Shown here: piece by piece, positions 1 through 64,000 of the stretch
Position numbering within the stretch: the stretch's first letter is position 1
How the letters are laid out: every line of letters begins with the position of its first letter
Source of the DNA: an uncultured Alphaproteobacteria bacterium
GTDB lineage: Bacteria; Pseudomonadota; Alphaproteobacteria; Rs-D84
Direction: 5' to 3'
DNA length: 64,000 nucleotides
Assembly: GCA_947175875.1 (NCBI GenBank)
Contig: CAMWON010000001.1
Coordinates: 207,809-271,808, forward strand
Translations under genes and position numbers: made by a program
The notes under the pieces: model-generated
Seen by the model: the letters and a program-made list of their open reading frames with translations, nothing else
Databases searched by the model: none
Told to the model about the DNA's origin: nothing

Positions 1-188
1 TGGATGCGAACGGCAATCCGATATTCATAGAAGAAATTGTCGTTGACCCCGTCACGGGCGCCCAGACCACGGTTCTTGTGCCGGAACTGGAAACGATACC
101 GGCCCATACCGAGCATATCAGCAATTCTTTGAAAGAAGCCACATGGCAGTCTTTCGGTCTGCACCTGGGTGTAAAATACGCGTTTTAG
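1..188 (+). CDS. C-terminal end of an outer-membrane beta-barrel protein (partial)
   Basis: An open frame enters from the left edge (first full codon at base 3) and ends at TAG 186-188, giving 61 residues. The last residues alternate polar and hydrophobic and end in phenylalanine (GVKYAF), the usual C-terminal signature of outer-membrane beta-barrels recognised by the BAM complex. Several other proteins in the window end the same way. The gene is transcribed toward the transglycosylase that follows 22 bp later, so the two may be co-transcribed. The N-terminus and true family are outside the window, so no specific function can be given. Confidence 0.7.
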   Translation, partial: DANGNPIFIEEIVVDPVTGAQTTVLVPELETIPAHTEHISNSLKEATWQSFGLHLGVKYAF

Positions 189-210
189 TTTTTAATCGGA
201 GGGATTTGGA

Positions 211-1263
211 ATGTTTTCCAAAAATATGTTGCGCATCGGCGCAGTGTTTCTAATGCTGTTTTCCGCCCCTGCGGCGCATGCCGACCGCGGTGCGTTCGAT
301 ATGGAGCGCTGGGATGAAATCATGGCGAATGTTCGCCGCCGCGCCGCGGCCCAGAATATATCGGACGCCACGATAAAGGCGACATTGCGCAATCCGGCGT
401 TTATCCCGTCCATCGTGCGCAGCGACAAGAATCAATCCGAATTTAAATTAACCCTGGACCAGTATCTGGCCCGCACGGTAAGCGCCGCGCGCATCGCGAA
501 TGGCAGGAAAATGCGCGCCAAATATCCGACAATGCTGTCGCGTGTGGAAAATCGCTTTGGCGTGCCGCCGCATGTTATTTTGGCGTTCTGGGGCCTGGAA
601 TCCAATTATGGCGAATACAAGGCCGCGCATAATTTAAGAGACGCGTTTTTAACGCTGATGTATGACGGGCGCCGTGAAACGTTCTTTGGGAACCAGTTGC
701 TGGCGCTGATGAAAATCGCCGATAACAACGGTCTGGACATAACCCAGATTCGCGGCAGCTGGGCCGGCGCCATGGGGCATTTTCAGTTTATTCCGACGAC
801 ATTGGCCGCATACGGTGTTGACGGCAACGGCGACGGTCATATCGATATAATCGGCAGTGTCGGCGACGCAATGTTCAGTGCCGGCAATTATTTAAGCAAG
901 CTGGGCTGGAACCAGAACGAACGGATTGTTCGCGCCGTTGTCGTCCCCGCGGATTTTGACGCATCGCTGTTAAAGGGCGATGTGAAAAAAGATTTGTCAC
1001 AGTGGTCGGCGATGGGCGTAATGCTGCCCGATGGCGGCGCATTGCCAAATTCTGCCATGGTTGCGGGGCTGGTTGCGGACACGGCGGAAATAGAGGCCGC
1101 AAATGCGCCCATTGAATCCGACATGGATACCGATGTTGCGCCGCGTCCGGTTATTCGTGCGTATTTAACTTATCCGAATTTTTACAGGATAAAAAAGTGG
1201 AACAACTCCAACTGGTATGCGATTGCCGTTGCGACGTTGGCCGATGAATTGAAACAGCCGTAA
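211..1263 (+). CDS. mltB: Lytic murein transglycosylase, MltB/SLT_2 family
   Basis: 350 residues, close to the size of MltB. An N-terminal hydrophobic stretch ending in APAAHA looks like a signal peptide, so the enzyme should act in the periplasm, cutting the MurNAc-GlcNAc bond of peptidoglycan to leave a 1,6-anhydro end. The family landmarks are present: FWGLESNYG around residue 130, with the presumed catalytic Glu130, followed by GSWAGAMGHFQF and the Asp/Asn-rich DGNGDGHID segment. A good ribosome-binding site (ggaggg) precedes ATG 211. Family membership is clear; the assignment to MltB rather than another SLT_2 paralogue is less certain. Confidence 0.9.
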   Translation: MFSKNMLRIGAVFLMLFSAPAAHADRGAFDMERWDEIMANVRRRAAAQNISDATIKATLRNPAFIPSIVRSDKNQSEFKLTLDQYLARTVSAARIANGRKMRAKYPTMLSRVENRFGVPPHVILAFWGLESNYGEYKAAHNLRDAFLTLMYDGRRETFFGNQLLALMKIADNNGLDITQIRGSWAGAMGHFQFIPTTLAAYGVDGNGDGHIDIIGSVGDAMFSAGNYLSKLGWNQNERIVRAVVVPADFDASLLKGDVKKDLSQWSAMGVMLPDGGALPNSAMVAGLVADTAEIEAANAPIESDMDTDVAPRPVIRAYLTYPNFYRIKKWNNSNWYAIAVATLADELKQP

Positions 1264-1344
1264 AATCGTTAAAAATAATAATAATTGCGAACAGTTTGAT
1301 TCTTTGATAATCTTCCCACATAGGAAATATATAAAGGATATATA

Positions 1345-2310
1345 ATGGCTATCAAGGTCCGTGACTATGAGGTTCGATTGGCGCGCAACAAAGAAGAGCG
1401 CCGCCAGGTTCGTGCCCTGCGATACGATGTTTTTATCGAGGAAGAGGGCGCCACCCCCAGCCCGGAGCAGCAGGCCCTGCGCGAGGAATGGGACGATTAC
1501 GACCGTTATGCGGATTATCTGATCGTATTGCATGCCGGCCGCGTTGTCGGTACGTACCGTATTATCAACCGCGCCGCGGCGGAAAAGATGGGCGGATTTT
1601 ACACGGAAACCGAATTTAATTTAACCAAGATAAAGCGTGCGCGCGGAAACATTGCGGAAATGTCGCGTGCATGCGTCGCCCGTGAATATCGTGAAAATGC
1701 GCTGGTTATGCGCATGCTGTGGGCGGGTCTGGGCGAATATATTGTAAAGCGCAAGATTGCGATTCTGTTCGGTGTGGCGTCATGGGTTGGAAAAAATCCG
1801 GTGGCGTCGGCCCAGGCGATATCATACCTGTACTATAATCATCTGGCGCCGTTGAACATGCGCCCGACGGTAATTACGGATAATTTTGCAGAGGGTGTAA
1901 ACCCAAAGCTGGCGCGTATGAATATTTTGCCTGAGGTGTTTGTTGACCGCGACATGGCGGTGCGTGAAATGACGCCGCTGATAAAGGGGTACCTGCGCTT
2001 GGGCGCGCGCTTTGGCCGCGGGGTGTTTATTGATGCGCCGTTTAACTCGTATGACGTGTTTGTGCTGTTAAAGACCAAGGATATCGAGCCTGCATATCAA
2101 AAGCATTTCCTGGGCAAGGAAAACGCCTTGGCCGGAATGGAAGACCCGGATGCCGGCGGCACAATGCGCACAATTGGCAAAATCGTTTCTTTCCCGGTAA
2201 CGGGCCCGTTAAAGGTAATGGGGGCGTTTATTGAATTCCTGTTGCGCGAAGATGCGGCCGACGCCGAATATCGTGACGATTCCAAAGACGAAACGGATAC
2301 GGAGAATTAA
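1345..2310 (+). CDS. olsB: GNAT-fold N-acyltransferase, ornithine-lipid OlsB-like
   Basis: 321 residues. The N-terminal half has the pattern of the OlsB family (L-ornithine N(alpha)-acyltransferase): an early VRALRYDVFIEE segment, then GTYRIINR and a block around AEMSRACV. OlsB moves a 3-hydroxyacyl chain from acyl-ACP to ornithine, giving lyso-ornithine lipid. A PlsC-type acyltransferase begins one base after this stop, which fits an olsB-olsA pair. The protein is longer than typical OlsB, with an acidic C-terminal tail. Related GNAT-like hemolysin proteins share the same fold, so the acceptor is inferred mainly from the neighbour. Confidence 0.72.
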   Translation: MAIKVRDYEVRLARNKEERRQVRALRYDVFIEEEGATPSPEQQALREEWDDYDRYADYLIVLHAGRVVGTYRIINRAAAEKMGGFYTETEFNLTKIKRARGNIAEMSRACVAREYRENALVMRMLWAGLGEYIVKRKIAILFGVASWVGKNPVASAQAISYLYYNHLAPLNMRPTVITDNFAEGVNPKLARMNILPEVFVDRDMAVREMTPLIKGYLRLGARFGRGVFIDAPFNSYDVFVLLKTKDIEPAYQKHFLGKENALAGMEDPDAGGTMRTIGKIVSFPVTGPLKVMGAFIEFLLREDAADAEYRDDSKDETDTEN

Positions 2311-2311
2311 C

Positions 2312-3142
2312 ATGGCCCGCGTGCGCAGACAAAACATATTCAACACAACGTTTGCTGCGATAAAGTTCGGCCTGTTCTGGATTTTGGTATTTTGCCAGCT
2401 GCCGATAATAATATTGTTGCCGCGCGGTCGCGCAAGCGTTGGGTACATGCGTGTGTTTATGTGGTTTTTGTTGAAAACCGCCGGCATTCGCATGCGGGTG
2501 CGTGGGCATCTGGTCGCTAGTCGTCCTTTGCTTGTTATTACCAACCATATTTCAATATTTGAAATCGCCACATTTCCCGTCGCATTCGGCGGCAGCTTTG
2601 TTGCCAAAAAAGAATTGGAATCATGGCCGGTTGTTGGATGGGTTGCAAAAAAGTTCGGCGTGATATTTGTCGACCGTCGTCCATCGCACGCGGCCGAGGC
2701 TTTGGCCGTGGTTCAGCGTACGGTGCAAAGCGTTCCGTATCCCATGTTTTTGTTCCCGGAGGGCACGACGACAAACGGCGCATATGTAAAGGCGTTTAAA
2801 AGCACCTTGTTTAATTTTGTTGAAAATTCCAACGTCGTGGTGCAACCCATGGTAACCGTGTATCGTCATCTGGACGGTACGCCGATATCGGACACGGATA
2901 TGGCGACGCATTATGCGTACTTTGATAATAAAAAGATGGACCAGGGCCCGCTGGCGCCGCGCGAACGCAGTGCATTCGCACAGCTGTTTCATATAATGGT
3001 TATCGGCGGTTTCCGCGTTGATATTACCATTTTGCCGCCGCCGCCTTTGGCGGGTATGGACAGAAAACAGATTGCGGCGACGCTGCAGAAACAAGTTTCA
3101 GATGAATATATGCAATTAAAAGATAAAGAGATAAAAAAATGA
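2312..3142 (+). CDS. 1-acyl-glycerol-phosphate / lyso-ornithine-lipid acyltransferase (PlsC/OlsA-like)
   Basis: 276 residues from ATG 2312, chosen because ggagaa lies just upstream; the frame stays open further 5', but that part lies inside olsB. A hydrophobic helix near residues 15-40 is followed by the PlsC catalytic HX4(D/E) motif (NHISIFE) and the FPEGTTT motif that binds the acyl acceptor. The protein should work at the inner membrane, adding a second acyl chain to lysophosphatidate or, given the OlsB-like gene immediately upstream, to lyso-ornithine lipid. Its stop overlaps the proS start by four bases (ATGA), which implies translational coupling. Confidence 0.82.
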   Translation: MARVRRQNIFNTTFAAIKFGLFWILVFCQLPIIILLPRGRASVGYMRVFMWFLLKTAGIRMRVRGHLVASRPLLVITNHISIFEIATFPVAFGGSFVAKKELESWPVVGWVAKKFGVIFVDRRPSHAAEALAVVQRTVQSVPYPMFLFPEGTTTNGAYVKAFKSTLFNFVENSNVVVQPMVTVYRHLDGTPISDTDMATHYAYFDNKKMDQGPLAPRERSAFAQLFHIMVIGGFRVDITILPPPPLAGMDRKQIAATLQKQVSDEYMQLKDKEIKK

Positions 3143-4575
3143 AAACTGCAATAACACCCACGCGCGCTGAGAATTTCAGCGAATGGTACCAGAATTTAAT
3201 AACTGCGGCCGATTTGGCGGAAAACGCCCCGGTTCGCGGTTGCATGACGGTAAAGCCGTACGGCTGGGCGATATGGGAATTGATGCGGGACGAAATGGAC
3301 CGTCGCATAAAGGCCCAGGGTGTTCTAAATGCGAATTTTCCGTTGTTAATACCGATTGATTTCTTTAACAAAGAGGCCGAGCATGTCGCCGGCTTTGCCA
3401 AAGAGGCGGCGGTTGTCACACACTATCGCTTAAAGATGATTGACGGCACGTTACAGCCCGACCCGGAATCAAAATTGACCGAGCCGTACATAATCCGCCC
3501 GACATCCGAAACAATTATCGGCGAGGCCATGTCCCGTTGGGTTCAGTCGTATCGCGACCTGCCGATGAAATTGAACCAGTGGGTAAACGTAATGCGCTGG
3601 GAAATGCGTCCGCGCATGTTCCTGCGTACGTCCGAATTTAACTGGCAGGAAGGCCACAACGTATTCGCCACGCACGAAGAGGCGAACGCCGACGCGCGAA
3701 AAATGCACAAATTATACGGCGACTATATGCGTGACGTTCTGGCGATTCCGGCCATCATGGGCGAAAAAACGCCAGAGGAAAGATTCGCCGGCGCCGACCA
3801 CACATACACGACCGAGCAGATTATGCAGGACGGCAAGGCGCTGCAGGCCGGCACATCCCATGATTTGGGCCAGCATTTCTCGAAATCGTTTGGTATAAAA
3901 TATCTGGGGACAGACGGCGCTCTGCATCATGCATGGACGACATCCTGGGGCACGTCCACACGTATGATGGGGGGGCTGTTCATGACGCACAGTGATGACG
4001 ACGGCTTGGTCCTGCCGCCGGCGGTCGCCCCGTACCAGGTTGTGATTATCCCGTTGGTTCGCGACGGCAATGACGACGAATTAAACGCGTATTCTGAAAA
4101 AATCGGCGCCGATTTGCGCGCCCGCGGCATCCGCGTTTTGGTCGATACGTCCGATATGCGCGGTCCGGACAAAATGTGGAAATGGATTAAGCGCGGCGTT
4201 CCGTTGCGCGTGGAAATAGGCGGCCGTGAAATGGCGGCTGGCCAGATAACGGTCACGCGACGTGACCTGGGCAAGGCGTCAAAGCAAACGATTGCGGCCG
4301 ATGAATTTGTGGGCGCCGCATCCGACATGCTGCGTGCGATGCATGACGACATGTATAACGCCGCCGCGGCGCGCAATGCAAAAATGATAAAGAATGTCGA
4401 TTCTTTGGACGCGTTGACGGCGGCGTTGGCGGCGGGCGAAATCGGCTTCTTCCGCTTGAAGTATGATTTGACACTGGATACAGCATTTGATGCGATTATG
4501 GAAACGTACAAGGTGTCGCGCCGTTGTCTGGACGATGCAGACCCGACGTATGTGTTTGTTGCAAAATCGTACTAA
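3139..4575 (+). CDS. proS: Prolyl-tRNA synthetase, archaeal/eukaryotic-type
   Basis: 478 residues. The class II aminoacyl-tRNA synthetase motifs are of the archaeal/eukaryote-like ProRS type: an early PVRGCMTVKPYGW block, motif 2 as RTSEFNWQEGH, and a protein that ends in tyrosine (AKSY), a hallmark of this subclass. There is no bacterial editing (INS) domain. Most alphaproteobacteria carry a bacterial-type ProRS, so this version suggests an old transfer or lineage-specific replacement. The start overlaps the acyltransferase stop (ATGA), and a bidirectional terminator follows. Charging tRNA-Pro is the secure function. Confidence 0.93.
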   Translation: MKTAITPTRAENFSEWYQNLITAADLAENAPVRGCMTVKPYGWAIWELMRDEMDRRIKAQGVLNANFPLLIPIDFFNKEAEHVAGFAKEAAVVTHYRLKMIDGTLQPDPESKLTEPYIIRPTSETIIGEAMSRWVQSYRDLPMKLNQWVNVMRWEMRPRMFLRTSEFNWQEGHNVFATHEEANADARKMHKLYGDYMRDVLAIPAIMGEKTPEERFAGADHTYTTEQIMQDGKALQAGTSHDLGQHFSKSFGIKYLGTDGALHHAWTTSWGTSTRMMGGLFMTHSDDDGLVLPPAVAPYQVVIIPLVRDGNDDELNAYSEKIGADLRARGIRVLVDTSDMRGPDKMWKWIKRGVPLRVEIGGREMAAGQITVTRRDLGKASKQTIAADEFVGAASDMLRAMHDDMYNAAAARNAKMIKNVDSLDALTAALAAGEIGFFRLKYDLTLDTAFDAIMETYKVSRRCLDDADPTYVFVAKSY

Positions 4576-4581
4576 AATAAA

Positions 4582-4605
4582 ATCGCCCGTTTGGGCGATT
4601 TTTTA
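4582..4605. terminator. Bidirectional intrinsic terminator between proS and the convergent gene
   Basis: ATCGCCC / GGGCGAT stem (7 bp) with a four-base loop, flanked by A-rich sequence on the left and a T-run on the right. It can stop transcription from both sides. Confidence 0.85.
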
Positions 4606-5985
4606 ATACCGGTCGTATATTACGGGCGTCTTGTTTATCGTGTAAATGCGGCCGTCATTCTCGCGGTTATAATATATGTATATGACGTTTGATATCTGGT
4701 CGTGAATCCACGGATTGGCGCTGCCGATAACCTGGCGCTGGGTGTTGTGGGGGAATATGCGGTGGAACGTATTGTCGAACACGCGCGTATATGCGTCGTC
4801 AAAAGACGCGCTGGTTACCATGTTCATTATGATGATTCCGTTCGGCGCCACGCGGGATTTTATGCGCGCCATGAATTCCGCCGTAATTAAATTTTCCGGA
4901 ATCTGATACGAATTTGAATACACGTCCAAAATGATTAAATCATATTCCGCATCCGTGTTTTTCAAATACTGGCTGGCGTCGCGAACAATAAAGCGTTTGT
5001 TCGGCGTTAACTCCTGCTTTAAAAATTCTTTTTCCGAAATGTCTTTCAGCGTCCCCTCGATATCGACAAAAGTGTAATAATTAAATGTATCTTTCAGTCC
5101 CGCCGTAAATCCGCCGGCCCCCAGAACCAGAATATTGCGGCGCCGATCGCGCGGCATGTTATAAATGAAATTGTCGTTGATATAGTTTATGTAATCCGCG
5201 CCCAGCTGCTGCTGCGGATAATACACCGACATCGGCAGGCCGTTCATATACAGAATTTTAACCGAACCTCCGTCCATCACGGAAATGGTGGAATTCGCAT
5301 TGTTGACCAGAATTCCGAAATGTTTGCGCTGTACCGCGTCGCTGTTTATCATCACGGCCGCGCCGAATATTGCCGCCGCCGCAACCCATATCCACCAGCG
5401 CCGCCGACATATCAGCGCGCCGCCCAGCCCCAGCGTCACCACCATCATAACCGTGTGATTCACACCGATAAACGGCATCAGCAGCAGTGTCGTCGCAATA
5501 GACGCCATGACGGAGCCGATTGTATCCCACGCCATGATATTCCCGGCATAGTTCGTATTATATTTATGCAGTATTCGCGACAGCAGGGTCGTGTTGTATC
5601 CGAACAGGAACGGCCCCACGGATAACATTGCGATTGAGAAGATGAATGTTTGAACAACACCCGCGCGAACACCCGCCGCATACATCCATTCAAAATATTT
5701 TGATACCAGCGGGAAAGAGCCTGCCAGTATCGCCATCAATGCAATCGCTAAAAAACTCAGCGCCAATATTCTGCGCGCCCGCGCCGCGCCGATGTTTCCG
5801 CGCGTGCCTAAAAAATATCCCAAAGACATGAACCCCATAAAGCAGCCCATGATAATACTGGTAATTACGGCGGCGCTGCCGACAAAGAAAGACAGTTGCC
5901 GCATCACGACCAGTTCCAACGACATGCTGACAAATCCGTTAAGAAATATTAAAAACACCAGCCACAGACGCAGTTTTTTTGTCAT
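4603..5985 (-). CDS. Membrane protein with spermidine-synthase-like C-terminal domain
   Basis: 460 residues from ATG 5985, chosen because agggagg lies upstream; the open frame extends further but without a ribosome-binding site. The N-terminal ~235 residues form several membrane helices. The C-terminal ~220 residues follow the spermidine-synthase Rossmann layout: a nucleotide-binding loop VLGAGGF, an acidic VDIEG strand, DA followed by YL, and a YDLIILDVYS segment. Proteins joining polytopic membrane helices to this domain are known but few have a proven substrate. Polyamine synthesis cannot be asserted because the usual DSSDP-like stretch is altered. The gene converges on proS. Confidence 0.7.
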   Translation of the reverse strand: MTKKLRLWLVFLIFLNGFVSMSLELVVMRQLSFFVGSAAVITSIIMGCFMGFMSLGYFLGTRGNIGAARARRILALSFLAIALMAILAGSFPLVSKYFEWMYAAGVRAGVVQTFIFSIAMLSVGPFLFGYNTTLLSRILHKYNTNYAGNIMAWDTIGSVMASIATTLLLMPFIGVNHTVMMVVTLGLGGALICRRRWWIWVAAAAIFGAAVMINSDAVQRKHFGILVNNANSTISVMDGGSVKILYMNGLPMSVYYPQQQLGADYINYINDNFIYNMPRDRRRNILVLGAGGFTAGLKDTFNYYTFVDIEGTLKDISEKEFLKQELTPNKRFIVRDASQYLKNTDAEYDLIILDVYSNSYQIPENLITAEFMARIKSRVAPNGIIIMNMVTSASFDDAYTRVFDNTFHRIFPHNTQRQVIGSANPWIHDQISNVIYIYYNRENDGRIYTINKTPVIYDRY

Positions 5986-6047
5986 TTGCGTTTCCTCCCT
6001 TGCGGGGAAAATCTTAGCTGAAAAAGTATGCCATCGCAATGCAAATT

Positions 6048-6347
6048 TTAGTGCGCGTTCAGCAGTCGTACGTCGGCGAATTCCGGGTGGCGACTGAACA
6101 TTGCGGCCGCAAACGGGCACAGTGCGATGACCTTGCGCTTTTGCGTTCGTGCCATATCAACCACCGCCGCGACCAGCCCCAGGCCGACGTGCGCGCCGCG
6201 GTATTCTGCGGCAACCTCCGTGTGATCTATTATCATTTTGTCGCCGCCGGTCGGCACAAAGGTGATTTCTCCGACGGCGTGCCCGTCACAGTGCGCATAA
6301 AAGCCCTGGCCGTCGTCAAACAAAATATATTTCACATCGTATGCCAT
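6048..6347 (-). CDS. Small GNAT N-acetyltransferase (YjdJ/NATD1-like)
   Basis: 99 residues. The short GNAT layout is visible: GEITFVP strand, the IIDHTEV strand, then AEYRGAHVGLGLVAAVVD matching the acetyl-CoA pyrophosphate-binding loop (R/Q-x-x-G-x-G/A) and a C-terminal IALCPFAAAMF strand-helix. Proteins of this size and order belong to the GCN5-related N-acetyltransferase-like family. The substrate is unknown. A gagg ribosome-binding site precedes ATG 6347. It lies between LDH and the membrane protein on the same strand, without overlap. Confidence 0.8.
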   Translation of the reverse strand: MAYDVKYILFDDGQGFYAHCDGHAVGEITFVPTGGDKMIIDHTEVAAEYRGAHVGLGLVAAVVDMARTQKRKVIALCPFAAAMFSRHPEFADVRLLNAH

Positions 6348-6428
6348 GTCGCCCTCGTTGGATATAAAAATTATAGCCGGACGATTGCCGCCCGGCCATA
6401 GGGTTGTTATCCCGTGAATATTGCGATA

Positions 6429-7358
6429 TTAAATCGCATCATAATTTGCGCGGATTATTTTTCCTGATTTGCGCAGGGCGGTCGCCTCTGTCGCCGACAG
6501 TTTCGGGTGCAGGCTGGCCACGACGCCGTCTGCGCCGACGATGCGCGGCAACGACATCGCCAGCTTTTCGCGGCCCGTTCCGTCAACCGTGCTGACTGTC
6601 AATATGCGTCTTTCGTCGTTTACGATACCGCGCAGCAAATCGGCCACCGCGGCGCCGATGCCGTCCCATGTCGCGCCGCGTCCGCGGATAATTTCATATG
6701 CCGCATTGTGTACGCGGTATTCGATTGTCTGGCGTGCGGCGGCGGTAATCGGATTTTTTGTCTGTCGGCAAAATTCTTCCAGCGGCAGTCCGCCAACACT
6801 GGCCGCGGCCCATGCGACAACGCTGCTGTCGCCGTGTTCGCCCAGAACGTATGCGTGAACGGCGCGCGTCGATACCCCCAGCGTCCGCCCCAGTATCGTG
6901 CGCAGGCGCGCCGTGTCCAGCATTGTTCCCGTTCCGATTACACGCGACGCCGGCAATTTGGATAATTTCTGGGCCAGCATCACCATCACGTCCAGCGGAT
7001 TTGTAACGATTATAAGTTTTACGCGTTTTGCGTCAACGTTCGCCATGACCCGCGGGATGATGTCGGATACAACCGCGACGTTTTTTTGCAACAGGTCCGT
7101 GCGCGTCTCGCCCGGTTTTTGATTTGCGCCCGCCGCGATTATGACAATGTCGGACCCGCGCATTGCGCGATAGTTGCTCGCGGCGCTGATTTTTATGTCG
7201 TATGAAAACGCCGCCGCATGCCCCAGGTCTTCGGCCGCCGCGCGTGCGCGCAGACCGTCGCGGTCAAATAGCACCATCTCGTGTGCCAGACCTGTTCCCG
7301 CCACCGCCGTGGCAACCGCTGCGCCGACGGCGCCGATTCCTATAATGGATATCTTCAT
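6429..7358 (-). CDS. ldh: L-lactate dehydrogenase
   Basis: 309 residues. The N-terminal Rossmann motif GIGAVG binds NAD. The substrate-specificity loop reads GANQKPGETR, with Gln at the position that is Gln in lactate and Arg in malate dehydrogenases. The catalytic pair is present: Asp in the LDTARLR segment and His in LGEHGDS. The enzyme should interconvert pyruvate and L-lactate in the cytoplasm and recycle NADH during fermentation. The start is well set, with aagagag just upstream of ATG 7358. A terminator separates it from sodB. Confidence 0.92.
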   Translation of the reverse strand: MKISIIGIGAVGAAVATAVAGTGLAHEMVLFDRDGLRARAAAEDLGHAAAFSYDIKISAASNYRAMRGSDIVIIAAGANQKPGETRTDLLQKNVAVVSDIIPRVMANVDAKRVKLIIVTNPLDVMVMLAQKLSKLPASRVIGTGTMLDTARLRTILGRTLGVSTRAVHAYVLGEHGDSSVVAWAAASVGGLPLEEFCRQTKNPITAAARQTIEYRVHNAAYEIIRGRGATWDGIGAAVADLLRGIVNDERRILTVSTVDGTGREKLAMSLPRIVGADGVVASLHPKLSATEATALRKSGKIIRANYDAI

Positions 7359-7400
7359 CTCTCTTCCTCTTTTTTATCTCATGGTATATTATAACAGAAA

Positions 7401-7425
7401 AAACGGGGCGCACCCCGTTTTTTTA
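7401..7425. terminator. Intrinsic terminator between sodB and ldh
   Basis: AAACGGGG / CCCCGTTT stem (8 bp) with a four-base loop, A-run on one side and T-run on the other. It ends sodB transcription (minus strand) and could also work on the plus strand. Confidence 0.8.
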
Positions 7426-8007
7426 TAATGTCATGTTTTCCGAAACAAAATCCCAGTTCGCCAGGTTATCCCAAATCGCGTCTATGAAATCCGCACGTCG
7501 GTTCTGGTAATCCAGATAGTACGCATGCTCCCATACGTCGATTGTGAACAGCGGGGTCAGGCCGTGCGCAATCGGGGTGTCTGCGTTTGCGGTCGTGATG
7601 ATTTTGTATTCCGTGCCGTCGCGTACAATCCATGCCCATCCGCTGCCGAACACCGACAGTGCGGCCGTACGGAACTTATCGCGCAGGGCGTCCGCGCCGC
7701 CGAATGCGTCGGCCAGTTTTTTGGGCACGCTCATCTTTACATCGGTCGGTTTCAGACAGTTGAAAAAGAAGTTGTGGTTATACACCTGGGCGGCGTTGTT
7801 AAATATTTTTTGGTCGTTGTTTACGGATGTGCGCACGATTCTGGTCAGCGGCATGTCCTCGTACGCGGTGCCGGCAATCAAATCGTTCAGGTTTTTTATG
7901 TACGTTGCTACATGCTTGCCGTGATGATACGCCAGTGTTTCCGCGCTGATATGCGGCGCCAGTGCGTCCGATGCATACGGCAGGGGGAACTGTGACAATG
8001 AAAACAT
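7423..8007 (-). CDS. sodB: Superoxide dismutase, Fe/Mn family (Fe-type-like)
   Basis: 194 residues, the usual size. Metal ligands are visible in order: His in the N-terminal region before the HHGKH segment, His in QVYNHNFFF, and the Asp and His of the DVWEHAYYLDYQNRR signature. The lack of a signal peptide places it in the cytoplasm, turning superoxide into hydrogen peroxide and oxygen. Fe rather than Mn is suggested by the overall pattern but cannot be proven from sequence. A ribosome-binding site (aaggag) precedes ATG 8007. Confidence 0.92.
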   Translation of the reverse strand: MFSLSQFPLPYASDALAPHISAETLAYHHGKHVATYIKNLNDLIAGTAYEDMPLTRIVRTSVNNDQKIFNNAAQVYNHNFFFNCLKPTDVKMSVPKKLADAFGGADALRDKFRTAALSVFGSGWAWIVRDGTEYKIITTANADTPIAHGLTPLFTIDVWEHAYYLDYQNRRADFIDAIWDNLANWDFVSENMTL

Positions 8008-8144
8008 ATTGGCTCTCCTTTTTTCTATATTTTGCGTCCACGGCCGTCATAACACAACAGGAATTTTTTAAGACTTTCGTAACAAAAAGGTCTTGCGCCG
8101 CATGTCGCCGGTTTTTATAATCAGAACATCGCAAAGGAGAAAAT

Positions 8145-8714
8145 ATGAAAAAATTATCTATTGTATCGGCCGCAATGGGCCTGGCATTCATCGGTTCTGC
8201 ATCGGCTGCGGATATCACGCTTTATTATTCGCCGACATGCCCGCATTGCCACCATGCACGTGATTTCATCAACAATACGTTGATTTATGAATATCCGACC
8301 ATCAAAGTGGTCGAGGTCAATGTTATGGACCAGGCAAATCTGGACAAGTTTCAGCAGACTTTGGAAAAGTGCAAATTTGAATCCGGCGGCGTTCCTGTAA
8401 TTGTCATCGGTGACAAGTGCGAACAGGGCTATGCCGACTTTATGCAGGACACATTGCGCCAGCATGTAGAGGCGGACATGTCGGACGCGGACAAGAAAAC
8501 CGCGGCTGAAAACAAAGCCGAAATGGAAAAAGACGCCGAGGGTTTTAAGGCCGCCAACGCGGACCGCGCGAATGCTGTATCTGAATATAATGCCGCCGAA
8601 GCTGCGGCCGCTGCGGAAAAGGGCGGTAATTCCACGATTTTGTTCTGGGGCTTGCTGGTTGTGTTGGTCGCGGGCTTGGGCTTTGTCTTGGTCAAAAAGG
8701 GCAAGCGCAATTAA
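8145..8714 (+). CDS. Membrane-anchored periplasmic thioredoxin/glutaredoxin-like protein with CPHC motif
   Basis: 189 residues. A signal peptide (cleavage near ASA-A, residue ~22) leads into a short glutaredoxin-like domain with YYSPTCPHCHHARDF; CPHC is the active-site dipeptide type also found in DsbA. A cis-proline-like GGVPVIV loop follows. An Ala/Glu-rich linker ends in a single transmembrane helix with a basic tail, so the redox domain should face the periplasm and be tethered to the inner membrane. Probably a thiol oxidoreductase. Good ribosome-binding site (aaggag). cvpA follows 22 bp later, probably in the same operon. Confidence 0.75.
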   Translation: MKKLSIVSAAMGLAFIGSASAADITLYYSPTCPHCHHARDFINNTLIYEYPTIKVVEVNVMDQANLDKFQQTLEKCKFESGGVPVIVIGDKCEQGYADFMQDTLRQHVEADMSDADKKTAAENKAEMEKDAEGFKAANADRANAVSEYNAAEAAAAAEKGGNSTILFWGLLVVLVAGLGFVLVKKGKRN

Positions 8715-8736
8715 GACCATAACGACGGTGTAGGAA

Positions 8737-9516
8737 ATGTTTGATTTAACCAGTCTTGATTACATATACATCGGCGTTATATTGGCGTCCACAATATGGG
8801 CAACGATTCGCGGCGGAATTTATGAAACGGTGGCGACCCTGTCGTGGGTTGTCGCCGCGGTAACCGCGCGATTTGTCTCGCCCATGCTGGACGGATTGCT
8901 GCAGCGCTGGTTCGGCCTGGCCGAATCGACGGTGGGGACGCTGGTGTCGTCATATTTCATCGTTTTCTTTGTGATATTGTTGGTTGTCGGTTTCTTTAAC
9001 CAGAAACTGCGCGACAAGATTCAGGAAAGCATGATGAACGTCACGGACCACACGCTGGGTGTGATATTCGGCATTGTGCGTGGAATTGTCGTGATGGGCG
9101 TGGTGTATTGGGTCGCGCTGTGGTACTATTCCGATGCGCCGATGCTGCCGCGCTGGATTGCGGATGCGCGCACGCGCCCGATTATGCAGTTGACGGCGGT
9201 AAAGCTGGATAAATGGTTCCTGCCGGGCGAGGAAAACAAATTGCTGCAGCGTGACGTCGCCGGCACCCAGGAAGCGATTGAAATCTATAACAACTTAATA
9301 AATCCGGCCGTTTCCGATAAACCGGCGGCACCGGCCGCCGAAAAGCCGGGCACACCGGCCCCGGCGCCGAAACCGGCGCCCGCGCCCGCACCGGTCGATG
9401 CCGACCCAGCGGACGAAACGGGATATAAATCGTCGGAACGCACGGCGCTGGAAAATCAGTTGCTGCAAATTGAATCCGCTGCACGTGCCGCCGAAGAGCG
9501 CGATGCAGAAGAATAA
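8737..9516 (+). CDS. cvpA: CvpA family membrane protein
   Basis: 259 residues. The first ~150 residues carry four hydrophobic helices in the CvpA arrangement, starting with the typical LDYIYIGVILASTIWATIRGG. The remainder is a Pro/Ala-rich, probably disordered tail from about residue 190. CvpA (colicin V production) proteins are inner-membrane proteins linked to envelope homeostasis; biochemical function is poorly defined. The gene lies just downstream of the CPHC protein and ends at a strong terminator. Confidence 0.85.
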   Translation: MFDLTSLDYIYIGVILASTIWATIRGGIYETVATLSWVVAAVTARFVSPMLDGLLQRWFGLAESTVGTLVSSYFIVFFVILLVVGFFNQKLRDKIQESMMNVTDHTLGVIFGIVRGIVVMGVVYWVALWYYSDAPMLPRWIADARTRPIMQLTAVKLDKWFLPGEENKLLQRDVAGTQEAIEIYNNLINPAVSDKPAAPAAEKPGTPAPAPKPAPAPAPVDADPADETGYKSSERTALENQLLQIESAARAAEERDAEE

Positions 9517-9517
9517 A

Positions 9518-9543
9518 AAATCGCCCAACGGGCGATTTTTTTA
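9518..9543. terminator. Bidirectional intrinsic terminator
   Basis: AAATCGCCC / GGGCGATTT stem (9 bp) around a three-base loop, flanked by A-run and T-run. It lies between the convergent cvpA and the U32-family gene. Confidence 0.85.
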
Positions 9544-10785
9544 TTTGTGTTTGTATGCCAATACGTATGGAACAAATTTCCCGCCCAATCCGTCCGGTAA
9601 CCATTCGCGCGGGATGATGATGCTGTTGTGTTGGCCGGCGGCCATTTTTTGCACCTCTGTTCTGTTGGACGCATTTATCAGCCGCCCCAGCTTTACTGTC
9701 ACATTGTCCATCGTGCCCGGCAGAATAAACGTTATTTCATCCCCGGCCTTTAACTCGTTTCGCAATTCCAGTGTGATTTCGTCGTCGGTTGCGTTTGTTA
9801 TGACGCCGGCGGCATGATATTCGGATGTACTGCGCGTGGTGTCGTAATCGTGCGCGTCCGGCCCGACGGGTCCGTCAAAGAATGCGGTCGTGTATCCGCG
9901 GGTTTCCAAAACGTTCAACGCATTCATAAACGGCGCCGGGTCAAATCCCGCCGGGTCGGCGGCGTATGCGTCCATGGCGCATCTGTATGCGTGCACGACG
10001 CTGCCGACGTAATATTCGCTGCGGTTGCGTCCCTCTATTTTTAATGAGTCCGGCGCGGCGGAAATAACATCGCCCAGTCGCGGCATCAGACACAGGTCTT
10101 TTGAGTTCATGATATATGCGCCGCGTTCGTCTTCTTCTATCGGCATTTCAATGCCGCTGTCATGCTCGCGCAAAATGACGTCGTATTTCCAACGGCACAG
10201 CTGGGCGCATGCTCCGCGATTGGCGGGCCGCCCCGTTATAAAGTTGGACAGCAGGCAACGCCCGGAATAGCTCATGCACATTGCGCCGTGCACAAATATT
10301 TCCAGCCCCACGTCCGGGCACGCCGCACGTATCGATTTGAATTCGTTATGCGTCACCTCGCGGGCCAGCACGCATAATTTTGCACCCGCCGCCTGCCAGA
10401 ATTTGACCGAGCGCGCAGAACATATGTTTGCCTGGGTTGATATGTGAATCGGAATATCAGGATGATTTTCCCGAACCCACATTACGATGCCGGGGTCGGA
10501 TACAATCAGCGCATCGGGACACAGATAATTTATAGTGTCGCTGACACGGCCCAGATTTTCATATTCAAAATCATGTGCGAATAAATTAAACGCCAGATAA
10601 ACCTTTTTGCCCGCCCGGTGCGCCAGCTCGATTCCGGCCTTTACCTCATCCGTTGTGATTTTTGCGCGTGCGCGCATTGAAAATCCCGGCAGGCCGGCAT
10701 AAATGGCGTCGGCCCCGTACAGGATTGCTGTTTTAAACGCGTCCAGCGTACCCGCCGGCGCCAATAATTCAGGTAATTTAATCAT
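9541..10785 (-). CDS. trhP: U32-family tRNA hydroxylation protein TrhP-like (YegQ)
   Basis: 414 residues. The N-terminus (PELLAPAGTLDAFKTAILYGADAIYAG) and the block around EIFVHGAMCMSYSGRCLLSN are the U32 signatures, followed by CAQLCRW, giving the conserved cysteines that bind an iron-sulfur cluster. The length and order match YegQ/TrhP, which adds the 5-hydroxyuridine step at U34 of several tRNAs using prephenate-derived chemistry, rather than the longer RlhA. Older annotations call these collagenase-like proteases. Function is inferred from family similarity. Confidence 0.85.
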   Translation of the reverse strand: MIKLPELLAPAGTLDAFKTAILYGADAIYAGLPGFSMRARAKITTDEVKAGIELAHRAGKKVYLAFNLFAHDFEYENLGRVSDTINYLCPDALIVSDPGIVMWVRENHPDIPIHISTQANICSARSVKFWQAAGAKLCVLAREVTHNEFKSIRAACPDVGLEIFVHGAMCMSYSGRCLLSNFITGRPANRGACAQLCRWKYDVILREHDSGIEMPIEEDERGAYIMNSKDLCLMPRLGDVISAAPDSLKIEGRNRSEYYVGSVVHAYRCAMDAYAADPAGFDPAPFMNALNVLETRGYTTAFFDGPVGPDAHDYDTTRSTSEYHAAGVITNATDDEITLELRNELKAGDEITFILPGTMDNVTVKLGRLINASNRTEVQKMAAGQHNSIIIPREWLPDGLGGKFVPYVLAYKHK

Positions 10786-10841
10786 GCCAATATGATTTAC
10801 CGGGCGGTGTCCAAATGCAAGTAATTTATGAATTTTTACAC

Positions 10842-10870
10842 TTGATATTTTATTTCAGGCAATGTATAGT
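10842..10870 (+). promoter_or_regulatory. Promoter for tRNA-Thr
   Basis: TTGATA and TATAGT separated by 17 bp, 10 bp upstream of the tRNA 5' end. Confidence 0.7.
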
Positions 10871-10880
10871 AAGGCACGTT

Positions 10881-10956
10881 GCCAGTTTAGCTCAGCTGGT
10901 AGAGCATCTGATTTGTAATCAGAGGGTCGTTGGTTCAAGTCCGACAACTGGCACCA
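10881..10956 (+). tRNA. tRNA-Thr (anticodon TGT)
   Basis: 76 nt with encoded CCA. The acceptor stem GCCAGTT pairs with AACTGGC, the D arm has AGCTCAGCTGGTAGAGC, the anticodon loop places TGT at 10914-10916, and the T arm has GGTTCAAGTCC. It reads ACA and, by wobble, other Thr codons. Confidence 0.97.
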
Positions 10957-10962
10957 GAATTT

Positions 10963-10987
10963 CCGCAGGGTTTACCTGCGGTTTTTT
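10963..10987 (+). terminator. Terminator after tRNA-Thr
   Basis: CCGCAGG / CCTGCGG stem with a five-base loop and a T6 run. The T-run abuts the -35 region of the next promoter. Confidence 0.8.
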
Positions 10988-10989
10988 GT

Positions 10990-11018
10990 TTGTAAAAAAG
11001 TTCAAAGTAAATTATAAT
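10990..11018 (+). promoter_or_regulatory. Promoter for the structured leader and Cys-rich gene at 11262
   Basis: TTGTAA at 10990-10995 and a perfect TATAAT at 11013-11018, spaced by 17 bp. Transcription should begin near 11025, about 235 nt before the start codon. Confidence 0.7.
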
Positions 11019-11024
11019 CCCACA

Positions 11025-11240
11025 TGAATGTGCAGTGATGCGCGTTCGGGGCTGTAGCAAGCCTTATCGTTGCGGTGCGGAAAGCATCGTTAATCTGATG
11101 TTTCGGTGCTTTTTCGCGCCGATATTATCCCTGACCTGGTCGGGGAGCCGTTTGTTATACATTGAAGACAACGGAATCTTTCAACGATAGATTTGCTAAC
11201 TCCCCGGCCGCCAAAATTTTGGTGGCCACGATTTTTTATA
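11025..11240 (+). ncRNA. Structured leader RNA, divergent member of the repeated RNA family (copy F)
   Basis: This leader sits between a strong promoter and the gene at 11262. It keeps the main landmarks of the family seen at 17.0, 46.1 and 59.4 kb, with different bases in the stems: a helix enclosing a tatacattgaa loop (CCGTTTGT with ACAACGG), a hairpin with TCCC(T)GACC pairing to GGTC(G)GGGA at 11128-11146, a downstream CTCCCC (11200-11205) that can instead pair with GGGGAG (11142-11147), and a final GGCCGCC / GGTGGCC hairpin followed by a T6 run. The order of the outer helices differs from the other copies, so membership is probable rather than certain. Function is unknown. Confidence 0.55.
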
Positions 11241-11261
11241 GCGAATAAAGGGGGAAAAGCT

Positions 11262-11948
11262 ATGAAATTCAAGAACTTAATCTTGTCTGCGTGTGTTGTT
11301 GCAGCAAACGCCGGGGGTGTGATGCCGGCACGGGCTGTAACGTATACGTGCAAAAATCCTACATTGTCATATTGTAGCGGCTCGGCGACGGAGGCAAAAA
11401 ATAATTGCGTCTCTGGAACAAAGGTGTGCTATCAGCAAGAAGACAGTGCCGGTTATCTTACCGTTCCTACAATATATACGTCATGTTCGACGTGCCCAAC
11501 GGGTTACACTCTAACGACGACGACCGTCGATGTATGTTCCAATGTGTCAAACCCGCCGACGATAAAAAAGTGTTGTGCGCCGTGCAGCAACTGCACCAGC
11601 GACACCACATGGACGTCTTATGACGCAAAAAGAGAGGTCAGGGTCACGCGCAGCTGCGATTGTGGCACGTGCAAGGAGACAAACAGTTATCGCTGCAAAT
11701 CCGGATATTACGGCAGTGGCTTTAGCAGTTCAAATTGCACCAAGTGTCCCGGAGATGGCCTGACCATTGGTCAAAGCGGTGCCGGCAGTATTATTATCTC
11801 AAAATGTTTTGTGAATAATGGCACGGATATTACTGGCAATTATGACTATACGGAACCGTGTTATTATAAGAATGATCCACTTGTTATCGATCCAATTGAT
11901 CCGGGTGGATTTGAACCAATAAAGCCTGGTGATTTGATTAATCCTTAA
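11262..11948 (+). CDS. Secreted cysteine-rich protein
   Basis: 228 residues from ATG 11262, chosen because aaaggggg lies just upstream and a signal peptide (ending ARA) starts here. The mature protein has many cysteines in short CxxC-type spacing, for example SCSTCPTGYT, CCAPCSNC, CDCGTC and CTKCPGDG, and ends in a proline/aspartate-rich tail. This resembles small disulfide-rich extracellular repeats; similar segments occur in the partial gene at the right edge of the window. No enzymatic motif is visible. It is probably exported and disulfide-bonded at the cell surface. It is preceded by a long structured leader RNA. Confidence 0.75.
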   Translation: MKFKNLILSACVVAANAGGVMPARAVTYTCKNPTLSYCSGSATEAKNNCVSGTKVCYQQEDSAGYLTVPTIYTSCSTCPTGYTLTTTTVDVCSNVSNPPTIKKCCAPCSNCTSDTTWTSYDAKREVRVTRSCDCGTCKETNSYRCKSGYYGSGFSSSNCTKCPGDGLTIGQSGAGSIIISKCFVNNGTDITGNYDYTEPCYYKNDPLVIDPIDPGGFEPIKPGDLINP

Positions 11949-11974
11949 AAAAAAGCGCCGTTTGGCGCTTTTTT
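11949..11974. terminator. Bidirectional intrinsic terminator
   Basis: AAGCGCC / GGCGCTT stem with a four-base loop, between A- and T-runs, separating two convergent genes. Confidence 0.85.
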
Positions 11975-12500
11975 ATGCCGCTTTCATCTTTTGCTGTGCG
12001 GCCATGAACATCAGTATCTTTTTCTGTATGTCAGCCGGATTTTGGGTGGTGGCCGATTTTGTCGCCGCGGCTTTTTGAGGCTTGCGTGCCAGTTCGGTGT
12101 TTATCACGCCCATGGCGCCGCCGATTTGTTTTGCGCATTCCTGCGACCATTTGGCGCGGTCTTCCGACGTCAGTTCTAATTTTTTCTCGCGATTGGGATT
12201 TGTCATCACAATCTGGGACCATTTGGCGTTATGTGCGGCAAAAATCTGGTTCAGATACATTGCGGCCGGGTTGGATTTGTCTTTGGCGGCAATCATCGAT
12301 TTTATTTGACTCAGTGCCTCGTACCATGCGGCGCCCAGGGTTTTCTCGCCACGGCCCCAGTTGGTCCCCGCCAGTCCAAAGAATAGGTCAAAGTATGCCT
12401 TGGACAGTTTCTGTTTGGCCTCAGCGCTAAGTTCTTGTGGCTTTTGCGCACCCGTGCCGCCCATCAATATTGACATGTTTTGTTGTAAATTTGCATTCAT
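11973..12500 (-). CDS. Hypothetical cytoplasmic protein
   Basis: 175 residues from ATG 12500, chosen because gaggcgg lies upstream; the open frame runs further 5' but has no ribosome-binding site there. The protein is Lys/Ala/Gln-rich, has no signal peptide or membrane helix, and has predicted helical stretches at both ends; two segments centred on AKWSQ resemble each other. No known family was recognised. It is convergent with the Cys-rich gene and divergent from the outer-membrane protein gene at 12731. Confidence 0.65.
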   Translation of the reverse strand: MNANLQQNMSILMGGTGAQKPQELSAEAKQKLSKAYFDLFFGLAGTNWGRGEKTLGAAWYEALSQIKSMIAAKDKSNPAAMYLNQIFAAHNAKWSQIVMTNPNREKKLELTSEDRAKWSQECAKQIGGAMGVINTELARKPQKAAATKSATTQNPADIQKKILMFMAAQQKMKAA

Positions 12501-12730
12501 TTTGCCGCCTCTGTGTCCGTTCAAAACAAATGTAGTGCGCGGCATACGCCTTTTCAAGGCCGTTGTCAAGGAAATCTTTCTTTTGACTTTATTCCCATCG
12601 GGTGTAAACATATTCATGTTCATGTCACAAAAACGCACCTGTTGCCAAGAATGGGCGGGTGTGGATATGGGCCCCGGTCTTGCCAATAATGGGGGCCGCG
12701 GATTTCATCAAAGAGCAAGGAGTTATACTG

Positions 12731-13930
12731 ATGAAAAAAACATTAAAGCTGGCGGCGGCCGCCACAATATTGGCTACGCCGGCAATTGCGGATACCGTTC
12801 CGGTTCCGTATAACACATTGAACACAAATATGGAAAACCCGTTGTATATGCCGGGCGCCCGTGTGTTCTATTCCAAACTGTCGAACGGACTGATGCTGAA
12901 AGTGGCCGACGATTCCGAAGCACACAAGGACAAGCATCATGACGGCTCTACCGAGTTTCCGATTATCCGTATTCAGGAAGATATGGGATACGGTATCACC
13001 GACCGCTTGGCGGCACACTTCTCGGTTCAGTACACGCACGACGATGATATTGGGCGCACCGGTCTGTCCGCAGGTCGTGTGGGGCTGACATATCGTTTGC
13101 TGAACCTGTATAACGGTTTTGTGTGGGATATTTATGGTGACCTGCATTTAGGCGGTGTTGGTGAAATGCGCGGCCAGTATAATATCGAAGGCGCAGACGT
13201 GAATAATCCGGAAACACAGGCCGCATTGGCCCAGGTGGTGACTGCACAAATGATCGCAAATGGCATTACGCCAACACCCCAGCTGGTAAAGGCTCAGGTA
13301 ATGGAATTGGCTCCGGCTTATTCTTTGCTGAATGCGCATGGCGTAATCGATTATGACAACTATTCCAACGGTATGTGGGGATTCCATGTCGGTACCAAGG
13401 TTGGTAAGGTTTGGGATAAGTTGACGACCAGCGCGTTTGTTGAAGTCTTGCGTACATTTGGCGACGACAACAGCCGTATCCGTATCGTGGGTAGCAATAC
13501 ACCGGTTGCAGGCGAATATTCAACTGCGCTGATGTTGGCCAAGTTGGGTGCGCCGTCCGAAGTTGCGGCGGAATTTAAATCCACGACCGAGGTTAACGCC
13601 GGCCTGAACGCGTTCTATCAGTGGACGTCGAAATGGTCGACCGGCGCATGGTTCCGTTATGAACACCATGCCGACCAGGGGGTCGAGAAAATCACAACCA
13701 GCGTTGCGCCGGCATTGGAACCTGTAAAGAAGGCACTGGAAGACAAGCTGTCTGATATGAACGACGGTTTTGACGCGTATATCATCGGTCTGTCCGCCGC
13801 GCACCAGTTCACAGACCATGCCCAGGTTGCGGTATATGGTGAATACACCTTTGACAACGCGCACGAACGTTCCCAGAACGGTACGGACGCCAAGGTTGAA
13901 GCGGGTGTTCGCGTGAACTTTAAGTTCTAA
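12731..13930 (+). CDS. Putative outer-membrane beta-barrel protein
   Basis: 399 residues from ATG 12731, with aaggag eight bases upstream. A signal peptide ends at AIA-D. The mature part alternates short amphipathic strands with Gly/Asn/Asp turns (for example GYGITDRLAAHFSVQYTHD) and closes with EAGVRVNFKF, whose terminal Phe is typical of outer-membrane barrels. There is an insert around residues 145-210 rich in Ala/Gln/Thr. No specific porin family was recognised. It is probably an abundant surface protein, since codon choice is regular and a strong terminator follows. Confidence 0.75.
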   Translation: MKKTLKLAAAATILATPAIADTVPVPYNTLNTNMENPLYMPGARVFYSKLSNGLMLKVADDSEAHKDKHHDGSTEFPIIRIQEDMGYGITDRLAAHFSVQYTHDDDIGRTGLSAGRVGLTYRLLNLYNGFVWDIYGDLHLGGVGEMRGQYNIEGADVNNPETQAALAQVVTAQMIANGITPTPQLVKAQVMELAPAYSLLNAHGVIDYDNYSNGMWGFHVGTKVGKVWDKLTTSAFVEVLRTFGDDNSRIRIVGSNTPVAGEYSTALMLAKLGAPSEVAAEFKSTTEVNAGLNAFYQWTSKWSTGAWFRYEHHADQGVEKITTSVAPALEPVKKALEDKLSDMNDGFDAYIIGLSAAHQFTDHAQVAVYGEYTFDNAHERSQNGTDAKVEAGVRVNFKF

Positions 13931-13963
13931 ATCAAAAGATAATAAACAAATATTGGACACATT

Positions 13964-13987
13964 GGGCCCCCGCCAGGGGCCCTTTTT
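13964..13987 (+). terminator. Intrinsic terminator
   Basis: GGGCCCC / GGGGCCC stem with a five-base loop followed by T5. Confidence 0.85.
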
Positions 13988-14047
13988 AATATTTTGCTAT
14001 CGGCTGTTTTTATGGTATAATATGCTATAAAGGAATAGAGACATATT

Positions 14048-15142
14048 ATGAAAAATTTCGGCTTTTCCGCCGCATTGTTCGGCTTTTTGTTGGGAACGCA
14101 CGGTGCCGCCGTGGCCGCATATCCCGCGCACCAGGCGTACCAGGCAACCAATGCCCAGGGTGGAATCGTATATTTGCCGGGTAATACCGTACAGATGCCG
14201 ACCAACACCCAGGTTGTGGCGGTTCAGAGTAATTCCAACGCTGCGACGCCAACGCGCATAACCGGCGCATTGCCGCGCGTCGGGTCCAGTGCCAGCACCG
14301 CCGGCCGTCAGTATTATCAGCCGGCCGATTATGACCGTCTGGCCGACAGTGGGCTGTATATTGGTGTTTCCGTCGCGTACTCTGCGTCAATTATGGGAAA
14401 TATTCATGCGGACTATACCGGTGAACAGAACGCTTTCTTTGTTCCCGGCGCGTTCAAAGACGCCGATTTTGACTCGGACACCGTAATTCCGTTACAGTTG
14501 TCGGTTGGTGCCGCAATTAACAATGATATCCGCATTGATTTTTCGTATCTGCGTTATTCGGGATTGGAATATCCGGGTCGTGTGGAATCTTCGAACGGTG
14601 CCGGCGGTTATGTTGAGGCGACGGTTGACGGTGGCGCGATTACCGCAAATGCAACCATGCTGAACGTTTATTACAACATCGACAGCTTTACCGGCTATAT
14701 CGCGGGCGGCATGCTGCGTCCGTATATCGGCGCCGGTGTCGGTATTTCTTTGAATACGATTGCGGACTATGTTGTGTATGACAACACATTTTATTCCGAA
14801 AAAGAACCGGCATATGCCGGTGCGGGCGAATTGACCGGTATTTCCGACATATACGCATATCACAATGGCGGGACCGAGGAACAGTTTGCATTCATGCTGG
14901 AAGGCGGTGTCACAACCGAACTGGACAACGGCCTAAAACTGGATTTCTTTGCGCGCTATGCCAATTTGGGCAAGGTAAAGACATCGGGCAGTATCATCGT
15001 ATCCCAGACGGAATGGCTGGGTGACGGTGCCGGTGACGAATATGTTGCCCCGTACGACAGTGTATTCCATTACACCAACTGGTATGAAAGTGGCCGCATC
15101 GGCATGGTTGACGTCGGCGCGCGTATAAGATTGCAGTTCTAA
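14048..15142 (+). CDS. Putative outer-membrane beta-barrel (surface-antigen-like) protein
   Basis: 364 residues. A signal peptide ends near AVA-A, followed by a ~70-residue Gln/Thr/Asn-rich stretch. From about residue 100 there is a barrel with the layout of small alphaproteobacterial surface antigens: LYIGVSVAYS, PLQLSVGAAI, PYIGAGVGIS, FAMLEGGVTTELDNGLKLDFFARY, ending VDVGARIRLQF. The PYIGAGVG block recurs in the proteins at 61.3-62.7 kb. Probably an eight-strand barrel in the outer membrane. The exact role (porin, adhesin or structural) cannot be read from sequence. Confidence 0.75.
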   Translation: MKNFGFSAALFGFLLGTHGAAVAAYPAHQAYQATNAQGGIVYLPGNTVQMPTNTQVVAVQSNSNAATPTRITGALPRVGSSASTAGRQYYQPADYDRLADSGLYIGVSVAYSASIMGNIHADYTGEQNAFFVPGAFKDADFDSDTVIPLQLSVGAAINNDIRIDFSYLRYSGLEYPGRVESSNGAGGYVEATVDGGAITANATMLNVYYNIDSFTGYIAGGMLRPYIGAGVGISLNTIADYVVYDNTFYSEKEPAYAGAGELTGISDIYAYHNGGTEEQFAFMLEGGVTTELDNGLKLDFFARYANLGKVKTSGSIIVSQTEWLGDGAGDEYVAPYDSVFHYTNWYESGRIGMVDVGARIRLQF

Positions 15143-15214
15143 ATCGCAAGATTATGGATGTGCCGGGCATAAGAGGGGTGCTCGGCTCATTTAAAATAAA
15201 ACCGGGCAGAGAGA

Positions 15215-16939
15215 ATGAAACATAAATCGATTTTTTCGTATTATCTATTGATATCCGCCATTGTTGCGGCGACACCGGCCACGGCGGGTGTTCGCGTCGG
15301 CAACCTGTCGCGCAGCTATGCCGACTCGTACAGCCAGGTAAACGGCCTGCGTATGGGTACGGCAAACGGCCAGAACGGTGCCAATCAAAATACGGAAACA
15401 TTTATGCCGACGACCGGACTGATGACGGATAATTCCGTCACGACCGCGGTTGACGGAACAGGGGCGGTCGTGAATCTGCCGGTTCGCGTGGCGAACGCGG
15501 ATTTGGCGAAAAGAATAGGGCTGGGCGAAACGGTCGGTCGTGTCAGCATGGGCACATTGGAATCATGTTCGCGCATTTATCCCGAGGGTGACTTTGCATG
15601 GGATACCCCCACAGCCGGCGTCGGCAGTGGCGGTGCCCAGACATGTATTGCGGTTGTTGAAATGCGCGCGATAAATGCCGACGGCCGCGGGGGCGAGGCG
15701 GTCCTTGCCCGTGCCAATATCGCCGCCGGCGACAATATCAAATGCAATATATCGGATTTCCCGGAATACTCGTACACCGAAGACGCGGGCAAGATTGAAT
15801 TCCCGGCGGACCGCGAGCCCACCATGGACGATGTTATCGCCCAGATGAACCAGGAACAGAAACAAAACGCCGGATTAAAAATCGCAGCCGGTGCCCTGAT
15901 TGGCGGCATCGGCGGCAATATCGCCGGCAAGGCGGAGCGGGGCTCCGACTCCATAATCGGCACGAACAAGGAAAAAATGACCAGTACCGCAATCGGCGCA
16001 TTGTCCGGTGCGGCCATAATGGCGGGCAATTCTTATGCCGGCAAGGTCGGCGGCGATGTCATCCTGTCAACCGGTGTCAACGCGGCGGCGGGCGGCGTAA
16101 TGGGTAATATCATGGCGTCCGGCAACAGTGTCCTGCGTGTCGAGGATTGCGAGGTCGGCGGCGTCAAGACCAGCTGTCTGTGGGGCAGTGTTGTTAAAAC
16201 CGTCGAATGGAAACAAGAAGAAAACGGCGCCACAAAGACCGCATATTACAATATGACGACGCATGACACGATTGAGTGCGATGAAAACGGTAAAAACTGT
16301 AAGCCCATAGGATTTGCGCTGGCCTCCGTCCGTCTTGAGGCGGCGCCGAACAAGACTCTGGACGAAATCCGTAAAGAGCAGGACCGTGCCGTTCTGCAAG
16401 ATGATAAGTTTCATTTTAAATACGACAAACAAAAGCAGGAAGTGGAACCCGGCACCAGTGACGAAATATGGGCAAAGATTTCCGAGGGGCGCTTAGAAGA
16501 TGGCATGGCCGTCCGCGCCATGGTGCCGAATGTCAACGACAAGGCGTTCGGTTTGACGTCCGACGACTGGGCCAAATGGCGCAGCAATAATCCCAAGGCA
16601 CGGGTTTGGGGGCGCAACATGGACGGCAATGCGTATGATTTGGGTGACGGATATACGATTGAAAACTTCCGCCCGATGCCAGTTAACGCCGAAGACGGCG
16701 GTATCGTTGACATCAGCAACAAGGCCAGATTAAAAAGCACGTTGACCGGTGCGGGCATTGGTGGCGCGATGGGCGGCTTTGTCGGATACCAGGGCGCACA
16801 AAGCGATATTGACGACCGCTGGGTCAGCGCCGTTCGTGAATACAAAGACTCTTTGACGCGTGTCTATTGCGCCACCGGCAAGCGTTATCTGGGCCAGTAT
16901 AACGACATGATAATAATTCCGTCTTTGAACCAGGAATAA
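15215..16939 (+). CDS. Exported protein with glycine-zipper segments
   Basis: 574 residues. The N-terminal hydrophobic helix ends in ATAG and looks like a signal peptide. Four Gly/Ala-rich stretches (GALIGGIGGNIAGKA near residue 230, IGALSGAAIMAG, AAGGVMGNIMASG and GAGIGGAMGGFVGYQ near residue 515) resemble glycine-zipper membrane segments, like those of SlyB/OsmB or YmgG proteins. Several cysteines suggest disulfides. Overall fold and function are not recognised. It follows the outer-membrane protein gene by 72 bp and may share its transcript; a terminator follows. Confidence 0.65.
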   Translation: MKHKSIFSYYLLISAIVAATPATAGVRVGNLSRSYADSYSQVNGLRMGTANGQNGANQNTETFMPTTGLMTDNSVTTAVDGTGAVVNLPVRVANADLAKRIGLGETVGRVSMGTLESCSRIYPEGDFAWDTPTAGVGSGGAQTCIAVVEMRAINADGRGGEAVLARANIAAGDNIKCNISDFPEYSYTEDAGKIEFPADREPTMDDVIAQMNQEQKQNAGLKIAAGALIGGIGGNIAGKAERGSDSIIGTNKEKMTSTAIGALSGAAIMAGNSYAGKVGGDVILSTGVNAAAGGVMGNIMASGNSVLRVEDCEVGGVKTSCLWGSVVKTVEWKQEENGATKTAYYNMTTHDTIECDENGKNCKPIGFALASVRLEAAPNKTLDEIRKEQDRAVLQDDKFHFKYDKQKQEVEPGTSDEIWAKISEGRLEDGMAVRAMVPNVNDKAFGLTSDDWAKWRSNNPKARVWGRNMDGNAYDLGDGYTIENFRPMPVNAEDGGIVDISNKARLKSTLTGAGIGGAMGGFVGYQGAQSDIDDRWVSAVREYKDSLTRVYCATGKRYLGQYNDMIIIPSLNQE

Positions 16940-16946
16940 AGCTTTT

Positions 16947-16971
16947 CCCCGCCATCGGCGGGGATTTTTTT
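16947..16971 (+). terminator. Intrinsic terminator
   Basis: CCCCGCC / GGCGGGG stem with a three-base loop followed by a T7 run. Confidence 0.9.
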
Positions 16972-17010
16972 ATGGATTTGTATTCGCAAATAGGTTAATG
17001 TACCGATTGT

Positions 17011-17196
17011 AATAGGGAACCTATTATGCGAGATTAGTACTCTCGCTCAACAACCGCCCTGCGCAGGCGTAAAATGCCAATCCCATTTCGGGGGTTGGAA
17101 GCGGTGAATATATTGAATAAGCCGATAGCATGTTGTTGTGCGAAGTACTAAGTCCAGCCCCCGCCCTGTATTACATGGCGGCTTTTATATTTTTTT
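17011..17196 (+). ncRNA. Structured RNA of the repeated family, copy A1
   Basis: No protein frame fits this interval. Pairings visible in order: a small hairpin (AATAGG/CCTATT); P1 GCGAGA/TCTCGC with loop TTAGTAC (17034-17040); P2 CAACAAC (17048-17054) with GTTGTTG (17132-17138); a hairpin ending in ggcg then taaaa; P4 CCAATCCC with GGGGTTGG (17091-17098); P5 enclosing gaatatattgaata. The P1 loop is complementary to GTACTAA at 17145-17151, a pseudoknot. TCCAGCCCCC (17153-17162) can pair with GGGGGTTGGA in competition with P4, and abuts a CCGCC/GGCGG hairpin with a T-rich run. Function unknown. Confidence 0.75.
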
Positions 17197-17255
17197 GTGG
17201 TGCATATTATTATGGAATTGGGGACCGCCGAAAAATATAATCAAGACGTGGCTGA

Positions 17256-17447
17256 GTAATGGTCCCCATTACAAGAACGAGGAGTAGAAACCTCTAATAC
17301 ACGATCGCCTGTGATATGTGGGCGTTAAACTTCCAACTTGTCGGTTGGAGGCGGGCTCTTATATATTGAAAAGGTCCGAACAATTCATCGTGTATTGTTT
17401 TTCTACCCTCCAACCACCATTATTTCTCTGGTGGCTTGATTTTTTTT
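17256..17447 (+). ncRNA. Structured RNA of the repeated family, copy A2 (leader of the small protein at 17473)
   Basis: This second tandem copy has the same helix order as A1 but different bases. P1 is GAGG/CCTC with loop AGTAGAAA, and the loop pairs with TTTCTAC at 17400-17406. P2 is AATACACGAT with ATCGTGTATT (10 bp). P4 is CCAAC with GTTGG. The loop reads atatattgaaaa. GGTTGGAGG (17343-17351) can alternatively pair with CCTCCAACC (17407-17415), whose end overlaps a CCACC/GGTGG terminator hairpin with T8 (17440-17447). A TATAAT at 17236-17241 lies at a suitable distance upstream. It ends 25 bp before the small gene at 17473. Confidence 0.75.
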
Positions 17448-17472
17448 GCAAAATGCCAACAAGGGGACGCAA

Positions 17473-17751
17473 ATGAAAAAAAATACCGCAGCAGCCTCGT
17501 TCGTGTCGAACGCCGAAAACAATTCCATTACACCCGACACAAGTATTCCGGAGGCCGAATTCCCGGCGCCGCTTATTTACAAGCTGTCGGAATTTTACCG
17601 CCACTATCCGAATTATCCGACGGGTATCGTTGAAATCGCCGTTTTGGCGCGTCTGCTGCATACGGAACTGGACAAGTTTTTGCATCGGCCTCATAAACAG
17701 GTAACGCAAATATACTTTGACAGCGATGTTGCGGATAATCACAGGGTCTAA
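17473..17751 (+). CDS. Small conserved protein following the structured-RNA array
   Basis: 92 residues from ATG 17473 (aagggg upstream). The C-terminal half, LIYKLSEFYRHYPNYPTG...LARLLHTELDKF..RPHKQVT, is clearly paralogous to the 78-residue protein at 46835, which also follows an array of the same RNA family; the N-terminal ~35 residues are low-complexity and not conserved. It looks like a compact, mainly helical, slightly basic cytoplasmic protein. No known domain was recognised. Binding to the adjacent RNA is possible but is only a guess based on position. Confidence 0.75.
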   Translation: MKKNTAAASFVSNAENNSITPDTSIPEAEFPAPLIYKLSEFYRHYPNYPTGIVEIAVLARLLHTELDKFLHRPHKQVTQIYFDSDVADNHRV

Positions 17752-17756
17752 AAAAA

Positions 17757-17783
17757 CTCCCCCAATCGGGGGAGCTTTTTTTT
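17757..17783. terminator. Bidirectional intrinsic terminator
   Basis: CTCCCCC / GGGGGAG stem with a four-base loop between A-run and T-run. Confidence 0.85.
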
Positions 17784-17964
17784 ACTGTACATCCGGGGCG
17801 ATTGCCGCAACCGGACACACTGCGGCGCATGTGCCGCACGATATGCATTTTGCCGGGTCAATCACGCACTTGCCGTCGGCGCCCACGGATATTGCCATAA
17901 CCGGACACGCGCCCATGCATGTGTGACATGCGATACATTTTGCCGGGTCAATTTTGTATGCCAT
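17782..17964 (-). CDS. 2[4Fe-4S] ferredoxin
   Basis: 60 residues. Two complete CxxCxxCxxxCP cluster-binding motifs (CIACHTCMGACP and CISCGTCAAVCP) arranged with internal symmetry, the classical clostridial-type ferredoxin with no extra domain. It is a cytoplasmic electron carrier, fitting the anaerobic enzymes elsewhere in the window; its partner is not evident. A ggga ribosome-binding site precedes ATG 17964. It lies 13 bp downstream of the BI-1 family gene on the same strand, possibly in the same transcript. Confidence 0.95.
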   Translation of the reverse strand: MAYKIDPAKCIACHTCMGACPVMAISVGADGKCVIDPAKCISCGTCAAVCPVAAIAPDVQ

Positions 17965-17977
17965 TTGTATTACTCCC

Positions 17978-18700
17978 TTAATTACGATTCAGCAAACTTA
18001 ACAAATATTGGAACATCGCGATAAACGAGATGTACATGTGCAGCGCGCCCAATACCGCCAGCTGGTTGCGCTGTGTCTCGTCCGGTGTCACGGCATATGC
18101 ACGCTTTAATGTCTGCATGTCGTATGCGGTGAACAACGCGAATACCAAAACGCCAATCAGGCATACGATTGTTGCAAACGTGCTGCCCAACGGCCAAATG
18201 AAAGAAGCCAAACCGACCAGAATCAAGCCTATCATTCCCATCATTAAAAATACGCCCAGGAAAGACAGGTCTTTGACGGTTTTATATCCGAACAGCGCCA
18301 TCGCACCGAACATCAGCGCGGCGATAATGAACGCATACAGTATGGATGCCGGATTCACGGCCAGTGCGCCCCAAATCAGCGGTGTCATGCCGAAGCCGAT
18401 TAAAACCGCATACAGCGCCAGTAACAGTGCGCCCGTTAACGGCTTTAATGAAAACGCCTTAACCTGGGCCCATATGGACAGCCCCAGTGCGCCGAATATT
18501 ACGATATAGAACAGCGCGCTCATTCCCCCCTCGTTTACCAACAGGCGAATGCCGCCGCCGTAAATAGTCAGCCATGATGTCAGTGCGGACAAACCCACCG
18601 CCCCGAACATTAAGGCAAAGATTCTTTTAAAATACAGCTCAATCCCACCGGGGCGTTGCGCCTGGGGACGTGTGGCTGTGGCCGTCTTTTTTGCAATCAT
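17978..18700 (-). CDS. Bax inhibitor-1 / YccA family membrane protein
   Basis: 240 residues from ATG 18700, chosen by aaggag just upstream; the longer frame has no ribosome-binding site. Seven hydrophobic helices with the BI-1 family end pattern (FTAYDMQTLKRAY..., then LGALHMYISFIAMFQYLLSLL). In bacteria these are inner-membrane proteins, some shown to act as pH-sensitive calcium leak channels or as FtsH modulators. The N-terminal 20 residues are basic and cytoplasmic. It is followed by ferredoxin on the same strand. Confidence 0.9.
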   Translation of the reverse strand: MIAKKTATATRPQAQRPGGIELYFKRIFALMFGAVGLSALTSWLTIYGGGIRLLVNEGGMSALFYIVIFGALGLSIWAQVKAFSLKPLTGALLLALYAVLIGFGMTPLIWGALAVNPASILYAFIIAALMFGAMALFGYKTVKDLSFLGVFLMMGMIGLILVGLASFIWPLGSTFATIVCLIGVLVFALFTAYDMQTLKRAYAVTPDETQRNQLAVLGALHMYISFIAMFQYLLSLLNRN

Positions 18701-18772
18701 TATTTTCTCCTTGTTATTTGAATTATATATAATACAATCGCCCTGTAAATTCAAGAATAAAAGGAGATTGTT

Positions 18773-18967
18773 ATGGCGGGAACAAGAAAGCCGTCCAAAC
18801 CCGGTTTTGAAAATATGAACAGGGACGAAACTCGCAAATATTATGCTGAGCAAATGGCGCGCGCACAGAAAAGACTTGAAGAAGACATGAAGCGTGGCGA
18901 CGAGAAAAGTGTAAAACGCATTCAGGAAATTATTCGTAATTTAGAGGGAATGATGAGTCGCCTTTAA
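18773..18967 (+). CDS. Small charged helical protein, hypothetical
   Basis: 64 residues with a strong ribosome-binding site (aaggag) nine bases upstream. Highly charged, with a continuous amphipathic helix from about residue 18 to the end (Glu, Lys, Arg, regularly spaced Met/Leu/Ile). No known family. It starts a three-gene run with the next small protein and lgt. Confidence 0.6.
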   Translation: MAGTRKPSKPGFENMNRDETRKYYAEQMARAQKRLEEDMKRGDEKSVKRIQEIIRNLEGMMSRL

Positions 18968-18986
18968 AAATAAAGGAAAAAAACAT

Positions 18987-19235
18987 ATGTATAATCCGGA
19001 TGTAAGAACGATAAAACCCACAGACCGTATCGGCTATCCGCCGGCCACAGAAATGGCAACCTTGGAAAGTCAGCGTCGTCGCAATCGTGTGCTGATTGAT
19101 TTAGAAAATAAAATTGAGCAGTTTAAGCGTGAATGCAAAGCGGAACAGGAAAAAGAAAATCCTAATATGAAGTATATCTCTGCACGCATGCAGAAGATAG
19201 CGCTGATGCAGAATACCTTGGAATCCTGTCGTTAA
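18987..19235 (+). CDS. Small helical protein, hypothetical
   Basis: 82 residues, preceded by aaagga. Mostly Glu/Lys/Arg with hydrophobic spacing suggesting a coiled coil after residue 30. It lies 19 bp after the previous small gene and 16 bp before lgt, so the three are likely co-transcribed. No homology was recognised, and similarity to the preceding small protein is only in composition. Confidence 0.6.
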   Translation: MYNPDVRTIKPTDRIGYPPATEMATLESQRRRNRVLIDLENKIEQFKRECKAEQEKENPNMKYISARMQKIALMQNTLESCR

Positions 19236-19251
19236 CGTTAGTATTGGCAAC

Positions 19252-20052
19252 ATGGCAATAATTGTAAATCCGATTTCTCCCGTCGCGTTTTCAGTGTTCG
19301 GCCTGGATATACGTTGGTATGCGCTGGCGTATATCGCCGGTTTCGTGCTGGGGTATTTTGTTTTCAAATATCTGGCCGGCCGCCGTGACAGCGGCGTGTC
19401 CATTTCCAAAAAGCAAATGGACGATTTGTTAACCGCCGTTATAATCGGGGTTATCTTGGGCGGCCGCCTGGGGTATGTGCTGTTTTATAATCTGCCGTTC
19501 TTTTTGGCGCACCCGCTGGAAATATTTGCCGTATGGCACGGCGGGATGAGCTTTCATGGCGGCCTTGTCGGCGTAATCGTCGCGACAATGTGGGCGGGGC
19601 GTCGCATGCGGTTGAATCCGTGGCGCTTGCTGGATTTAATGGCAGTTGTGGGGCCAATCGGCCTGTTCTTTGGCCGTATTGCCAATTTTATAAATATGGA
19701 GGTTATGGGCCGCCCCACCACCCGGCCATGGGGGGTTATGTTCGCCGGCACCGGTGACGTAATCCCGCGCCACCCCAGCCCATTGTACGAGGCTGCCACC
19801 GAAGGCGCACTGCTGTTCATCATAATGCTGTGCCTGTATCAGTTTACCGGACTGCGTCGGCGCCCGGGTGCGCTGGCGGGAATGCTGGGCATGCTGTATG
19901 CGGTGTTTCGCATATTTTGTGAACAGTTCCGTGCGCCCGATGTTCAGATTGGTTTTTTGACCAGCTGGGGGCTTACCATGGGCCAGTTGTTGTCGGGCGC
20001 AATGTTTGTTGCCGGCGCAATAATTTTTGCCTTTGCAATGAGAAAAAAATAA
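19252..20052 (+). CDS. lgt: Prolipoprotein diacylglyceryl transferase
   Basis: 266 residues, typical for Lgt. Seven membrane helices; the early YALAYIAGFVLGY and the signature GRIANFINMEVMGRPT (with the conserved Arg, Asn and Glu of the family) are present, as is HGGMSFHGGLVG. Lgt attaches diacylglycerol from phosphatidylglycerol to the lipobox cysteine of prelipoproteins; several such prelipoproteins occur in this window (37258, 47099, 47499, 59786). No clear ribosome-binding site precedes ATG 19252, so the start rests on alignment with the family. Confidence 0.95.
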   Translation: MAIIVNPISPVAFSVFGLDIRWYALAYIAGFVLGYFVFKYLAGRRDSGVSISKKQMDDLLTAVIIGVILGGRLGYVLFYNLPFFLAHPLEIFAVWHGGMSFHGGLVGVIVATMWAGRRMRLNPWRLLDLMAVVGPIGLFFGRIANFINMEVMGRPTTRPWGVMFAGTGDVIPRHPSPLYEAATEGALLFIIMLCLYQFTGLRRRPGALAGMLGMLYAVFRIFCEQFRAPDVQIGFLTSWGLTMGQLLSGAMFVAGAIIFAFAMRKK

Positions 20053-20075
20053 TATAATATACATAACGCAGTTTC

Positions 20076-20165
20076 GGATGGTTGGCAGAGCGGTCGAATG
20101 CGGCGGTCTTGAAAACCGTTGAGGGTGCAAGCCCTCCGGGGGTTCGAATCCCTCACCATCCGCCA
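20076..20165 (+). tRNA. tRNA-Ser (anticodon TGA)
   Basis: 90 nt with a long variable arm and encoded CCA. Acceptor stem GGATGGT pairs with ACCATCC; anticodon TGA at 20110-20112; T arm GGGTTCGAATCCC. Reads UCA and related Ser codons. The last bases of the gene are the first bases of the 135-bp repeat described next. Confidence 0.97.
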
Positions 20166-20196
20166 GGAATATGCCCGCCGCATGGCGGGTTTTATA

Positions 20197-20225
20197 TTGA
20201 TTTTTACGTGCGTTTATGATATAAT
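20197..20225 (+). promoter_or_regulatory. Promoter for the transpeptidase-like effector gene
   Basis: TTGATT (20197-20202) and perfect TATAAT (20220-20225), 17-bp spacing. Confidence 0.75.
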
Positions 20226-20241
20226 ATAAGCCAAGAATAAA

Positions 20242-20292
20242 GGCGGCATTTGTCGCCGTTTTTTATTGTCCCGCCGCGCGCGGGCTTTTTTT
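20242..20292 (+). terminator. Tandem terminator-like hairpins inside the effector leader
   Basis: Two consecutive hairpins with T-runs: GGCGGC/GTCGCC followed by T6 (20242-20265), and CCCGC/GCGGG followed by T7 (20270-20292). They lie after the promoter and before the ribosome-binding site, so full-length transcription of the gene requires read-through or antitermination. Confidence 0.65.
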
Positions 20293-20316
20293 ATTTACAT
20301 CAAAGGAAAAAATAAT

Positions 20317-21333
20317 ATGGCTGCAAATTGGGGTGATTTTACATGGAATGAATATGGGGAATTGGTATTGGATATCTATAAACAACCTCCGGAAACAAAA
20401 GATGATATAACTAATAAACCGAAACATACATATAAAGAAATAGATTGTGGTGGTGAATGTGGCGGGTGTGTTGCGTTGGTTGTTGATGGCGAGGTTGTGT
20501 CTGGGCCGCCGTTCCATCCAAACTGTAAATGTTCTTTGTCAGAAGAAGATATTGAGGGAGCGCCTGAACGTGAATCTAATTTAGGTAATCCGGTTGGACC
20601 CAACAGAAACTCTGAACCAAGAGATGTTAAATGGTTGAAAGATGCTCTAAATAAACTTGGGTTTTATGAGCCAGATAGCAGAGCCGGCGAAACACCAGAT
20701 GATTTAAATGAATATCCCAACCAGAATTTGTTTGATGGAATTAATAAATTTCAGCGCGAACACGGATTGTCTGAACGCGGAACCGTGAAACCCGGACATC
20801 AGACAGAAGCCAAAATAAACCGCGAATTGCAACACCAAACGAAAGAACCAAAAGCAGATTTTGAATACAATGGTTCAACATTTAAAGGACCAATCAATGC
20901 AAAAGATGAGCAATATGCAGTTTTTGATGGCAAAACGTTGGCAGTTTATGATGGGGGTGACAAAATTGCTGAATTTGCGGGGGTGTCTGGTAAGCCAGGT
21001 TATCAATCCCCAGAATATCAAAATAAAAAAGATACCGGACCGATTCCGCAAGGAACGTATGTTGCGCGTAAAAAAGATTTTCAAAATAGAGATGATTATG
21101 GTCCTGTCAAAAAATATACTTCGTGGCCTGGTGGTGAACATGGCTGGGGGAAGCATAGAGTATGGTTGGAACCGTCTAAGGAAACAAATACTTTTGGACG
21201 AGATGGTTTCAGTATTCATGGTGGTGAAGAGCCCGGTTCTGCAGGTTGCATTGATCTAACAAGTGAAATGCCAGGGTTTGCAGATTGGTTCGAAAAGAAT
21301 GGAAAAGATTTAATTATTAAAGTAGAGTATTAA
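20317..21333 (+). CDS. Putative cell-wall-targeting effector: HPNCKC module + PG-binding-like + L,D-transpeptidase-like (DUF2778) domain
   Basis: 338 residues from ATG 20317 (aaagga upstream). Residues ~40-75 carry CGGECGGC...PPFHPNCKCSL, the Cys/His pattern that ends phage Mu gpF / SPP1 gp7 (MuF) domains. Residues ~103-175 resemble a peptidoglycan-binding-domain-1 repeat (WLKDALNKLGFY...INKFQREHGL). The C-terminal ~110 residues match DUF2778/Tlde1-type L,D-transpeptidases: TGPIPQGTY, then SIHGG with presumed catalytic His301 and SAGCI with Cys311. No signal peptide is visible. Probably a toxin acting on peptidoglycan of competitors; the delivery route is unknown. A/T-rich compared with neighbours. 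Confidence 0.72.
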   Translation: MAANWGDFTWNEYGELVLDIYKQPPETKDDITNKPKHTYKEIDCGGECGGCVALVVDGEVVSGPPFHPNCKCSLSEEDIEGAPERESNLGNPVGPNRNSEPRDVKWLKDALNKLGFYEPDSRAGETPDDLNEYPNQNLFDGINKFQREHGLSERGTVKPGHQTEAKINRELQHQTKEPKADFEYNGSTFKGPINAKDEQYAVFDGKTLAVYDGGDKIAEFAGVSGKPGYQSPEYQNKKDTGPIPQGTYVARKKDFQNRDDYGPVKKYTSWPGGEHGWGKHRVWLEPSKETNTFGRDGFSIHGGEEPGSAGCIDLTSEMPGFADWFEKNGKDLIIKVEY

Positions 21334-21350
21334 AGAAATAAGGGCACAAA

Positions 21351-21677
21351 ATGAAAAAAATATTAAACATAATAAGTTATGTCATAACGGTATGTTTATT
21401 TTGTGCCCAGTATATTTTTTTATTTGATTTAATTTGTATCGGCAAAATTTCAAAATTTAATCATATTTGGACAAAGGTATGTCGGTTCGATGTTTTGGAA
21501 GAGTATCTGGCTTGCATGGTAAATTATGATATTGTCTGTATTGTGTTGATATTGCCTGTCTTGTCTTTGATGTTATTCCGGTTAATAAGAGTATATCGCA
21601 AACAGATATGGATGATTCCGATTTTTGGTTTTTTACTGTTTGTATTGTCTATTATAACATATTGGGGGCTTGTCTAA
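21351..21677 (+). CDS. Small membrane protein, candidate immunity protein
   Basis: 108 residues starting 17 bp after the effector gene (agggcac upstream). Three hydrophobic stretches, about residues 4-26, 60-82 and 88-107, predict a small inner-membrane protein. No family was recognised. The position right after a predicted peptidoglycan-targeting effector, and the small hydrophobic make-up, are typical of immunity genes, but sequence alone does not prove this role. Confidence 0.6.
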   Translation: MKKILNIISYVITVCLFCAQYIFLFDLICIGKISKFNHIWTKVCRFDVLEEYLACMVNYDIVCIVLILPVLSLMLFRLIRVYRKQIWMIPIFGFLLFVLSIITYWGLV

Positions 21678-22019
21678 AACGTTGGGTTTCTGCGGGGGGG
21701 GGCTTTTGTGTGGCACGAAATGGTAAAAATAGCCTGTTTCGTCCCTGATATGGCGGGACTCTTATAAAGCCGGCCATTCCAAAATATCACCGCCCCGCCA
21801 GTATTCTGGGGTTTGCAATGAAATCCACAAAAATCCCGCGGTTCTGCGGGATTTTTCATGCATTGACTTATGCTTGGGACGAAACACGGGGGGGCTTTTT
21901 GTCCTAAATATACGCCATTGTATACAATGTCTATTTTTGCTGAGTCAATTGTATAAGCAAACGCTCGGCCGATGTGTTTTACATTGATTGAAATAATATA
22001 TGTCTTTATAATAAGTTTC
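21678..22019. other. Intergenic stretch with a terminator and imperfect inverted repeats
   Basis: No convincing gene. It holds a strong bidirectional hairpin (AATCCCGC/GCGGGATT, 21832-21853) flanked by A- and T-runs, and a pair of inverted segments (gtttcgtccc near 21736 and gggacgaaac near 21888). A minus-strand open frame spans part of it, but its codon usage and composition do not support a protein. Confidence 0.5.
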
Positions 22020-22568
22020 ATGAAATACAATGATAGTATCATGAAGAATAAAAATGGATTTCGGGTATCCAGAATTGGCAATGAACGTACGCCGCGTCTG
22101 ATTATATTGCTTTGTAATCCGGGCGGCAATCCAAAATGGCCACGGCGATTCCCAGAATATGCGATGGATAAAGATGGTTGTTATAAACAAATCGGAATGA
22201 ATTTTAGTCAGGTTCGTGAATATTGCGAATGGTGGGATAATGTTTTGAATGTGACAGATAAATATGTAAAAGATTCAGATATTCTGGCGTTGGAATATTA
22301 TCCATATCATACACCAGGGATGTGTAAAGAGACAAACAATAAAGCTCTGTGGGATGATTTTGCAAAAAACAGCTTGGAACAAAATAAGAAATTATTACAA
22401 AAACATATGGGTAATGGGGTGCCCGTGTTTGGATATTATTGGGGAAATTGGTTAAAAGAAAATATCCCTGGGTTGACGAAATATTGTTACCAAAGCAAAA
22501 ATACTCGTGGACAGGCATCAAAACTGCACGATTTAAAAGATTTTTTGGAACATGAAAACTTTAAATAA
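22020..22568 (+). CDS. Hypothetical protein of the accessory island
   Basis: 182 residues if translation begins at ATG 22020; a start at 22041 is equally possible, as neither has a good ribosome-binding site. The block LIILLCNPGGNP near residue 28 and YYPYHTPGM near residue 90 vaguely recall the glycosylase fold of uracil-DNA glycosylases, but the match is too weak to assign. Rich in Tyr, Trp, Asn and Lys, and the gene is A/T-rich. It overlaps the next gene by 17 bp, so the two are probably co-expressed. Confidence 0.6.
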   Translation: MKYNDSIMKNKNGFRVSRIGNERTPRLIILLCNPGGNPKWPRRFPEYAMDKDGCYKQIGMNFSQVREYCEWWDNVLNVTDKYVKDSDILALEYYPYHTPGMCKETNNKALWDDFAKNSLEQNKKLLQKHMGNGVPVFGYYWGNWLKENIPGLTKYCYQSKNTRGQASKLHDLKDFLEHENFK

Positions 22569-23001
22569 CAAAATATTAAGCGTATTATTAGATGTGGCTA
22601 AAAATGCCGCGGATGGTAACAGTTCTTTGGATTGGAAACATGCGATTGTGCCGGTCTATCGTATGTTGGTTGAATCAGATGTTTTTGTGCCTGTTCGTAT
22701 ACAAGGCGTGGAAGCCGGTGACATTGCGGCAAATGTATTGTTTTTGCCTACAGAATATGGTGTTGCAATGCCTGTGTTTATGTCTATGGCATCGGTACAT
22801 GAAAAAACTTCTTTAATACCAATATCTTTTGTTGATGTGTGTAAGATTTTATTGGAAGCAGAAGAACCAGCGGGTGTGATTATAGAGCCTTTTAAAAATG
22901 GATTGTTTATATCAAAAGAAACGATTTTGTGTCTGATGGATAAATCGCTGGTATTACAAGACGATGGATGTTTTATAAAATTTGAATCGTGTATTATTTA
23001 A
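22552..23001 (+). CDS. SseB-like N-terminal domain protein (tentative)
   Basis: 149 residues. The order of elements (helical start, ML-ESDVFVPVRI strand, a loop, VAMPVFMSMASV strand, then EPAGVIIEPFKNG) resembles the SseB N-terminal domain, in which a 'PVFTS' strand and a 'NP' loop are typical. SseB-like proteins are often found next to secreted toxins, and some act as immunity or chaperone proteins. The start overlaps the preceding gene. Assignment is tentative; the cytoplasmic location is supported by the absence of a signal peptide. Confidence 0.5.
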   Translation: MKTLNNKILSVLLDVAKNAADGNSSLDWKHAIVPVYRMLVESDVFVPVRIQGVEAGDIAANVLFLPTEYGVAMPVFMSMASVHEKTSLIPISFVDVCKILLEAEEPAGVIIEPFKNGLFISKETILCLMDKSLVLQDDGCFIKFESCII

Positions 23002-23049
23002 ATTTATAAATTCTGGTATGGGAAATTGTGCAAATCGATACCTGGCCGG

Positions 23050-23184
23050 CAGGAATATGTCCGCCGCATGGCGGGTTTTATATTGATTTTTACGTGCGTT
23101 TATGATATAATATAAATCAAGAATAAAGGCGGCATTTGTCGCCGTTTTTTATTGCACCGCCGCGCGCGGGCTTTTTTTATTTAC
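23050..23184 (+). repeat. 135-bp direct repeat, copy 2 (promoter + tandem hairpins)
   Basis: Same unit as 20164-20298 with 5 substitutions, including the same TTGATT-17 bp-TATAAT promoter (23083-23111) and both terminator-like hairpins. It ends 15 bp before the lysozyme-domain gene start. Confidence 0.9.
23083..23111 (+). promoter_or_regulatory. Promoter for the lysozyme-domain effector gene
   Basis: TTGATT and TATAAT with 17-bp spacing, identical to the promoter at 20197-20225. Confidence 0.75.
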
Positions 23185-23199
23185 CAAAAGGAATCACAA

Positions 23200-24333
23200 A
23201 TGAAAACACCACAATTTTTGCGGCAAATAATGTCGTCGCCTGCATATATGGATAAAAATAGCAAGGCGTATGCAATGGCGGAAAGGTATCTGAATCTGCT
23301 GTATCCGGGTATGGCACAAACCGACGCCACAGGGCGCATGACCGAACCTGAATACGATATGACGTTGACGCAATTTAATAAGGCTCAGGATGCTTTAGAG
23401 GCCGCATTGGAAGCGGCTAAACAAGAGGCCGAAGCAGAATATGAAGAAGCCGGACAAGAGATAGATATTGAAGCCTATGTGGAATTAGAAGAGACCATAG
23501 ACGTACGTGTTCTGATGCCGTTGGGCACAATAGAAAATAAACAGCTAGAGGTTTATACTCTGGACATTCCCGAACCCGAAGATGACGCTCTGAAAAAAGT
23601 TTGGCGTTGGCACAGTGAGGATGGCGATAACACCTGTGATGAATGTGCATCGCGCGATGGCGAGATATATGACAGCGAGGATGATATTCCGGAAATACCG
23701 GTACATCCCAACTGCCGCTGCAGCCTAACAGAGGATATAATAGACCCGGATGGCCACACGCTCAGCAGTAAACCGTATTCGCCAAAAGCAAAAGAAGAAA
23801 AGAATGAAATTGAAAAGGATGTCAAAAATATGAAAATGAGTGACGATGGTATTGTTGCTCTTAAGCAACAAGAAGGCAGTGTCAAACAAGACGGAAAGCA
23901 TGTGGTATACAACGATCAAACGGGAAAGCCTGTTCCAGTAGATGCCCCCTTGCCACTTGGTGCAACGATTGGTTATGGGCATCTTATAAAACCTGGCGAA
24001 GATTTTCGTGGAGGTATAACAGAGGACACGGCAACTCAGCTGCTGCGTAATGATGTTGCCGCAGCAGAACGCGCAGTGCAGGATAATATTACAGCGCCGA
24101 TAACACAAAATCAGTATGACGCATTGGTGATGCTGGCATACAATATAGGCTCAGATGCATTTAAGAAGTCCACCGTTGTGCAATATATAAATAACCCAGA
24201 TTTTACAAGTTCCAAATATCCATCTTTGGAATCTGCATGGGGCGCATGGAATAAATCTGGCGGGCGAGTAATGCCGGGACTTATTAAACGACGCGATTAT
24301 GAGTTTGGAATATACAGCACCAGTGCCTACTAA
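23200..24333 (+). CDS. Putative effector: MuF-like HPNCRC module + T4-type lysozyme (GH24) domain
   Basis: 377 residues from ATG 23200 (aaaagga upstream). Residues ~135-175 show the end of a phage Mu gpF-like domain: WRWHSEDGD.TCDECASRDGEIY...IPVHPNCRCSL. After a charged linker, residues ~212-375 form a T4-lysozyme-like glycoside hydrolase 24: presumed catalytic Glu225 in LKQQEGS, ATIGYGHLI, then the helical core ITQNQYDALVMLAYNIG. This enzyme class cuts the glycan strands of peptidoglycan. There is no signal peptide. The HPNC(K/R)C module is shared with the protein at 20317, suggesting a common delivery or adaptor segment with swapped toxic domains. Confidence 0.78.
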   Translation: MKTPQFLRQIMSSPAYMDKNSKAYAMAERYLNLLYPGMAQTDATGRMTEPEYDMTLTQFNKAQDALEAALEAAKQEAEAEYEEAGQEIDIEAYVELEETIDVRVLMPLGTIENKQLEVYTLDIPEPEDDALKKVWRWHSEDGDNTCDECASRDGEIYDSEDDIPEIPVHPNCRCSLTEDIIDPDGHTLSSKPYSPKAKEEKNEIEKDVKNMKMSDDGIVALKQQEGSVKQDGKHVVYNDQTGKPVPVDAPLPLGATIGYGHLIKPGEDFRGGITEDTATQLLRNDVAAAERAVQDNITAPITQNQYDALVMLAYNIGSDAFKKSTVVQYINNPDFTSSKYPSLESAWGAWNKSGGRVMPGLIKRRDYEFGIYSTSAY

Positions 24334-24752
24334 TATGATGTGGATTCGGCGGCTTCTATAAGGGAGTTTATATAGCCCAGAACTATTTTCTGGTATAATT
24401 CCGCGGCTTGAGCCCCTGCAATTGTACCACATTGTGGTACGCAACTGTCCGGATACATAGTCGTGTAGGAAAGTCTTTGTGCCATATCACAAAAGTTATT
24501 AAATTCCAAAACCATGCTTTTTGCGTTTTTTGCATAGTTTTTCTGTATTATGTCCAAGGCAACAGACTTATAGCACTCTGTTTGTGTGTCCGTAATTTGA
24601 ACCATTCGCACATTAGAATAGTTTTCTGGATTATTTAAGTCTTGTTCTGCTGCATTATCGCACTTTTTAATATCTGTTTTATAGCTCAGAGCAGTTTCGG
24701 CATATGTGGATATCGGTAAGATTAATAAAAATATAGTTATTAATTGTTTCAT
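24330..24752 (-). CDS. Exported Cys-containing protein, candidate lysozyme-inhibitor-like immunity protein
   Basis: 140 residues from ATG 24752, where a signal peptide begins (cleavage near TYA-E). The mature part has cysteines at roughly KKCDN, TECYK, NFCDM and SCVPQC, a spacing reminiscent of LprI-type lysozyme inhibitors, though clear family membership cannot be shown. It is convergent with the GH24-domain gene, overlapping its end by 4 bp. A periplasmic inhibitor next to a muramidase effector is a natural immunity arrangement. No strong ribosome-binding site was seen. Confidence 0.55.
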   Translation of the reverse strand: MKQLITIFLLILPISTYAETALSYKTDIKKCDNAAEQDLNNPENYSNVRMVQITDTQTECYKSVALDIIQKNYAKNAKSMVLEFNNFCDMAQRLSYTTMYPDSCVPQCGTIAGAQAAELYQKIVLGYINSLIEAAESTSY

Positions 24753-24860
24753 TTGAAACAGTGTATGATAATTTGTCTTATATGTCAAACAATAGAGGTT
24801 GGGCAAACTGATTGGTAAAAGACTAAACTTAGCTTTTGTGCGACGTTAATCATGTGCCGA

Positions 24861-25850
24861 TTACAATTCTTTCTTTATTTTATACTCCACAAATTTTGGG
24901 CATGCGGCAAAGTATTTTGCAAATTCGGCGTCAACCCGGCTTAAGCGGGCTATCGTGCCGTCCGCGGCGATAAACGGCGGGTCAACACGTCGCAATTTTT
25001 GCGGCAGCATGACGCAGTCCGTCGCGGCATCGTCCGCGCGCCATAGGGCCGGATCGGAATACAGCAGGGAAAAGTCAACGCCGGCGGCATGCATTTTACG
25101 AATTACCTGCATGTCGTTCATGTGAAAGAAATCGTCGCGCGTCAATATGCCGCGGCCGATTGCGTCGCGGCAAATCCGTGCCAGCATTTCTTCATAAAAC
25201 ACGCCGGTAAAGCTGGAATATATTTCTTCGTCGGTTGTGTTGAATGCATGCGCAAACAGCCGTGCCGATTCCATGTCGCGCATTACAAATCCGTCGGGCG
25301 TGGCAACGATTGCCCGGCTAAGCTCTACCTCGTCGCATTCCAGCAATTTGCCGTACTGGTGCATATGCGGAATTGCGCGCAGGCTGTAATCCAGTCTGTC
25401 CGCGCACAGGTCCGGCAGCTCGTTCTCTTTCAGTTTGAACCGCGTGTCGTCCAGAATCGTGTCCAAATCAAATCCGGCCTTGGTTATTATTTCGGCCAGC
25501 TCGGAATTCTTTACAAATTTTTCATGAACGTCGTCTTGGTATTCTTGTGTCTTTGCGGCGTCCGTATCGCCAAACAGGCGGTCTGACAGATGGGAAAACG
25601 CCGTATGCGACACGTCGTGTATCAGTCCCGCGATTTGTTCCGGCACAGACGCGCCATGGATTCGCAACAGCATAAACACGCCGATTGAGTGATGATATCT
25701 GGATACGGGAATGGAATAGAACGGCATGTTTGGCCGCCACGGTCCCATGTTTATCCCCTGCAGGCGTTGAAACGTCGGGGCGGATATAATCTGTGAAAAG
25801 ACGGGTTCTGCCACGTCGATTACGCCGTAAATTCTATCGCATGATATCAT
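24861..25850 (-). CDS. HD-domain phosphohydrolase
   Basis: 329 residues. The HD-superfamily metal motif is present: His in SRYHHSIG, then GLIHDVSHTAFSH, with a later Asp in CADRLDYSLR, in the arrangement of dGTPase/YdhJ-like enzymes that begin 'I.D.I.G....P....I...P.FQRL'. It probably hydrolyses a nucleotide or phosphate ester in the cytoplasm; the substrate is not predictable. aaaggaaacc precedes ATG 25850. The C-terminal half lacks a known domain. Confidence 0.85.
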   Translation of the reverse strand: MISCDRIYGVIDVAEPVFSQIISAPTFQRLQGINMGPWRPNMPFYSIPVSRYHHSIGVFMLLRIHGASVPEQIAGLIHDVSHTAFSHLSDRLFGDTDAAKTQEYQDDVHEKFVKNSELAEIITKAGFDLDTILDDTRFKLKENELPDLCADRLDYSLRAIPHMHQYGKLLECDEVELSRAIVATPDGFVMRDMESARLFAHAFNTTDEEIYSSFTGVFYEEMLARICRDAIGRGILTRDDFFHMNDMQVIRKMHAAGVDFSLLYSDPALWRADDAATDCVMLPQKLRRVDPPFIAADGTIARLSRVDAEFAKYFAACPKFVEYKIKKEL

Positions 25851-25988
25851 ATGGTTTCCTTTGTTGTTGTGCGCGCCATTATATCATACTTGGCGTCCGT
25901 GGGCCATGTATTTGTTCCTGCTGATTTTATGGGGCAAATAATACAAAATTTATACAACCAACCCACAACCCAACAAGGAGATACAAAA

Positions 25989-26528
25989 ATGATGTTGAAA
26001 TTAAAAATATATTCCACTGTTTTCGTGTTGTACGAAATATTGGCGGTATTGCTGCTGCACTGCCCCTATACGTGCGATGCGATGTTTGGCGCCTCGTTCT
26101 GCAATGACAGCGTGTTTAAGTATTTTGTCGCGCTGTTGGCGGTTCCGGCCGTTGTCGGTCTGATAGTTATGTGGATAATGCATATAATTCATGCAATTCG
26201 TCGTCGTCACTCGTTCCTGTATCGTGCCCAAGAGGCGGTCGAGGATGTTGCCGGCTCTATCAAAAAGACTCTGAAAGAATCCGTGTCCAGCAAGGATATA
26301 GAGAAATATATCGTTGCGGCCCTGGCGGCGGGTGTAAAAAAATATTCTGACAAGAACCCGGAACTGAAGAAATCTTTTGGCCGCATTGTCGGTGCGATAA
26401 CCGGTGGCGTCGGAGCGGATTTAGGCTGGGATGATGCCGATGAAGAGGATGCGGAAGACGCGCGCCGCGCCCCGCGTCGCGCCACGACAGGCAAGGCTAA
26501 TTCGCGCACGCAAAAGCGTTCACGCTAA
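25989..26528 (+). CDS. Hypothetical membrane protein
   Basis: 179 residues from ATG 25989, chosen because aaggag lies nine bases upstream; the long frame before it is unlikely to be translated. Two membrane helices (about residues 8-26 and 44-66) are followed by a cytoplasmic helical region, an acidic run of Asp/Glu near residue 150 and a basic Arg/Lys tail. No family was recognised. A terminator follows the stop. Confidence 0.6.
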   Translation: MMLKLKIYSTVFVLYEILAVLLLHCPYTCDAMFGASFCNDSVFKYFVALLAVPAVVGLIVMWIMHIIHAIRRRHSFLYRAQEAVEDVAGSIKKTLKESVSSKDIEKYIVAALAAGVKKYSDKNPELKKSFGRIVGAITGGVGADLGWDDADEEDAEDARRAPRRATTGKANSRTQKRSR

Positions 26529-26550
26529 TTTTGCCAAAGCATAAAATAAA

Positions 26551-26576
26551 GCCGCCGTTTTGGCGGTTTTATTTTT
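26551..26576. terminator. Intrinsic terminator
   Basis: CCGCC / GGCGG stem with a five-base loop between A- and T-rich flanks, separating convergent genes. Confidence 0.8.
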
Positions 26577-26952
26577 ATCGGGACGGGGTCTTGGCGTCCA
26601 TTTGCTGCTTAAAAACGTCCTTTTTCTTTTCCATCCTGTCCATCAACAGGCCGCCGTACATGGCACCGGCCAGCATTGCCGGATATACGACCAGACCCGC
26701 CTCGGCATGCCCCTCTTTGTCAATCAGATTATACACAAGCATGCCCAGCATGGTCACCAGTTCCGCCAGCCATACCGCGCTAACCCGTACGCTTTGACGG
26801 CGCAGTTCCAGCAGGGTTTTCTTTGCGCGCTGCAACCGTTTGCCGTCGTCTGTGTCGGGACCGTGAACGGTTATCAGCACATCCATGCAGAATTCCATAC
26901 GGTCAAACAAGGTCCGTGTTTTATTCGGTAAAATTTTATCCTGTATTTTCAT
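26575..26952 (-). CDS. Hypothetical membrane protein
   Basis: 125 residues with two hydrophobic stretches (about residues 58-78 and 88-103) between charged ends rich in Lys/Asp/Arg. No ribosome-binding site is obvious before ATG 26952, so an internal start is possible. No family was recognised. Codon use matches the surrounding genes, and its stop abuts the terminator shared with the gene at 25989. Confidence 0.55.
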   Translation of the reverse strand: MKIQDKILPNKTRTLFDRMEFCMDVLITVHGPDTDDGKRLQRAKKTLLELRRQSVRVSAVWLAELVTMLGMLVYNLIDKEGHAEAGLVVYPAMLAGAMYGGLLMDRMEKKKDVFKQQMDAKTPSR

Positions 26953-27060
26953 ATTGCGGATTATATCGCCGATATGCTGTTTGTCAATATGTCCGTATTT
27001 ATTATTGCAAAACCGAATAAACGGTATAATATTATGGTTTGTAATATTTAGGGGTAATAA

Positions 27061-28422
27061 ATGCCAGCAAAAACAATCAGTGATATCGTCGCATTATGCA
27101 AGCGGCGCGGTTTTATCTTTACAGGCTCGGAAATATATGGTGGACTGGGCGGCGCCTATGATTATGGCCCGTATGGTGTCGAATTGATGCGCAACATTCG
27201 CGACGCATGGTGGAACGCGATGATATATTCGCGCAATGACATCGAAGGTCTGGACGCGGCGCAAATCAGCAATCGATTGATGTGGAAATATTCCGGGCAC
27301 GAGGCTGGATTTTCAGACCCGTTGGTCGAATGCAAAAAGTGCGGCGCCCGCATGCGCCAGGACAAGATGGCGGACCCGACCAAGTGCGACAACTGTGGCA
27401 GCACCGATATAACGGAACCGCGTGCATATCAGCTGATGATGGGACTGTCCATTGGCGCGATGGCCGATGGGGCGATAAACGCATACCTGCGCCCGGAAAC
27501 GGCGACCACGACATACGTTAATTTCAAGAATGTTTTGGATGCCCGCCCGCATAAATTGCCGTTTGGTATCGCCCAGATTGGCAAGGCGTTCCGTAACGAG
27601 ATATCTCCGCGCGGCTTTGTCTTCCGCATGCGTGAATTCGAGCAGGCGGAAATGCAGTATTTCGTGCACCCCGATACGGATGAAAAGTATTTTGAAATGT
27701 GGCGTGCGGCGCGTATGGCCTGGTGGACGGATGTTTTGGGTATTCCGGCTGAAAAGTTGCGCTTTACCCCGCATGACAAATTGGCGCATTATGCCAAGGC
27801 CGCATGTGACATTGAATATGAATTCCCCGACGGCTTTGACGAGGTTGAAGGTGTACACAATCGCCAGGATTTCGACCTGGGCAGCCATACCAAGGCGCAA
27901 AACGAATTCAAAATCAATGCGCACGTTATAGAGAACAAGGACAGCACGGTAAAACTGTCATACAGCGATCCGCAGACCAGCGAAAACTTTATCCCGTATG
28001 TTATTGAAACGGCGATGGGTGTTAACCGCGCAATGCTGGCCGTTATGCATAACGCATATACCGAAGAAGATTTGGGGGACGGCAAATCGCGCCTGGTTCT
28101 GAAACTGCGTCCGAAATTGGCGCCGGTTAAGGCTGCGGTTATTCCGCTGGCGCGTAATGTGCCGGAATTGCTGGATACGGCGATGAACATTGAAAATGAC
28201 TTGCGTCGCTTGGCGATTGGTCGTATAGAACTGGAAAATTCCGGCAACATCGGCAAGAACTATCGTCGCCATGATGAAATCGGAACGCCGGTTTGCATCA
28301 CGGTTGACCACCAGACATTGGAAGACGGCACGGTCACACTGCGGCTGCGTGACACGATGGAGCAGCGCCGCGTCAATATCGCGGATGTTCCGGCGGCCGT
28401 TCTGGAAATAATAAACGGTTAA
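27061..28422 (+). CDS. glyQS: Glycyl-tRNA synthetase, homodimeric (alpha2) type
   Basis: 453 residues with class II synthetase motifs of the alpha2 GlyRS: N-terminal RRGFIFTGSEIYGGLGGAYDYGP, a zinc-binding insertion CKKCGAR...CDNCGS, motif 2 with FRNEISPR, the catalytic block PYVIETAMGVNRAML, and a C-terminal anticodon-binding domain with 'LGRIELEN'-like end. This type occurs in archaea, eukaryotes and some bacteria; most alphaproteobacteria use the alpha2beta2 form. Together with the ProRS at 3139 this is a second synthetase of non-standard type. Start supported by ggggt upstream. Confidence 0.92.
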   Translation: MPAKTISDIVALCKRRGFIFTGSEIYGGLGGAYDYGPYGVELMRNIRDAWWNAMIYSRNDIEGLDAAQISNRLMWKYSGHEAGFSDPLVECKKCGARMRQDKMADPTKCDNCGSTDITEPRAYQLMMGLSIGAMADGAINAYLRPETATTTYVNFKNVLDARPHKLPFGIAQIGKAFRNEISPRGFVFRMREFEQAEMQYFVHPDTDEKYFEMWRAARMAWWTDVLGIPAEKLRFTPHDKLAHYAKAACDIEYEFPDGFDEVEGVHNRQDFDLGSHTKAQNEFKINAHVIENKDSTVKLSYSDPQTSENFIPYVIETAMGVNRAMLAVMHNAYTEEDLGDGKSRLVLKLRPKLAPVKAAVIPLARNVPELLDTAMNIENDLRRLAIGRIELENSGNIGKNYRRHDEIGTPVCITVDHQTLEDGTVTLRLRDTMEQRRVNIADVPAAVLEIING

Positions 28423-28430
28423 TAAAAAAA

Positions 28431-28459
28431 ATCCCCCGCCGGATGGCGGGGATTTTTTT
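28431..28459. terminator. Bidirectional intrinsic terminator
   Basis: CCCCGCC / GGCGGGG stem with a four-base loop, A-run before and T-run after. Confidence 0.85.
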
Positions 28460-29171
28460 ATTTCTGATTACCTTTGCCGAACCAGTTCTGCATTTTCTGC
28501 CACATGGCACGAAACCCCTTTTGTTCAACCTGGGCCTTTCCTTTGGCCAGCTTTTGTGTTTTTTGCTGCGCGGCCTGTTTCTTGGCCTCCACAATATTTT
28601 TAAACAGATATGGCATTGGATTTCTGCCGTTGTCATCCAGTGACATCACGATAACCGGCCGTCCATCCTTTGTCTGGGCCTGTGATGAATAAGCCGAATC
28701 CTTGTCAAAACGCCGGAACAGTTCCATTGCCGCGGCGGCTTCTTTTTCACCCTTTGGATAATACATTGCATACGGCGGTTTCAAAATCATATCCACACGC
28801 AATTTGTTAATTGTTTCATTAGACAGCGGGCTTAAATTTGATTCCTGCACGGATGCCTGCATTTCTGCCAATCTGGCGTATTCATGCTTGTTTATCGCTT
28901 CTATTATTTCATAGCTTTGCGATTCCGGTACGCGGATAACAGGGTGTGAATACAAAGACGACTTATGCATGTCCATCGGCAAATTGTATTTTTTTAATAT
29001 TGATGTAATCTTTTCAATATTCGCCCCATTGTTAGGTACAAAGTATTGCATAAAATAACGGCCGGCTATTTTTTTCTGCTCCACACCTTCAATTGGGGTT
29101 GGTGATTGCACCGCTTCTATTTGGCTTGTCAATTCCAGCAACAGCTTTATATCGCTTTCTTTTATTCCCAT
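28458..29171 (-). CDS. Hypothetical cytoplasmic protein
   Basis: 237 residues, with aaagga before ATG 29171. No signal peptide or membrane helix. The C-terminal 50 residues are Lys/Gln/Ala-rich and likely helical, ending in a basic segment (WQKMQNWFGKGNQK). A central YYPKGEKEAAAAMELFRRF suggests a helical domain. Not recognised. It is divergent from the HTH gene at 29372 across a 200-bp region that contains a perfect palindrome. Confidence 0.6.
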   Translation of the reverse strand: MGIKESDIKLLLELTSQIEAVQSPTPIEGVEQKKIAGRYFMQYFVPNNGANIEKITSILKKYNLPMDMHKSSLYSHPVIRVPESQSYEIIEAINKHEYARLAEMQASVQESNLSPLSNETINKLRVDMILKPPYAMYYPKGEKEAAAAMELFRRFDKDSAYSSQAQTKDGRPVIVMSLDDNGRNPMPYLFKNIVEAKKQAAQQKTQKLAKGKAQVEQKGFRAMWQKMQNWFGKGNQK

Positions 29172-29280
29172 ATCTCTATCCTTTTGTTATTTCATATATA
29201 TTATACCATATTTGTCGGGTATATACAAATTCGCGTTGGCGGATTGCGGGAGTGTTTTTATAGGAAAAATTCCGTTAAAA

Positions 29281-29314
29281 TTTTGGTTGAATTTGTGGTG
29301 CGATTCAACCAAAA
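29281..29314. promoter_or_regulatory. Perfect inverted repeat, candidate operator
   Basis: TTTTGGTTGAAT (29281-29292) and ATTCAACCAAAA (29303-29314) are exact inverted repeats 12 bp long with a 10-bp spacer, between two divergent genes and 57 bp upstream of a small HTH protein. It may be that protein's operator. Confidence 0.55.
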
Positions 29315-29371
29315 TAAGAAACGAGTCCTTGTAAATAGGCGTACAAATAACATTGGAGAAAGGAGGGAAAA

Positions 29372-29617
29372 ATGACACATGCAGACATGTGGAATGCAAT
29401 AGATGACTTTGCCCGCAGTCGCAATATGACTTGCTCTTGCATGGCGCGTCGCAGCGGTCTTGATTCTACGACTTTGAATCGAAGTAAGCGCTGGACGCGT
29501 GACGGAAAACCGCGATGGCCGTCAATGCAAAGTCTGGCAAAGGTATTGGATTCAAATAATGCGTATATGATAGATTTTGCGCGATTTTGTCCAATGCCAA
29601 AGGACGCGGAAAAATAA
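29372..29617 (+). CDS. Small helix-turn-helix protein resembling the N-terminus of S24/LexA-like repressors
   Basis: 81 residues with a very strong ribosome-binding site (aaaggaggg). The segment MWNAIDDFARSRNMTCSC, LARR-type helix, GLDSTTLNRSKR and PRWPSMQSLAKVLD matches the DNA-binding half of the alphaproteobacterial S24-family repressors. The usual peptidase/dimerisation half is absent: the frame ends shortly after the HTH. It may therefore be a stand-alone DNA-binding protein or the remnant of a longer repressor. The palindrome just upstream suggests autoregulation. Confidence 0.7.
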   Translation: MTHADMWNAIDDFARSRNMTCSCMARRSGLDSTTLNRSKRWTRDGKPRWPSMQSLAKVLDSNNAYMIDFARFCPMPKDAEK

Positions 29618-29636
29618 AATGTGTGGTCAAAAAAAT

Positions 29637-29659
29637 GCGGGATAATTCCCGCGTTTTTT
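29637..29659 (+). terminator. Terminator after the HTH gene
   Basis: GCGGG / CCCGC stem with a six-base loop followed by T6; it touches the 3' end of nrdG on the other strand. Confidence 0.7.
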
Positions 29660-30359
29660 ATTCCCGCCAAATGACGGATTCAAAACGCGAATTTATTTTG
29701 TCGCGCAGTGCGGCGTCGTTAAAGAACTGCTCGCGCGCATCGGCGGTCGTTTGTTCCTTTTCGTCTTCAAAGTGCGGAATGTATTTTTGTATCGCGATGT
29801 TTTTCACGCCGCGCGCCGCCAACAGCGTCGTAATATCGTCCACGTCCGCCTTGGATATAAAGCGCGGATCGCATGTTATCCGCACCTCCATCCCGCGTCC
29901 CGTCGCAATCCATGTATCCAGCGATTTTATCATGCGCTCGTACGCAATGTCGTTCCCGGTAAGGCGGCCATAGCTTTCACGTGTGGCCTTAAAATCCAGA
30001 CCAATCCAGTCCACAACCGATGCCGCGCGCTGCAACATCTCCGGATAAAATCCATTTGTATGCAGACCGATGGCAAATCCCATGTCGCGTACCCGGCGCA
30101 TATATTCAATCAGGGCATCGCCCTGCATCAATGCCTCGCCGCCGGAAAAAACGACCGCCTCCAGTTTTCCAATGCGGCCATGCAGCCACTCTAAAACCTT
30201 GTCCGTGTCGTATTCGCCGTCGCCGACATTTAACAGATGGCGGTTAGAGCAATATGCGCACCGCAACGGACATCCGCGCAGAAACAGCACCGCGGCCAGT
30301 TTCCCCGGATAGTCTATTGTGGTAAACGGCACAAAACCGCCAATCTGTATGTCGGACAT
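29658..30359 (-). CDS. nrdG: Anaerobic ribonucleotide reductase activating protein
   Basis: 233 residues. Radical-SAM motif CPLRCAYC (CxxxCxxC) at residues ~30-37 binds the [4Fe-4S] cluster, followed by FSGGEA (the GGE motif). NrdG cleaves SAM to generate the glycyl radical on NrdD. The gene is the last of a minus-strand run nrdD - small glycyl-radical protein - nrdG, with only 3 bp between it and the small gene, which strongly supports joint function. Confidence 0.93.
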   Translation of the reverse strand: MSDIQIGGFVPFTTIDYPGKLAAVLFLRGCPLRCAYCSNRHLLNVGDGEYDTDKVLEWLHGRIGKLEAVVFSGGEALMQGDALIEYMRRVRDMGFAIGLHTNGFYPEMLQRAASVVDWIGLDFKATRESYGRLTGNDIAYERMIKSLDTWIATGRGMEVRITCDPRFISKADVDDITTLLAARGVKNIAIQKYIPHFEDEKEQTTADAREQFFNDAALRDKINSRFESVIWRE

Positions 30360-30362
30360 TTC

Positions 30363-30560
30363 TTACGCCGCCTTTTTCATCAAGTCACTGTGGCGCTGGC
30401 CCGTTGTCAGACAGTTGGATTCTTTAAACGTTTTTCTTTCACAGAACTCCGAATACTTGCCGATATTGAAATTGGAAACCGGTCTGATAAATCCCATAGA
30501 ACGTGAAAAACGTTCACACGGTGTTCTTTTTACCAATGTTTCTGCTTCACCCATATTCAT
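30363..30560 (-). CDS. Stand-alone glycyl-radical (C-terminal) segment of class III NrdD
   Basis: 65 residues from ATG 30560, with its own ribosome-binding site (gggagg eight bases upstream). The segment CERFSRSMGFIRPVSNFN, then GKYSEFCERKTF, aligns with the extreme C-terminus of NrdD, where R-x-x-G-(Y/F) holds the radical glycine; here that is Gly23. It lies between nrdD, which stops just after the zinc-site cysteines, and nrdG. A separate radical-bearing subunit would have to dock into the large subunit. An alternative is a frameshifted nrdD, but the separate start and ribosome-binding site argue against decay. Confidence 0.75.
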   Translation of the reverse strand: MNMGEAETLVKRTPCERFSRSMGFIRPVSNFNIGKYSEFCERKTFKESNCLTTGQRHSDLMKKAA

Positions 30561-30591
30561 AGCTTTTTCCTCCCTTTTTTGTTTTCTTTTT

Positions 30592-32625
30592 TTATTGGTC
30601 ATTCGATGCCCGGGCCGCGGCGGCAATTTCCGCATCGCATTTCGGACAGAATTCATAGTTCCCGGCCAGGTACCCGTGTTTCGGGCAAATCGAGAAAGTC
30701 GGGGTCAGCGTCATGTACGGAATCTTGTAGTTTTCAAAGATTGTGCGCACTATCTTCTGGGCGGCGTCGCCGCTGGATACCGGTTCGCCCATATACAGGT
30801 GCAGCATGGTCCCGCCGGTATATTTGCGCTGTAATTCTTCCTGGTGCTCCAGTGCGACGAACGGGTCATCCGTAAAGTTCACCGGCAGCTGGGTTGAATT
30901 TGTGTAGTACGGGGCGTCTTTTGTTCCCGCCGTGATAATATCCGGAAAGTTTTTGGTATCCGTTTTGGCAAAGCGGTATGAACAGCCCTCGGCTGGTGTC
31001 GCCTCAAGATTATACAGATTGCCTGTCTGTTCCTGGAATGTCGCCAGATTTTCGCGGATAAAGTCCATCACGTCCAGAACCAGTTTCTTGCCGAATACCG
31101 TCGCAATATTTTCCGCACCATTCGTAAAGTTCAAAACCATTTCGTTCGCACCGTTGACGCCGATGGTCGAGAAATGATGATTCCAATCCCCCAGATACCG
31201 ACGTGTAAACGGATACAGGCCGCGTTCCATATTCTTGCTGATTATTCTGCGCTTGATTTCCAGCGCCTCGCGCCCCAAATCCATCAGGCGCTTTAATTCA
31301 CGGAACAGCCCCTCGCGGTCGCCCTTGTGCGTGTATCCCAGACGTGCCAGGTTGATTGTCACCACGCCGATGGAACCCGTCTTTTCCGCCGACCCGAACA
31401 GGCCGCCGCCGCGCTTTAACAGTTCGCGCACGTCCAGACGCAACCGACAACACATAGAGCGCACGTCCGTCGGTTCCAAATCGGAATTTAAAAAGTTCTG
31501 GAAATTCGGAATACCGTATTTCGCCGCCAGGTCAAACAGCGGTTTGACATTCGGGTGTTCCCACGGGAAATCGGGCGTAATATTGTATGTCGGAATCGGG
31601 AAAGTAAACGGGCGTCCCTGGGCGTCGCCTTCGGTCATAACCTCGATAAACGCCTTGTTTATCATATCCATTTCCGTCTGCAAATCGCCGTATGTGAAAT
31701 CGACCATCTTTTTGCCGATAAACGGACGCTGCTCGCGCAAATCCTTTGGACAGGTCCAATCGAATGTAAAATTGATAAACGGCGTCTGCGTCCCCCAGCG
31801 GCACGGCACCGCACAGTTAAAGACCAATGTCTGCATCGCGTTTTTCACGTCGGCATACGACATATTGTCGATTCTGACATACGGCGCCAGATATGTGTCC
31901 ACGGACGAAAATGCCTGGGCCCCTGCAAATTCGTTCTGCAGCGTCCCCAGGAAATTTACCATATGCGAAATCGCCGTCGCCATGTGTCGGGCCGGTTCGC
32001 ACTGCAGATAACCCGGAACGCCGTTAAATCCCTCGTAGAGCAGTTCACGCAATGACCATCCCGCGCAATAACCCGTCAGCCATCCCAAATCGTGAATATG
32101 AATCGCGGCCGTCTTGTGTGCCTCGGCCACGGCGCGCGGATACAGGTTTAACCAGTATTCTGCCGTCACGCGTTCCGATGTGCGCAGGATAAGGCCGCCG
32201 ATTGAATAACCGATGTTCGCATTTTCTTTGATGCGCCAGTTGGAACCGCCGACATACCCCTCGATAATATCAACCGCATCAACCGAAGAATTACGGATTT
32301 CACTGCGTTTCTGGCGATAAATAATATATGCCTCGGCCGTTTTGTATGCCTTTGCGTCCATCAAGGACTGAATGACAATATCCTGAATAACCTCTACCGA
32401 CGGAGTCTTGCCGGCAAACATGGCGTCAAGTCTATCCAGTGCGTTCTGTGTAATCTTTACTATATCGGCGTCTGATATTTCCTCTGTTGTGGAAACGGCT
32501 TTCTTTATTGCGTCGAATATTTTACGGCCGTCAAAAGGCACGGTTTCGCCGCTGCGCTTTTGAACGGCGACCAGCTTTGATGTTAGCGTTGGAATAACCT
32601 GAATTGTTGTTTCTGTGGCCGACAT
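30592..32625 (-). CDS. nrdD: Anaerobic ribonucleoside-triphosphate reductase, large part lacking the glycyl-radical tail
   Basis: 677 residues. An N-terminal ATP-cone (about residues 15-105: VQKRSGETVPFDGRKI...) is the allosteric site. The ten-stranded barrel shows the expected blocks such as SIGVVTINLARLGY, GANEMVLNF, and a TPTFSICPKHGYLAGNYEFCPKC zinc site near the C-terminus. It ends ~12 residues after that site without the radical-glycine segment, which is encoded by the next small gene. The enzyme reduces NTPs to dNTPs without oxygen. Two NrdR-like boxes lie upstream. Confidence 0.93.
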   Translation of the reverse strand: MSATETTIQVIPTLTSKLVAVQKRSGETVPFDGRKIFDAIKKAVSTTEEISDADIVKITQNALDRLDAMFAGKTPSVEVIQDIVIQSLMDAKAYKTAEAYIIYRQKRSEIRNSSVDAVDIIEGYVGGSNWRIKENANIGYSIGGLILRTSERVTAEYWLNLYPRAVAEAHKTAAIHIHDLGWLTGYCAGWSLRELLYEGFNGVPGYLQCEPARHMATAISHMVNFLGTLQNEFAGAQAFSSVDTYLAPYVRIDNMSYADVKNAMQTLVFNCAVPCRWGTQTPFINFTFDWTCPKDLREQRPFIGKKMVDFTYGDLQTEMDMINKAFIEVMTEGDAQGRPFTFPIPTYNITPDFPWEHPNVKPLFDLAAKYGIPNFQNFLNSDLEPTDVRSMCCRLRLDVRELLKRGGGLFGSAEKTGSIGVVTINLARLGYTHKGDREGLFRELKRLMDLGREALEIKRRIISKNMERGLYPFTRRYLGDWNHHFSTIGVNGANEMVLNFTNGAENIATVFGKKLVLDVMDFIRENLATFQEQTGNLYNLEATPAEGCSYRFAKTDTKNFPDIITAGTKDAPYYTNSTQLPVNFTDDPFVALEHQEELQRKYTGGTMLHLYMGEPVSSGDAAQKIVRTIFENYKIPYMTLTPTFSICPKHGYLAGNYEFCPKCDAEIAAAARASNDQ

Positions 32626-32651
32626 GTATAACCCCTGTTTTTTGTCAAAAT

Positions 32652-32667
32652 CACAATATGTAGTGGT
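32652..32667. promoter_or_regulatory. NrdR box, proximal
   Basis: CACAATATGTAGTGG resembles the NrdR palindrome (acaCwATATAwtGtgt type). Its centre is about 32 bp, three helical turns, from the second box, the normal NrdR arrangement. Confidence 0.65.
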
Positions 32668-32683
32668 GTATCGTTTAATTTAT

Positions 32684-32699
32684 AATCAATATATAGTGT
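32684..32699. promoter_or_regulatory. NrdR box, distal
   Basis: ATCAATATATAGTGTA is close to the NrdR consensus palindrome; it pairs with the box at 32652. Expected to repress nrdD when dATP/ATP-bound NrdR is active. Confidence 0.65.
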
Positions 32700-32984
32700 A
32701 TGTGATTCGTGCGCAATATATAAAAATGAAAAAAAATTTCATTTTTTGCTTTACTTTTAAAAAGGGCGCTGTTCTGCGCCTTGCAGAATGTAGTCATGTA
32801 CACAACCACAATACCAAAGGTATTTTTGTGTCAAAAAAACACAAAAAAGTGATTGGGAACAGAATCGGTAAAATTTACAAAAACACAAAATATAGGTGTA
32901 AAAATACGAATCGTGACATATATATTGACAAAATAAAGGGCGCCGATTCCGACGCCGCATATAAAATTTTGTACAGATTCGCAA
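32700..32984. other. AT-rich intergenic region upstream of nrdD
   Basis: Very A/T-rich with many homopolymer runs. Open frames on both strands are lysine/asparagine-rich with no ribosome-binding site or family resemblance, so none is called. Nothing else recognisable. Confidence 0.4.
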
Positions 32985-33152
32985 TCAGCGTACGCGTGAA
33001 TTGACTATTTTGGCGCGTGCCTCGTTCGCGTCGTCATTACACGATTTCAGCATTCCGCCCAGGCACATCAACATTGCGGAATAAAGTGTAATAATCAGCA
33101 GTGTTTTTCCGTTTAAGGGAATTTTTACAAATTGTTTTCTTGTTCTTGCCAT
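32985..33152 (-). CDS. Small single-pass membrane protein, hypothetical
   Basis: 55 residues. A basic N-terminus (ARTRKQFVKIP) is followed by one membrane helix (LLIITLYSAMLMCLGGML) and a short charged tail, suggesting a small inner-membrane protein with the N-terminus inside. Codon use is similar to the local genes. There is no clear ribosome-binding site before ATG 33152, so it is not certain that it is expressed. Confidence 0.4.
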   Translation of the reverse strand: MARTRKQFVKIPLNGKTLLIITLYSAMLMCLGGMLKSCNDDANEARAKIVNSRVR

Positions 33153-33308
33153 GTTTAATATAATGTTATGCGGTTAAAATTCTAATATGCGCCGCCACAC
33201 ATGTCAATATTTAAAATAGGTTGTTTTTCCCATCGCTTGTGGGCATAATGAATTGTCTGGGTAATGGTTATCCAGATTTTTAATAATAACAAAAAGAGCA
33301 TAATTATT

Positions 33309-34895
33309 ATGGTTAAAAACATATATGAAATGCTGCACGAGGTTTGTGTTCAGAACAAAGACCGTATTTTCTTTGTCAGACAAAATGAAACCTATGCAGA
33401 TTTGCTGAAAAAGGTAAAGCAGCGCGCGGTGCTGTTGGCAAAACGCTTTGGTGTTAAAAAGGGTGATACGGTCGCGATATTGTCCGGCAACACGCCAGAG
33501 TTTATCAAATCGTATTTTGCCATCACGTCCCAGGGGGCGCGGGTGCTGATGCTGGATACGGGCCTGTCACCGGCCGAGCATTTGAACATGATGCAGCGCA
33601 CCGGGTGCAAGCTGGCATTGGCCCAGCGTTCGCACTTTGTCGAAGGTGGTCCGGAAATGTTCGACATTGAAACACCTGACGATACCGATGAAAAAGACTT
33701 TGTTGCCTCGGACGTTTCGCGCTCCGATTTGGCGATGCTGTCGTTTACGTCGGGCTCCACGGGCAATCCAAAGGTTGTGGGATTGACTCACAATAATATA
33801 TTGTCGTTGGGGCAGGGGGCTTTGTTTTACCGGCCTGTTATCAAGCCTGGCTATACTTTCTATGGATTTTTGCCGCTGTACCATATTTACGGGGTTGTTA
33901 TAAATATCATAGCCCCGCTGGTGCTTCAGGGGAAACTGCTGTTGCAGCCGGTTTTGAATCCGCGTGAATTTATCGCCGATTTTAAAAAGTACCACCCAGA
34001 GGTTATTCCCGCCGTTCCCCGTATATGGGAGGCGTTCTATAAAAAGATAGTGCAAAGCGCCAAGGAAAAACATGTTTATACTTTGATGCGCACCGTCATG
34101 GCGACCCAGGGAATATTGCGCAGCGTCGGTTTGAAAAGTGTCGTGGACAAGGTCACAAAACCCATTCACGAACAGTTCGGCGGCAATACCAAGGTTCTGG
34201 TGTCGGCCGGCGCAACATTAAAACCGACGATACGCCGATTCTTTGAACGGCTGGGCTTTGCGGTCGGCGACTGCTATGGTTTGACCGAATGCACGGGGCC
34301 GGGTAATTTTAACTTTGCCTTTCGCATGGATAACGGGAAAATGTATTATGCGGGCCCCTTGCAGGGTAACGAGTTGCAGATACACAACCCCGACAAAGAC
34401 GGTGTCGGCGAAATCTGGCTGCGCGGAAATATGGTAATGCCGGGCTATATCGATAACCCCCAGGCTAATGCCGACGCATTCGAAGACGGCTGGTTCAAGA
34501 CGGGCGACCTGGGCCGACTGGACAAGAAAGGCCGCCTTATTGTAAAAGGGCGCAAGAAACAGGTCATCGTTCTGGACAGCGGTAAAAACGTATATCCGGA
34601 CGAGCTGGAAGACCTTTATCTCCAGAACGAGGAAATTCTGTCCGCGGCCGTATTTGAATACACCATCAAGGGCAAGATAGTTCCGTATGCGGTGTTCCAG
34701 GTCGCACCCGGCACCACGACGCAAAAGGTGGCGCTGTTGATAAAGGCGTCGAACTTAAAAATTGCGCCCTATAAATGGGTAAAGCATTTTGCGATTACCG
34801 AAGAGGAACTGCCCCAGACGTCGGCGAAAAAGATAAAGCATTTCGTGGTCAAAGAAATGCTGGACGCTGGCAAGTTCACGCGGGCCGAGCAGTAA
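33309..34895 (+). CDS. AMP-dependent acyl-CoA synthetase (acyl-adenylating enzyme)
   Basis: 528 residues. The P-loop-like SFTSGSTGNPKVV, the motif YGLTECTGPG and the hinge region DGWFKTGDLGRLDKKGRL, followed by a C-terminal Lys-containing LPQTSAKKIKH, define the ANL superfamily (AMP-binding). It most likely activates a fatty acid to acyl-AMP and acyl-CoA; chain length cannot be deduced. The start at ATG 33309 was chosen because the sequence before it is low-complexity; spacing from gag is long. Monocistronic: an inverted-repeat terminator follows. Confidence 0.88.
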   Translation: MVKNIYEMLHEVCVQNKDRIFFVRQNETYADLLKKVKQRAVLLAKRFGVKKGDTVAILSGNTPEFIKSYFAITSQGARVLMLDTGLSPAEHLNMMQRTGCKLALAQRSHFVEGGPEMFDIETPDDTDEKDFVASDVSRSDLAMLSFTSGSTGNPKVVGLTHNNILSLGQGALFYRPVIKPGYTFYGFLPLYHIYGVVINIIAPLVLQGKLLLQPVLNPREFIADFKKYHPEVIPAVPRIWEAFYKKIVQSAKEKHVYTLMRTVMATQGILRSVGLKSVVDKVTKPIHEQFGGNTKVLVSAGATLKPTIRRFFERLGFAVGDCYGLTECTGPGNFNFAFRMDNGKMYYAGPLQGNELQIHNPDKDGVGEIWLRGNMVMPGYIDNPQANADAFEDGWFKTGDLGRLDKKGRLIVKGRKKQVIVLDSGKNVYPDELEDLYLQNEEILSAAVFEYTIKGKIVPYAVFQVAPGTTTQKVALLIKASNLKIAPYKWVKHFAITEEELPQTSAKKIKHFVVKEMLDAGKFTRAEQ

Positions 34896-34904
34896 TAACG
34901 GCAT

Positions 34905-34933
34905 TATATACGGGGTGCGTCGCCCCGTATATA
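34905..34933 (+). terminator. Strong hairpin after the acyl-CoA synthetase gene
   Basis: TATATACGGGG / CCCCGTATATA, an 11-bp perfect stem with a seven-base loop, 8 bp after the stop. There is no long T-run, so it may act as an mRNA end-stabilising hairpin as well as a terminator. Confidence 0.6.
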
Positions 34934-34938
34934 ACATA

Positions 34939-34967
34939 TTGACAAAATCGTGACCGTGTACTATATT
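34939..34967 (+). promoter_or_regulatory. Near-consensus promoter for the gene at 34988
   Basis: TTGACA (34939-34944), 17-bp spacer, TATATT (34962-34967). Confidence 0.8.
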
Positions 34968-34987
34968 GAAAGAAAAGGGGTTGCGCG

Positions 34988-35932
34988 ATGCCACAGGCCT
35001 TGGATACAGTTTCTTTTATAAGAAATCGTCTGAAATATTCGGCGGCAAAGTGTTATGTCGCCTCGTTATCGGCCGTCGCAATCCACAATCTCTGGCGCAC
35101 ATTCAACGAAACCGAAAATAGCGGTTGTACTTATTCCATATATGTCGGCCGTATTACGACCGACATTTTGCGCGCCGCATTTTTGCGCGAGATGGCTTAT
35201 AATCCGTTGCGTTTTGGCGGCGTGTCTTTGGATAGTAAAAAAGACTGTTCACAAGAAGTGGGTGCGATTATAGACTCTATTCAGGGCATTTTATCGCAAT
35301 TCAATGATTTGTGGCCGGCCGGTATCGCAGACCGCGTTTCAATTGTCGATATCGCCGACCCACAGTACCATTTTCTGCGCGAACTGCGTGATTGCTTCAA
35401 AGATATTGCGCGTTTAAACTTGGCCGATTTTAAAAAGGCGGCATATCGCGATGAAATCATCGCACATTTTGCAAATGCGGTCGAAATACCAATGACGCCG
35501 GATATGCGTGCGGCACTGCGCGGTATGGCAAACGCATCGGCTGCGCGCCGCGAAAATATCCGTACAAGAAAAGAGTTGGCCCGCCGTTTGTCCGCAATAG
35601 AGACGGAAATGAAAATTCATCGCGGTCATGACCGTGAATTTTATACCGAGCTGTTGGCGGAACACGATTCCTTGCGGACCCAGCTGGACGGTTTGCGCGC
35701 AGTCTCGCGTGCACGGTCCAAGCCCAATATCCGCCATGCATCGCCGGCATCCGTGCCGCCCGCGCCGGTTGTTATGGAAGACGGTGGTGACGTCACGGAT
35801 GCGGCCGAACGTGAAATAGAATTGCTGAGCACCATGACGCCAGAGCACGCCACCGATGAAATTTTTCAGGATTATATGGAGCATATGCTGGGGCTGCGCG
35901 TCGGCAAATTTAACGGCGACCACCAGCGTTAG
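34988..35932 (+). CDS. Hypothetical protein with C-terminal coiled coil
   Basis: 314 residues, aaaggggt upstream, strong promoter 20 bp further. No signal peptide or membrane helix. Residues ~195-245 (ARRENIRTRKELARRLSAIE...) are charged and heptad-like, probably a coiled coil, followed by a Pro/Ala-rich linker. The N-terminal domain is not recognised. Its end is convergent with the gene at 35941. Confidence 0.6.
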   Translation: MPQALDTVSFIRNRLKYSAAKCYVASLSAVAIHNLWRTFNETENSGCTYSIYVGRITTDILRAAFLREMAYNPLRFGGVSLDSKKDCSQEVGAIIDSIQGILSQFNDLWPAGIADRVSIVDIADPQYHFLRELRDCFKDIARLNLADFKKAAYRDEIIAHFANAVEIPMTPDMRAALRGMANASAARRENIRTRKELARRLSAIETEMKIHRGHDREFYTELLAEHDSLRTQLDGLRAVSRARSKPNIRHASPASVPPAPVVMEDGGDVTDAAEREIELLSTMTPEHATDEIFQDYMEHMLGLRVGKFNGDHQR

Positions 35933-35940
35933 TTATGCGT

Positions 35941-37182
35941 TTAATTGCATACCGTTATATACGGCGGCAAAGACTTTTCCGCGTTCACCGTTCTGTCCCC
36001 GCAATCCATGCAGTTAAATCTTCTGTTTTGTGAGTGCGTGGCGTCAATCGGCACCGATTTTTTTGCAACCGCATCGACATTTGCGGCGTATCTCTGGCTG
36101 GGGAATCCGAAATAGAATCCGCGCGACGGGCCGCTGCATTCCGTCGCGCGCCCCGGATAGCATTGCGGGTCGTTTATCTTTGCCGGATTCGGCACACACA
36201 CGGATGTGCATGTTTCGATGTCCGTTATCATTTGTTCACAGTCCGTGCACGACGTCGTTTGGGGCACGCGCAGGGTCGCGCCCGGTTTGCCGTAAATTGC
36301 GCCGTCCGTAATGTGGGCGCATTTTTTTGTGTCGGCCGTTTTGTTCGGATCCGTCACGCATTCCCATTCCAGATTATTGTAATTCAGTCGTGCAATCATA
36401 TTGTCGGGGCATTGCTTTTCCGGAAACGGGTTTATGCATTCCCATACGCTGTCAACCAGTACGGCGGTCTGCTGGCTGGCGCACAGGGGGCGGCGCGATT
36501 CGTCCGCCACGCATTCCAACAGGTCGGAATCCCAAATCGTGTCCCCCGCGCAGTCCGTTTTTGTATTGTATCCGATGCACTGCCACCGGCCAAATCTGTA
36601 TGCCTTGACCGTGCCCGCCGGACATGTCACGTCCGATGTGGCGGCGGCTGTAAATTCCGTGTCTGCATCCGGTATTTCATACTGGGTCATATATACCAGC
36701 TGGCCGTCGGCCAGTTTCATGTCCGTTATTATGCCGGCCGGCACCGCGCGCTTGGTCGCGGTTCCGCCGGACATGATAAGTTTGTCCTGATATATCCCGA
36801 ATGTTCCGGCGTCGGCAAAGTGCTGCTCTAAAATTTCCATCATGTCGTTGTATTTTTCCGGTGGCACGGGCGCGGCGGTGGTAACGATAAAACTGTACGC
36901 AGGTTTCTTTTTGCGTACGACTTCGCATTTTGCGACGCTTAAATTTGTATTCAGGCATACAAACCGGCTTTCTATTTTATTTTGCTCCACACATATGTCG
37001 TCAAATTCGCCGCCGCGAATTGTCGCATTGTGGGCGGCGGCGGCGCATTCCGCCACACTGCGCAGGTCCGCGCGCTCTATCGCGTATGTTGTTTCCTGCT
37101 CTGTCATTCGCTGGGACGGGGCGTTTAACATATAGAAACCGGCCATGAATATTGCGACCAAAATCATGATAAAAATATTCAT
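35941..37182 (-). CDS. Membrane-anchored cysteine-rich protein, hypothetical
   Basis: 413 residues from ATG 37182; a start one codon earlier is also possible, but gggg is then too close. A single N-terminal helix (IFIMILVAIFMAGFYML), with no clear cleavage site, resembles a pilin-like or signal-anchor segment. The rest has more than twenty cysteines spread in short CxxxxxWxC and CxxC groups, such as RWQCIG, WECIN and WECVTDP, each with a Trp next to Cys, hinting at repeats of ~40 residues. Probably a disulfide-rich periplasmic or surface protein. No family was recognised. Confidence 0.65.
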   Translation of the reverse strand: MNIFIMILVAIFMAGFYMLNAPSQRMTEQETTYAIERADLRSVAECAAAAHNATIRGGEFDDICVEQNKIESRFVCLNTNLSVAKCEVVRKKKPAYSFIVTTAAPVPPEKYNDMMEILEQHFADAGTFGIYQDKLIMSGGTATKRAVPAGIITDMKLADGQLVYMTQYEIPDADTEFTAAATSDVTCPAGTVKAYRFGRWQCIGYNTKTDCAGDTIWDSDLLECVADESRRPLCASQQTAVLVDSVWECINPFPEKQCPDNMIARLNYNNLEWECVTDPNKTADTKKCAHITDGAIYGKPGATLRVPQTTSCTDCEQMITDIETCTSVCVPNPAKINDPQCYPGRATECSGPSRGFYFGFPSQRYAANVDAVAKKSVPIDATHSQNRRFNCMDCGDRTVNAEKSLPPYITVCN

Positions 37183-37257
37183 CATTCCCCCTTGCGATTT
37201 ATTAAAAGTCTAGCTAATATAAGAATAAACTGCAACTTTAAAAAATATGGTTGTCTT

Positions 37258-37728
37258 ATGAAGAAATGCCTTGTGTTTTTGCTTTTGGCCGGGTGCGGCT
37301 TTCGTCCGATGTTTTCGGGTTATGATGCCGATATTTACGTTGCGCCCATATCGGGGATTAACGGCATTGATTTGCGCAACAGCCTGAATGCGAAATTCGG
37401 TGGCCAGCATGATGCGTCGGCCCGCTATACATTGACTGTTAATTTGGGTGAGCCCACGACCCAGTACAAGGCCTTGGAACGCACGGGCGACGCCACATGG
37501 CAACAGGTGTCCATTGTCGCCAATTTTGAGCTGGCCCGTGACGGTGAAAAGATTGCCTCCGGACGCGAGGTTGCGGCGGAATCATATACATTTGTGCGAT
37601 ATCTGGTTGCGGCGAACGCATCGTATAATAATGCCGTAAAAAATATTATAACCGTTCTGGCCGACAAGATAAGCGTGCGCGTTATCACGGCCACCGCCGA
37701 TTATGAGAAAGGGCAGACCGACCGGTAA
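37258..37728 (+). CDS. lptE: LPS-assembly lipoprotein LptE
   Basis: 156 residues. The lipobox LLLAGC sits at residues ~10-15, and the mature N-terminus CGFRPM is the common start of alphaproteobacterial LptE. The domain alternates short strands and helices as expected. LptE plugs LptD in the outer membrane and helps insert lipopolysaccharide. It overlaps holA by one base (TAATG), an arrangement (lptE-holA) typical of alphaproteobacteria and other proteobacteria, which supports the call. Confidence 0.85.
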   Translation: MKKCLVFLLLAGCGFRPMFSGYDADIYVAPISGINGIDLRNSLNAKFGGQHDASARYTLTVNLGEPTTQYKALERTGDATWQQVSIVANFELARDGEKIASGREVAAESYTFVRYLVAANASYNNAVKNIITVLADKISVRVITATADYEKGQTDR

Positions 37729-38717
37729 TGAAATGGAAAGAAGCGGATTTTAACAACGGTATCGCGACAATTCGTGCGGTATTGATATACGGGCCCGACG
37801 CCGGCCAGGTTGATGAGCTGTGCGACCGCGCCATAGACCGCCTGGAAATTGAAAAAGACAATTTGTTTGCCCTTGATTCTGAAGAGCTGCGTGAAAAACA
37901 GGATGCGCTGTTCGCAGAAAGCTGCAGTCCGTCCATGTTCGGCGGCCGCAAGATGGTGATCATATCGCATGCCGGCGACGCGCACGCGAAACAGATTGCG
38001 GATTTGGTCGGCCACGGCGGCCTGTGTGCAACGGTAATTGTTACGGCGGGCGACCTGCGGGCGGGCGGCGGCCTGCGCGCATTGTTTGAAGGGGGCGACA
38101 AAATCGCCGCCCTGGCATGCTATACGGATGATGCGCGTTCACTGGCAAATCTAATACGCGGCGCGCTGTCCGCGGAAAACGGAATAAATCAAATCAGCCC
38201 CGACGCCATGGCGTACATGACGACGCATCTGGGGGGCGACCGCGGCATTACGCGCGGATTTTTGGCAAAAATCGCACTGTATGTGGCCGATAAAAAAATT
38301 GTGGAGCTCGAAGATGTTGAAAAATGTCTGCCGGATACTGGTGCGGCGGATATGGACGATTTTCTGTATTCTTTGACCGCCGGCCATATTCAGCAGACGA
38401 TGACGGCACTGGACCGTCTGTTATATGACAATGCTCAGCCGAATATGATAATCCGTCTGTTGGACGGCCACTTTAAAAAGTTGATGACCGCGGTTGTCGA
38501 CGGCCAGCTGCCACGCCTGTTTTGGAAGGTTGCGGATAAATTCAATCTGGCGATGAAGATTTGGCCGGCGTCTGAAATTGCGGTCGTGCTAAATCGTTTA
38601 AACGAGCTGGAGGCGCAGATGCGCACCACAGGCATGCCGGCCGAGATTTTGCTGCGTGATTTTGCATTAAAGTTATCGGTGCGTGCCGCGAAATTGGCAA
38701 TAAAAAGAAGGAATTAA
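37728..38717 (+). CDS. holA: DNA polymerase III subunit delta
   Basis: 329 residues. The N-terminal AAA+-like domain has VLIYGPDAGQVDELCDRA and the LRAGGGLRALFE block, and the C-terminal helical domain ends with the collar segment typical of HolA. It is part of the clamp-loader complex that loads the beta sliding clamp. Coupled to lptE by TAATG; map begins one base after the stop. The degenerate P-loop, as expected for delta, does not bind ATP. Confidence 0.88.
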   Translation: MKWKEADFNNGIATIRAVLIYGPDAGQVDELCDRAIDRLEIEKDNLFALDSEELREKQDALFAESCSPSMFGGRKMVIISHAGDAHAKQIADLVGHGGLCATVIVTAGDLRAGGGLRALFEGGDKIAALACYTDDARSLANLIRGALSAENGINQISPDAMAYMTTHLGGDRGITRGFLAKIALYVADKKIVELEDVEKCLPDTGAADMDDFLYSLTAGHIQQTMTALDRLLYDNAQPNMIIRLLDGHFKKLMTAVVDGQLPRLFWKVADKFNLAMKIWPASEIAVVLNRLNELEAQMRTTGMPAEILLRDFALKLSVRAAKLAIKRRN

Positions 38718-38718
38718 A

Positions 38719-39480
38719 ATGTTGGCATCTGTTTACGCCCCAAAGGATTTCAAGCGTTTGCGTGCATCCGGCGATTTGGTCGCGCGCTGTTTTGATTATA
38801 TTACGCCGCACATTCGCGCGGGAATATCGACCGGCGAAATCGATCGTATGGTTGCGGAATTTTTAAAGGCCAACGGTGCGCGCTCGTCCGATTTGGGATA
38901 CCAGGGATACCCGAAAAGCATCTGCACATCCGTAAACGATGTAATCGTGCACGGCATCCCCAGCGATGACGTGATATTAAAGGACGGCGATATTGTAAAT
39001 GTTGATTTGACCGCCGAATACAAGGGGTTTCACGGTGACGCGTCGCGCATGTTCATGATTGGCAATGTATCGCCAAAGGCGCGCGAATTGGTCCAGACGT
39101 GCCAGGATGCGTTGAACGCGGCGATATCCGTTTGTGCGCCGGGCGTGCCGCTGTCGGAAATAGGGCGCACGATAGAGGCGGTTGTAAAACCGCACGGATT
39201 TTCCATCTCGCGCGATTTTGTTGGCCACGGCATCGGCAAGGTAATGCATGACGAGCCTCAGATTTACCACTTTTATGACAAGCGCTGGGACAAGGTAAAG
39301 ATGGTGCCCGGCCTGGTATTCACCATAGAGCCGATGATAAACACCGGCCGCCCCGAATGCAAAATCGATGCAGATGGCTGGACCGCGCGCACGGTTGACG
39401 GCGGCCTGTCGGCCCAGTGGGAACATACGCTGGGGATTACCGAAGACGGCGTGATAATATTTACGGAAAAAATGGTATAG
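38719..39480 (+). CDS. map: Methionine aminopeptidase, type I
   Basis: 253 residues. Metal ligands are visible: Asp in NVDLTAEYKGFHGDAS (two Asp), His in VGHGIGKVMHDEPQI, Glu in FTIEPM and Glu in WEHT, the type I MAP set. It removes the start methionine co-translationally. Ribosome-binding site aaggaa upstream. The order lptE-holA-map-radC suggests one transcript. Confidence 0.95.
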   Translation: MLASVYAPKDFKRLRASGDLVARCFDYITPHIRAGISTGEIDRMVAEFLKANGARSSDLGYQGYPKSICTSVNDVIVHGIPSDDVILKDGDIVNVDLTAEYKGFHGDASRMFMIGNVSPKARELVQTCQDALNAAISVCAPGVPLSEIGRTIEAVVKPHGFSISRDFVGHGIGKVMHDEPQIYHFYDKRWDKVKMVPGLVFTIEPMINTGRPECKIDADGWTARTVDGGLSAQWEHTLGITEDGVIIFTEKMV

Positions 39481-39499
39481 CGCGATTATGGGGTGACCG

Positions 39500-40180
39500 G
39501 TGAAGCAAACAGACGCATCTTTTCACGCCGGTCATCGCGAACGCTTGCGTCAAAAATTTCTTGATGGCAAAATGACCGATTACGAGTTGCTGGAATTGGC
39601 GCTAAGTTTTGCCATACCGCGTCGTGATGTGCGGCCCGTGTCGCGTGCGCTTATTGGCGAGTTTGGCACCGTATATCAGGTTTTAACCGCATCGGTCGAA
39701 GATTTGTCGGCGGTGCCCGGAATGGGGCGCAACAGTGCGATATTTATCAAAACTATGCATCGAATGATGACGGTTGGATTTCGCGGATATTTTCTAAAAA
39801 CGCCGCTGTTTCATGATTATGCCCAGTTTGAAAATTACTGTCGTTTAAACGTCGGCGGCAAACCCGTCGAAGAGGTTCATGTTTTATACCTTGACAGTCG
39901 TCTGTGCCTGTTGGAGGACCAGTGTCACAGCGTCGGCACCGTAAATGAATCGGGTATTTATCCGCGTGAAATAGTTCAGCATGCCTTGAAATTGAACGCG
40001 CGCGGTGTTGCGCTGGTCCATAATCATCCGACGCCGTGCACGTCTTTTTCAGAACAGGACAAGGAAATGACGATAGAGTTAATGCTGTTGTTGCGTGCAA
40101 TGAACATCACGCTGTATGACCATTATGTCGTTTCCGGTGGAACCGTTTATTCCGCGCGCAACATGCATATGCTGGATTAG
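39500..40180 (+). CDS. radC: RadC family (JAB/MPN-domain) protein
   Basis: 226 residues, starting with GTG 39500; the nearby ATG at 39488 runs into a stop after two codons. An N-terminal helix-hairpin-helix-like region (VPGMGRNSAIFIK) precedes the JAMM metal motif, HNHPTPCTSFSEQD (HxH...S..D). RadC proteins have unclear roles in DNA repair or processing. Its end overlaps the convergent gene at 40177 by four bases. Confidence 0.9.
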   Translation: MKQTDASFHAGHRERLRQKFLDGKMTDYELLELALSFAIPRRDVRPVSRALIGEFGTVYQVLTASVEDLSAVPGMGRNSAIFIKTMHRMMTVGFRGYFLKTPLFHDYAQFENYCRLNVGGKPVEEVHVLYLDSRLCLLEDQCHSVGTVNESGIYPREIVQHALKLNARGVALVHNHPTPCTSFSEQDKEMTIELMLLLRAMNITLYDHYVVSGGTVYSARNMHMLD

Positions 40181-40818
40181 AACAATTCTTCAACGTCGCA
40201 TACGGATGTCAGCGTGCGGCTTTCTATTCTGTGAATGTTGTCTTTTATTATGCTAAAGGTATCGCGCGTGGCGACCGTCGGCGTAATCCATGTATCCTGC
40301 CATGGACGCGATATCTTTATCACGCCAAAGCCGGGGGTAAATACAAAGCGCAGTTTTTGCAGCGCGCATTGCGCCCCTTCAACGGTTGCAAATCCGGCCG
40401 GCGTAATGTCGGTGTATCCGTTGCCGGTATTCAGTTCAATTTTATATTCGTATGTAAAATGGTCCGTGCCGTTTTCGCGACGACTGCGCGTTATTCTGTC
40501 GGCCAGACCGTCGTTGTTTATATCGCGCGTGAACACGTCAACACGCGCCAGGCCCGCCCCAAAATCGTCCAGCGGATATTCCGTCGATGTTGTCGCGCGC
40601 CCCAGGCCGTCGTCAAATTCCCCATGCGCGGTCCGCCCCGGCGCCGGCATTTTTTTTGCGGGGGGCGGCGCGGTGTGTACCGGTGACACCGTGCCGATTG
40701 TACGGCCGTTGCGCGCGCCGCCATTATCCGCCAACAGATATATCAGCACCGCAATAACCGCCAGCAATAATACCAGCATAATGTTAATGGCAATACTTCC
40801 GCGCTGATTGTTGGGCAT
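40177..40818 (-). CDS. Hypothetical membrane-anchored exported protein
   Basis: 213 residues from ATG 40818, with aaagga eight bases upstream; a GTG eight codons earlier is an alternative. One helix near the N-terminus (IAINIMLVLLLAVIAVLIYLLA) anchors a ~185-residue periplasmic domain with a Pro-rich linker. The domain contains FTRDINNDGLADRITRSRR, similar to a short EF-hand-like or integrin-type (NNDGxAD) calcium-binding repeat. No family was recognised. It follows the 325-residue gene closely (16 bp). Confidence 0.6.
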   Translation of the reverse strand: MPNNQRGSIAINIMLVLLLAVIAVLIYLLADNGGARNGRTIGTVSPVHTAPPPAKKMPAPGRTAHGEFDDGLGRATTSTEYPLDDFGAGLARVDVFTRDINNDGLADRITRSRRENGTDHFTYEYKIELNTGNGYTDITPAGFATVEGAQCALQKLRFVFTPGFGVIKISRPWQDTWITPTVATRDTFSIIKDNIHRIESRTLTSVCDVEELF

Positions 40819-40834
40819 TTGTGCATTCCTTTGT

Positions 40835-41812
40835 CTATTCACGGGTTTCGCGACCCGGCTGCCATCCTTCGACGCGTCGTATCTCGCTTGCCACCCGGGC
40901 CAGTTGGGCGTCGCTTAAATTTCGCATCGGCGTATCCAATGAGGTGCCGACCGCCTGGGCGACGCGCTGTTGATATGCGGACGTGTTGTTCCCGTCGGAC
41001 GGTGGCGCCCATGCGCTGATTGCGCCGGCCAGTGTCTTGTTTTGATATGAATCCGTTTTCAGCAGTTTGATAATCGCGTCCATGCCGGTCTGTTCATCGG
41101 GGAAAACCGCAAAGTTCCCGGCCTGGCCAATGCCGCCCGCCCCCTGCGTAAATCGGCCCGGGCGAATGTTGCCAGGATTGTTGTTGCGCCATGCGCGCGT
41201 GCCGCGACTGCGCCGTTTTTGCGATTCATCGGTATATGTATAAACGACATCGTTCCCGGATGCGTGTGCCTTTACGGCGCGGTCGCCCGCATTCCCGGCC
41301 GGCGGCTGGGTGCTGTTGTCGGGCCCGCTTGGCGATTCCGGGGGCGTTGTTTCATTCTCGTTCGGTATTGTCGCGCCCGTGTCATAAATATCAAAATCTT
41401 CGTACAGGTCGTCCTGGTTCCATTTCGACAGTTTCGCATTTCTTGCCTCCAGCATCTGCTGCACATCTGCCATGGATACGTGGGCGGTCTTGCATCCGCG
41501 CGCAAACAGGTCGTCGCCGTATATCAGGTTAATAATTGGGCCGGCGGCCGACACGATTCCAAATATCAGCACCAGGTTTCGCATATTTGTGAATATGTCG
41601 TTTTTTGCGCCGCGAATCATGGATATCGCCCACCCGAACAGCAGCAACCCCGTCACGCACACCAATGCAATCCATGCGTATTCGGCGAACGTGGCAAAGC
41701 TGCGCAATACACAGGCCGGGTCTTCAAAAGAGATAATCTGGGCGCCGGGTGCATACTGGATATTCCGGAATCCGGCGTTTTCCAGCAGTCTAAGAATATG
41801 TTGCAGGTCCAT
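40835..41812 (-). CDS. Membrane protein with C-terminal 'NNPGN' lysozyme-like/virion-type domain
   Basis: 325 residues. Two membrane helices (about residues 40-62 and 76-100) are followed by a Pro/Ser-rich linker. The C-terminal ~125 residues contain GTRAWRNNNPGNIRPG and FAVFPDEQTGMDAIIKLL, the pattern of the PRD1 P5/phage structural-protein and transglycosylase-associated domain. A similar domain is in the protein at 43486. The N-terminal part resembles TrbC/VirB2-size membrane segments but is not diagnostic. Possibly a cell-wall-interacting component of a secretion or surface system. Confidence 0.6.
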   Translation of the reverse strand: MDLQHILRLLENAGFRNIQYAPGAQIISFEDPACVLRSFATFAEYAWIALVCVTGLLLFGWAISMIRGAKNDIFTNMRNLVLIFGIVSAAGPIINLIYGDDLFARGCKTAHVSMADVQQMLEARNAKLSKWNQDDLYEDFDIYDTGATIPNENETTPPESPSGPDNSTQPPAGNAGDRAVKAHASGNDVVYTYTDESQKRRSRGTRAWRNNNPGNIRPGRFTQGAGGIGQAGNFAVFPDEQTGMDAIIKLLKTDSYQNKTLAGAISAWAPPSDGNNTSAYQQRVAQAVGTSLDTPMRNLSDAQLARVASEIRRVEGWQPGRETRE

Positions 41813-41827
41813 TTATATTATTGGCGC

Positions 41828-42895
41828 CTATTTTTTTGCGGCCGTTGTGAAAAAGCCCGGGATAGTAAAATCTTCGTCGTTTGCCGCGACGCCGGCCCAT
41901 CCGAACAAGTCGCCCATCAAGCCCGTATCTTCGCGGCGCACCTTTTTAAACGGCAGAATGTTTTTCAGCTTGCCTATTTTTCCCTGTGACTGTGTCGGGG
42001 CGGGGGCGGCGATTTTATCTTCGGTATTTGCGAATTCCGCCGCCAGCTGTTCCAGCGTGGCATCCGCATCGCCCACATGCATTATTTCGTCGTTGGTCAT
42101 GTCCATCGCCGGGGCGATATCGTCGGCCGCGTCGGCAATCGTCGCCTCGCCATGATCCTCGCGCAGGGGCGTCATGCTTTCCAGTAATTGCTCCAGTGTT
42201 TTTTCAATCGGTTCCTCGGGCGCCTGGGCCGCAATCATATCGTCAATCGAAACGGATTCAATCACGGCATCGTCATCCGCCGAATCCGCGGACGGCTCGT
42301 CTGCGGCCGCCGCAATTTCTGCTGGTTCTTCCGTCACCGTCTCCGGTGTTGCATCGGATACAATGTCCGGGGCCGCCTCGGCCACCGGTGCGTTCGCCGC
42401 CAGAACGGATAAAATCGGAATTACCTTTTCGGATTGTGGCGCGGCCGGAATCTCATCCGCCGGAATTACTGCCGGGGCGTCGTCCGTCGCCTCTGCCTTT
42501 GGCGCTGCCTTGCGCGGACGGCCGCGTGATTTTTTTACCGGCGCCGGCGCTTCTTCGACAACAGGTGCTACGTCTGCAATCGGTTCTTCTATCACAATCT
42601 CTTGTTCGGGGATAATAATTTCTTCGGGTTCTGCGGGGGCGGGTTCCGATTCTGGTTTCGGTTCGGATATAATTTCTGTGGGCTCTTCTATGACAACCGG
42701 TGCGATTTCTTCAATTTCTGGCGCCTTTGCAGCGGGCTGTGCCGTTGTCAATGCATCATCGTTATCGACCGGCACGCCAAACAGTACGGTGTCACGCCCC
42801 AGGCCCAATGCATTGCGCACTTCGTCAAATGCGGCGCGTACATCGGACATTTCAAAGACTTCACTGCCGGAAATATAGATGATTTTAGTTTTCAT
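41828..42895 (-). CDS. Acidic, low-complexity protein, hypothetical
   Basis: 355 residues from ATG 42895. Apart from the first ~60 residues (KTKIIYISGSEVFEMSDVRAAFDE...), the protein is Pro/Glu/Ala-rich, acidic and probably disordered, with one AT-hook-like KKSRGRPRK and a C-terminal basic GKIGKLKNILPFKKVRRE before the end. It has no signal peptide. It may act as a scaffold; no family was recognised. It lies between the NNPGN protein and the divergent zapA operon. Confidence 0.55.
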   Translation of the reverse strand: MKTKIIYISGSEVFEMSDVRAAFDEVRNALGLGRDTVLFGVPVDNDDALTTAQPAAKAPEIEEIAPVVIEEPTEIISEPKPESEPAPAEPEEIIIPEQEIVIEEPIADVAPVVEEAPAPVKKSRGRPRKAAPKAEATDDAPAVIPADEIPAAPQSEKVIPILSVLAANAPVAEAAPDIVSDATPETVTEEPAEIAAAADEPSADSADDDAVIESVSIDDMIAAQAPEEPIEKTLEQLLESMTPLREDHGEATIADAADDIAPAMDMTNDEIMHVGDADATLEQLAAEFANTEDKIAAPAPTQSQGKIGKLKNILPFKKVRREDTGLMGDLFGWAGVAANDEDFTIPGFFTTAAKK

Positions 42896-42977
42896 GAAAA
42901 AAAGCCCCCCATAATTCTGGGTTATTATATCATATTTTAGTGTTGAACGCATATAAAAAATATCTTAAACTGACAGC

Positions 42978-43187
42978 ATGGCAGATATAAAGCATCAGAT
43001 TTTTCAAGAGCTGACCGCCCTGGAAGAGGCGGCCTCGAAATTGCGTGGTGCGGCGGTAATCGCCGGAAAGCAGACGGATTTAGAGGTTGCGATTTTAACC
43101 GAACAGGTAAAAACACTGCGTGACAAGAATGCGCGCGCGACCCAGCTGATTGATAAGTCGATGGATATATTAAAGAATTTGAAATGA
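42978..43187 (+). CDS. Small coiled-coil protein upstream of zapA
   Basis: 69 residues, almost entirely a charged amphipathic helix, resembling the short proteins commonly encoded just before zapA in alphaproteobacteria. Its stop overlaps the zapA start (ATGA, 4 bp), so expression is coupled. A role in cell division is suggested only by context. Confidence 0.7.
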   Translation: MADIKHQIFQELTALEEAASKLRGAAVIAGKQTDLEVAILTEQVKTLRDKNARATQLIDKSMDILKNLK

Positions 43188-43462
43188 GCGTCGTATCGAT
43201 ACCGATTGTGAATAAAAATTACCCCATGGGTTGTGAAGACGGGCAAGAGGCGCGCCTGATTGAGCTGGGGAAAATGGTGGACGGTCGTGCGCGCGAGATT
43301 TTGGATAAAATCGGTCCTTTGCCGGAAAACGCATTGCTGGCGACGCTGTGCATTGTCCTTGCGGACGAGGTCAGTAATCGTCCGGCGCCCAGCATATCGG
43401 ACGCCGACCTGCGGGAAATCCTTGCCCGCATACGCGAGATTAAGCATAAGATTGCGCAATAA
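43184..43462 (+). CDS. zapA: Cell division protein ZapA
   Basis: 92 residues. The ZapA layout is present: an N-terminal strand pair (VVSIPIVNKNYPMGCEDGQEARLIELG), then a helix that should pair into the ZapA dimer, and a C-terminal coiled coil. ZapA bundles FtsZ filaments at the septum. It overlaps the preceding small gene and ends at a strong terminator. No 6S RNA was recognised downstream, although it often follows zapA in other bacteria. Confidence 0.85.
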   Translation: MSVVSIPIVNKNYPMGCEDGQEARLIELGKMVDGRAREILDKIGPLPENALLATLCIVLADEVSNRPAPSISDADLREILARIREIKHKIAQ

Positions 43463-43463
43463 A

Positions 43464-43488
43464 AAAACGCCCGTTGGGCGTTTTTTTA
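43464..43488. terminator. Bidirectional intrinsic terminator
   Basis: ACGCCC / GGGCGT stem with a three-base loop between A- and T-runs. Confidence 0.85.
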
Positions 43489-44190
43489 CAGTGTGTTTTG
43501 TATACTGTCGTGCATCAGCTTTGTTTTGGTTGATGCCATCATGTTGTTGGCTGTGCTGTATTCAATTTTTCCTTCGCGCCAGCCTTCAATCGTGCAAATT
43601 GCATCAGCGACTTTGTTTACGCCCGCCGAATCCAAATCGCACAGTTTTTTGTTAAGCGTTAGACCGGTTAATTTGCTTAAACGCTTTTTATATGTAGCAA
43701 CATCGTTTTCGTGCGGTGGTGCATATTTTGTAATGGCGCGCTCTATGCTAAGATTTCTGTATTTGTCCGAACGCAGCAAATCCGCCAGTGCGTTTCGGCC
43801 TGTTTCATAGTCCGGAAATACCGCGAATTTGCCGCCTTTGCCGATTGCGCCTTTTTCGCGTGTGTATTTTCCGTATACCAGGCAACCCGGATTATTGTTG
43901 CGCCATGCGCGCGTGCCGCCACAGCGGCGAACTGTGTCGCCGGTGCTCATGACATACAGAACTTCCTTTTTATATTCCAGTGCCTCGACCGCATGCGGCA
44001 TCAGCTTGCTAAAATCTATCTCAATATCGGCCGTATCCTGCGGCAGCAAATAAGTACTGTCGATGCTGTACTTGGTGGAATCGTTGTCGTGTGAGTCATA
44101 TGGTTTTGCCGAAGTGTTGCTGGAATTCAGAAACATCCCCAGTGTCATCATGCCGCCCAACATGTATGGTAATGTAAATTTAGCTTTCAT
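43486..44190 (-). CDS. Exported protein with 'NNPG' lysozyme-like/virion-type domain
   Basis: 234 residues from ATG 44190. The N-terminal hydrophobic segment (residues 6-30) should be a signal peptide. Residues ~95-200 hold GTRAWRNNNPGCLVYGKY and FAVFPDYETGRNALADLL, paralogous to the domain at 40835. Probably periplasmic and cell-wall-related. It has a ~190-nt structured 5' leader that recurs in front of the gene at 44423, with the same CAAAGGGG ribosome-binding region. Confidence 0.65.
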   Translation of the reverse strand: MKAKFTLPYMLGGMMTLGMFLNSSNTSAKPYDSHDNDSTKYSIDSTYLLPQDTADIEIDFSKLMPHAVEALEYKKEVLYVMSTGDTVRRCGGTRAWRNNNPGCLVYGKYTREKGAIGKGGKFAVFPDYETGRNALADLLRSDKYRNLSIERAITKYAPPHENDVATYKKRLSKLTGLTLNKKLCDLDSAGVNKVADAICTIEGWREGKIEYSTANNMMASTKTKLMHDSIQNTL

Positions 44191-44378
44191 TTTTTTACCC
44201 CTTTGCAATCAAACAGGGCGCGCCAAAGCCCCGCGCGGTCACCTGTGTTATCGTTAATATTCTTTTTGATTGGTTCGGCGTGATGAAATGAATACTCTCG
44301 CCGTACATTCAAACATGGCGCGTCACGCCATGCCCCGACTTGCCCGTGTGGCAGCCCGCCCCGTTCCCGGGGAACCAA
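44191..44378 (-). ncRNA. Structured 5' leader, second RNA family, copy G
   Basis: Read on the minus strand it shares, in the same order, the blocks accttggttcccc, ggggcgggctgc, gcaagtcgggg, tgaatgtacg, cgaaccaatcaaaa and tttgattgcaaagggg with the leader at 45533-45741. Pairings: TTGGTTC with GAACCAA (P1), a CATGGCG/CGCCATG hairpin, GGCG with CGCC, and CAATCAAA with TTTGATTG next to the ribosome-binding site. The hairpins keep pairing between the two copies while their bases differ. It does not match any riboswitch I recognise. Confidence 0.65.
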
Positions 44379-44422
44379 GGTTTTTTGTGCGCGGCCGAAT
44401 ACGGCCGCGCTGGCCGCGCTTA

Positions 44423-45532
44423 TTAAGAGCGGCCGATTTGCAGCTGGTGCTGCATTGATATTTGCGGCGACATCTCCGGCGCGGCAAGCGCTTTTTGAAC
44501 GTCGTCGCCAAAGTATTTGGCGCGTACCAGGCGTATAAGGTCGCCGCGCGGCAACGCCAAAAGTTTTTCCACCGAAATCTGCGTTCCATCAGCGATGTAA
44601 TCAACCATCTGGTCGCGTGACATGGATTCCAGGCGTTTTAATTCTTTTGCATATTCTACCTGCAGAATTTGTTCAATGTCTGCACAGAATACGTTCGACA
44701 TGTCCCAGTTTTGAACAACGTCGCCGATACGTTCACGATTGTGTGCGGTGAACATGTATTTGCCGGTCGGGCCCGGAACAAATTCGCCGGCCTCGACGCG
44801 TCCCTCGCCCAGGAACATGATTGCGTGAAACTTGGTTTTAGAGCCGCGAAAACGCGGAACAATCATGATGGAACCCGGATTGACGTGCGCCAAAGAAAAG
44901 TTACGCTTGGCAAATTCGGCAATCGCCGCGTCGCGTTTGGCGGCCTCTGTGGAATCGGTAATTCCACGGCGTGCCAGGTGTCTTGCCAACTCTGCGCTGT
45001 ATGTGGAATCGGATTCAAATGCGCGACCCTCTTTGATGGCGTCGGTGTATTCCGGCTTGGTGTATTTGCGGCGCATCTGGTCCTTAAAGGCGATGCATGC
45101 GCTTTTGCCACCCTGTGGAATAACGGTCAACGTGTCGCCGTTTTCATTTAGCGCGCGCATTAACTGGGTGTACTGTCCATACATACAGTGCAGGCCCACC
45201 GGTGCCCCCGGCAGCTCTTTGCGCACCGCGGCGCGATATCCGCGTGTGCCGATTGTCGGGTTTAAGCGCTTCTGTGCGGCCAGCATGTTTTCGATATACA
45301 TGTCGCATGTGTTTTCCGCGCGTGCGGTCAAACGCGACTGTGTGATGGCGTACTGTCTGGCATAGTTAACCACCGACATGTTTTTTGCAAACAGCTCGTT
45401 CGGCACCTGCATTTCCAACTTTGGCTTTGGCAGGTTCGGTTCTTCTATTTTCTGGGCATTGGCAGAATTATTGCTAAACATGGTCGCAGACCCCATAATC
45501 AGGTAAGGAACCACTTTTTTATACAACTTCAT
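44423..45532 (-). CDS. Exported hypothetical protein
   Basis: 369 residues from ATG 45532 (caaagggg upstream). A signal peptide ends at NAQ/ANA. The mature protein has few cysteines and a C-terminal helical region after residue ~290. Patches such as VNPGSIMIVPRFRGSKTKFHAIMFLGEGR resemble beta-structured, possibly NlpC/P60-like (CHAP) substrate sites, with Cys in ENTCDMY and His in KFHAIMF, but the catalytic triad cannot be confirmed. Function not recognised. It has its own promoter and a long structured leader. Confidence 0.6.
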   Translation of the reverse strand: MKLYKKVVPYLIMGSATMFSNNSANAQKIEEPNLPKPKLEMQVPNELFAKNMSVVNYARQYAITQSRLTARAENTCDMYIENMLAAQKRLNPTIGTRGYRAAVRKELPGAPVGLHCMYGQYTQLMRALNENGDTLTVIPQGGKSACIAFKDQMRRKYTKPEYTDAIKEGRAFESDSTYSAELARHLARRGITDSTEAAKRDAAIAEFAKRNFSLAHVNPGSIMIVPRFRGSKTKFHAIMFLGEGRVEAGEFVPGPTGKYMFTAHNRERIGDVVQNWDMSNVFCADIEQILQVEYAKELKRLESMSRDQMVDYIADGTQISVEKLLALPRGDLIRLVRAKYFGDDVQKALAAPEMSPQISMQHQLQIGRS

Positions 45533-45741
45533 TTTATTCCCCTTTGCAATCAAACGGAATAATTGGCGCTGTGCCATTTAATCCATTTTTTATATTCGTT
45601 TTTTGTTTTGATTGGTTCGTCGCGATAAAAGAAGAAATTCGCAACGTACATTCAGATGTTTGTTTAACTCAAACACCCCGACTTGCTGTGCCGAAATTCG
45701 CGCACCCGCAGCCCGCCCCAAACGGGGAACCAAGGTTTTGT
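45533..45741 (-). ncRNA. Structured 5' leader, second RNA family, copy H
   Basis: Same block order as 44191-44378. Here the internal hairpins are TGTTTG/CAAACA and GTTGCGA/TCGCGAC (one G-U), against CATGGCG/CGCCATG and GGCG/CGCC in copy G, which is compensatory change. P1 (TTGGTTC with GAACCAA) and the CAATCAAA/TTTGATTG helix next to the ribosome-binding site are identical in the two copies. A promoter precedes it. Confidence 0.65.
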
Positions 45742-45747
45742 ATATAC

Positions 45748-45776
45748 AATATAGACAAAAAAGTTTTGTATTTCAA
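45748..45776 (-). promoter_or_regulatory. Promoter for leader H and the gene at 44423
   Basis: On the minus strand TTGAAA (45776-45771), 17-bp spacer, TATATT (45753-45748). Confidence 0.75.
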
Positions 45777-45831
45777 GTAAAAAATGACAGGAAAATAAAG
45801 AAAATTTGCAATTGGTAGGGGGCTTTGTTTG

Positions 45832-45914
45832 CTGGACCGCCACGCATACGCTCGCGGTGACAATGGAGCTGGGCTCGCTGTCATTGCGAGGGGCGGCAGC
45901 CCCGCGGCAATCCA
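45832..45914. repeat. MITE-like palindromic repeat, copy a
   Basis: An 83-bp unit with the core gtcattgcgag..cagccccgcggcaatcca. Nearly identical to 46296-46379 and sharing its right half with 45944-46026. No coding sequence. Such units built around gcaatcca/tggattgc occur in many bacterial genomes. Confidence 0.8.
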
Positions 45915-45943
45915 ACATGTAAAGCGGCGGTGGCATTTATCAA

Positions 45944-46026
45944 CTGGATTGCTTCACTTCGTTCGCAATGACAGTCGTGCTTGAATCGCTGTCATTGCGA
46001 GGGGCGGCAGCCCCGCGGCAATCCAG
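45944..46026. repeat. MITE-like palindromic repeat, copy b
   Basis: 83 bp with perfect 9-bp terminal inverted repeats (CTGGATTGC / GCAATCCAG) and an internal imperfect palindrome around ttcgcaatgaca and tgtcattgcgag. The left half differs from copies a and c. Confidence 0.85.
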
Positions 46027-46032
46027 TTTTAT

Positions 46033-46061
46033 TTGCTTTCCGAGATTTTTTAGGATATAGT
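46033..46061 (+). promoter_or_regulatory. Promoter of structured RNA copy B
   Basis: TTGCTT (46033-46038), 17-bp spacer, TATAGT (46056-46061). The same promoter stretch, right after a MITE copy, precedes copy C. Confidence 0.65.
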
Positions 46062-46066
46062 ACTTA

Positions 46067-46240
46067 CTGCAGCGTTGTGTTAGCGCTGCAAGGTTTAGCA
46101 ACCTTTTACACTCGGTCCGGAAGGACTTTAAACATTCACTCCACCCAAGGTTGGAGGGTCGCCAAATAAATTGAATAGGCGACACTATGAGTGTATAGAT
46201 TGCTAACCTCCAACCGCTTAAATTATTTAGTGGTTTATAA
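46067..46240 (+). ncRNA. Structured RNA of the repeated family, copy B
   Basis: Helix order as in copy A1. An initial GCAGCG/CGCTGC hairpin; P1 AAGG/CCTT with loop TTTAGCAA, pairing to TTGCTAA (46200-46206); P2 ACACTC with GAGTGT; a GTCC/GGAC hairpin then tttaaac; P4 CTCCACC with GGTTGGAG; P5 GTCGCC/GGCGAC closing aaataaattgaata. GGTTGGAGG (46149-46157) may instead pair with CCTCCAACC (46207-46215), which overlaps the AACCGCT/AGTGGTT terminal hairpin. No T-run follows, so termination here would be weaker. A CCCCGC/GCGGGG hairpin lies 30 bp further on. Confidence 0.75.
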
Positions 46241-46295
46241 CACCAATCACTATAAAAATGCATGTCTCCCCGCTTCGGCGGGGGTTGTCTTTTGG

Positions 46296-46379
46296 CTGGA
46301 CCGCCACGCATACGCTCGCGGTGACAATGGAGCTGGGCTCGCTGTCATTGCGAGGGGCGGCAGCCCCGCGGCAATCCAG
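46296..46379. repeat. MITE-like palindromic repeat, copy c
   Basis: Nearly identical to copy a at 45832. The ~40 bp to its right (ttttatttgctttc, then gattttttaggatatagtac) match those right of copy b, so the MITE and the adjacent promoter appear to have been duplicated together. Confidence 0.8.
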
Positions 46380-46385
46380 TTTTAT

Positions 46386-46414
46386 TTGCTTTCTGAGATT
46401 TTTTAGGATATAGT
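46386..46414 (+). promoter_or_regulatory. Promoter of structured RNA copy C
   Basis: TTGCTT, 17-bp spacer, TATAGT, identical to the promoter of copy B except for one base in the spacer. Confidence 0.65.
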
Positions 46415-46420
46415 ACTTAC

Positions 46421-46605
46421 TGCAACGGGGATTCCGTTGCCCGAGAATACAGACTCGGTCATTGGTTGCCTGCACAGGCGTAAAACTTTCAACCCTTATC
46501 GGGGTTGGGAGGTTGGCTGAATATATTGAATAGGCCAACACATACCAATGATGTGTCTGTAAGCTCCCGCCCCGGTCTTCTCAACAATGATTTTGGCGGT
46601 TGCAA
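46421..46605 (+). ncRNA. Structured RNA of the repeated family, copy C
   Basis: GCAACGG/CCGTTGC hairpin; P1 CCGAG/CTCGG with loop AATACAGA, pairing to TCTGTA (46556-46561); P2 CATTGGT/ACCAATG; GCCT/AGGC hairpin then taaaa; P4 CAACCC with GGGTTG; P5 TTGGC/GCCAA closing gaatatattgaata. GGGAG (46507-46511) can pair with CTCCC (46564-46568), which overlaps a CCGCC/GGCGG hairpin. The compensatory change from CTCCAACC to CTCCC with matching partner supports the long-range helix. The hairpin is followed by ttgcaatta, which is also the -35 region of copy D. Confidence 0.75.
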
Positions 46606-46627
46606 TTATAAATGTAGATGATACAAT
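46600..46627 (+). promoter_or_regulatory. Promoter of structured RNA copy D
   Basis: TTGCAA (46600-46605), 16-bp spacer, TACAAT (46622-46627). Confidence 0.65.
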
Positions 46628-46630
46628 ATA

Positions 46631-46817
46631 ATTGTAATGGGCATTGCCCCTGTTGCAAAAGTGCGAGCTAAAATCTCGCTTAGTAGAACCGCCTGTGCAG
46701 GCGTAAAATGCTCCACCACCCGCTGGTTGGAGTCGGCGAATATATTGAATAAGCCGGGATAAGTTCTACTATCATTTTAGCTCCAACCATCTTTCTTTAG
46801 ATGGTTTTTGTTTTTAT
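46631..46817 (+). ncRNA. Structured RNA of the repeated family, copy D (leader of the small protein at 46835)
   Basis: GGGC/GCCC hairpin; P1 GCGAG/CTCGC with loop CTAAAAT, pairing to ATTTTAG (46774-46780); P2 AGTAGAAC/GTTCTACT; CGCCT/AGGCG hairpin then taaaa; P4 CTCCACC with GGTTGGAG; P5 CGGC/GCCG closing gaatatattgaata. GGTTGGAG (46725-46732) can also pair with CTCCAACC (46781-46788), whose AACC is part of the terminator AACCATC/GATGGTT followed by a T-rich run. It ends 18 bp before the small gene. Confidence 0.78.
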
Positions 46818-46834
46818 CAAACCGGGGGCTTGCT

Positions 46835-47071
46835 ATGGCAAAAAACACTGATAACACCAATATGCTGGCGGAAAATGAATATCCGTCTGCGCTGATATAT
46901 AAACTCTGTGAATTTTATAACAAGTATCCCGATTATAAAACCGGGATTATGGATATTTCCATTCTGGCGCGGATTGTGCATACCGAACTGGAAAAATTTA
47001 CGCGTCGCCCGCACAAACAGGTGACCGAGGTGTTTTTCGACCGCGAGCCGCCAACCGCCCGCTTCGTTTAA
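46835..47071 (+). CDS. Small conserved protein following the structured-RNA array
   Basis: 78 residues from ATG 46835 (ggggg upstream). Paralogue of the 92-residue protein at 17473: LIYKLCEFYNKYPDYKTG, LARIVHTELEKF and RRPHKQVTEVFFD align without gaps. The N-terminal ~20 residues are not conserved. Probably a small helical cytoplasmic protein with a basic patch (RRPHKQ). Function unknown; it follows three tandem structured RNAs, just as the paralogue follows two. Confidence 0.75.
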   Translation: MAKNTDNTNMLAENEYPSALIYKLCEFYNKYPDYKTGIMDISILARIVHTELEKFTRRPHKQVTEVFFDREPPTARFV

Positions 47072-47075
47072 AAAA

Positions 47076-47100
47076 AATCCCCCAAACGGGGGATTTTTTT
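47076..47100. terminator. Bidirectional intrinsic terminator
   Basis: ATCCCCC / GGGGGAT stem with a four-base loop, A-run on the left and T-run on the right. Confidence 0.85.
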
Positions 47101-47428
47101 ATTCCTTGATAATGTCCTGGACGGTGACCTTGAACACAACGTCTTTCCCGGCCAGTTCCGGAACGTATTCCGTCGGGAATGTAATGTTGATGTCGCGAGT
47201 TTCGCCCTTGTTCATTCCAACCAGCTGTTCTTCAAAGCCCGGAACGAACTGGCCGCTGCCCAATTTCAAGGGGAAACCGGTCGCGGTGCCGCCTTCGAAC
47301 TGAACGTCGCCCAGGAACCCTGCGAAATCAATGATAACCGTGTCGCCGTTCTGTGCGCCGGCATTGCTGTCGCATGCGCCCAGTGTAAGTGCACCGCACA
47401 GTGCGGCCGCTGTCATAAACTTTTTCAT
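47099..47428 (-). CDS. FKBP-type peptidyl-prolyl cis-trans isomerase lipoprotein
   Basis: 109 residues. Lipobox LTLGAC at residues ~15-20, so it should be lipidated. The remainder is a minimal FKBP domain: DTVIIDFAGFLGD, FPLKLGSGQFVPGFEEQLVGMNKGE, INITFPTEYVPELAGKDVVFKVTV. It should assist protein folding in the periplasm. It has its own ribosome-binding site and ends at a strong terminator. Confidence 0.85.
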   Translation of the reverse strand: MKKFMTAAALCGALTLGACDSNAGAQNGDTVIIDFAGFLGDVQFEGGTATGFPLKLGSGQFVPGFEEQLVGMNKGETRDINITFPTEYVPELAGKDVVFKVTVQDIIKE

Positions 47429-47498
47429 GTTTTCCCCTTTTTGTTAAAATAATAAAGCGCTATTTAACATAGCGCTTTGTTTGTTTCACGTCCAGTGC

Positions 47499-48062
47499 TT
47501 AATTTGCATAAACGCAGCGGAATCCGTATTCGCGCATGGTGGCCCCCTCGGCCTCTATGCGATAATCGTAAAACGGGCTGGGGCGCATGGCGTCAAACGA
47601 CGGGCGGTCGTACACCATCACAATGCTGTCTGCATTGCGGCCGCATACGCGCTTCATTTCATAGTCTGCAACCTTTGCCAATATTGTGCGTGCGTCGCCG
47701 TCAATGTCCATGCCGTCGGCATTCTGCATCAAGCGCAGGCGCATTTCACGCATGTCCGTGTTCCCCAGCAGGATTTGCACGCGAACCATCGCGCCCTTGT
47801 ACTCCTGCCAGCGGGTTTCCATCCGCGCCGTGGTCCAGCGGTTGCTGGTCTGCTCTTTCTCTTCGGCGGTTTTGGGCTTGTATGAATCAATGTTTGCATA
47901 TTGGTTGTCAGACTGCATAAATTCGCTGGTTCGTTCGTTATACAGCGGCGCGTCCGGTCCACCCTCTGCAAAATCGGTGGTGTTGTACGGCGTGTCGCCG
48001 CCGTTGTTGCACCCGGCCAACAGCGCCCCGGACATAATTGCAAAAATCATGAATTTTTTCAT
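47499..48062 (-). CDS. Putative lipoprotein, hypothetical
   Basis: 187 residues from ATG 48062, preceded by gagaga. The lipobox ALLAGC gives Cys at about residue 18, so it is probably a lipoprotein in the inner or outer membrane. The mature sequence is acidic at first, then mixed; two cysteines (CGRN and RCVYAN at the end) could form a disulfide. No family was recognised. It is divergent from virB11. Confidence 0.65.
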   Translation of the reverse strand: MKKFMIFAIMSGALLAGCNNGGDTPYNTTDFAEGGPDAPLYNERTSEFMQSDNQYANIDSYKPKTAEEKEQTSNRWTTARMETRWQEYKGAMVRVQILLGNTDMREMRLRLMQNADGMDIDGDARTILAKVADYEMKRVCGRNADSIVMVYDRPSFDAMRPSPFYDYRIEAEGATMREYGFRCVYAN

Positions 48063-48137
48063 ATCAGTCTCTCTTTTTTTTGATTTTATCAAATAAAGCT
48101 TTTTGATTCAAGCGAGGATTTATGATAAAATCAAAGC

Positions 48138-49097
48138 ATGGCTAATGTTGTGCTGGATTCTTTACTGCGCCCGCTGGAGGAGTTTTATAAACCCTCGTTC
48201 GTGGAAGAAATCGCAATCAATCACGCGGGCGAGGTCTGGATGCGCCTGCACGGCGCGCGCGTTCCGTGGGTTGCATACCAGGCCGAGAATTTAAGCAAAC
48301 AATACCTTATCGACTTAATCCATACCGTCGCCAATATTTACGAGCGGCCCTTTGACCCGACGCACGGCGTGCCGGTCGTATATGCGACGTTGCCCGGCAA
48401 TCATCGTTTTTCAGCCATTGCGGGCCCGAATGTTCAATATGATGAAAATGATGTCACGGGTGGTGTCGCGATGAATATCCGCGGTGGAAACGCCCCGGAC
48501 ACCAGTTTTGAGAATTATCATCTGAAACGTGGCGAGGATTTGTTAAAGGTAAAGCCCCGCGATAACGTCCGTCCCGACGACCCGTACGACAGATTGATGC
48601 AGGCCATAAACGACGGCAGTCCCATTTTAATCAGTGGCGCGACCGCAACCGGAAAAACGACGTTCTTGAACCATATGTTAAAGTTAATCGACCAAAACAG
48701 CCGTGTCATTACCGTCGAAGATGCCCGCGAAATCCGCGTGCCCCAGGCGAACCGGGTGCACTTCGTTTTGTCGCGTACGGAACAGAATAATGATTTTAAT
48801 TATGCGCGCCTGTTGGATTTGGTGGTGCGTATGACGCCCGACGTCATTATCGGCGGGGAAATATCAACCGATAATGCATCCGTCCTGTGGGAAATGCTGG
48901 GGACGGGTCACGACCACTTTTATACGACCATTCACGCCGAAAGTGCCGAGGCTGCATACGCCGCGTTCGCGGACCGTATCCTGCATACTCAGCCGGCGTA
49001 TAACCGCACTGAACTGATTACGGAAATGAGAAAGAAAATCCGCGTCGTGCAATTATCGCGTGACGGCGCCCTGCGCGCCGTGACCGAGGTTGTATAG
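48138..49097 (+). CDS. virB11: VirB11/TrbB-type traffic ATPase
   Basis: 319 residues. C-terminal RecA-like ATPase domain: Walker A GATATGKTT, Asp-box VEDAREI, Walker B region PDVIIGGEI, and His-box TTIHAES, in the order of VirB11 family enzymes. The N-terminal domain of ~135 residues is consistent in size. It would power a type IV secretion or DNA-transfer system at the inner membrane. No other unmistakable T4SS genes are adjacent, so it is an orphan here. Confidence 0.85.
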   Translation: MANVVLDSLLRPLEEFYKPSFVEEIAINHAGEVWMRLHGARVPWVAYQAENLSKQYLIDLIHTVANIYERPFDPTHGVPVVYATLPGNHRFSAIAGPNVQYDENDVTGGVAMNIRGGNAPDTSFENYHLKRGEDLLKVKPRDNVRPDDPYDRLMQAINDGSPILISGATATGKTTFLNHMLKLIDQNSRVITVEDAREIRVPQANRVHFVLSRTEQNNDFNYARLLDLVVRMTPDVIIGGEISTDNASVLWEMLGTGHDHFYTTIHAESAEAAYAAFADRILHTQPAYNRTELITEMRKKIRVVQLSRDGALRAVTEVV

Positions 49098-49163
49098 TGC
49101 CTTTGCTTGTTTTCTGAAATTTTCGTGTTATAATATACATATATTTAAAATAAGGATGCAAAT

Positions 49164-49415
49164 ATGGCAGAACGAAAAATTGTATGGTTGGAAGACATGT
49201 TGGCAAACGCCAAAGATGACAAGGAACGCGAACAGATTTTAAAAGAGTGGGAGGCGGAAAAGGTTGCGCGTGCCGCCCGCAAGGAAGAAGAACGCATTAA
49301 CGCCCCGTCCATGATTGATAAATTCATAGAGGGTATCGCGGCGCTGAAAAAGAAAATGTTCAAAGACAAGACAAAAGATAAAAAACTGTCGCAGACGCAG
49401 CAGCGTACGCGTTAA
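49164..49415 (+). CDS. Small charged helical protein, hypothetical
   Basis: 83 residues, with aagga upstream of ATG 49164. Rich in Lys/Glu/Arg with a predicted long helix, basic at the C-terminus. No family was recognised. It is 66 bp after virB11 and ends at a terminator. Confidence 0.55.
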   Translation: MAERKIVWLEDMLANAKDDKEREQILKEWEAEKVARAARKEEERINAPSMIDKFIEGIAALKKKMFKDKTKDKKLSQTQQRTR

Positions 49416-49420
49416 TAAAA

Positions 49421-49444
49421 AAGCCCCGTGCGGGGGCTTTATTT
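49421..49444. terminator. Intrinsic terminator
   Basis: AAGCCCC / GGGGCTT stem with a short loop between A- and T-runs. Confidence 0.8.
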
Positions 49445-49782
49445 TATTTGTCGTTCAGCAGTTTTGCCTTCATCTTGTCGTATTCTGATTTGGAAATGAC
49501 CTTGGATTTATGCAGCTTTGCCAGCTTTTCCAATTCGTCCAGTCTGCTGCCGCATGCATAGCAGTTCTGCCCCTCGCCATGCCACGCCAGTGACAGTATC
49601 AGCGCCGCAAACCACGTTAATCCAAAAAATATCCCCAGCCATGACAGCACCAGAATAATTGTCTTTTGCGTGCCGCATATACCGCGCACATTTGCAATCA
49701 TTACCGGTATGCATATTACCGCGCATACAAATGCGCACAACAGCATAAACATAAAAAACAATGCCAGATATTCAACGAACAT
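49444..49782 (-). CDS. Membrane protein with superinfection-immunity-like and SHOCT segments
   Basis: 112 residues. Two hydrophobic helices with the spacing and composition of the Imm_superinfect family (IPVMIANVRGICGTQKTIILVLSWLGI and then WFAALIL), followed by a short C-terminal region LDELEKLAKLHKSKVISKSEYDKMKAKLL that fits the SHOCT (short C-terminal domain) pattern. SHOCT domains are often found at the end of membrane proteins and may be oligomerisation modules. Function uncertain; the name comes from a phage T4-like immunity protein and need not mean phage defence here. Confidence 0.6.
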   Translation of the reverse strand: MFVEYLALFFMFMLLCAFVCAVICIPVMIANVRGICGTQKTIILVLSWLGIFFGLTWFAALILSLAWHGEGQNCYACGSRLDELEKLAKLHKSKVISKSEYDKMKAKLLNDK

Positions 49783-49839
49783 TTTTTCTCCTTTGTTCTG
49801 ATAAATATATTATATCGTAAAAAATCCTAACTTCAATCC

Positions 49840-52053
49840 CTACATAAAGTTTTGCGGGCCGACATCAATTTTTACGCGGATGTTTGTCGGCACACGCACC
49901 TTTGCCACCCATCGCGCCACCACCGGTTGCAGATTGGCGCGCGCGTCGCCCGATATTAAAAATCGCATGCGGTACCAGTTGCGTATCTGATAAATCTGGG
50001 CGGGCACCGGGCCCATTATGCGCCCGCCCGACAACGCGGGCGCGGCCGCCGCCAATTCCGCACAGAAACGTTGCAGCACGGATTCCCTCTGCCCCTCTAT
50101 TATCAGCGCAATCAGCTGGCCGAACGGGGGCATTTTCGCCATCCGCCGCGCCGCCATGTCCGTCGCCATAAACGCGTCGCGGTCGCATTCGCAAATCGCG
50201 CGCAGTACGGGATGGTCCGGCTGGTATGTCTGCATCAGAACGCGGCCCGGCGCATCCCCGCGCCCGGCGCGCCCGGCCACCTGGAACAGTTGCTGGAATG
50301 TATGCTCGCCCGCGCGGAAATCCGTCCCGAACAGTCCCATGTCCGCGTCAACAACGCCCACCAGTGTCAGGTTCGGAAAATGGTGCCCCTTTGCCAGAAT
50401 CTGGGTGCCGATTACAATGTCTATCTCGCCCGATTCCATTTTTTCAACCAATCGCTGCAGCGCCGCGCGCGACATGATTGTGTCGCTGGATACACATGCG
50501 GTGCGCGCGCCGGGGAATTTGGCGGCAACCTCGGCCTCTATCTTTTCCATTCCCGCCCCGCGGGTGGATATTACGCCACCGCAATCGGGGCATGTGGCCG
50601 GCATCTGCGCCGTCCGCCCGCACATATGGCACAGCAGCTTTCCCAGACGTTTGTGATATGTCATCGACACACTGCAGTCCGGACATTGCGCAACAAATCC
50701 GCATTTCTTGCATTGTACAATCGGGGCAAATCCGCGGCGGTTGATAAACAGCAACGCCTGGCGTCCGGCGCCGAGTGTTTCGCCGATGGCGTCGCACAGG
50801 GTGGGTGTCAAACAGCCCGGTGTTTCATCCGCCCCGTCTTCGGCGTCCGGCGCGCGGTACGGGGTGGGGCGCTCGGCACGCAAATCGATTGTGGAAATCG
50901 CAGGCAATTGCGCGCCGCCAAAACGCGATGTTAGGCGCAGATGCGAATACCGCCCCGTCGCCGCATTGTTTAATGTTTCGGCCGACGGCGTTGCGCTGGC
51001 CAATATTACGGGGAATCCGGCAATCTTGGCACGCAGTACGGCCATGTCGCGCGCGTGATAGTTGCCCATGTCTTCCTGTTTGTACGACGTGTCGTGCTCT
51101 TCATCCACGACAATCAGCCCCAGATTCTGCCACGGCAGAAACAATGCGCTGCGCGTGCCGACAACCATTCGAATATCGCCGCGCGCAACGCCGCGCCATA
51201 TTTCGCGCCGGGCCGCGGCGGTTAAATTGCTGTGCCATACGACGGGCGGTGCGCCAAACCGACGCGAGAAGCGGTCCATAAACTGTGCCGTTAATGCGAT
51301 TTCAGGCATCATCAATAAAACAGAGTGCCCGTTGTTATACGCGCGCCATGCCGCGTCAAAGTAAACCTGGGTCTTGCCGCTGCCGGTGATGCCGTCCAAT
51401 AAATGAACCGAAAATCCCCCGTGTGAAATCGAAGCGGCGATTGTGTCGGCCGCCGCCTGTTGTTCGGCGTTTAGCGTGACGGCGCCCGTGTCATGATATT
51501 GATGTACAAATGCATCGGCGGCAATCGGCCGCGCGTCAGTCGGTACCAGGGCGCCGCTTTTTATCATTGCGCCAACGACGGCGCGGCTGGCGCGGGAAAT
51601 GTTTTGAATATCAGACGCCGACATCGGGGCAAAGTCATTGGCCTCGAACGCGTCGGCCACCGCCTGGCGCGCGTCGGTCATGCGAATTTTGGAATCGGTG
51701 TTATATGAGTACAGTGCCTCCACCCGCGGCGGCGCAAACGCGTCCGGCACGTTTATAATCAGGCGCAGCACGCCCCCCGGCGGCATCAGTGTCCATTCGG
51801 ACATTTTCTGAATCCATTGCAGGTCGGCGACCGGCATCTTTATTGGAAAAACGGTCCCCGTACTTTTAATTTTTTCAGGCGCCACCCGCCCATCCGGCAT
51901 GCCGTACACGACACCGACATACGGGCGGCCCATAATTGTCACCGCAACATAGGAACCCAGTTCCGCCGCCGCCGACAATCGATAGTCGTATCCGGTGTTA
52001 ACCGCGTTCGGCACTAAAATTTTAACGATATCGCCCGCATTGAACATAAGCAT
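49840..52053 (-). CDS. priA: Primosomal protein N' (replication restart helicase)
   Basis: 737 residues from ATG 52053; the open frame extends much further upstream but that part overlaps the divergent kinase-like gene. Motifs of superfamily 2 helicases are visible: Walker A GITGSGKTQVY, DEEH (motif II), and ATPSAETL, QVAGRAGRGDAPGRV in motif VI. Two zinc-binding sets appear as CKKCGFVAQCPDC and CHMCG...CPDCG. PriA restarts stalled forks. No strong ribosome-binding site; Met at 52047 is an alternative start. Confidence 0.92.
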   Translation of the reverse strand: MLMFNAGDIVKILVPNAVNTGYDYRLSAAAELGSYVAVTIMGRPYVGVVYGMPDGRVAPEKIKSTGTVFPIKMPVADLQWIQKMSEWTLMPPGGVLRLIINVPDAFAPPRVEALYSYNTDSKIRMTDARQAVADAFEANDFAPMSASDIQNISRASRAVVGAMIKSGALVPTDARPIAADAFVHQYHDTGAVTLNAEQQAAADTIAASISHGGFSVHLLDGITGSGKTQVYFDAAWRAYNNGHSVLLMMPEIALTAQFMDRFSRRFGAPPVVWHSNLTAAARREIWRGVARGDIRMVVGTRSALFLPWQNLGLIVVDEEHDTSYKQEDMGNYHARDMAVLRAKIAGFPVILASATPSAETLNNAATGRYSHLRLTSRFGGAQLPAISTIDLRAERPTPYRAPDAEDGADETPGCLTPTLCDAIGETLGAGRQALLFINRRGFAPIVQCKKCGFVAQCPDCSVSMTYHKRLGKLLCHMCGRTAQMPATCPDCGGVISTRGAGMEKIEAEVAAKFPGARTACVSSDTIMSRAALQRLVEKMESGEIDIVIGTQILAKGHHFPNLTLVGVVDADMGLFGTDFRAGEHTFQQLFQVAGRAGRGDAPGRVLMQTYQPDHPVLRAICECDRDAFMATDMAARRMAKMPPFGQLIALIIEGQRESVLQRFCAELAAAAPALSGGRIMGPVPAQIYQIRNWYRMRFLISGDARANLQPVVARWVAKVRVPTNIRVKIDVGPQNFM

Positions 52054-52095
52054 AAAATACTTGTTTTTTTTCTTTTTTTCAATACCATTCATGCC

Positions 52096-52824
52096 ATGTG
52101 GAAACAGTTTTTTGAAGTCAGTGATTTTCTGTGTAATTTTATTCCCGGACGTTCCCGTCGTGCGGCAATCCGTCGCGAGAAACTCTACGATTGGCGTAAA
52201 AAGTATCGTGCATTGCGCCGCGCATATCCGGAATTGAATTTTCGCCGCACGCGTATGATAAAGGGCGGCTGGAACATCGGATTTATCGTTGACCGCAAAT
52301 ATGTGTTTAAAATCAGAAAGTTTTACGATAAAAACACGCCGACCGCAAAAATCATGCGGGAACAGCGGATAACGGGTGCCTTGGCGGACGTGGCGTCCGT
52401 TCGCATCCCCCGGATAGAGGTTGTACGCACCGGCGGATATACGTTTTATAAATATGACTTTATCCCGGGGCGGAACATGAATACTTTTTCCCCGGCACAA
52501 ATTGCGCGCAATGCGACCGCGTGGGGCGCCCAGATTGGCGAATTTATTCATTCGATACATACGGCCCGGCCTGATGATTTGGACGATTTGCGCGATCGGC
52601 CCGGCGATGGTTGGAATCATAACGATATATGCAATAATGTAATCATAGACCCAAAAACAATGCGCGTTGCGGGGGTGATAGACTGGGAGTATTCGGGCTG
52701 GGGGTTGCTCTCGACGGAATTTGATAATTGCGTTCGCTTTTCTAAAAAAATCAAAGAATCCGGTATCTTGTCGCATATCCAAAAAAAATATTACGATTTG
52801 GATAAAAGAAGATTGACAAAATAA
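52096..52824 (+). CDS. Aminoglycoside phosphotransferase/choline-kinase-like protein
   Basis: 242 residues. The kinase catalytic loop WNHNDICNNVIID (HxDxxxxN) and the IDWEYSGWG that replaces the DFG metal-binding Asp define the APH/ChoK-like fold; an upstream YKYDFIPGRNM contributes the nucleotide-binding lobe. Substrate unknown: choline/ethanolamine, an LPS sugar or other small molecule are all possible. It begins only 43 bp from divergent priA, so the two share a regulatory region. Confidence 0.75.
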   Translation: MWKQFFEVSDFLCNFIPGRSRRAAIRREKLYDWRKKYRALRRAYPELNFRRTRMIKGGWNIGFIVDRKYVFKIRKFYDKNTPTAKIMREQRITGALADVASVRIPRIEVVRTGGYTFYKYDFIPGRNMNTFSPAQIARNATAWGAQIGEFIHSIHTARPDDLDDLRDRPGDGWNHNDICNNVIIDPKTMRVAGVIDWEYSGWGLLSTEFDNCVRFSKKIKESGILSHIQKKYYDLDKRRLTK

Positions 52825-52869
52825 TATTTTTGTATTAAATATAGATTGGCCTAATCAAAAGGATATAAA

Positions 52870-53430
52870 ATGGCATCTATTCGCGACAATCGTAAGCAGC
52901 CCAGTGTGGTTCAGCAATTGTTTGGCAAGGTGTATGTTCCGCACATTGCTGATATGATACTAAAGAATCATGGCGGTTCTTATGCCTGTTACGAGAATGA
53001 GCGTAACACATGGCGTTCATATATTCCTTATTCTGCAAAAATAGAGGATGAATTTGTCATGGAGACCAAGATGTTCATTGTATTCTTGGACCATCATGTA
53101 AAGAAATTGGCAGAAAATCCTGAATTTGTAATGGCGTTTGTAAAGCTGGTTGTGGATTATCTGTCGGCATATACGATGAAGAATCCGAAATTCCCAAAGC
53201 GCACCCGTAAAAAGGCCAAAGAGGCGCTGATGCAAACGCTGTGGGATGATTTTGCACATATTCAGAAAATGCTGTCGCGTCAAGAGTTTCAGCGTGCCGC
53301 CCGCCGCGAACGCAATGTCAGATGCCAGACCGCCGGCAAGAAAAAGCCCAACGACCCGCAAGATGCTTACGAAAAAATGAAAGCGACGCAGCGCCGCTTT
53401 GCTTCGGGGCGGGACCCGAAGCAGAAATAA
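52870..53430 (+). CDS. Hypothetical cytoplasmic protein
   Basis: 186 residues with aaaagga upstream. No signal peptide or membrane helix. Basic, Lys/Arg-rich in the second half (KRTRKKAKEALMQ and QRAARRERNVRC), which may point to nucleic-acid or membrane-surface binding. No known family. Confidence 0.6.
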   Translation: MASIRDNRKQPSVVQQLFGKVYVPHIADMILKNHGGSYACYENERNTWRSYIPYSAKIEDEFVMETKMFIVFLDHHVKKLAENPEFVMAFVKLVVDYLSAYTMKNPKFPKRTRKKAKEALMQTLWDDFAHIQKMLSRQEFQRAARRERNVRCQTAGKKKPNDPQDAYEKMKATQRRFASGRDPKQK

Positions 53431-53445
53431 CCCTGCAAAGAAATA

Positions 53446-54321
53446 TTATATCACGGCGTCGATATCTTCGGCGCCGTTTAAAATTACGTCGGCGTCAAAT
53501 TGTGTGCGGAACCAGGTGCGCTGGCGCTTGGCATACTGGTTGGTTTTTGTAATCCATGTGTCAATGCATTCGGACATTGAAATCTCGCCGCGAACGTATG
53601 CGCACATCTGGGGCGCGCCGATTGCGCGCCGCGGGTCCCATCCGGACGTGATTATTCGGCGGGCCTCCATCTCGGCACCGCCGGATATCATTTCCGGCAC
53701 ACGCGTGGCAATGCGGTGGCGTAACACGTCGCCCGGCGGATTGATAAGTATGCGCCGCGCCGTCGGTACAACCGCGCCGACGCGCGGCATCGATTGAAAT
53801 TCTGTTATATGGCGGCCGGTTTGTAAAAATACCTCTATCGCGCGGGCGATCCGCTGGGGGTCGGTGAATTTAAAATCGGTGGGCAGTAATTTGCGCGCCG
53901 CATTCGGGTCCGCCGCCACCATTTCCCGCGCGCGCCGCCGTGCGTCGTCCGAAATATCGGGCATTGGCGAAATGCCGGACCGCAGTGCGGAAATGTAATA
54001 TCCCGTCCCGCCGACGAATATTGCGGGGCGTCCTGCGCGGTGGGCCGTTTCATATTCCTGACGCGCCATTTCCATATAATCCGCCACGGAAATCTGTTGC
54101 GTTAAATCCAGCACGGAAAACAGCCTGTACGGCACGCCGTCGATATCGGGTGTGATGTCACGCCCGGCAAATGGGCTGGCCGCGATATTTTCAATGCCGT
54201 TATAAATCTGAACACTGTCACAGTTTATAATGACGCCGCCAATCCTCGCCGCCAGTTTGTGTGCGAATGCGGATTTTCCGGATGCGGTTGGGCCTGTAAT
54301 AATGTATGCATCATAAGTCAT
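53446..54321 (-). CDS. miaA: tRNA dimethylallyltransferase
   Basis: 291 residues. Walker A-like GPTASGKSAFAHKLA, then DSVQIYNGIENIAA, VGGTGYYISAL and the DPQRIARAIEV segment match MiaA. It transfers a dimethylallyl group to A37 of tRNAs reading codons with U first. Single start at ATG 54321, convergent with the 52870 gene and divergent from GAPDH. Confidence 0.92.
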   Translation of the reverse strand: MTYDAYIITGPTASGKSAFAHKLAARIGGVIINCDSVQIYNGIENIAASPFAGRDITPDIDGVPYRLFSVLDLTQQISVADYMEMARQEYETAHRAGRPAIFVGGTGYYISALRSGISPMPDISDDARRRAREMVAADPNAARKLLPTDFKFTDPQRIARAIEVFLQTGRHITEFQSMPRVGAVVPTARRILINPPGDVLRHRIATRVPEMISGGAEMEARRIITSGWDPRRAIGAPQMCAYVRGEISMSECIDTWITKTNQYAKRQRTWFRTQFDADVILNGAEDIDAVI

Positions 54322-54358
54322 TGTAAAAAAGTATAAATGTCGAAAATGTAAAATTCAA

Positions 54359-54388
54359 TTGTAAATTCTAAAATTATGGTGCTAGAAT
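54359..54388 (+). promoter_or_regulatory. Promoter for gap
   Basis: TTGTAA (54359-54364), 18-bp spacer, TAGAAT (54383-54388), 36 bp before the start codon. Confidence 0.6.
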
Positions 54389-54423
54389 AGGGTTGTCCAA
54401 TAAAAAAACGAAAGGAAAAAATT

Positions 54424-55422
54424 ATGTCAAAAGTAAGAGTTGCTATCAACGGTTTCGGCCGTATCGGACGCTTGGTTTTGCGTGCGGCACTGGAATCGGG
54501 ACGTGATGATATCGAATTTGTTGCGGTAAACGACTTGGCGCCGGCCGAACAGAACGCATACCTGTTGGAATATGATTCTGTTCATGGCAAGCTGCCGATG
54601 GATGTAAAGCTGGAAGGCGACACCATCATCGTCGGCAATCAAAAGATTAAGTGCATTGCGGAAAAAGACCCGACAAAGCTGCCGTGGGGCGAATTGAACA
54701 TCGACGTTGTGATGGAATGCACGGGTATCTTTACCGCCGCTGAAAAGGCGCGCGTTCATCTGGAGGCGGGTGCAAAGCGCGTATTGGTATCGGCCCCGTC
54801 GGCCGGTGCGGACGCGACAATCGTGTACGGCGTGAACCAGGATACATTGAAATCCACAGACTTGATTGTGTCGAACGCATCCTGCACGACAAACTGCCTG
54901 GCACCCGTGGCCAAGGTTTTGGACGACACATTCGGCATCATTTCCGGCTGGATGACGACTGTTCATGCATACACCGGCGACCAGCAGTTGCTGGATAAAA
55001 ACCACAAAGATTTCCGTCGTGCACGTGCGGCGGCCCTGTCCATGATTCCGACCAGCACCGGCGCGGCCAAGGCAATCGGACTGGTTCTGCCGAAATTGGC
55101 GGGCAAACTGGACGGTATGGCAATCCGCGTACCGACACCGGACGTATCGGTTGTTGAATTGGTTGTGAATCTGGAAAAAGACGCGACCGTTGACGCGGTA
55201 AACGCCGCGATGAAGGCGGCCGAGTCCCGCACATTCGGCTATAATGACAAGCCGTTGGTATCCATCGACTTTACCGGCGACGCGCACAGTTCCATCTTTG
55301 ACGCATCCCAGACCAAGGTCTTGGGCGACCGTCTGGTTCATGTGACCGCATGGTATGACAATGAATGGGGCTTCTCGAACCGTATGGGCGACACCGCGGT
55401 TGCGATGGGCAAATTGATATAA
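54424..55422 (+). CDS. gap: Glyceraldehyde-3-phosphate dehydrogenase
   Basis: 332 residues. NAD-binding NGFGRIGR at the N-terminus, catalytic Cys in SNASCTTNCLAP, His in the TTVHAYTGDQ region, and the C-terminal WYDNEWGFSNR block. Central enzyme of glycolysis/gluconeogenesis in the cytoplasm. Good ribosome-binding site (aaagga) and promoter. Highly regular codon use suggests high expression. Confidence 0.96.
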   Translation: MSKVRVAINGFGRIGRLVLRAALESGRDDIEFVAVNDLAPAEQNAYLLEYDSVHGKLPMDVKLEGDTIIVGNQKIKCIAEKDPTKLPWGELNIDVVMECTGIFTAAEKARVHLEAGAKRVLVSAPSAGADATIVYGVNQDTLKSTDLIVSNASCTTNCLAPVAKVLDDTFGIISGWMTTVHAYTGDQQLLDKNHKDFRRARAAALSMIPTSTGAAKAIGLVLPKLAGKLDGMAIRVPTPDVSVVELVVNLEKDATVDAVNAAMKAAESRTFGYNDKPLVSIDFTGDAHSSIFDASQTKVLGDRLVHVTAWYDNEWGFSNRMGDTAVAMGKLI

Positions 55423-55441
55423 TTGTTTATATCGAAAAAAA

Positions 55442-55470
55442 GAATCCGGCGTTTTGCCGGATTTTTTTAT
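55442..55470. terminator. Intrinsic terminator between gap and the DGR reverse transcriptase
   Basis: ATCCGGC / GCCGGAT stem with a five-base loop and a T7 run; the RT gene ends inside the T-run. Confidence 0.85.
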
Positions 55471-56492
55471 ATCAGGTATTTATTGTAAAAACCTATAAAT
55501 GCACTGTCGCCGGTCTGGCGGACATCCGCCCGAAATTTCCGTCGCAGATTATTGCATCGCGCCCATTTCATCCAACCGCTGAACGCGGCCAGCTGGCTGC
55601 GCGTATGCGGGGAAATCTCTCTGAACCGTATCAGTGCGCGCATTTTACGTTTCATCTTTTTTGCGCCAGCCTTGGTTAAAACGACATAGTCCTTAAAGTG
55701 GCGGTATCCGATAAAATTTATCCCCGCATCGGTCGGCTTTATAAACGATTTGGAAAACACCAGGTCCAGTTCCGTCCCCAGATATTCGCGCAATGTCGTC
55801 CGCCACCCGCGCAGCGTTTCCATATCGTCCCCAAACAGACAGAAATCGTCACAGTATCGTATATAGTCGCGCACATGCATTTTATGCTTAACAAACATGT
55901 CCAAATCGTTCAGATACAGGTTGCCCATCCATTGACTGGTTAAGTTTCCGATTGGCATCCCGCGCTCTGTATCGACCGAGCGCACAATATCCTCCAGCAC
56001 TTTCAGCAATCGTCGGTCCGTGATTTTGCGCCGCAGGATTTTCATCATGATTTCGTGATTGATGCTGGGATAGAATTTTCGTATATCGCACTGCAGCACG
56101 TATTTGTTCCGGCGCAGCATCTGCATGCATCTGTGTGACGCCACGTGCAGGCCGCGTCCCGGAATACACGCGTATGAATCGCTGATAAACATTTTCTGCC
56201 AAATTGGCGCCAATATGTTCATCAGCGCATGGTGCACGATATGGTCCGGATACAGCGGCAGCATGAATACGTTTCGTTTCTTTGGCTCGTATACGGTAAA
56301 GACGCGATATCGGCCCGTCTTATACGTGCCGTTTTCCAGCATTTCGCGCAGCCGCGCCAGTTTTCGCGGCCGGCGCCGCATAAAGTTTTTTGCAGACAGT
56401 TTGGATTTTTTCCCGCGCAGGGCATGGTCGGCGGCAATTTCGAAATTTTCCGCGGATATAAATTCGTCCCACAAATGCTTGTGTGTTTTCAT
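55467..56492 (-). CDS. Diversity-generating retroelement reverse transcriptase
   Basis: 341 residues from ATG 56492, which overlaps the stop of the accessory gene by four bases (ATGA). RT fingers/palm motifs are visible: motif 2-like VYEPKKRNVFMLPLYPDHIVHHALM, CDIRKFYPSI (residues 135-144) with the first catalytic Asp, IGNLTSQWMGNLYLNDLD, and YCDDF (213-217) for the catalytic pair. The SQ within IGxxxSQ marks DGR enzymes rather than group II intron RTs, and no maturase or endonuclease domain follows. It should copy the adjacent template-repeat RNA with errors at adenines. Confidence 0.92.
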   Translation of the reverse strand: MKTHKHLWDEFISAENFEIAADHALRGKKSKLSAKNFMRRRPRKLARLREMLENGTYKTGRYRVFTVYEPKKRNVFMLPLYPDHIVHHALMNILAPIWQKMFISDSYACIPGRGLHVASHRCMQMLRRNKYVLQCDIRKFYPSINHEIMMKILRRKITDRRLLKVLEDIVRSVDTERGMPIGNLTSQWMGNLYLNDLDMFVKHKMHVRDYIRYCDDFCLFGDDMETLRGWRTTLREYLGTELDLVFSKSFIKPTDAGINFIGYRHFKDYVVLTKAGAKKMKRKMRALIRFREISPHTRSQLAAFSGWMKWARCNNLRRKFRADVRQTGDSAFIGFYNKYLI

Positions 56493-56815
56493 GAAAAGGA
56501 ATAATACTTGTCGATTTTTACAATCGTCGCACAAAAGGGTATGTTTTCTTTTGCGGATTGAATCTGGTCGATTAAGACGCTGCTGCCGGTAAACACGACG
56601 CAGACCTTGTCGTCCAAAAGAAATTGTATCTGCAGACAGTCGGTTCCGTTTCGTTTTTTACTGCCCGATATTCTGAAATCGGTAATTGTAATTTCGCGGT
56701 TCAACAGGTCGTTCATAAATTTTTTATCCCCCGGCATGGGCAGTTTATCGCGTGCAAATACGGAAAATTTCGGGCACTGTGACCGGTCAAGTTTTTTTAT
56801 ATCGTCGATTGTCAT
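56489..56815 (-). CDS. Small protein translationally coupled to the DGR reverse transcriptase
   Basis: 108 residues. It occupies the position of the DGR accessory gene, between TR and RT, and overlaps the RT start (ATGA). Unlike the four-helix Avd protein it appears mainly beta-structured (ITITDFRISGSKKRNGTDCLQIQFLLDDKVCVVFTG) with a C-terminal FCATIVKIDKYYSF, reminiscent of small phage nucleic-acid-binding proteins, though not proven. HRDC and Avd motifs are absent. It may replace Avd in binding the RNA or the RT. ggaaac lies upstream of ATG 56815. Confidence 0.7.
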   Translation of the reverse strand: MTIDDIKKLDRSQCPKFSVFARDKLPMPGDKKFMNDLLNREITITDFRISGSKKRNGTDCLQIQFLLDDKVCVVFTGSSVLIDQIQSAKENIPFCATIVKIDKYYSFS

Positions 56816-57073
56816 ATTTGTTTCCTTTTGTTAAAGACAATCAAACATTCGGACGTTCGCCGGGTAAAGTGGCAGCTACTGGCCCGAATGTTTCCTGCGT
56901 TATTTGTTCGGAGAATGTGTCGCCACATTCTGCCGGGATATGCCGCCCCGCCTTTGATAAGGAAGGCATACAAACAGACGTTTTTTTGCGTCTGAAAAGT
57001 GTCGTTCGCACTTTGTCCTGCAGGTTAGCCAAACTTTATTTCCTTGCGTAATAAAGTTACCATTCCCCAAGGA
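56816..57073 (-). ncRNA. Structured spacer between template repeat and accessory gene (DGR RNA, 3' part)
   Basis: No protein frame is convincing here. Four exact inverted repeats are visible: AACTTTATT/AATAAAGTT (57032-57058), CAGACG/CGTCTG (56975-56994), AGAATGTG/CACATTCT with a four-base loop (56912-56931), and AAACATTCGG/CCGAATGTTT (56843-56893, 10 bp, enclosing 31 nt). In the Bordetella-phage DGR, the RNA downstream of TR (Sp) is essential for cDNA priming; by position this is the equivalent. Confidence 0.65.
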
Positions 57074-57199
57074 GCCGACCGACCCGAACACGCCCGCGCG
57101 GAAGCCGGAGTTGTTCCGAACGTTGTTACCGCAGTTGTTCGCGCAGTTCGACCTGCAATCGGCAACCGAGCCGTTGGCGTTCTGGAACACCCAACGCGA
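57074..57199 (-). repeat. DGR template repeat (TR)
   Basis: 126 bp matching the variable repeat at 57390-57515 with 8 mismatches. Read on the coding (minus) strand, all 8 mismatched positions are adenines in TR: one in a CAG codon and seven in AAC codons. TR is rich in AAC/CAG codons at these sites, typical of templates designed for adenine mutagenesis (AAC can become 15 other residues' codons but not a stop). It lies between the VP gene and the accessory/RT genes and is not in a gene. Confidence 0.95.
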
Positions 57200-57248
57200 A
57201 ATCCGCCATAACGGACCTGAACTGTCATCGTAACGGCGACACACCCCA

Positions 57249-57363
57249 TTCCCGGATTCGCCCGGGAATTTTCAAAAAATTTCGGCCTGCGGCGCTTACC
57301 CCCGGGGGCGGGGTCGCCGCCCCCGAACCCCCACCCAGGCAACGGCCTATGCTGACGCATAGG
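57249..57363. other. Hairpins between VR and TR (candidate IMH-associated structures)
   Basis: Three perfect inverted repeats: CCTATGC/GCATAGG with a four-base loop (57346-57363), 26 bp beyond the VR end; CGGGGGCGG/CCGCCCCCG (57303-57325), 9-bp stem; TTCCCGG/CCGGGAA (57249-57268). In other DGRs a short hairpin/cruciform just downstream of VR assists target recognition; the first matches this position and geometry. Confidence 0.55.
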
Positions 57364-57383
57364 CAACGCCGCATACCGATTTA

Positions 57384-57836
57384 TCAATTGCCGACCGACC
57401 CGAACACGCCCGCGCGGAAGCCGGAGTTGTTCCGAACGTTGCTACCGCAGTAGCGCGCGCAGTTCGACCTGCAATCGGCAACCGAGCCGGCGGCGCTCAG
57501 GAACACCCAACGCGAGTTTGCAGGGTGGGTCATCTGGCACCAGCAATATCTGCCGGTTCTTTCACCGCCGGTGGCAATTTCGCCGTTTGAATCACGCAAT
57601 TCTTCAACCGCGGTGTTTGATGAACCGCTGGTATCGACGCATGTGGCAATTCCCCAAACTGTTCCGTATGGAAATGTTGCCGACCATTCAAACAAATCCG
57701 TATTATAAGAGTGGTTCGTGCCCCCGATTATCGGGTCCAGCACGATGGCCAGTGTATCGTCCGTGGCACACATTGTGGTGGCCCCGGCCGACGCACAGAA
57801 CATTGCAATTAAAACACTCAGTATTACTTTCTTCAT
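57384..57836 (-). CDS. DGR variable protein (secreted, Cys-rich)
   Basis: 150 residues from ATG 57836 (ggggg upstream). Signal peptide to about ASAGA (residue 19). The mature protein has Cys23, 66, 98, 100, 122, 126 and 130, including CWC. The VR encodes residues 108-149, which is the C-terminus. Compared with the TR-encoded version, residues 113, 114, 116, 128, 129 and 132 are changed (Q/N to L, S, A, R, Y, S), all through A-to-other changes. It should be exported, with the variable surface at its C-terminal end. Its fold is not obviously the C-type lectin seen in classical DGR proteins. Confidence 0.9.
   Translation of the reverse strand: MKKVILSVLIAMFCASAGATTMCATDDTLAIVLDPIIGGTNHSYNTDLFEWSATFPYGTVWGIATCVDTSGSSNTAVEELRDSNGEIATGGERTGRYCWCQMTHPANSRWVFLSAAGSVADCRSNCARYCGSNVRNNSGFRAGVFGSVGN
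57390..57515 (-). repeat. DGR variable repeat (VR)
   Basis: 126 bp at the 3' end of the variable-protein gene, ending 3 bp before the stop codon. 118 of 126 positions match TR (57074-57199); the 8 differences all lie opposite TR adenines on the coding strand. Outside the 126 bp the two sequences diverge at once at both ends, so the boundaries are sharp. Confidence 0.95.
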
Positions 57837-57857
57837 ATCCCATACCCCCATTTTAAA

Positions 57858-58343
57858 TTACCAAATCGCCAGATATATGCCGTTCGTGCGAAAGTTGTTG
57901 GTGTTGTCGCGTATCGCCGCCGCGCACGCGCTGGTGCATCCCGCGTCACATGCATCCTCGCTGTCGAATGCGCCGTAATATACCCACCACGACGTCACCG
58001 GGCCGCTTAAACTGCACCAGCACTGCGTCCCCACGTCCGCGCTGCTGGCGCGCAGATATACGTTTGCGTCGCCGGATTTGGCGGCGGTGTCGGCCGTGTT
58101 GGTCGTTATCTCGTTGCATGTGGCCGTCCCGGTCAGCGTTCTTTGCGACGCGTCATTCGGCACCAGGTCATAACCAAAGCGCAACGTAAAAGTCTTTTCC
58201 GCCGTGTCGTATGACGAAGATGTCGGATTCTCGCTTTTCTTTATCGTGAACACCGCCGTGCGACTGTGAATGCATGTTGATGCCGCATACGACCCGGCGC
58301 AAAACAATGTTAATAATACGGATAATGATATTGCTTTTTTCAT
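57858..58343 (-). CDS. Paralogue of the DGR variable protein, no detectable VR
   Basis: 161 residues from ATG 58343 (gggggaa upstream). Signal peptide to about SYA-A. It shares the whole layout of the variable protein: an early single Cys, ATC, CWC near residue 112, then WWVY, three spaced cysteines (ACDAGCTSAC), and FRTNGIY near the end. DNA similarity to TR is too low to be a VR, so it is either never diversified or diversified by a template elsewhere. It lies 21 bp before the variable-protein gene on the same strand, in the same operon. Confidence 0.8.
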   Translation of the reverse strand: MKKAISLSVLLTLFCAGSYAASTCIHSRTAVFTIKKSENPTSSSYDTAEKTFTLRFGYDLVPNDASQRTLTGTATCNEITTNTADTAAKSGDANVYLRASSADVGTQCWCSLSGPVTSWWVYYGAFDSEDACDAGCTSACAAAIRDNTNNFRTNGIYLAIW

Positions 58344-58361
58344 ATGTTCCCCCATTCCCCT

Positions 58362-59321
58362 TTAATCAGATATGTGATACGTGCCTGCGGCGGACTTTAT
58401 GTTCATAACGCCGCGCGCCGCACCTGGTAAAAAGTTGATATAACACACACCGTCCGACGTCTTGATGTTCAGCGCCGGCGTCGTCAATTTTTCCGCCCAC
58501 AACGGCCATGTCTGGCCGCCGCTCGCGCGCAGCTCTGTCTTGCCGTGCGGGCACAGTTCCGCGCATGTCCCCAGCCCCGTGTATTTCAGGCCATCCTCGC
58601 ACAGAATTGCGCACATGTTATTCTTTGACTGGCCCGCCGTGCAATCCGCGTTCAGCCAATATGTCGCATATCCCGTGGCGCATACCGCGTTTTCCGGCGT
58701 GGTCAGCGTCGCCGCATCAACTGTTATGTCGTGAAAGTTTTCCGGACAGTCGCCGCGCGTTAGCGCCGTGCACTCGCCGTCGGACAGGTACTGGCCCGCC
58801 CCGCACAGTTTTGCGCCGTATGCGACCAAAACACCGTTGTATATGGGTGTTAAAAATTCCGGTAATTCATATGCGTTATAAGAGTTCATACATTCCTGCA
58901 ACGCGGCCGACGGCGATGAAAATGTCGATTGGCCGATTGGTGTCTTGTATGACCCCTCCGGACAGCGCCCGGGGGACTTTTTCTGGCATGTGCCGGCGGC
59001 AAATTGCTCGTCTGCGGCGCACAATGTCGCGCCGTATTTAACCAGAACGCCGCTGTAAATCGCATGAAACATATCCGGCAGCTGCTGCTTGTCATATGCG
59101 TTCATGCACTGGTTCTTTAATGTCATTGCCGAATAAGTTGCCGATGCGATGACCGTTTCATAATATCCGGACGGACATTCGTTTTGCACCTTGTCGATGC
59201 ATGTGCCATTGCTCATCTGTTGGCCGTCTTCGCACAACCGTGCGCCGAACCGCACCACGGTGGCGGCATTCGCCGTCCCCTGGATCACAGCAATCGCCAA
59301 TAAAAAAATTACGCCTCTCAT
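58362..59321 (-). CDS. Secreted protein with three Cys-rich repeats, first gene of the DGR operon
   Basis: 319 residues from ATG 59321 (aggga upstream), where a signal peptide begins (to NAA). About residues 23-225 are three units of ~70 residues, each with VxYGAxLC, then a short CxxxxxxxCP, then a stretch ending PExFLTPIYNGV-like. A Cys-rich tail follows. No enzymatic motif. Probably a surface or extracellular protein, perhaps displaying or anchoring the two small proteins encoded behind it. A structured leader RNA (59342-59515) precedes it. Confidence 0.75.
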   Translation of the reverse strand: MRGVIFLLAIAVIQGTANAATVVRFGARLCEDGQQMSNGTCIDKVQNECPSGYYETVIASATYSAMTLKNQCMNAYDKQQLPDMFHAIYSGVLVKYGATLCAADEQFAAGTCQKKSPGRCPEGSYKTPIGQSTFSSPSAALQECMNSYNAYELPEFLTPIYNGVLVAYGAKLCGAGQYLSDGECTALTRGDCPENFHDITVDAATLTTPENAVCATGYATYWLNADCTAGQSKNNMCAILCEDGLKYTGLGTCAELCPHGKTELRASGGQTWPLWAEKLTTPALNIKTSDGVCYINFLPGAARGVMNIKSAAGTYHISD

Positions 59322-59341
59322 ACTTTTCCCTACGTGACGAT

Positions 59342-59515
59342 AAAAGTAAACCACCGGATACATTGGGTGGTTGGAGGTTCGAAACTATATAAGAAGCAAT
59401 AGCGGGTTTATTCAATATATTCACCGCCCTCCAACCAACGGTTGGAGATGTTTATTGTCCACCACGGACACTTCTTATACAGGTTCCGACGCCTGGCCGG
59501 GCAACACGCCTCGGC
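59342..59515 (-). ncRNA. Structured RNA of the repeated family, copy E (leader of the DGR operon)
   Basis: On the minus strand: GCCG/CGGC hairpin; P1 CAGG/CCTG with loop cgtcggaa, pairing to TTTCG (one G-U); P2 TATAAGAAG with CTTCTTATA (9 bp); GTCC/GGAC hairpin then aataaac; P4 CTCCAACC/GGTTGGAG; P5 GCGG/CCGC-type helix around gaatatattgaata. GGTTGGAGG can also pair with the downstream CCTCCAACC, which overlaps the final AACCACC/GGTGGTT hairpin. This is the same order as copies A1-D. It ends 21 bp before the first operon gene. Confidence 0.78.
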
Positions 59516-59522
59516 TACGCAA

Positions 59523-59551
59523 ATCATACTTGAATTAGAAAAATGCCGCAA
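59523..59551 (-). promoter_or_regulatory. Promoter for structured RNA copy E and the DGR operon
   Basis: On the minus strand TTGCGG (59551-59546), 17-bp spacer, TATGAT (59528-59523). Confidence 0.7.
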
Positions 59552-59576
59552 GAGAATTTATTTATTAAAAAACTTC

Positions 59577-59603
59577 TTGCATTTATTCTTCTGGCAGTAT
59601 AAT
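59577..59603 (+). promoter_or_regulatory. Promoter for tRNA-Asp
   Basis: TTGCAT (59577-59582), 15-bp spacer, TATAAT (59598-59603), 15 bp before the tRNA. Confidence 0.55.
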
Positions 59604-59617
59604 ATACGTATCGCTCT

Positions 59618-59694
59618 GGGGTTGTAGCTCAGCTGGTTAGAGCGTCTGCCTGTCACGCAGAAGGTCGAGGGTTCGAGCCCCTTCAATCCCGCCA
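59618..59694 (+). tRNA. tRNA-Asp (anticodon GTC)
   Basis: 77 nt with encoded CCA. Acceptor GGGGTTG with CAATCCC (one G-U), D arm AGCTCAGCTGGTTAGAGC, anticodon GTC at 59652-59654, T arm GGGTTCGAGCCC. Confidence 0.97.
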
Positions 59695-59700
59695 GAGATT

Positions 59701-59728
59701 CACACCGTCGTTTGACGGTGTTTTTTTG
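59701..59728 (+). terminator. Terminator after tRNA-Asp
   Basis: ACACCGTC / GACGGTGT stem (8 bp) with a four-base loop and a T7 run. Confidence 0.85.
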
Positions 59729-59785
59729 TTTGCATATGGATTGCAATAAAGTCTATCATGTATCCGGAATGACAAGGAGAAAGAT

Positions 59786-60190
59786 ATGAATATAAAAACA
59801 TTTGCGATTGGTGCGTGCGCGTTGGCGCTGGCGGCGTGCGGGGATTCCACGCCGGATGCGGCGGCGTTGCGTGGGGCGAACTTTGTATCAGACCAGCCGG
59901 GCACGACAATAACACTGTCTTTTGCGCCGGACGAAATGAAGGTGAACGGTCGTGTTGTAAATCTGTATAACGGCGGATATTCTGTTGACGGCAACAAGAT
60001 GCAGTTCGGCCAGATGGCGTCAACCATGATGATGGGCCCGATGGACGCGATGCAGACCGAACAGGAGTATTTCCAGTTCTTGGATGCGGTCGAAACATAT
60101 GATTTGTCGAACGGCCGTCTGGTCCTGCGTGACGCGTCTGGCAAAGAAATGGTATTTAACCAGGTTGATGAATTGCCGGCGGACGAATAA
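59786..60190 (+). CDS. META-domain (HslJ-like) lipoprotein
   Basis: 134 residues, aaggag upstream. Lipobox LALAAC near residue 18. The mature part has the META/HslJ pattern: VNLYNGGYSVDGNKMQFGQMASTMMMGPMDAM, then YFQFLDAV and LRDASGKEMVF. HslJ-type proteins are periplasmic or outer-membrane lipoproteins of unclear function, some linked to novobiocin resistance. It lies between two tRNA genes. Confidence 0.8.
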   Translation: MNIKTFAIGACALALAACGDSTPDAAALRGANFVSDQPGTTITLSFAPDEMKVNGRVVNLYNGGYSVDGNKMQFGQMASTMMMGPMDAMQTEQEYFQFLDAVETYDLSNGRLVLRDASGKEMVFNQVDELPADE

Positions 60191-60194
60191 ACGC

Positions 60195-60223
60195 TTGACA
60201 ATAAACAAAATGCCGATTATAAT
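60195..60223 (+). promoter_or_regulatory. Consensus promoter for tRNA-Glu
   Basis: Perfect TTGACA and TATAAT, 17-bp spacer, 14 bp upstream of the tRNA. Confidence 0.85.
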
Positions 60224-60237
60224 CCGTCGGCAGTTTT

Positions 60238-60313
60238 GGTCCCATCGTCTAGAGGCCTAGGACACCGCCCTTTCAAGGCGAGAACACCGGTTCGACTCCG
60301 GTTGGGACTGCCA
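60238..60313 (+). tRNA. tRNA-Glu (anticodon TTC)
   Basis: 76 nt with encoded CCA. Acceptor GGTCCCA with TGGGACT (one G-U at the end), anticodon TTC at 60272-60274 in a CCGCC/GGCG-G stem, T arm CGGTTCGACTCCG. Confidence 0.95.
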
Positions 60314-60320
60314 AAAATTA

Positions 60321-60346
60321 AAACCGGCTTTTGCCGGTTTTTTTAT
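60321..60346. terminator. Intrinsic terminator
   Basis: AAACCGGC / GCCGGTTT stem with a four-base loop, between tRNA-Glu and the convergent methyltransferase gene. Confidence 0.8.
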
Positions 60347-61266
60347 TTCTCGAATACGCTGAATAATTCCCAGTGCGTGCTGCCGACGAATTGATCAACC
60401 GGAATTAAACCGGTTATTTTATATCCGCCGCGTTGCAGTGTTTTCGCATCGCGCGCGAATGTCGCCGGATTACAGGATACGTAAATAACACGCGGCACGT
60501 CCGATTTCGCCAGTATTTTGCATTGCGCGTCGGCGCCTGCGCGCGGCGGGTCCATCACGACACAGTCATAATTTTTCAGCATTCCCGGTGTCAGCGGATT
60601 TTTAAACAAATCACGTTGGCAGTGCGGGCCGCTTACATCAAATCCGTCCGCATTTAACGCATGTGTAAAATTCCCCAGGCCGCAAAATAAATCCGCAACG
60701 CGATGTGCGCCGGCCGCGGCCGCGACAACCATTTTGCGTATGGCGTCTTCGCCCGGTTTGCCGGGTTGCAAAAATGCGCCAACCGGGTATTCGACCGCCA
60801 CGTCGCCAAATTTTATAATGGGTGTGGCGGTCTGTTTTATTATTTTTCCGTTCCATGTAATCCGAATCACGGGCAGGGCGTCCGCCGCGCGTTTAAAATC
60901 CGCACTGCAGTACGGAACGTCCGACGTTACCGCAACGTCAATCCCGTTTTCGCACAGTGTTATCAGCGCACTGCCGGCACCAACCCACGGCATGGCGGCC
61001 AACGCGGGCAGCGCAGCGTTTATCTCTGCCGCGGCGTTCGGACAATTTCGTACGGGGATAATATCCTTGGAGCCGGCCGAATACAGCCCAAACTCGCCAC
61101 CGGCAAAGCAAAAGTCAACGCGCCGACGTGCGCCTGGCGCAACCCATACGGCATCGGCCGTCGGTGTGATGCCACGCAGCTGTGCATGTTTTTGCGAACG
61201 ATAATCGGCGGCCGCAAAATCAAATTTGCAACCGCCGCATTTGCCAAAAAACGGGCATGTATTCAT
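60343..61266 (-). CDS. RNA m5U methyltransferase (TrmA/RlmC/RlmD family)
   Basis: 307 residues. An N-terminal CPFFGKCGGC binds a [4Fe-4S] cluster. SAM-binding VADLFCGLGNFTHAL, then DPPRAGAD and the catalytic Cys in VSCNPATFARD. Short for the family, lacking the TRAM domain. It methylates uridine in rRNA or tRNA; which one is not resolvable. It starts within the stop of the preceding OMP gene (TGATG), so translation may be coupled. Confidence 0.85.
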   Translation of the reverse strand: MNTCPFFGKCGGCKFDFAAADYRSQKHAQLRGITPTADAVWVAPGARRRVDFCFAGGEFGLYSAGSKDIIPVRNCPNAAAEINAALPALAAMPWVGAGSALITLCENGIDVAVTSDVPYCSADFKRAADALPVIRITWNGKIIKQTATPIIKFGDVAVEYPVGAFLQPGKPGEDAIRKMVVAAAAGAHRVADLFCGLGNFTHALNADGFDVSGPHCQRDLFKNPLTPGMLKNYDCVVMDPPRAGADAQCKILAKSDVPRVIYVSCNPATFARDAKTLQRGGYKITGLIPVDQFVGSTHWELFSVFEK

Positions 61267-61919
61267 CAGAAATTCACTCGTGCGCCAATACGGAACTGGT
61301 GCGCGATTGGCGCCAGGTCTTTTATCGCGTCAAACTTTGGCGTGAACATGTACATATAGCGATACCCCGCATCAATCGTGAAATATTCGCCCAGTTCAAT
61401 GCCCAAGCCCGCCATTGCGGCAACCGCCGGCGTAATCTTATTGTCGATATGAATATCGTTTGCCGAATTCCATGACAGACCGGCACCCGCCCCGATATAC
61501 GGCACCAGGCGCTGATTATAAAACAGACGATACAGGTTATCGATTCGCGCATCGATTATCGCATTGATAAATCCGGCGTTCCCGTCCAGCGAGAAATTGT
61601 TCCACTTTGCACGCGTGCGGATATAGTTCGCCTCTAAACGGAACGTATCGTAAATACGGATACCAGCCACCGCCTCAAACGAGGATGTGTTTTTCCCGCC
61701 GGCATGAACGTCTTTGTCATCGGTATAGGAATTCCACATGGAAAAATCATACATTCCGCCAACGTAAAAGCGGTGGTTGCGGGCAAACGCCTCCACATCG
61801 CGGCCATTGGGGGCGCTTGGCGCCGGCATGCGGTTCTGTTGGGCGCGATATGGAATCGCCGCATTTGCAACGCATGGCATTAAACATACGGCGGTCGCTA
61901 ATAAATATTTTGTCTTCAT
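61266..61919 (-). CDS. Outer-membrane beta-barrel surface protein
   Basis: 217 residues. Signal peptide to about NAA-I. From residue ~50: FYVGGMYDFSMW, FEAVAGIRIYDTFRLEANYIRT, PYIGAGAGLSW, EYFTIDAGYRYMYMF and a final FRIGARVNF with C-terminal Phe, an eight-strand barrel of the OmpA/surface-antigen type. It sits 18 bp after a paralogous gene (61938), suggesting a tandem duplication. It ends in a 1-bp overlap with the methyltransferase. Confidence 0.8.
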   Translation of the reverse strand: MKTKYLLATAVCLMPCVANAAIPYRAQQNRMPAPSAPNGRDVEAFARNHRFYVGGMYDFSMWNSYTDDKDVHAGGKNTSSFEAVAGIRIYDTFRLEANYIRTRAKWNNFSLDGNAGFINAIIDARIDNLYRLFYNQRLVPYIGAGAGLSWNSANDIHIDNKITPAVAAMAGLGIELGEYFTIDAGYRYMYMFTPKFDAIKDLAPIAHQFRIGARVNF

Positions 61920-61937
61920 CGTTTAAATTCTCCCACG

Positions 61938-62708
61938 TCAAAAGTTCACACGGAACGAGGCCATAACATTGCTGATGTTATCAACGCCGCCGGCGCGCAC
62001 GTCCCAACCGAAACCGTTGCCAATCATCATCTGATATTGATATGCGATATCGATGCCAATCAAATCGGTCAGGGCGATATTAAATCCAACCTGCGCACGC
62101 GGTGCCGCGATAACAAATCCGTCGGCGCCGCCGGTCCCCTCAAATTCATAGCGGCCGAATCCCGCGCCCACGCCGATAAACGGCACAAATACGCGGCGGC
62201 GTGTAATATCGCCGGTTTGGACATAGCGGCGTGCCAAATCAAAATAAAGCATTCCGCCGATTGTCTGATACGTCGCCTGATGGTCGTCTAAATCGGAAAA
62301 TTTAAGTGTCGATTCCTGGAAATCAATTTCCGTGCGCACATACGACGACAGGTTCCATCCCAGACCGATTTGTGTGGTCCAGCTGCCGCTGCTTTCATAC
62401 TCTTTGCCGGCAAATTTCGCCTTGTCTGTTGCAAAGCCCAGATTCAGGCCCGCACCACCGCGTACATACATTGTCGTCGGAATAAACAGTTTTACATCAC
62501 GCGTATCAACCGCATCAACGGTCTGATACACCTCCAGCCCCAGCTCCCCCGGCGCATCGTCTTTTACAACCTCAACATTTGTGCGTGCGCTGATGATATC
62601 CAGGCCACGTGAAACCTCTGACCGGAATTGACGGTCAGTGTATGCGGCATTCGCAGACGTGGCAACCATTGCGCCACATAGTGCAATTAAAAATGGTGTA
62701 TTTTTCAT
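61938..62708 (-). CDS. Outer-membrane beta-barrel surface protein
   Basis: 256 residues from ATG 62708. Signal peptide to ANA-A. Repeated strand-turn elements: YVRGGAGLNLGFATD, TTQIGLGWNLSSYVRTEIDFQE, PFIGVGAGFGRYEFEG, DLIGIDIAYQYQMMIG, ending FRVNF. Same barrel class as the next gene and similar to 14048. Probably an abundant outer-membrane protein; ligand unknown. Confidence 0.8.
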   Translation of the reverse strand: MKNTPFLIALCGAMVATSANAAYTDRQFRSEVSRGLDIISARTNVEVVKDDAPGELGLEVYQTVDAVDTRDVKLFIPTTMYVRGGAGLNLGFATDKAKFAGKEYESSGSWTTQIGLGWNLSSYVRTEIDFQESTLKFSDLDDHQATYQTIGGMLYFDLARRYVQTGDITRRRVFVPFIGVGAGFGRYEFEGTGGADGFVIAAPRAQVGFNIALTDLIGIDIAYQYQMMIGNGFGWDVRAGGVDNISNVMASFRVNF

Positions 62709-62797
62709 CACTTTTTCTTCTTTCCGTTTTATTTTAATAAAACTTTAACAAAATTTGAAACTTGATTCCAGCCCTATTTATGCGTAGTATTAAAGGC

Positions 62798-63628
62798 ATG
62801 AAGAAAAAATCAAATTCATCGGATAAAAAGATAGCGCTGGTGGCGGGGGCATTGGATCTGCCGTTCTTTACGCGCGATGCGTTGCGCGCCGCCGGGTGGG
62901 ATGTTTTTGTCGTGGGATTGAAAAATTTTTACGACCCGCGGCTGATGCCCGACATGGTTGTGCGCCTGGGCGGGGGCGGGGCGGCCATACGGGAATTTCG
63001 CCGTCGCGGCATACGGAAATTAACATTTGTCGGCGCAATCGGTCACCCAAAGTTGTCGGATATTCGGCCCGACTGGTGGACGATTGGTGCACTGATAAGT
63101 ATAAAAAGACATCAAAAGGGGTATGATTCAATGGCGGTTGCATTAAACAAGGTATTGGAAAAGCGTGGCTTTGAAATTGTCGCGGCCCAGGATTTGGCCC
63201 CGGAATTGACATTTGACACACCGGGTGTTCAGACGCGCGCAAAACCGGCCGCGCGTGACGCCGCGGATATAGAGCGTGCAATCGCCGTATCGCACACCAT
63301 CGGGGCCGAGGATATCGGCGCATCCGTCGTTGTGGACAAGCAGGTTATCGCCGTAGAGGCGGCCGAGGGCACGGCCAACATGCTGCGCCGTGTGGTGGAC
63401 ATGCGCCGCGACATGACGAAAAGCAGCGGTGTGTTTGCAAAAATGACAAAACCCGGCCAGGATTTGCGTATTGATATCCCGGCAATCGGCGTCGATACGG
63501 TGCGTGCGGTTGCGGCGGCGCACCTGCGCGGAATTGTGGTGAACGCGAAAACGTGCTTTGTCGTGGACAAACCGGCCGTGATAAAGGCCGCCAACGACGC
63601 CAAAATATTTATCGTCGCAATGGAGTAA
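62798..63628 (+). CDS. lpxI: UDP-2,3-diacylglucosamine pyrophosphatase LpxI
   Basis: 276 residues. The LpxI (DUF1009) pattern is present: KIALVAGALDLP at the start, GAIGHPKLSDIRPDWWTIG, the highly conserved DIGASVVVDKQVIAVEAAEGT, and IPAIGVDTVRAVAAAHLRGIVV. LpxI replaces LpxH in alphaproteobacteria, making lipid X in the lipid A pathway. The start is uncertain: ATG 62798 is followed by a typical N-terminus, but ATG 62780 is also possible; neither has an ideal ribosome-binding site. Confidence 0.92.
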   Translation: MKKKSNSSDKKIALVAGALDLPFFTRDALRAAGWDVFVVGLKNFYDPRLMPDMVVRLGGGGAAIREFRRRGIRKLTFVGAIGHPKLSDIRPDWWTIGALISIKRHQKGYDSMAVALNKVLEKRGFEIVAAQDLAPELTFDTPGVQTRAKPAARDAADIERAIAVSHTIGAEDIGASVVVDKQVIAVEAAEGTANMLRRVVDMRRDMTKSSGVFAKMTKPGQDLRIDIPAIGVDTVRAVAAAHLRGIVVNAKTCFVVDKPAVIKAANDAKIFIVAME

Positions 63629-63630
63629 AA

Positions 63631-63656
63631 AAAACGCCCATGCGGGCGTTTTTTTA
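63631..63656. terminator. Bidirectional intrinsic terminator
   Basis: AACGCCC / GGGCGTT stem with a four-base loop between A- and T-runs. Confidence 0.85.
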
Positions 63657-64000
63657 TGGCGTGTATTCGCAACCGTCAACCGAATTGTTATCAATGGTAA
63701 AGGTTCCCGTTGCGTCACGTAATGTTGTTCCCGGCGCAATCGCGCACCAGCTTAGTTCATCGCCACCTACGGCGGCAACACCCTTGCCGTTGGCGTCCCA
63801 GCCCAGCCCCCCTGTTTTGCTGTCGGGACATATTGTGCATGCATTGCCGTTGCGATAATAACCGTTGTCGCAATAAAAAGAGGTACCACCATTGCATGTT
63901 GCGTTTGCAGGGCATACTTTGCACCCGTTCGGATCGTTGTTTGGACCGTAATATCCCTTGTCGCATTTATATTTGTTGGTTGCGACATTTGTAATCTGGC
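63654..64000 (-). CDS. Cys-rich secreted protein, C-terminal part (partial)
   Basis: The frame is open from the right edge to TAA at 63656-63654, giving 115 residues. It holds CxxC-type units with GYY: KCDKGYYGPNNDPNGCKVCP, CNGGTSFYCDNGYYRNG and CTICPDS, then an ordinary domain ending DNNSVDGCEYTP. The units resemble CKSGYYGSG...CTKCPGDG in the gene at 11262, so both belong to the same family of disulfide-rich surface proteins. The N-terminus lies beyond the window. Confidence 0.7.
   Translation of the reverse strand, partial: QITNVATNKYKCDKGYYGPNNDPNGCKVCPANATCNGGTSFYCDNGYYRNGNACTICPDSKTGGLGWDANGKGVAAVGGDELSWCAIAPGTTLRDATGTFTIDNNSVDGCEYTP

Follow-up and report, generated by a model that had tools for sequence, protein, structure and literature searches.

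Two adjoining structured elements, A1 and A2, in a 64-kb stretch of alphaproteobacterial DNA (the window) raise the question of what kind of RNA keeps its helices while changing the bases that form them. The sequence-only reading had assigned both to an undescribed family with seven copies in the window, and had proposed a covariance model and a covariation check. We built such a model (R1) from 57 relatives and, together with direct parsing of A7, it bore out all seven copies (Table 1). R1 was trained on A1, A2, A5 and A6, among others, which makes their scores partly a product of construction; A3, A4 and A7 were not used for training. Sequence and folds also confirmed the positions of A1 and A2 and the helices proposed for them, and both are more stable than their shuffles (z of −3.8 and −3.6, respectively).

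From 5′ to 3′, the element consists of P0, P1 with a1 in its loop, the b1 strand, P3, an A-run, X, Y, P5, P6, strand a and Z, followed by an intrinsic terminator, a ribosome-binding site (RBS) and a start codon. Putative −10-like hexamers, read by eye, directly precede P0 in many copies. Strand a1 pairs with strand a, located directly before Z, and b1 pairs with the P6 loop. This corrects the earlier proposal of a P2 helix: the partner of the strand called P2 is the loop of a further hairpin, P6, of the CTAT/ATAG type. Upstream X and downstream Z both pair with Y, and the lowest three pairs of the terminator use Z bases. The start codon, with its RBS, lies a median of about 50 nt 3′ of Z, and each copy is probably the 5′ leader of the next gene.

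Covariation exceeded that of all 500 shuffles. In the alignment of 57 compact copies, 92.7% of cells are paired compared to 76.5 ± 0.6 in shuffles, 218 cells show double changes (61 ± 6 in shuffles; the set covers the P1-loop pseudoknot, Y:Z, P5, P1 and P6), and the covariation score is 0.457 against 0.162; no shuffle reached any of these values. Sliding the partners by 1–3 columns reduced pairing to 35–52%. Pairing is highest for Y:Z (97%), followed by the P1-loop pseudoknot (93%), P5 (92%), the terminator helix (90.5%), P1 and P6 (87% each) and X:Y (84%). The P1-loop pseudoknot, P5, P6 and Y:Z covary above every shuffle.

Table 1. Leader copies, their parts and downstream genes in the window
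Feature	Position	Strand	Remarks
Copy A1	17010-17196	+	R1 match 17029-17189, E 4e-13
A1 P0 hairpin	17010-17026	+	Presumed transcript 5′ end; direct sequence, fold
A1 P1 hairpin	17028-17046	+	Loop TTAGTACT (17034-17041), a1-like address
A1 b1-like address strand	17048-17054	+	CAACAAC, 5′ strand of P2
A1 P3 hairpin	17055-17069	+	Followed by conserved taaaa
A1 X strand	17077-17084	+	5′ arm of P4; competes with Z for Y
A1 Y strand	17089-17099	+	Pairs with X or Z; C4/sRNA-Xcc1-like module begins here
A1 P5 loop	17106-17119	+	GAATATATTGAATA
A1 P6 hairpin	17128-17141	+	Loop contains b antisense, pairs with CAACAAC
A1 a antisense strand	17144-17151	+	AGTACTAA, 3′ strand of P1-loop pseudoknot
A1 Z strand	17153-17163	+	
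A1 intrinsic terminator	17161-17196	+	Overlaps end of Z
Copy A2	17279-17447	+	R1 match 17279-17442, E 2e-16
A2 P1 hairpin	17279-17294	+	a1-like loop GTAGAAA (17284-17290)
A2 b1-like address strand	17296-17305	+	AATACACGAT
A2 P3 hairpin	17306-17324	+	Followed by ttaaa
A2 X strand	17330-17337	+	
A2 Y strand	17343-17351	+	GGTTGGAGG
A2 P5 hairpin	17352-17378	+	Loop variant TTATATATTGAAAA
A2 P6 hairpin	17379-17399	+	b antisense in loop
A2 a antisense strand	17400-17406	+	TTTCTAC
A2 Z strand	17407-17415	+	CCTCCAACC
A2 intrinsic terminator	17413-17447	+	17413-17415 common to Z
Copy A3	46090-46241	+	R1 82 bits, E 2e-17
Copy A4	46442-46583	+	R1 61 bits, E 1e-12
Copy A5	46663-46812	+	R1 92.5 bits, E 7e-20
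Copy A6	59343-59495	-	R1 128 bits, E 4e-28; RF02221 36.4 bits, E 4e-5
Copy A7	11050-11236	+	R1 25.9 bits, E 2e-4; helices confirmed by direct parsing
Gene 3′ of A2	17473-17751	+	92-aa protein; paralogue follows A5
Gene 3′ of A5	46835-47071	+	78-aa paralogue of 17473-17751
ORF presumably led by A6	58362-59321	-	Secreted-type
ORF presumably led by A7	11262-11948		

The window comes from a 953-kb Candidatus Enterousia assembly; reduced genomes have been described for its order, Rs-D84 (PMC12306168). R1 matches 69 places in this genome at E ≤ 0.05 (E is below 1e-6 for 56), and leader copies number about 55–60. We parsed 55 copies into all helices, including several weak R1 matches and three found only by the RF02221 model. 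Hundreds of copies occur in related genomes. Near-identical elements are present in Candidatus Enterousia genomes and related gut and termite-gut alphaproteobacterial assemblies, and 29 of 385 alphaproteobacterial genomes have R1 matches, the non-Enterousia ones being mostly small (1.1–2.2 Mb). The P5 loop, on closer reading, is the 14-nt GAAUA-UANN-GAAUA; its 14-mer occurs 25 times in the own genome, each time inside the same leader architecture, and never in a reversed control. It was found in 74 of 147 relatives. The relatives that we examined retain the P1 pseudoknot, P4, P6, Y:Z and the terminator, with the 14-nt loop in most of them exchanged for an (R)AAUA/(R)AAUA internal loop and an apical helix. 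In P5 of distant homologues (L210–L213) this internal loop is symmetric, and it may be a protein or ligand site conserved across the family. We considered a loop–loop dimer through the palindrome AATATATT and dropped it, because the variants GAATATANNGAATA are no longer palindromic. The element is also present on six IMG/VR contigs (L056–L061) listed there as viral; a phage search with the window DNA gave no match.

Is the family, then, undescribed? No window copy attains an Rfam gathering score, at relaxed thresholds A1–A5 gave only terminator-like chance matches, and no riboswitch family in Rfam was matched. To that extent the sequence-only reading stands, and the RNA is a real structured one; it has, however, distant kin. 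The 3′ half of the leader (Y-P5-P6-Z) is a distant relative of sRNA-Xcc1 (RF02221), since the RF02221 and R1 models find each other's loci. At E ≤ 10, the RF02221 model picks out 18 candidates in the own genome, most with E < 0.005; the best of them (46.7 bits, E 1.4e-7) does not reach the gathering score of 53 bits. Conversely, a search with R1 recovers RF02221 loci from other Pseudomonadota (E from 4e-6 to 6e-3). The outer helix of sRNA-Xcc1 corresponds to Y:Z and its inner hairpins to P5 (with an AAUA.../GAAUA-like internal loop) and P6, in this order, as seen in full 87-position alignments and reciprocal R1 matches. One distant relative of the leader has a full-length sub-threshold RF02221 match, and copy A7 represents an sRNA-Xcc1-like subtype.

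The kinship also extends in the 5′ direction. The Rfam model, which has matches in 58 of 398 Pseudomonadota genomes, begins at Y, and RF02221 loci have unannotated P1, PK1, b1/P2 and P3 upstream. Their 5′ region pairs with its own antisense strand at −32.6 kcal/mol and with non-self strands at −23.3 kcal/mol, a difference beyond every permutation. Compared to sRNA-Xcc1, the Enterousia leaders have a short P5 loop and a terminator after Z, have lost the RBS match, and reach about 60 copies per genome. They precede surface-protein and HTH genes, whereas genes 3′ of RF02221 loci include BRO-N, KilA-N, Rha and SymE; a widespread integron cassette has been reported to carry sRNA-Xcc1 ahead of symE (PMC12444791). 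An integron attC site as the identity of our copies was rejected, as they are scattered, lie on both strands and are positioned 5′ of genes.

Taken as a whole, the leader corresponds piece by piece to the c4 locus of phage P1, and C4 antisense RNA of phages P1 and P7 (RF01695; c4-2, RF02944; c4-a1b1 motif) is among its closest known counterparts. The phage P1 record annotates c4, upstream a1/b1, and a2/b2 at the icd RBS. Its a1 (TTGACAG) sits in a hairpin loop and is followed by b1 (GTTAGTG) and X, and the two are complementary to a and to the hairpin-loop b of C4; X:Y amounts to −23.9 kcal/mol. The C4 module itself is closed by a stem and contains two hairpins, the second with b in its loop, strand a before Z, and an unpaired 3′ ACC. 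The common plan is therefore a1 (hairpin loop) - b1 - X - [Y, hairpin, b hairpin, a, Z] - gene, and an unpaired RCC follows Z in both C4 and Enterousia leaders. As in C4, the leaders have upstream a1/b1 complementary to a and b. Unlike C4, they lack a2/b2 at the RBS and have an intrinsic terminator, and instead of an antirepressor-type gene they are followed by genes for secreted Cys-rich, HTH and small unknown proteins. The RF01695 model gave no own-genome match at E ≤ 10. According to Hartmann et al. (1995), cited by PMC5320573, RNase P cleaves C4 at the 5′ boundary of the stem, and RNase P-like determinants are frequent in Enterousia copies (G1-C72 pair in 57/57, R73 in 53/57, U-1 in 34/57). 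The published description of Acinetobacter baumannii Group 1 C4-like RNAs (PMC5320573) presents phage-derived sRNAs rather than leaders that carry a terminator and precede a gene, and contains no address analysis. The leader is not categorically new: it forms a branch of its own among antisense leaders of the C4/sRNA-Xcc1 type, set apart by its terminator and by its heavy multiplication.

Small proteins follow several leaders. The two encoded 3′ of A2 and A5 share LIYKL.EFY..YP.Y.TGI and have no match in Pfam, PHROG or NCBIfam; similar ones are found behind other copies (e.g. C3:19530 and C3:14967).

The strands a1 and b1 behave as addresses. They are complementary in cis in nearly every copy, yet they differ from copy to copy: among 1,485 copy pairs of the own genome, 39 have the same a, 48 the same b and four have both. 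All four of the latter are tandem neighbours, so that 4 of 10 tandem pairs share an address, a result reached in none of 10,000 permutations; outside the address, three of the four are no more alike than background. The remaining six tandem pairs, A1-A2 included, have no common address. Other genomes provide at least two more tandem pairs with a common address (L101 and L070; L118 partly), and in two further genomes none of 310 pairs has one. Copies C1:42113 and C2:27083 are 95% alike outside the address, yet their a differs on both strands. Non-tandem pairs have no common address against about one expected; since this absence alone is not significant, the case for private addresses rests on the tandem-neighbour result. 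Recognition between transcripts would call for such a pattern, and a role confined to internal structure would not. Helices are thus kept by different bases, as had been noticed from the sequence, but they are best explained as address elements rather than merely drifting stems. In tandem arrays (e.g. A1-A2 and A4-A5), a second subtype with a GCGAG-type P1 and a GCA/TGC P6 tends to be the upstream member and does not have its neighbour's address.

How might such a leader act? A U-tract after Z (at least five T in six bases) is found in 50 of 55 own copies, compared to 1 of 27 RF02221 loci. The leader has the makings of an attenuator: a hairpin with a U-tract, and an alternative helix that uses the base of its stem. 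The energy difference between Y:Z and X:Y plus terminator is −0.8 ± 3.8 kcal/mol (55 copies); the two states are nearly isoenergetic, as expected for a switch. We consider it fairly likely that, in each leader, an antisense element of the C4 type has become a transcription attenuator that is autoregulated. In the X:Y fold, Z would be free, the terminator would form and the gene would be off. The Y:Z fold may serve as an antiterminator by taking away terminator pairs beside the U-tract. By analogy with P1 c4, Y:Z formation could also allow RNase P to cut at the 5′ end of Y, freeing the antisense module. Free antisense RNA of the same address might then bind a1/b1 of new transcripts, block the cis pairing and tip the choice. 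Secreted Cys-rich proteins, small HTH proteins and small proteins of unknown kind would then each be under feedback specific to their own locus. Of all the steps in this scheme, the direction of control (antisense meaning off) is the least certain. Moreover, a single fold could contain both P2/PK1 and Y:Z, and pairing in cis would then not be what decides the terminator.

Other readings assign the same parts different roles. The copies might be trans-acting sRNAs like the Acinetobacter Group 1 RNAs, each comprising a promoter, P0–P6 and a terminator, with the address aimed at another mRNA and the downstream gene expressed by read-through or from another promoter. Such RNAs are indeed multi-copy and processed (PMC5320573), Northern blot and RACE showed sRNA-Xcc1 of Xanthomonas to be 88 nt long (PMC2996969), and the terminators of our copies are strong. 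However, a second promoter would not fit between Z and start codons placed so tightly after it with an RBS, and the cis complementarity of a1/b1 argues against targets elsewhere; we regard this reading as unlikely. A new metabolite riboswitch, with P1/PK1, P2/P6 and the P5 loop as aptamer and X/Y/Z plus terminator as expression platform, would account for the highly conserved 14-nt loop GAAUAUANNGAAUA, the pseudoknots, the classic antiterminator/terminator overlap and the use of one signal for many genes. Yet an aptamer core would not need pseudoknot strands that are private, fast-changing and common only to tandem neighbours, and both sRNA-Xcc1 homology and C4 anatomy point elsewhere, leaving this explanation quite improbable.

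A classical C4 switch, in which the antisense strand blocks the RBS of the next gene, is a different matter, because it does hold for RF02221 loci of other Pseudomonadota. There, the antisense strand pairs at −21.8 kcal/mol with the RBS of the gene that follows, compared to −17.9 kcal/mol with those of other loci, beyond all permutations, and the 5′ address copies that RBS (the longest stretch in common is 6.93 vs 5.65, above 5,000 permutations). For Enterousia-type copies, by contrast, the corresponding values are −9.15 for self and −8.81 for non-self (n = 138, p 0.04), a negligible difference near background, which brings the reading close to refuted for these copies and makes it highly implausible here. 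The autoregulated attenuator thus remains our preferred interpretation. Its boldest extension is a phase-variation-like system made of RNA alone. Some 60 antisense attenuators, most of them controlling surface proteins, would act independently through private addresses; feedback would stay within a locus or its tandem pair, and each surface protein would be turned on and off without regard to the others. We think this extension rather doubtful.

If this picture is true, sRNA-Xcc1 and C4, two Rfam families not placed in one clan, would be joined by a common full-length architecture, and RF02221 would turn out to describe no more than the 3′ half of a longer leader. sRNA-Xcc1-type RNAs in integron cassettes and prophages would gain a function as well. 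In a genome of less than 1 Mb that keeps about 60 leaders, approximately one per 15 genes, control of surface proteins in reduced symbionts would become directly testable, and the private addresses would constitute a natural set of orthogonal RNA regulators.

The window contains other repeats, too. At 45849-45963, 45960-46074 and 46313-46427, a repeat of about 115 nt that contains CGCTGTCATTGCGAGGGGCGGCAGCCCCGCGGCAATCCA (identity up to 90%) interleaves with copies A3 and A4 and looks REP-type. A 139-nt repeat (96% identical; 20160-20298 and 23046-23184) covers two ORF starts along with sites that resemble terminators and promoters, and a 126-nt repeat (94% identical) occurs at 57074-57199 and 57390-57515, 316 nt apart. 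The ORF at 48138-49097 resembles, by eye, a VirB11-type secretion ATPase.

Follow-up and report, generated by a model that had tools for sequence, protein, structure and literature searches.

Translational riboswitches with multi-branched aptamers have a multi-helix core closed by P1, and one strand of P1 as well as the Shine-Dalgarno (SD) sequence are contested by the region downstream. The c-di-AMP riboswitches of the ydaO type control nlpC and rpf genes elsewhere, and at C. glutamicum nlpC c-di-AMP acts through such a switch as a repressor, reportedly at the level of translation (PMC9960051). Members of the order Rs-D84, gut bacteria with reduced genomes, are presumed to live as symbionts or parasites (PMC12306168). 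Two leader RNAs from a genome of this order were analysed in a 64,000-nucleotide stretch of DNA (the window), leader a upstream of gene 43486 (gene A) and leader b upstream of gene 44423 (gene B). They represent a genuine, undescribed class of structured leader RNA with riboswitch-like anatomy. On balance, we favour the view that they belong to a so far undescribed family of cis-regulatory RNAs in Candidatus Enterousia and its close relatives, most likely a riboswitch-type switch that turns translation ON.

The preliminary description had pointed to six blocks (TTGGTTCCCC, GGGGCGGGCTGC, GCAAGTCGGGG, TGAATGTACG, CGAACCAATCAAA and TTTGATTGCAAAGGGG) present in the same order in both leaders, and the leaders could indeed be aligned over their full length. 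The covarying hairpins that it mentioned are those of P4, formed by CATGGCG/CGCCATG in one leader and by TGTTTG/CAAACA in the other. Leaders b and a scored 112.6 bits (E 1.1e-25) and 106.3 bits (E 4.6e-24), respectively, in a search of their own genome with the covariance model CM R1, which was built from 22 copies including these two. A third genomic copy of GCAAGTCGGGG, on C7, lies outside any leader of the family and was rejected. The positions of the features are collected in Table 1.

Table 1 Leaders a and b, their helices and the adjoining genes (window positions)
Feature	Position	Strand	Remarks
Leader b, sigma-70-type promoter	45748..45776	-	TTGAAA 45776-45771, 17-nt spacer, TATATT 45753-45748
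Palindrome TGTATATACA	45739..45748	.	overlaps -10/start region; exact copy in window
Leader RNA b, five-way-junction domain	45607..45736	-	upstream of gene 44423
Leader b P1	45733-45728/45617-45612	-	
Leader b P2	45727-45724/45719-45716	-	
Leader b P3	45713-45707/45687-45680	-	
Leader b P4	45678-45671/45661-45654	-	
Leader b joining strand GAAUGUA	45653-45647	-	
Leader b P5	45646-45639/45625-45618	-	
Leader b P7	45547..45614	-	CAATCAAA 45614-45607 with TTTGATTG 45554-45547
Gene 44423, ribosome-binding site and start codon	45530..45546	-	CAAAGGGG 45546-45539, ATG 45532-45530; sequence
Gene B	44423..45532	-	369-aa exported protein, signal-peptide-like N-terminus MKLYKKVVPYLIMGSATMFSNNSANAQ
Leader RNA a, five-way-junction domain	44265..44381	-	upstream of gene 43486
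Leader a P1	44378-44373/44275-44270	-	
Leader a P2	44372-44369/44362-44359	-	
Leader a P3	44356-44350/44344-44337	-	
Leader a P4	44335-44328/44318-44311	-	
Leader a joining strand GAAUGUA	44310-44304	-	
Leader a P5	44303-44296/44283-44276	-	
Leader a P7	44206..44272	-	CAATCAAA 44272-44265 with TTTGATTG 44213-44206
Gene 43486, ribosome-binding site and start codon	44188..44205	-	CAAAGGGG 44205-44198, ATG 44190-44188; sequence
Gene A	43486..44190	-	234-aa exported protein, signal-peptide-like MKAKFTLPYMLGGMMTLGMF...

The RNA family forms a five-way junction of helices P1-P5. In 85 copies aligned to the covariance model, an alignment that is therefore biased toward the model structure, standard pairs were kept in 96.5 % of 2778 pair cells, and two-sided changes occupied 342 cells, in comparison to 104 +/- 10 in shuffled data, and hit 18 of the 33 pairs. 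When the partner column was slid by 1-3 positions, pairing dropped to 29-47 %. The same junction was obtained with RNAalifold, with no structure supplied, from an independent MAFFT alignment of 13 sequences. Pairing has thus not been lost in the homologues, and the compensatory changes expected of a riboswitch class are present in this 5'-leader domain. Together with the covariance-model E-values, the two-sided changes rule out a chance origin of the likeness between the leaders. In isolated domains the minimum free energy fold equalled the consensus junction in four members, leader b and one divergent member among them, with energies modestly lower than those of shuffled sequences (z -1.7 to -2.1).

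P1 is built of UUGGUU/AACCAA, P2 of CCCY..RGGG, frequently with a GNRA loop, and P3 of GGCUGY/RCA-A-GUC with a bulged A, and P4 opens with GGG/UYU and is variable beyond. Since P1 and P2 are nearly invariant, covariation is a poor test of both. The GAACCAA/TTGGTTC pairing proposed earlier is possible, but in the homologues the first G belongs to P5, whose first pair changes from C-G to U-A in 10 sequences, and P1 was therefore cut to 6 bp. The joining strand GAAUGUA is invariant in 85/85 copies while the hairpins vary, and it probably constitutes the recognition core of the junction.

At the gathering threshold no family among the 4227 in Rfam matched the leaders in the window, and RF00379 was matched neither by the region 44150-46850 at E<=5 nor by six divergent loci at E<=1; in these Rfam searches only chance matches and tRNAs came up. 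The covariance-model and Rfam searches thus connected the leaders with no known riboswitch. Searches of the open-access literature on this group of organisms and on orphan riboswitches yielded no report of such an RNA.

What had been presented as a family in two copies is a structured leader family, but one not limited to two, as it occurs in about half of the genus with one or two copies per genome. A first pattern search of 59 related genomes detected the core in 9, every one of the same genus, and gave 0 hits in reversed controls. With the covariance model the RNA was found in 48 of 92 Candidatus Enterousia genomes (weakest match 1.5e-13), in 77 of 190 genomes at the order level, where two sister genera within the family also carry it, and at the family level in 78 of 183 genomes and 3 of 13 genera. 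The model had no match in a 385-genome sample of the class apart from members of the genus, and no match to the RNA was found among IMG/VR viral contigs. An exact-pattern scan of 84,980 species returned 68 stretches. Their sources were without exception MAGs with the title Alphaproteobacteria, proteobacterium, Pseudomonadota or bacterium; many were of gut or rumen origin and four were named Candidatus Enterousia.

All 57 model matches in the genus lie directly upstream of gene A (34) or gene B (23), and the RNA precedes 23/23 B genes and 34 of the 36 full-length A genes, a near-perfect association that makes ligand discovery tractable. Near the two leaderless A genes (G109 and G066) no convincing model match was present, the best ones reaching 13.6 and 8.1 bits. 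In sister genera the RNA precedes an apparent distant relative of B (L073, read from sequence) and also a 63-aa single-helix protein (L074). Protein B has invariant Cys116, His236 and Asn265 (alignment A6) and a predicted papain-like fold of the NlpC/P60-CHAP type (AlphaFold pLDDT 81.5). Its best VIA matches were NlpC/P60 peptidases, Tae1/Tse1 amidases and CHAP endolysins with middling Z values of 7-9.3, Foldseek alone gave nothing significant for it, and the modelled fold makes an enzyme of the NlpC/P60-type class likely. The C-terminal domain of protein A is related to the catalytic domain of the phage Enc34 endolysin (PHROG endolysin 7.3e-18; PDB 7q47 profile E 1e-7, Foldseek E 6.7e-6), and the signal-peptide-like start MKxKxxxPYLLxG is common to A and B. 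The earlier claim that both genes encode exported proteins acting on the envelope was borne out by alignment, profile and fold matches, which place them in two peptidoglycan-hydrolase-like families. At 40835-41812 on the - strand lies the gene of a membrane-anchored protein that shares the endolysin-like domain of gene A but has no leader RNA; it is conserved in the genus even where the RNA is absent, and its neighbours in a syntenic block are holA-like, map-like and radC-like genes.

For leader b the predicted transcription start is near 45741, which would make the 5' strand of P1 the first part of the RNA. A sigma-70 promoter was recognized in 73 of 82 leaders and, since the median distance from the end of its -10 motif to the model match is 11 nt, these transcripts would start at P1 as well. 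The 9 leaders without promoter all belong to second genes of tandem pairs, gene 43486 among them, and no -35/-10 of its own was found for leader a. GTATATAC precedes 39 of the 82 leaders, and TGTATATACAA occurs in two places only in the 953-kb genome. The palindrome TGTATATACA, rare in the genome, has two further copies, arranged in tandem, ahead of a dnaA-like gene (G000 C2:161782-161792, L196) and is possibly an operator shared by the leader promoter and this gene. The neighbourhood contains three copies of another repeated, structured-looking element with ggttggagggtcg and aataaattgaatagg blocks (46060-46800, + strand), which apparently corresponds to the first family of the preliminary description and adjoins TGTCATTGCGAGGGGCGGCAGCCCCGCGGCAATCCAG repeats at about 45880, 45990 and 46340. 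A putative VirB11-like ATPase, by sequence reading, is encoded at 48138-49097 on the + strand and hints at a type IV secretion system close by.

The support for a switch at the SD in these leaders is computational. The predicted unpaired proportion of the SD rose from 0.05 in the free fold to 0.69 with the junction formed for gene 44423, and from 0.39 to 0.64 for gene 43486. For comparison, the same junction was joined to the downstream parts of other genes with SDs of matched strength. In the free fold the mean probability of pairing between the SD and the 5' strand of P1-P2 was 0.38 in native leaders versus 0.16 in these swaps. Enforcing the junction in silico increased SD accessibility by 0.23 and 0.07, respectively, an excess rather than proof, as any enforced junction tends to free the SD. 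The gain was observed in 70 of 80 native leaders (Wilcoxon 5e-8, a value that overstates the evidence because the copies are related and not independent). Plain duplex energies of UUGGUUCCC with the ribosome-binding site were not significantly better than those with the ribosome-binding sites of other genes (p 0.08-0.19), and the case for the switch therefore rests on the whole-leader ensembles.

The CAATCAAA/TTTGATTG helix noted earlier, here called P7, can form at the positions given for it and has CAA in common with the P1 strand. In leader b it encloses an A-rich linker and a variable hairpin, and its 5' strand overlaps the 3' strand of P1. P7 is found in 57 of 82 leaders, 46 of which have all 8 bp, and is absent in 25; it is paired in 443 of 456 cells and nearly invariant, with hardly any compensatory variation. 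The competition between P1 and P7 is thus predicted for most leaders, in which TTTGATTG can capture the 3' strand of P1 (57/82), but it is not general. In one subgroup AACCAA, a copy of the P1 3' strand, adjoins the SD, and in a divergent subgroup the SD pairs directly with UUCCC. The more general competition across the subgroups would set the folding of P1/P2 against the pairing of UUGGUUCCC with the SD. Control at translation, suggested in the preliminary description, is favoured by the in silico folding tests and by the nine promoterless leaders inside operons, which would provide a second switch within one transcript. Transcription attenuation was disfavoured because of these promoterless second copies, and also because inspection by eye of the stretch from the junction to the ribosome-binding site revealed no hairpin with a U-run behind it.

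The proposed mechanism would operate as follows. Transcription would start at P1 and the RNA could fold into the five-way junction with its GAAUGUA core. If the junction is held by a ligand or other partner, UUGGUUCCC would be consumed in P1/P2 and the ribosome-binding site would be free; if not, UUGGUUCCC would pair with the purine-rich ribosome-binding site and in most members TTTGATTG would additionally capture the P1 3' strand. As a result, one or two exported peptidoglycan hydrolases would be made, the NlpC/P60-CHAP-like B and the endolysin-like A. We infer both the existence of a ligand and the direction of the switch (folded = ON).

The direction could also be the reverse, with the junction as the OFF state and a ligand that represses translation. 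The known ydaO switch on nlpC does repress (PMC9960051), and P7, placed directly beside the SD, could hinder ribosome loading, but the freeing of the SD by junction formation in 70 of the 80 leaders in ensemble folding makes this distinctly unlikely. Alternatively, a protein might bind the junction and repress or activate translation, as in ribosomal-protein leaders, which would suit the large conserved core and the strict confinement of the RNA to a single bacterial family and to two families of genes. Simple autoregulation is improbable, since no RNA-binding domain was recognised in the exported hydrolases under control; a dedicated regulator would be needed and none is linked, so that protein binding appears unlikely overall.

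Readings that dispense with a partner have to account for the same features. The 73 of 82 copies beginning with P1 at the predicted 5' end might be taken for a ligand-free terminal structure that protects the mRNA, sets translation constitutively or acts as a thermometer. Thermometers, however, seldom conserve a multi-branch junction, nine copies lie inside operons, and the invariance of GAAUGUA and the P3 core exceeds the needs of a stabilising stem, which leaves this reading only a slim chance. It is very improbable that the leaders are mere passengers of spreading leader-hydrolase cassettes, kept by recent descent and not by function: patchy presence (48/92 genomes) beside a syntenic block would agree with it, but compensatory changes at strong sequence divergence and an invariant core require selection, and IMG/VR gave no match. 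The riboswitch-type ON switch remains the preferred explanation.

With regard to the trigger of such a switch, the c-di-AMP synthase domain DAC was encoded by 16 of 25 genomes of the genus, mostly as part of full-length proteins of the CdaA type, and was distributed over 12 of 13 RNA-positive versus 4 of 12 RNA-negative genomes (Fisher 0.004, 25 genomes). The counterexamples are G018, RNA-positive and 96 % complete but without DAC, and the four RNA-negative genomes with DAC. In a three-gene tree the sisters G007/G012 and G002/G019 each differ in both RNA and DAC, the latter pair being weakened by the completeness of G019 (only 74 %, against 97 % for G012). The genome of the window itself has a DAC domain (E 1.6e-39) with DGA and RHR motifs, a record of gene presence only. 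A CdaA-type c-di-AMP synthase of an alphaproteobacterium is encoded at G000 C5:11302-11652 (L197). GGDEF was found in 0 of 25 genus genomes, with 8 of 14 controls positive, and c-di-GMP was disfavoured as the ligand for this reason. The co-occurrence with DAC and the ydaO control of nlpC and rpf elsewhere make c-di-AMP a testable lead and, by gene content and analogy, the leading though tentative guess for the ligand. The leaders might even form a second, structurally unrelated c-di-AMP riboswitch class that evolved in reduced-genome Alphaproteobacteria. As ydaO does in Actinobacteria, it would control a peptidase of the NlpC/P60 type and an enzyme resembling lysozyme, here by means of a five-way junction that exposes the ribosome-binding site; this reading is conceivable but rather unlikely.

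A previously unlisted class of structured RNA is well supported, and it would reveal by what means gut bacteria with reduced genomes, which presumably depend on partners, control when their wall-cutting enzymes are released. With c-di-AMP as the ligand, RNA control of wall hydrolases by this nucleotide would have arisen twice, from RNAs unrelated to each other, and Alphaproteobacteria would possess active c-di-AMP signalling. Like the autoregulatory leaders of ribosomal proteins, the RNA is a structured leader tied to narrow gene families, but its targets are hydrolase-like exported proteins and not RNA-binding ones. It shares with multi-branched translational riboswitches the P1-closed multi-helix core and, by prediction, the downstream competitor for the P1 strand and the SD, and differs from them in the lack of an Rfam match and in gene context. 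The ydaO/kimA leaders (RF00379) of C. glutamicum nlpC and Streptomyces rpfA likewise precede NlpC/P60-type and lysozyme-like exported wall enzymes, and action on translation, reported for C. glutamicum (PMC9960051), is predicted here. Unlike ydaO, the Enterousia RNA has five helices closed by P1, an invariant GAAUGUA and no RF00379 match, belongs to a different phylum and is predicted to work in the ON direction.

Follow-up and report, generated by a model that had tools for sequence, protein, structure and literature searches.

The window, a stretch of 64,000 nucleotides, contains six copies (A1, A2, B, C, D and E) of an element that has the form of a leader of ~190 nt, comprising a 5' hairpin, hairpin P1 with its pseudoknot, a P2/P6 pseudoknot and an invariant GAAUA/GAAUA loop (Table 1). 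In copy D, P2' lies in the loop of P6, which makes P2/P6 a second pseudoknot, and the last 4 nt of the switch strand Z are part of the 5' arm of the terminator. The P5 loop of this copy probably consists of an internal loop, GAAUA/GAAUA, with a tetraloop as its cap. No gene directly follows the tandem upstream copies A1, B and C.

Table 1. Leader copies of the window and anatomy of copy D
Feature	Position	Strand	Remark
Copy A1	17028-17162	+	upstream member of tandem pair
Copy A2	17279-17418	+	followed by 92-aa ORF
Copy B	46090-46217	+	
Copy C	46441-46572	+	no good terminator in terminator scan
Copy D, P1 through Z	46663-46788	+	
Copy E	59369-59496	-	followed by 319-aa protein with export signal (58362-59321)
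Copy D promoter	46600-46632	+	-35 TTGCAA at 46600; -10 TACAAT (46622-46627) or TATAAT (46627-46632)
Copy D P0, 5'-end hairpin	46639-46649	+	from folding
Copy D P1 hairpin	46663-46679	+	stem 46663-46667/46675-46679
Copy D P1 loop, 5' pseudoknot strand	46668-46674	+	CTAAAAT
Copy D P2, 5' strand	46681-46689	+	TAGTAGAAC
Copy D P3 hairpin	46690-46703	+	then conserved TAAAA
Copy D P4 hairpin	46711-46732	+	
Copy D P4' strand	46725-46732	+	GGTTGGAG; partner P4 5' strand or Z
Copy D P5	46734-46756	+	invariant loop GAATATATTGAATAA at 46738-46752
Copy D P6	46758-46773	+	GATA 46758-46761 / TATC 46770-46773
Copy D P2'	46763-46769	+	inside P6 loop (P2/P6 pseudoknot)
Copy D 3' pseudoknot strand	46774-46780	+	ATTTTAG, partner of P1 loop
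Copy D switch strand Z	46781-46788	+	CTCCAACC
Copy D intrinsic terminator	46785-46812	+	AACCATCT-TTCTTT-AGATGGTT, T-rich tail
Gene after copy D	46835-47071	+	78-aa protein, no Pfam or PHROG match

A near-duplicate of copy D occurs elsewhere in the same genome (locus L002, 1564-1689) as a decayed copy whose P2' and pseudoknot are disrupted. Direct repeats of ~115 nt with REP-like palindromes (CTGTCATTGCGAGGGGCGGCAGCCCCGCGGCAATCCAG) sit ahead of copy B and again between it and copy C (45849-45963, 45960-46074 and 46313-46427).

Pairing of the P1 loop

The initial annotation had described the P1 loop as complementary to the stretch just before Z, and reading the sequence confirmed this complementarity in 6 of the 6 window copies (A1, TTAGTAC/GTACTAA; A2, GTAGAAA/TTTCTAC; B, TTAGCAA/TTGCTAA; C, TACAGA/TCTGTA; D, CTAAAAT/ATTTTAG; E, TCGGAA/TTTCGA, 6 bp with one G-U). 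Among 160 copies unselected for pairing, a duplex of at least 5 weighted pairs was found for 86% of the real partners versus 11% of partners swapped between copies. In a covariation test modelled on R-scape, with column substitutions redistributed over the branches of a FastTree tree of 142 sequences, pseudoknot pairs obtained the three highest scores of all column pairs, with E-values down to 2e-6. Seven of the ~7,000 column pairs had E<0.05 (three in the pseudoknot, one in Z/P4' and three in P5), these E-values being approximate since they derive from 60 null replicates and an exponential tail. Alignment A6 was 95.6% paired, with changes on both sides at all six pseudoknot positions, counts that are only illustrative because the A6 rows were pre-filtered for pairing. 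Copies outside the model-building set provided an unbiased check: the pseudoknot paired in 28 of 30, and the two others were the two weakest matches (E 0.005-0.007). The pseudoknot was also present in 7/7 loci of distant homologues from other alphaproteobacterial families, and all convincing further distant loci (11/11) kept it with 7-10 pairs; locus L263 was not convincing. Every convincing copy examined beyond the order of the host thus retained the pseudoknot. Loss of complementarity in most homologues had been named at the outset as the result that would speak against this pairing; the opposite was found.

Chance or compositional complementarity might be suspected from the shortness and AU-richness of the loops and from the rate at which swapped partners also reach five pairs. 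The difference between real and swapped partners, the phylogenetic null and the independent and distant copy sets stand against it, upholding the view of the initial annotation that coincidence is unlikely. Chance complementarity, to which we accord next to no probability, is refuted by the swapped-partner, covariation and untrained-copy results. Nearly every copy has a pseudoknot sequence of its own (102 distinct words among 141 copies), and the pseudoknot ends 0-3 nt before Z. The idea that the 5' stem of P1 lengthens the pseudoknot by pairing with CUCC of Z was rejected, as inspection of distant homologues revealed no joint change with Z.

Alternative helices and outputs

Segment-wise comparison with swapped partners revealed complementarity for P2 (z 56), P6 (z 10.9), Z/P4' (z 12.7) and P4/P4' (z 7.3), segmentation being used for P2 since this helix had been misplaced in the initial MAFFT alignment. 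P4' is able to pair with P4 or with Z, and both pairings covary; one of the few significant covariations is a Z/P4' pair. In several variants (for example, CTCCTGACC/GGTCAGGAGG/CCTCCTGACC in locus L035), all three strands P4, P4' and Z have changed in concert, indicating that the three-strand choice is conserved. RNAalifold applied to six distant homologues alone picked Z/P4', P6, P5 and P1. A P0-like hairpin was present in 132 of 149 copies versus 35 in shuffles. The P5 loop was near-invariant, GAAUA-N4-GAAUA occurring in 141/167 copies, a figure inflated by the many loci that were fetched by that pattern. A conserved aptamer-like core with invariant unpaired nucleotides, as in riboswitches, is provided by the P5 loop and, in distant homologues, by the internal loop. 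In C-type upstream tandem copies (L013 1285-1368, L040 1294-1374 and L042 1716-1799), the GAAUA motif is lost and P5 is a plain hairpin. These copies, which retain the pseudoknot and stand beside intact ones, are possibly non-responsive. Locus L042 also carries, at 1006-2550, a tandem array of at least six leader copies in 1.5 kb with no recognised genes between them.

A TATAAT-like box was located 6-8 nt before P0 in most copies (n=132). A terminator-like hairpin with a T-run followed Z in 158/167 copies, as counted without a shuffled control, and the 5' arm of the terminator takes 4 nt of Z in 92 of these copies. The next gene was on the same strand in 103 of 130 last copies, at a median of 71 nt after P2', and start codons in the own genome were mostly 44-58 nt after Z. 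Each unit thus runs from promoter through leader and terminator to the gene. The constrained same-strand distance to the gene is that of an attenuator and not that of a free trans-acting sRNA, and the mutually exclusive, conserved terminator and antiterminator helices are likewise those of an attenuator. In genome G351, four leaders (L251, L252, L257 and L262) have no U-tract, and their Z strand (CCUCC) pairs with the Shine-Dalgarno sequence GGAGG in folds of which three out of four beat shuffles (z below -2). Z appears to mask the Shine-Dalgarno sequence in these leaders, the same logic being applied to a different output.

Distribution and downstream genes

The host is a Candidatus Enterousia-like member, and most likely a species of Enterousia, within Rs-D84, the reduced-genome order to which Enterousia belongs (PMC12306168). 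A covariance model built from five own-genome copies, one of which had a bulged base removed for alignment (R1), gave 47 matches in the 0.95-Mb host genome, and a broader model (R2) gave 55. Of the 114 genomes sampled in the order, 99 carry the element, as do 13 of the 18 genera, and copy numbers range from 0 to at least 30 per genome. When named genomes were scanned with a pattern, all hits fell in MAGs labelled alphaproteobacterial, Rickettsiales or "proteobacterium" or left unnamed, Candidatus Enterousia intestinigallinarum and Ca. E. avistercoris among them. R2 also matched other alphaproteobacterial families. The distant loci L215-L221 kept P0, P1, the pseudoknot, P2, P4', P6 and Z with altered sequences; the P5 "loop" of most of these loci is seen as an AAAUA/AAAUA-like internal loop with an extra hairpin on top, compared to GAAUA-N4-GAAUA in Enterousia. 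A model built from six distant sequences only (R3) recovered the Enterousia copies (E 2e-12) and matched 14 of the 223 genera in the class sample, the own genus included. Phylum-wide, R2 with stricter filters found no match outside the own genus in 299 genomes. The leader is also carried by IMG/VR "viral" contigs (L180, L181 and L182), which may be phage or host DNA.

Exported proteins and small HTH regulators are over-represented among the targets, the counts being approximate as genes were called by a simple script. Among 83 downstream proteins, 15 matched HTH_31 and 11 matched HTH_3, whereas the 25 families listed for an equal number of background genes (83) from the same loci include no HTH family. 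An export signal, assigned by a crude rule, was found in 32 of 52 downstream proteins of at least 100 aa versus 107 of 533 background genes (p ~1e-9). Ten downstream proteins were compared with phage protein families: the HTH proteins matched regulator families, and the others either had no match or matched families of unknown function. Cysteine-rich exported proteins are numerous among the own-genome targets. A leader stands in front of each such gene at, for example, L222, L223, L225, L227, L228 and L233, and the Z variant of these leaders is often CCUCCUGAC or CCUCCUGGC. Among the distant targets, which were identified from their sequences by eye, are pilin-like proteins, lipoproteins and an HTH-like protein.

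A putative cis-acting switch

The comparative evidence, drawn from sequence, supports all of the proposed helices with both pseudoknots, the alternative Z/P4' and P4/P4' pairings, the overlap of Z with the terminator, the position of the promoter and the position and kind of the downstream gene. Since the P4' alternatives covary and Z overlaps the terminator or pairs with the Shine-Dalgarno sequence, we consider it probable that copy D is one copy of a cis-acting ON/OFF RNA switch in the 5' leader of an mRNA. Transcription would start at P0. In the OFF fold, P1 to P6 (P1, P2, P3, P4, P5 and P6) would form and the P1 loop would pair with the stretch before Z, so that Z could form the terminator or, in one distant lineage, occlude the Shine-Dalgarno sequence. 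The ON fold would instead pair Z with P4' (GGUUGGAGG), taking AACC from the terminator and allowing expression of the gene. We infer this direction of switching, as well as the existence of any signal that would drive it. The nested OFF fold beats forced Z/P4' pairing by a median of 8 kcal/mol in nearest-neighbour MFE folds, which ignore pseudoknots, and OFF is therefore the probable default. With the OFF fold this strongly favoured, the route to the ON fold is a difficulty for the switch model.

The proposal that the pseudoknot is a sensing or timing element stood in part. Its position before Z fits a choice between helices, the pseudoknot and the adjoining switch covary, and the pseudoknot most likely locks the OFF fold because it anchors the stretch next to Z, and it may act in timing. 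A role as the sensor is unlikely: the pseudoknot sequence differs between copies, and thus offers no shared recognition site, while the P5 loop is near-invariant. The P5 motif is the likelier sensor, and its invariant GAAUA/GAAUA loop is the likeliest candidate for the site of action of a protein or small molecule.

In PyrR-type and ribosomal-protein leaders, an RNA-binding protein shifts the choice between helices. A trans-acting RNA-binding protein, and not a small molecule, may similarly read the GAAUA/GAAUA loop and shift the P4/Z choice, a variant of the switch that we hold tentatively, at somewhat less than an even chance. A global protein regulator would fit with a single invariant loop being common to dozens of genes of mixed function, and the presence of copies without the GAAUA loop beside intact ones points the same way. 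The alternative that each copy is an independent sRNA gene, running from promoter to terminator next to an incidental gene, draws on the promoter and terminator that every copy has and on the tandem upstream copies without a gene of their own. We judge it improbable, since the gene starts on the same strand at a fixed short distance, the targets are strongly non-random, and Z covers the Shine-Dalgarno sequence of the next gene in the G351 leaders. The upstream tandem copies are possible exceptions to the cis-acting role: some copies may be free RNAs or decoys, because A1, B and C have no gene of their own and C seemingly has no terminator. The folds are very stable, as would be expected of a purely structural element whose folded 5' end and pseudoknot protect the mRNA, with the Z/P4' complementarity as a by-product. 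However, P4, P4' and Z change jointly in several variants, and two different outputs, the terminator and the Shine-Dalgarno sequence, both use Z, which makes this explanation very unlikely.

Searches of Rfam 15 (4227 families, gathering thresholds) detected nothing but tRNAs, both in the window and in five loci of homologues, and no match with E<=1 was obtained in 46040-46830. No description of the leader family was found in the literature, the comparison stopping short of the supplementary motif lists of a human-microbiome survey (PMC8040213), and the words RNA, repeat and intergenic are absent from the Rs-D84/Enterousia paper (PMC12306168). Like riboswitches with a transcriptional or translational platform, the leader has a conserved folded 5' domain, mutually exclusive helices, a terminator or Shine-Dalgarno-sequestering output and tandem copies. 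Unlike them, it can number as many as 55 in a single genome of 0.95 Mb, has exported proteins and HTH regulators as its targets instead of one pathway, varies its pseudoknot strands in nearly every copy and has no known ligand. In SAM-II, preQ1-II, c-di-GMP-II and other pseudoknotted riboswitches, the pseudoknot adjoins the expression platform. The same holds for the leader, but the latter has no Rfam match, another helix order, a P1 loop that pairs ~100 nt downstream and the second P2/P6 pseudoknot. T-box and PyrR/ribosomal-protein leaders, which are tRNA- or protein-responsive attenuators, share the choice between terminator and antiterminator, whereas the present leader has no Rfam match and, by inspection, no leader peptide or T-box sequence. 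Leader switches are known as a general kind; what appears to be new is this family, with its double pseudoknot, copy number and target set. On balance, we lean slightly towards an undescribed class of RNA switch that spans Alphaproteobacteria, is expanded to dozens of copies in reduced-genome gut symbionts and would be a master control of the exported proteome. In such a class, all copies would share one sensor loop (GAAUA/GAAUA), each would have a pseudoknot lock of its own, and terminator and Shine-Dalgarno-masking outputs would be interchangeable.

Little regulation is expected in less than 1 Mb of DNA, yet one genome has ~55 copies of the leader, most of them directly before a gene. The family is an entry point to the control of surface proteins in uncultured gut and termite symbionts and offers a new candidate sensor, of a ligand or a protein, whose many natural variants could be put to the test. 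Should a single signal control all copies, its discovery would account for much of the envelope regulation of these organisms.
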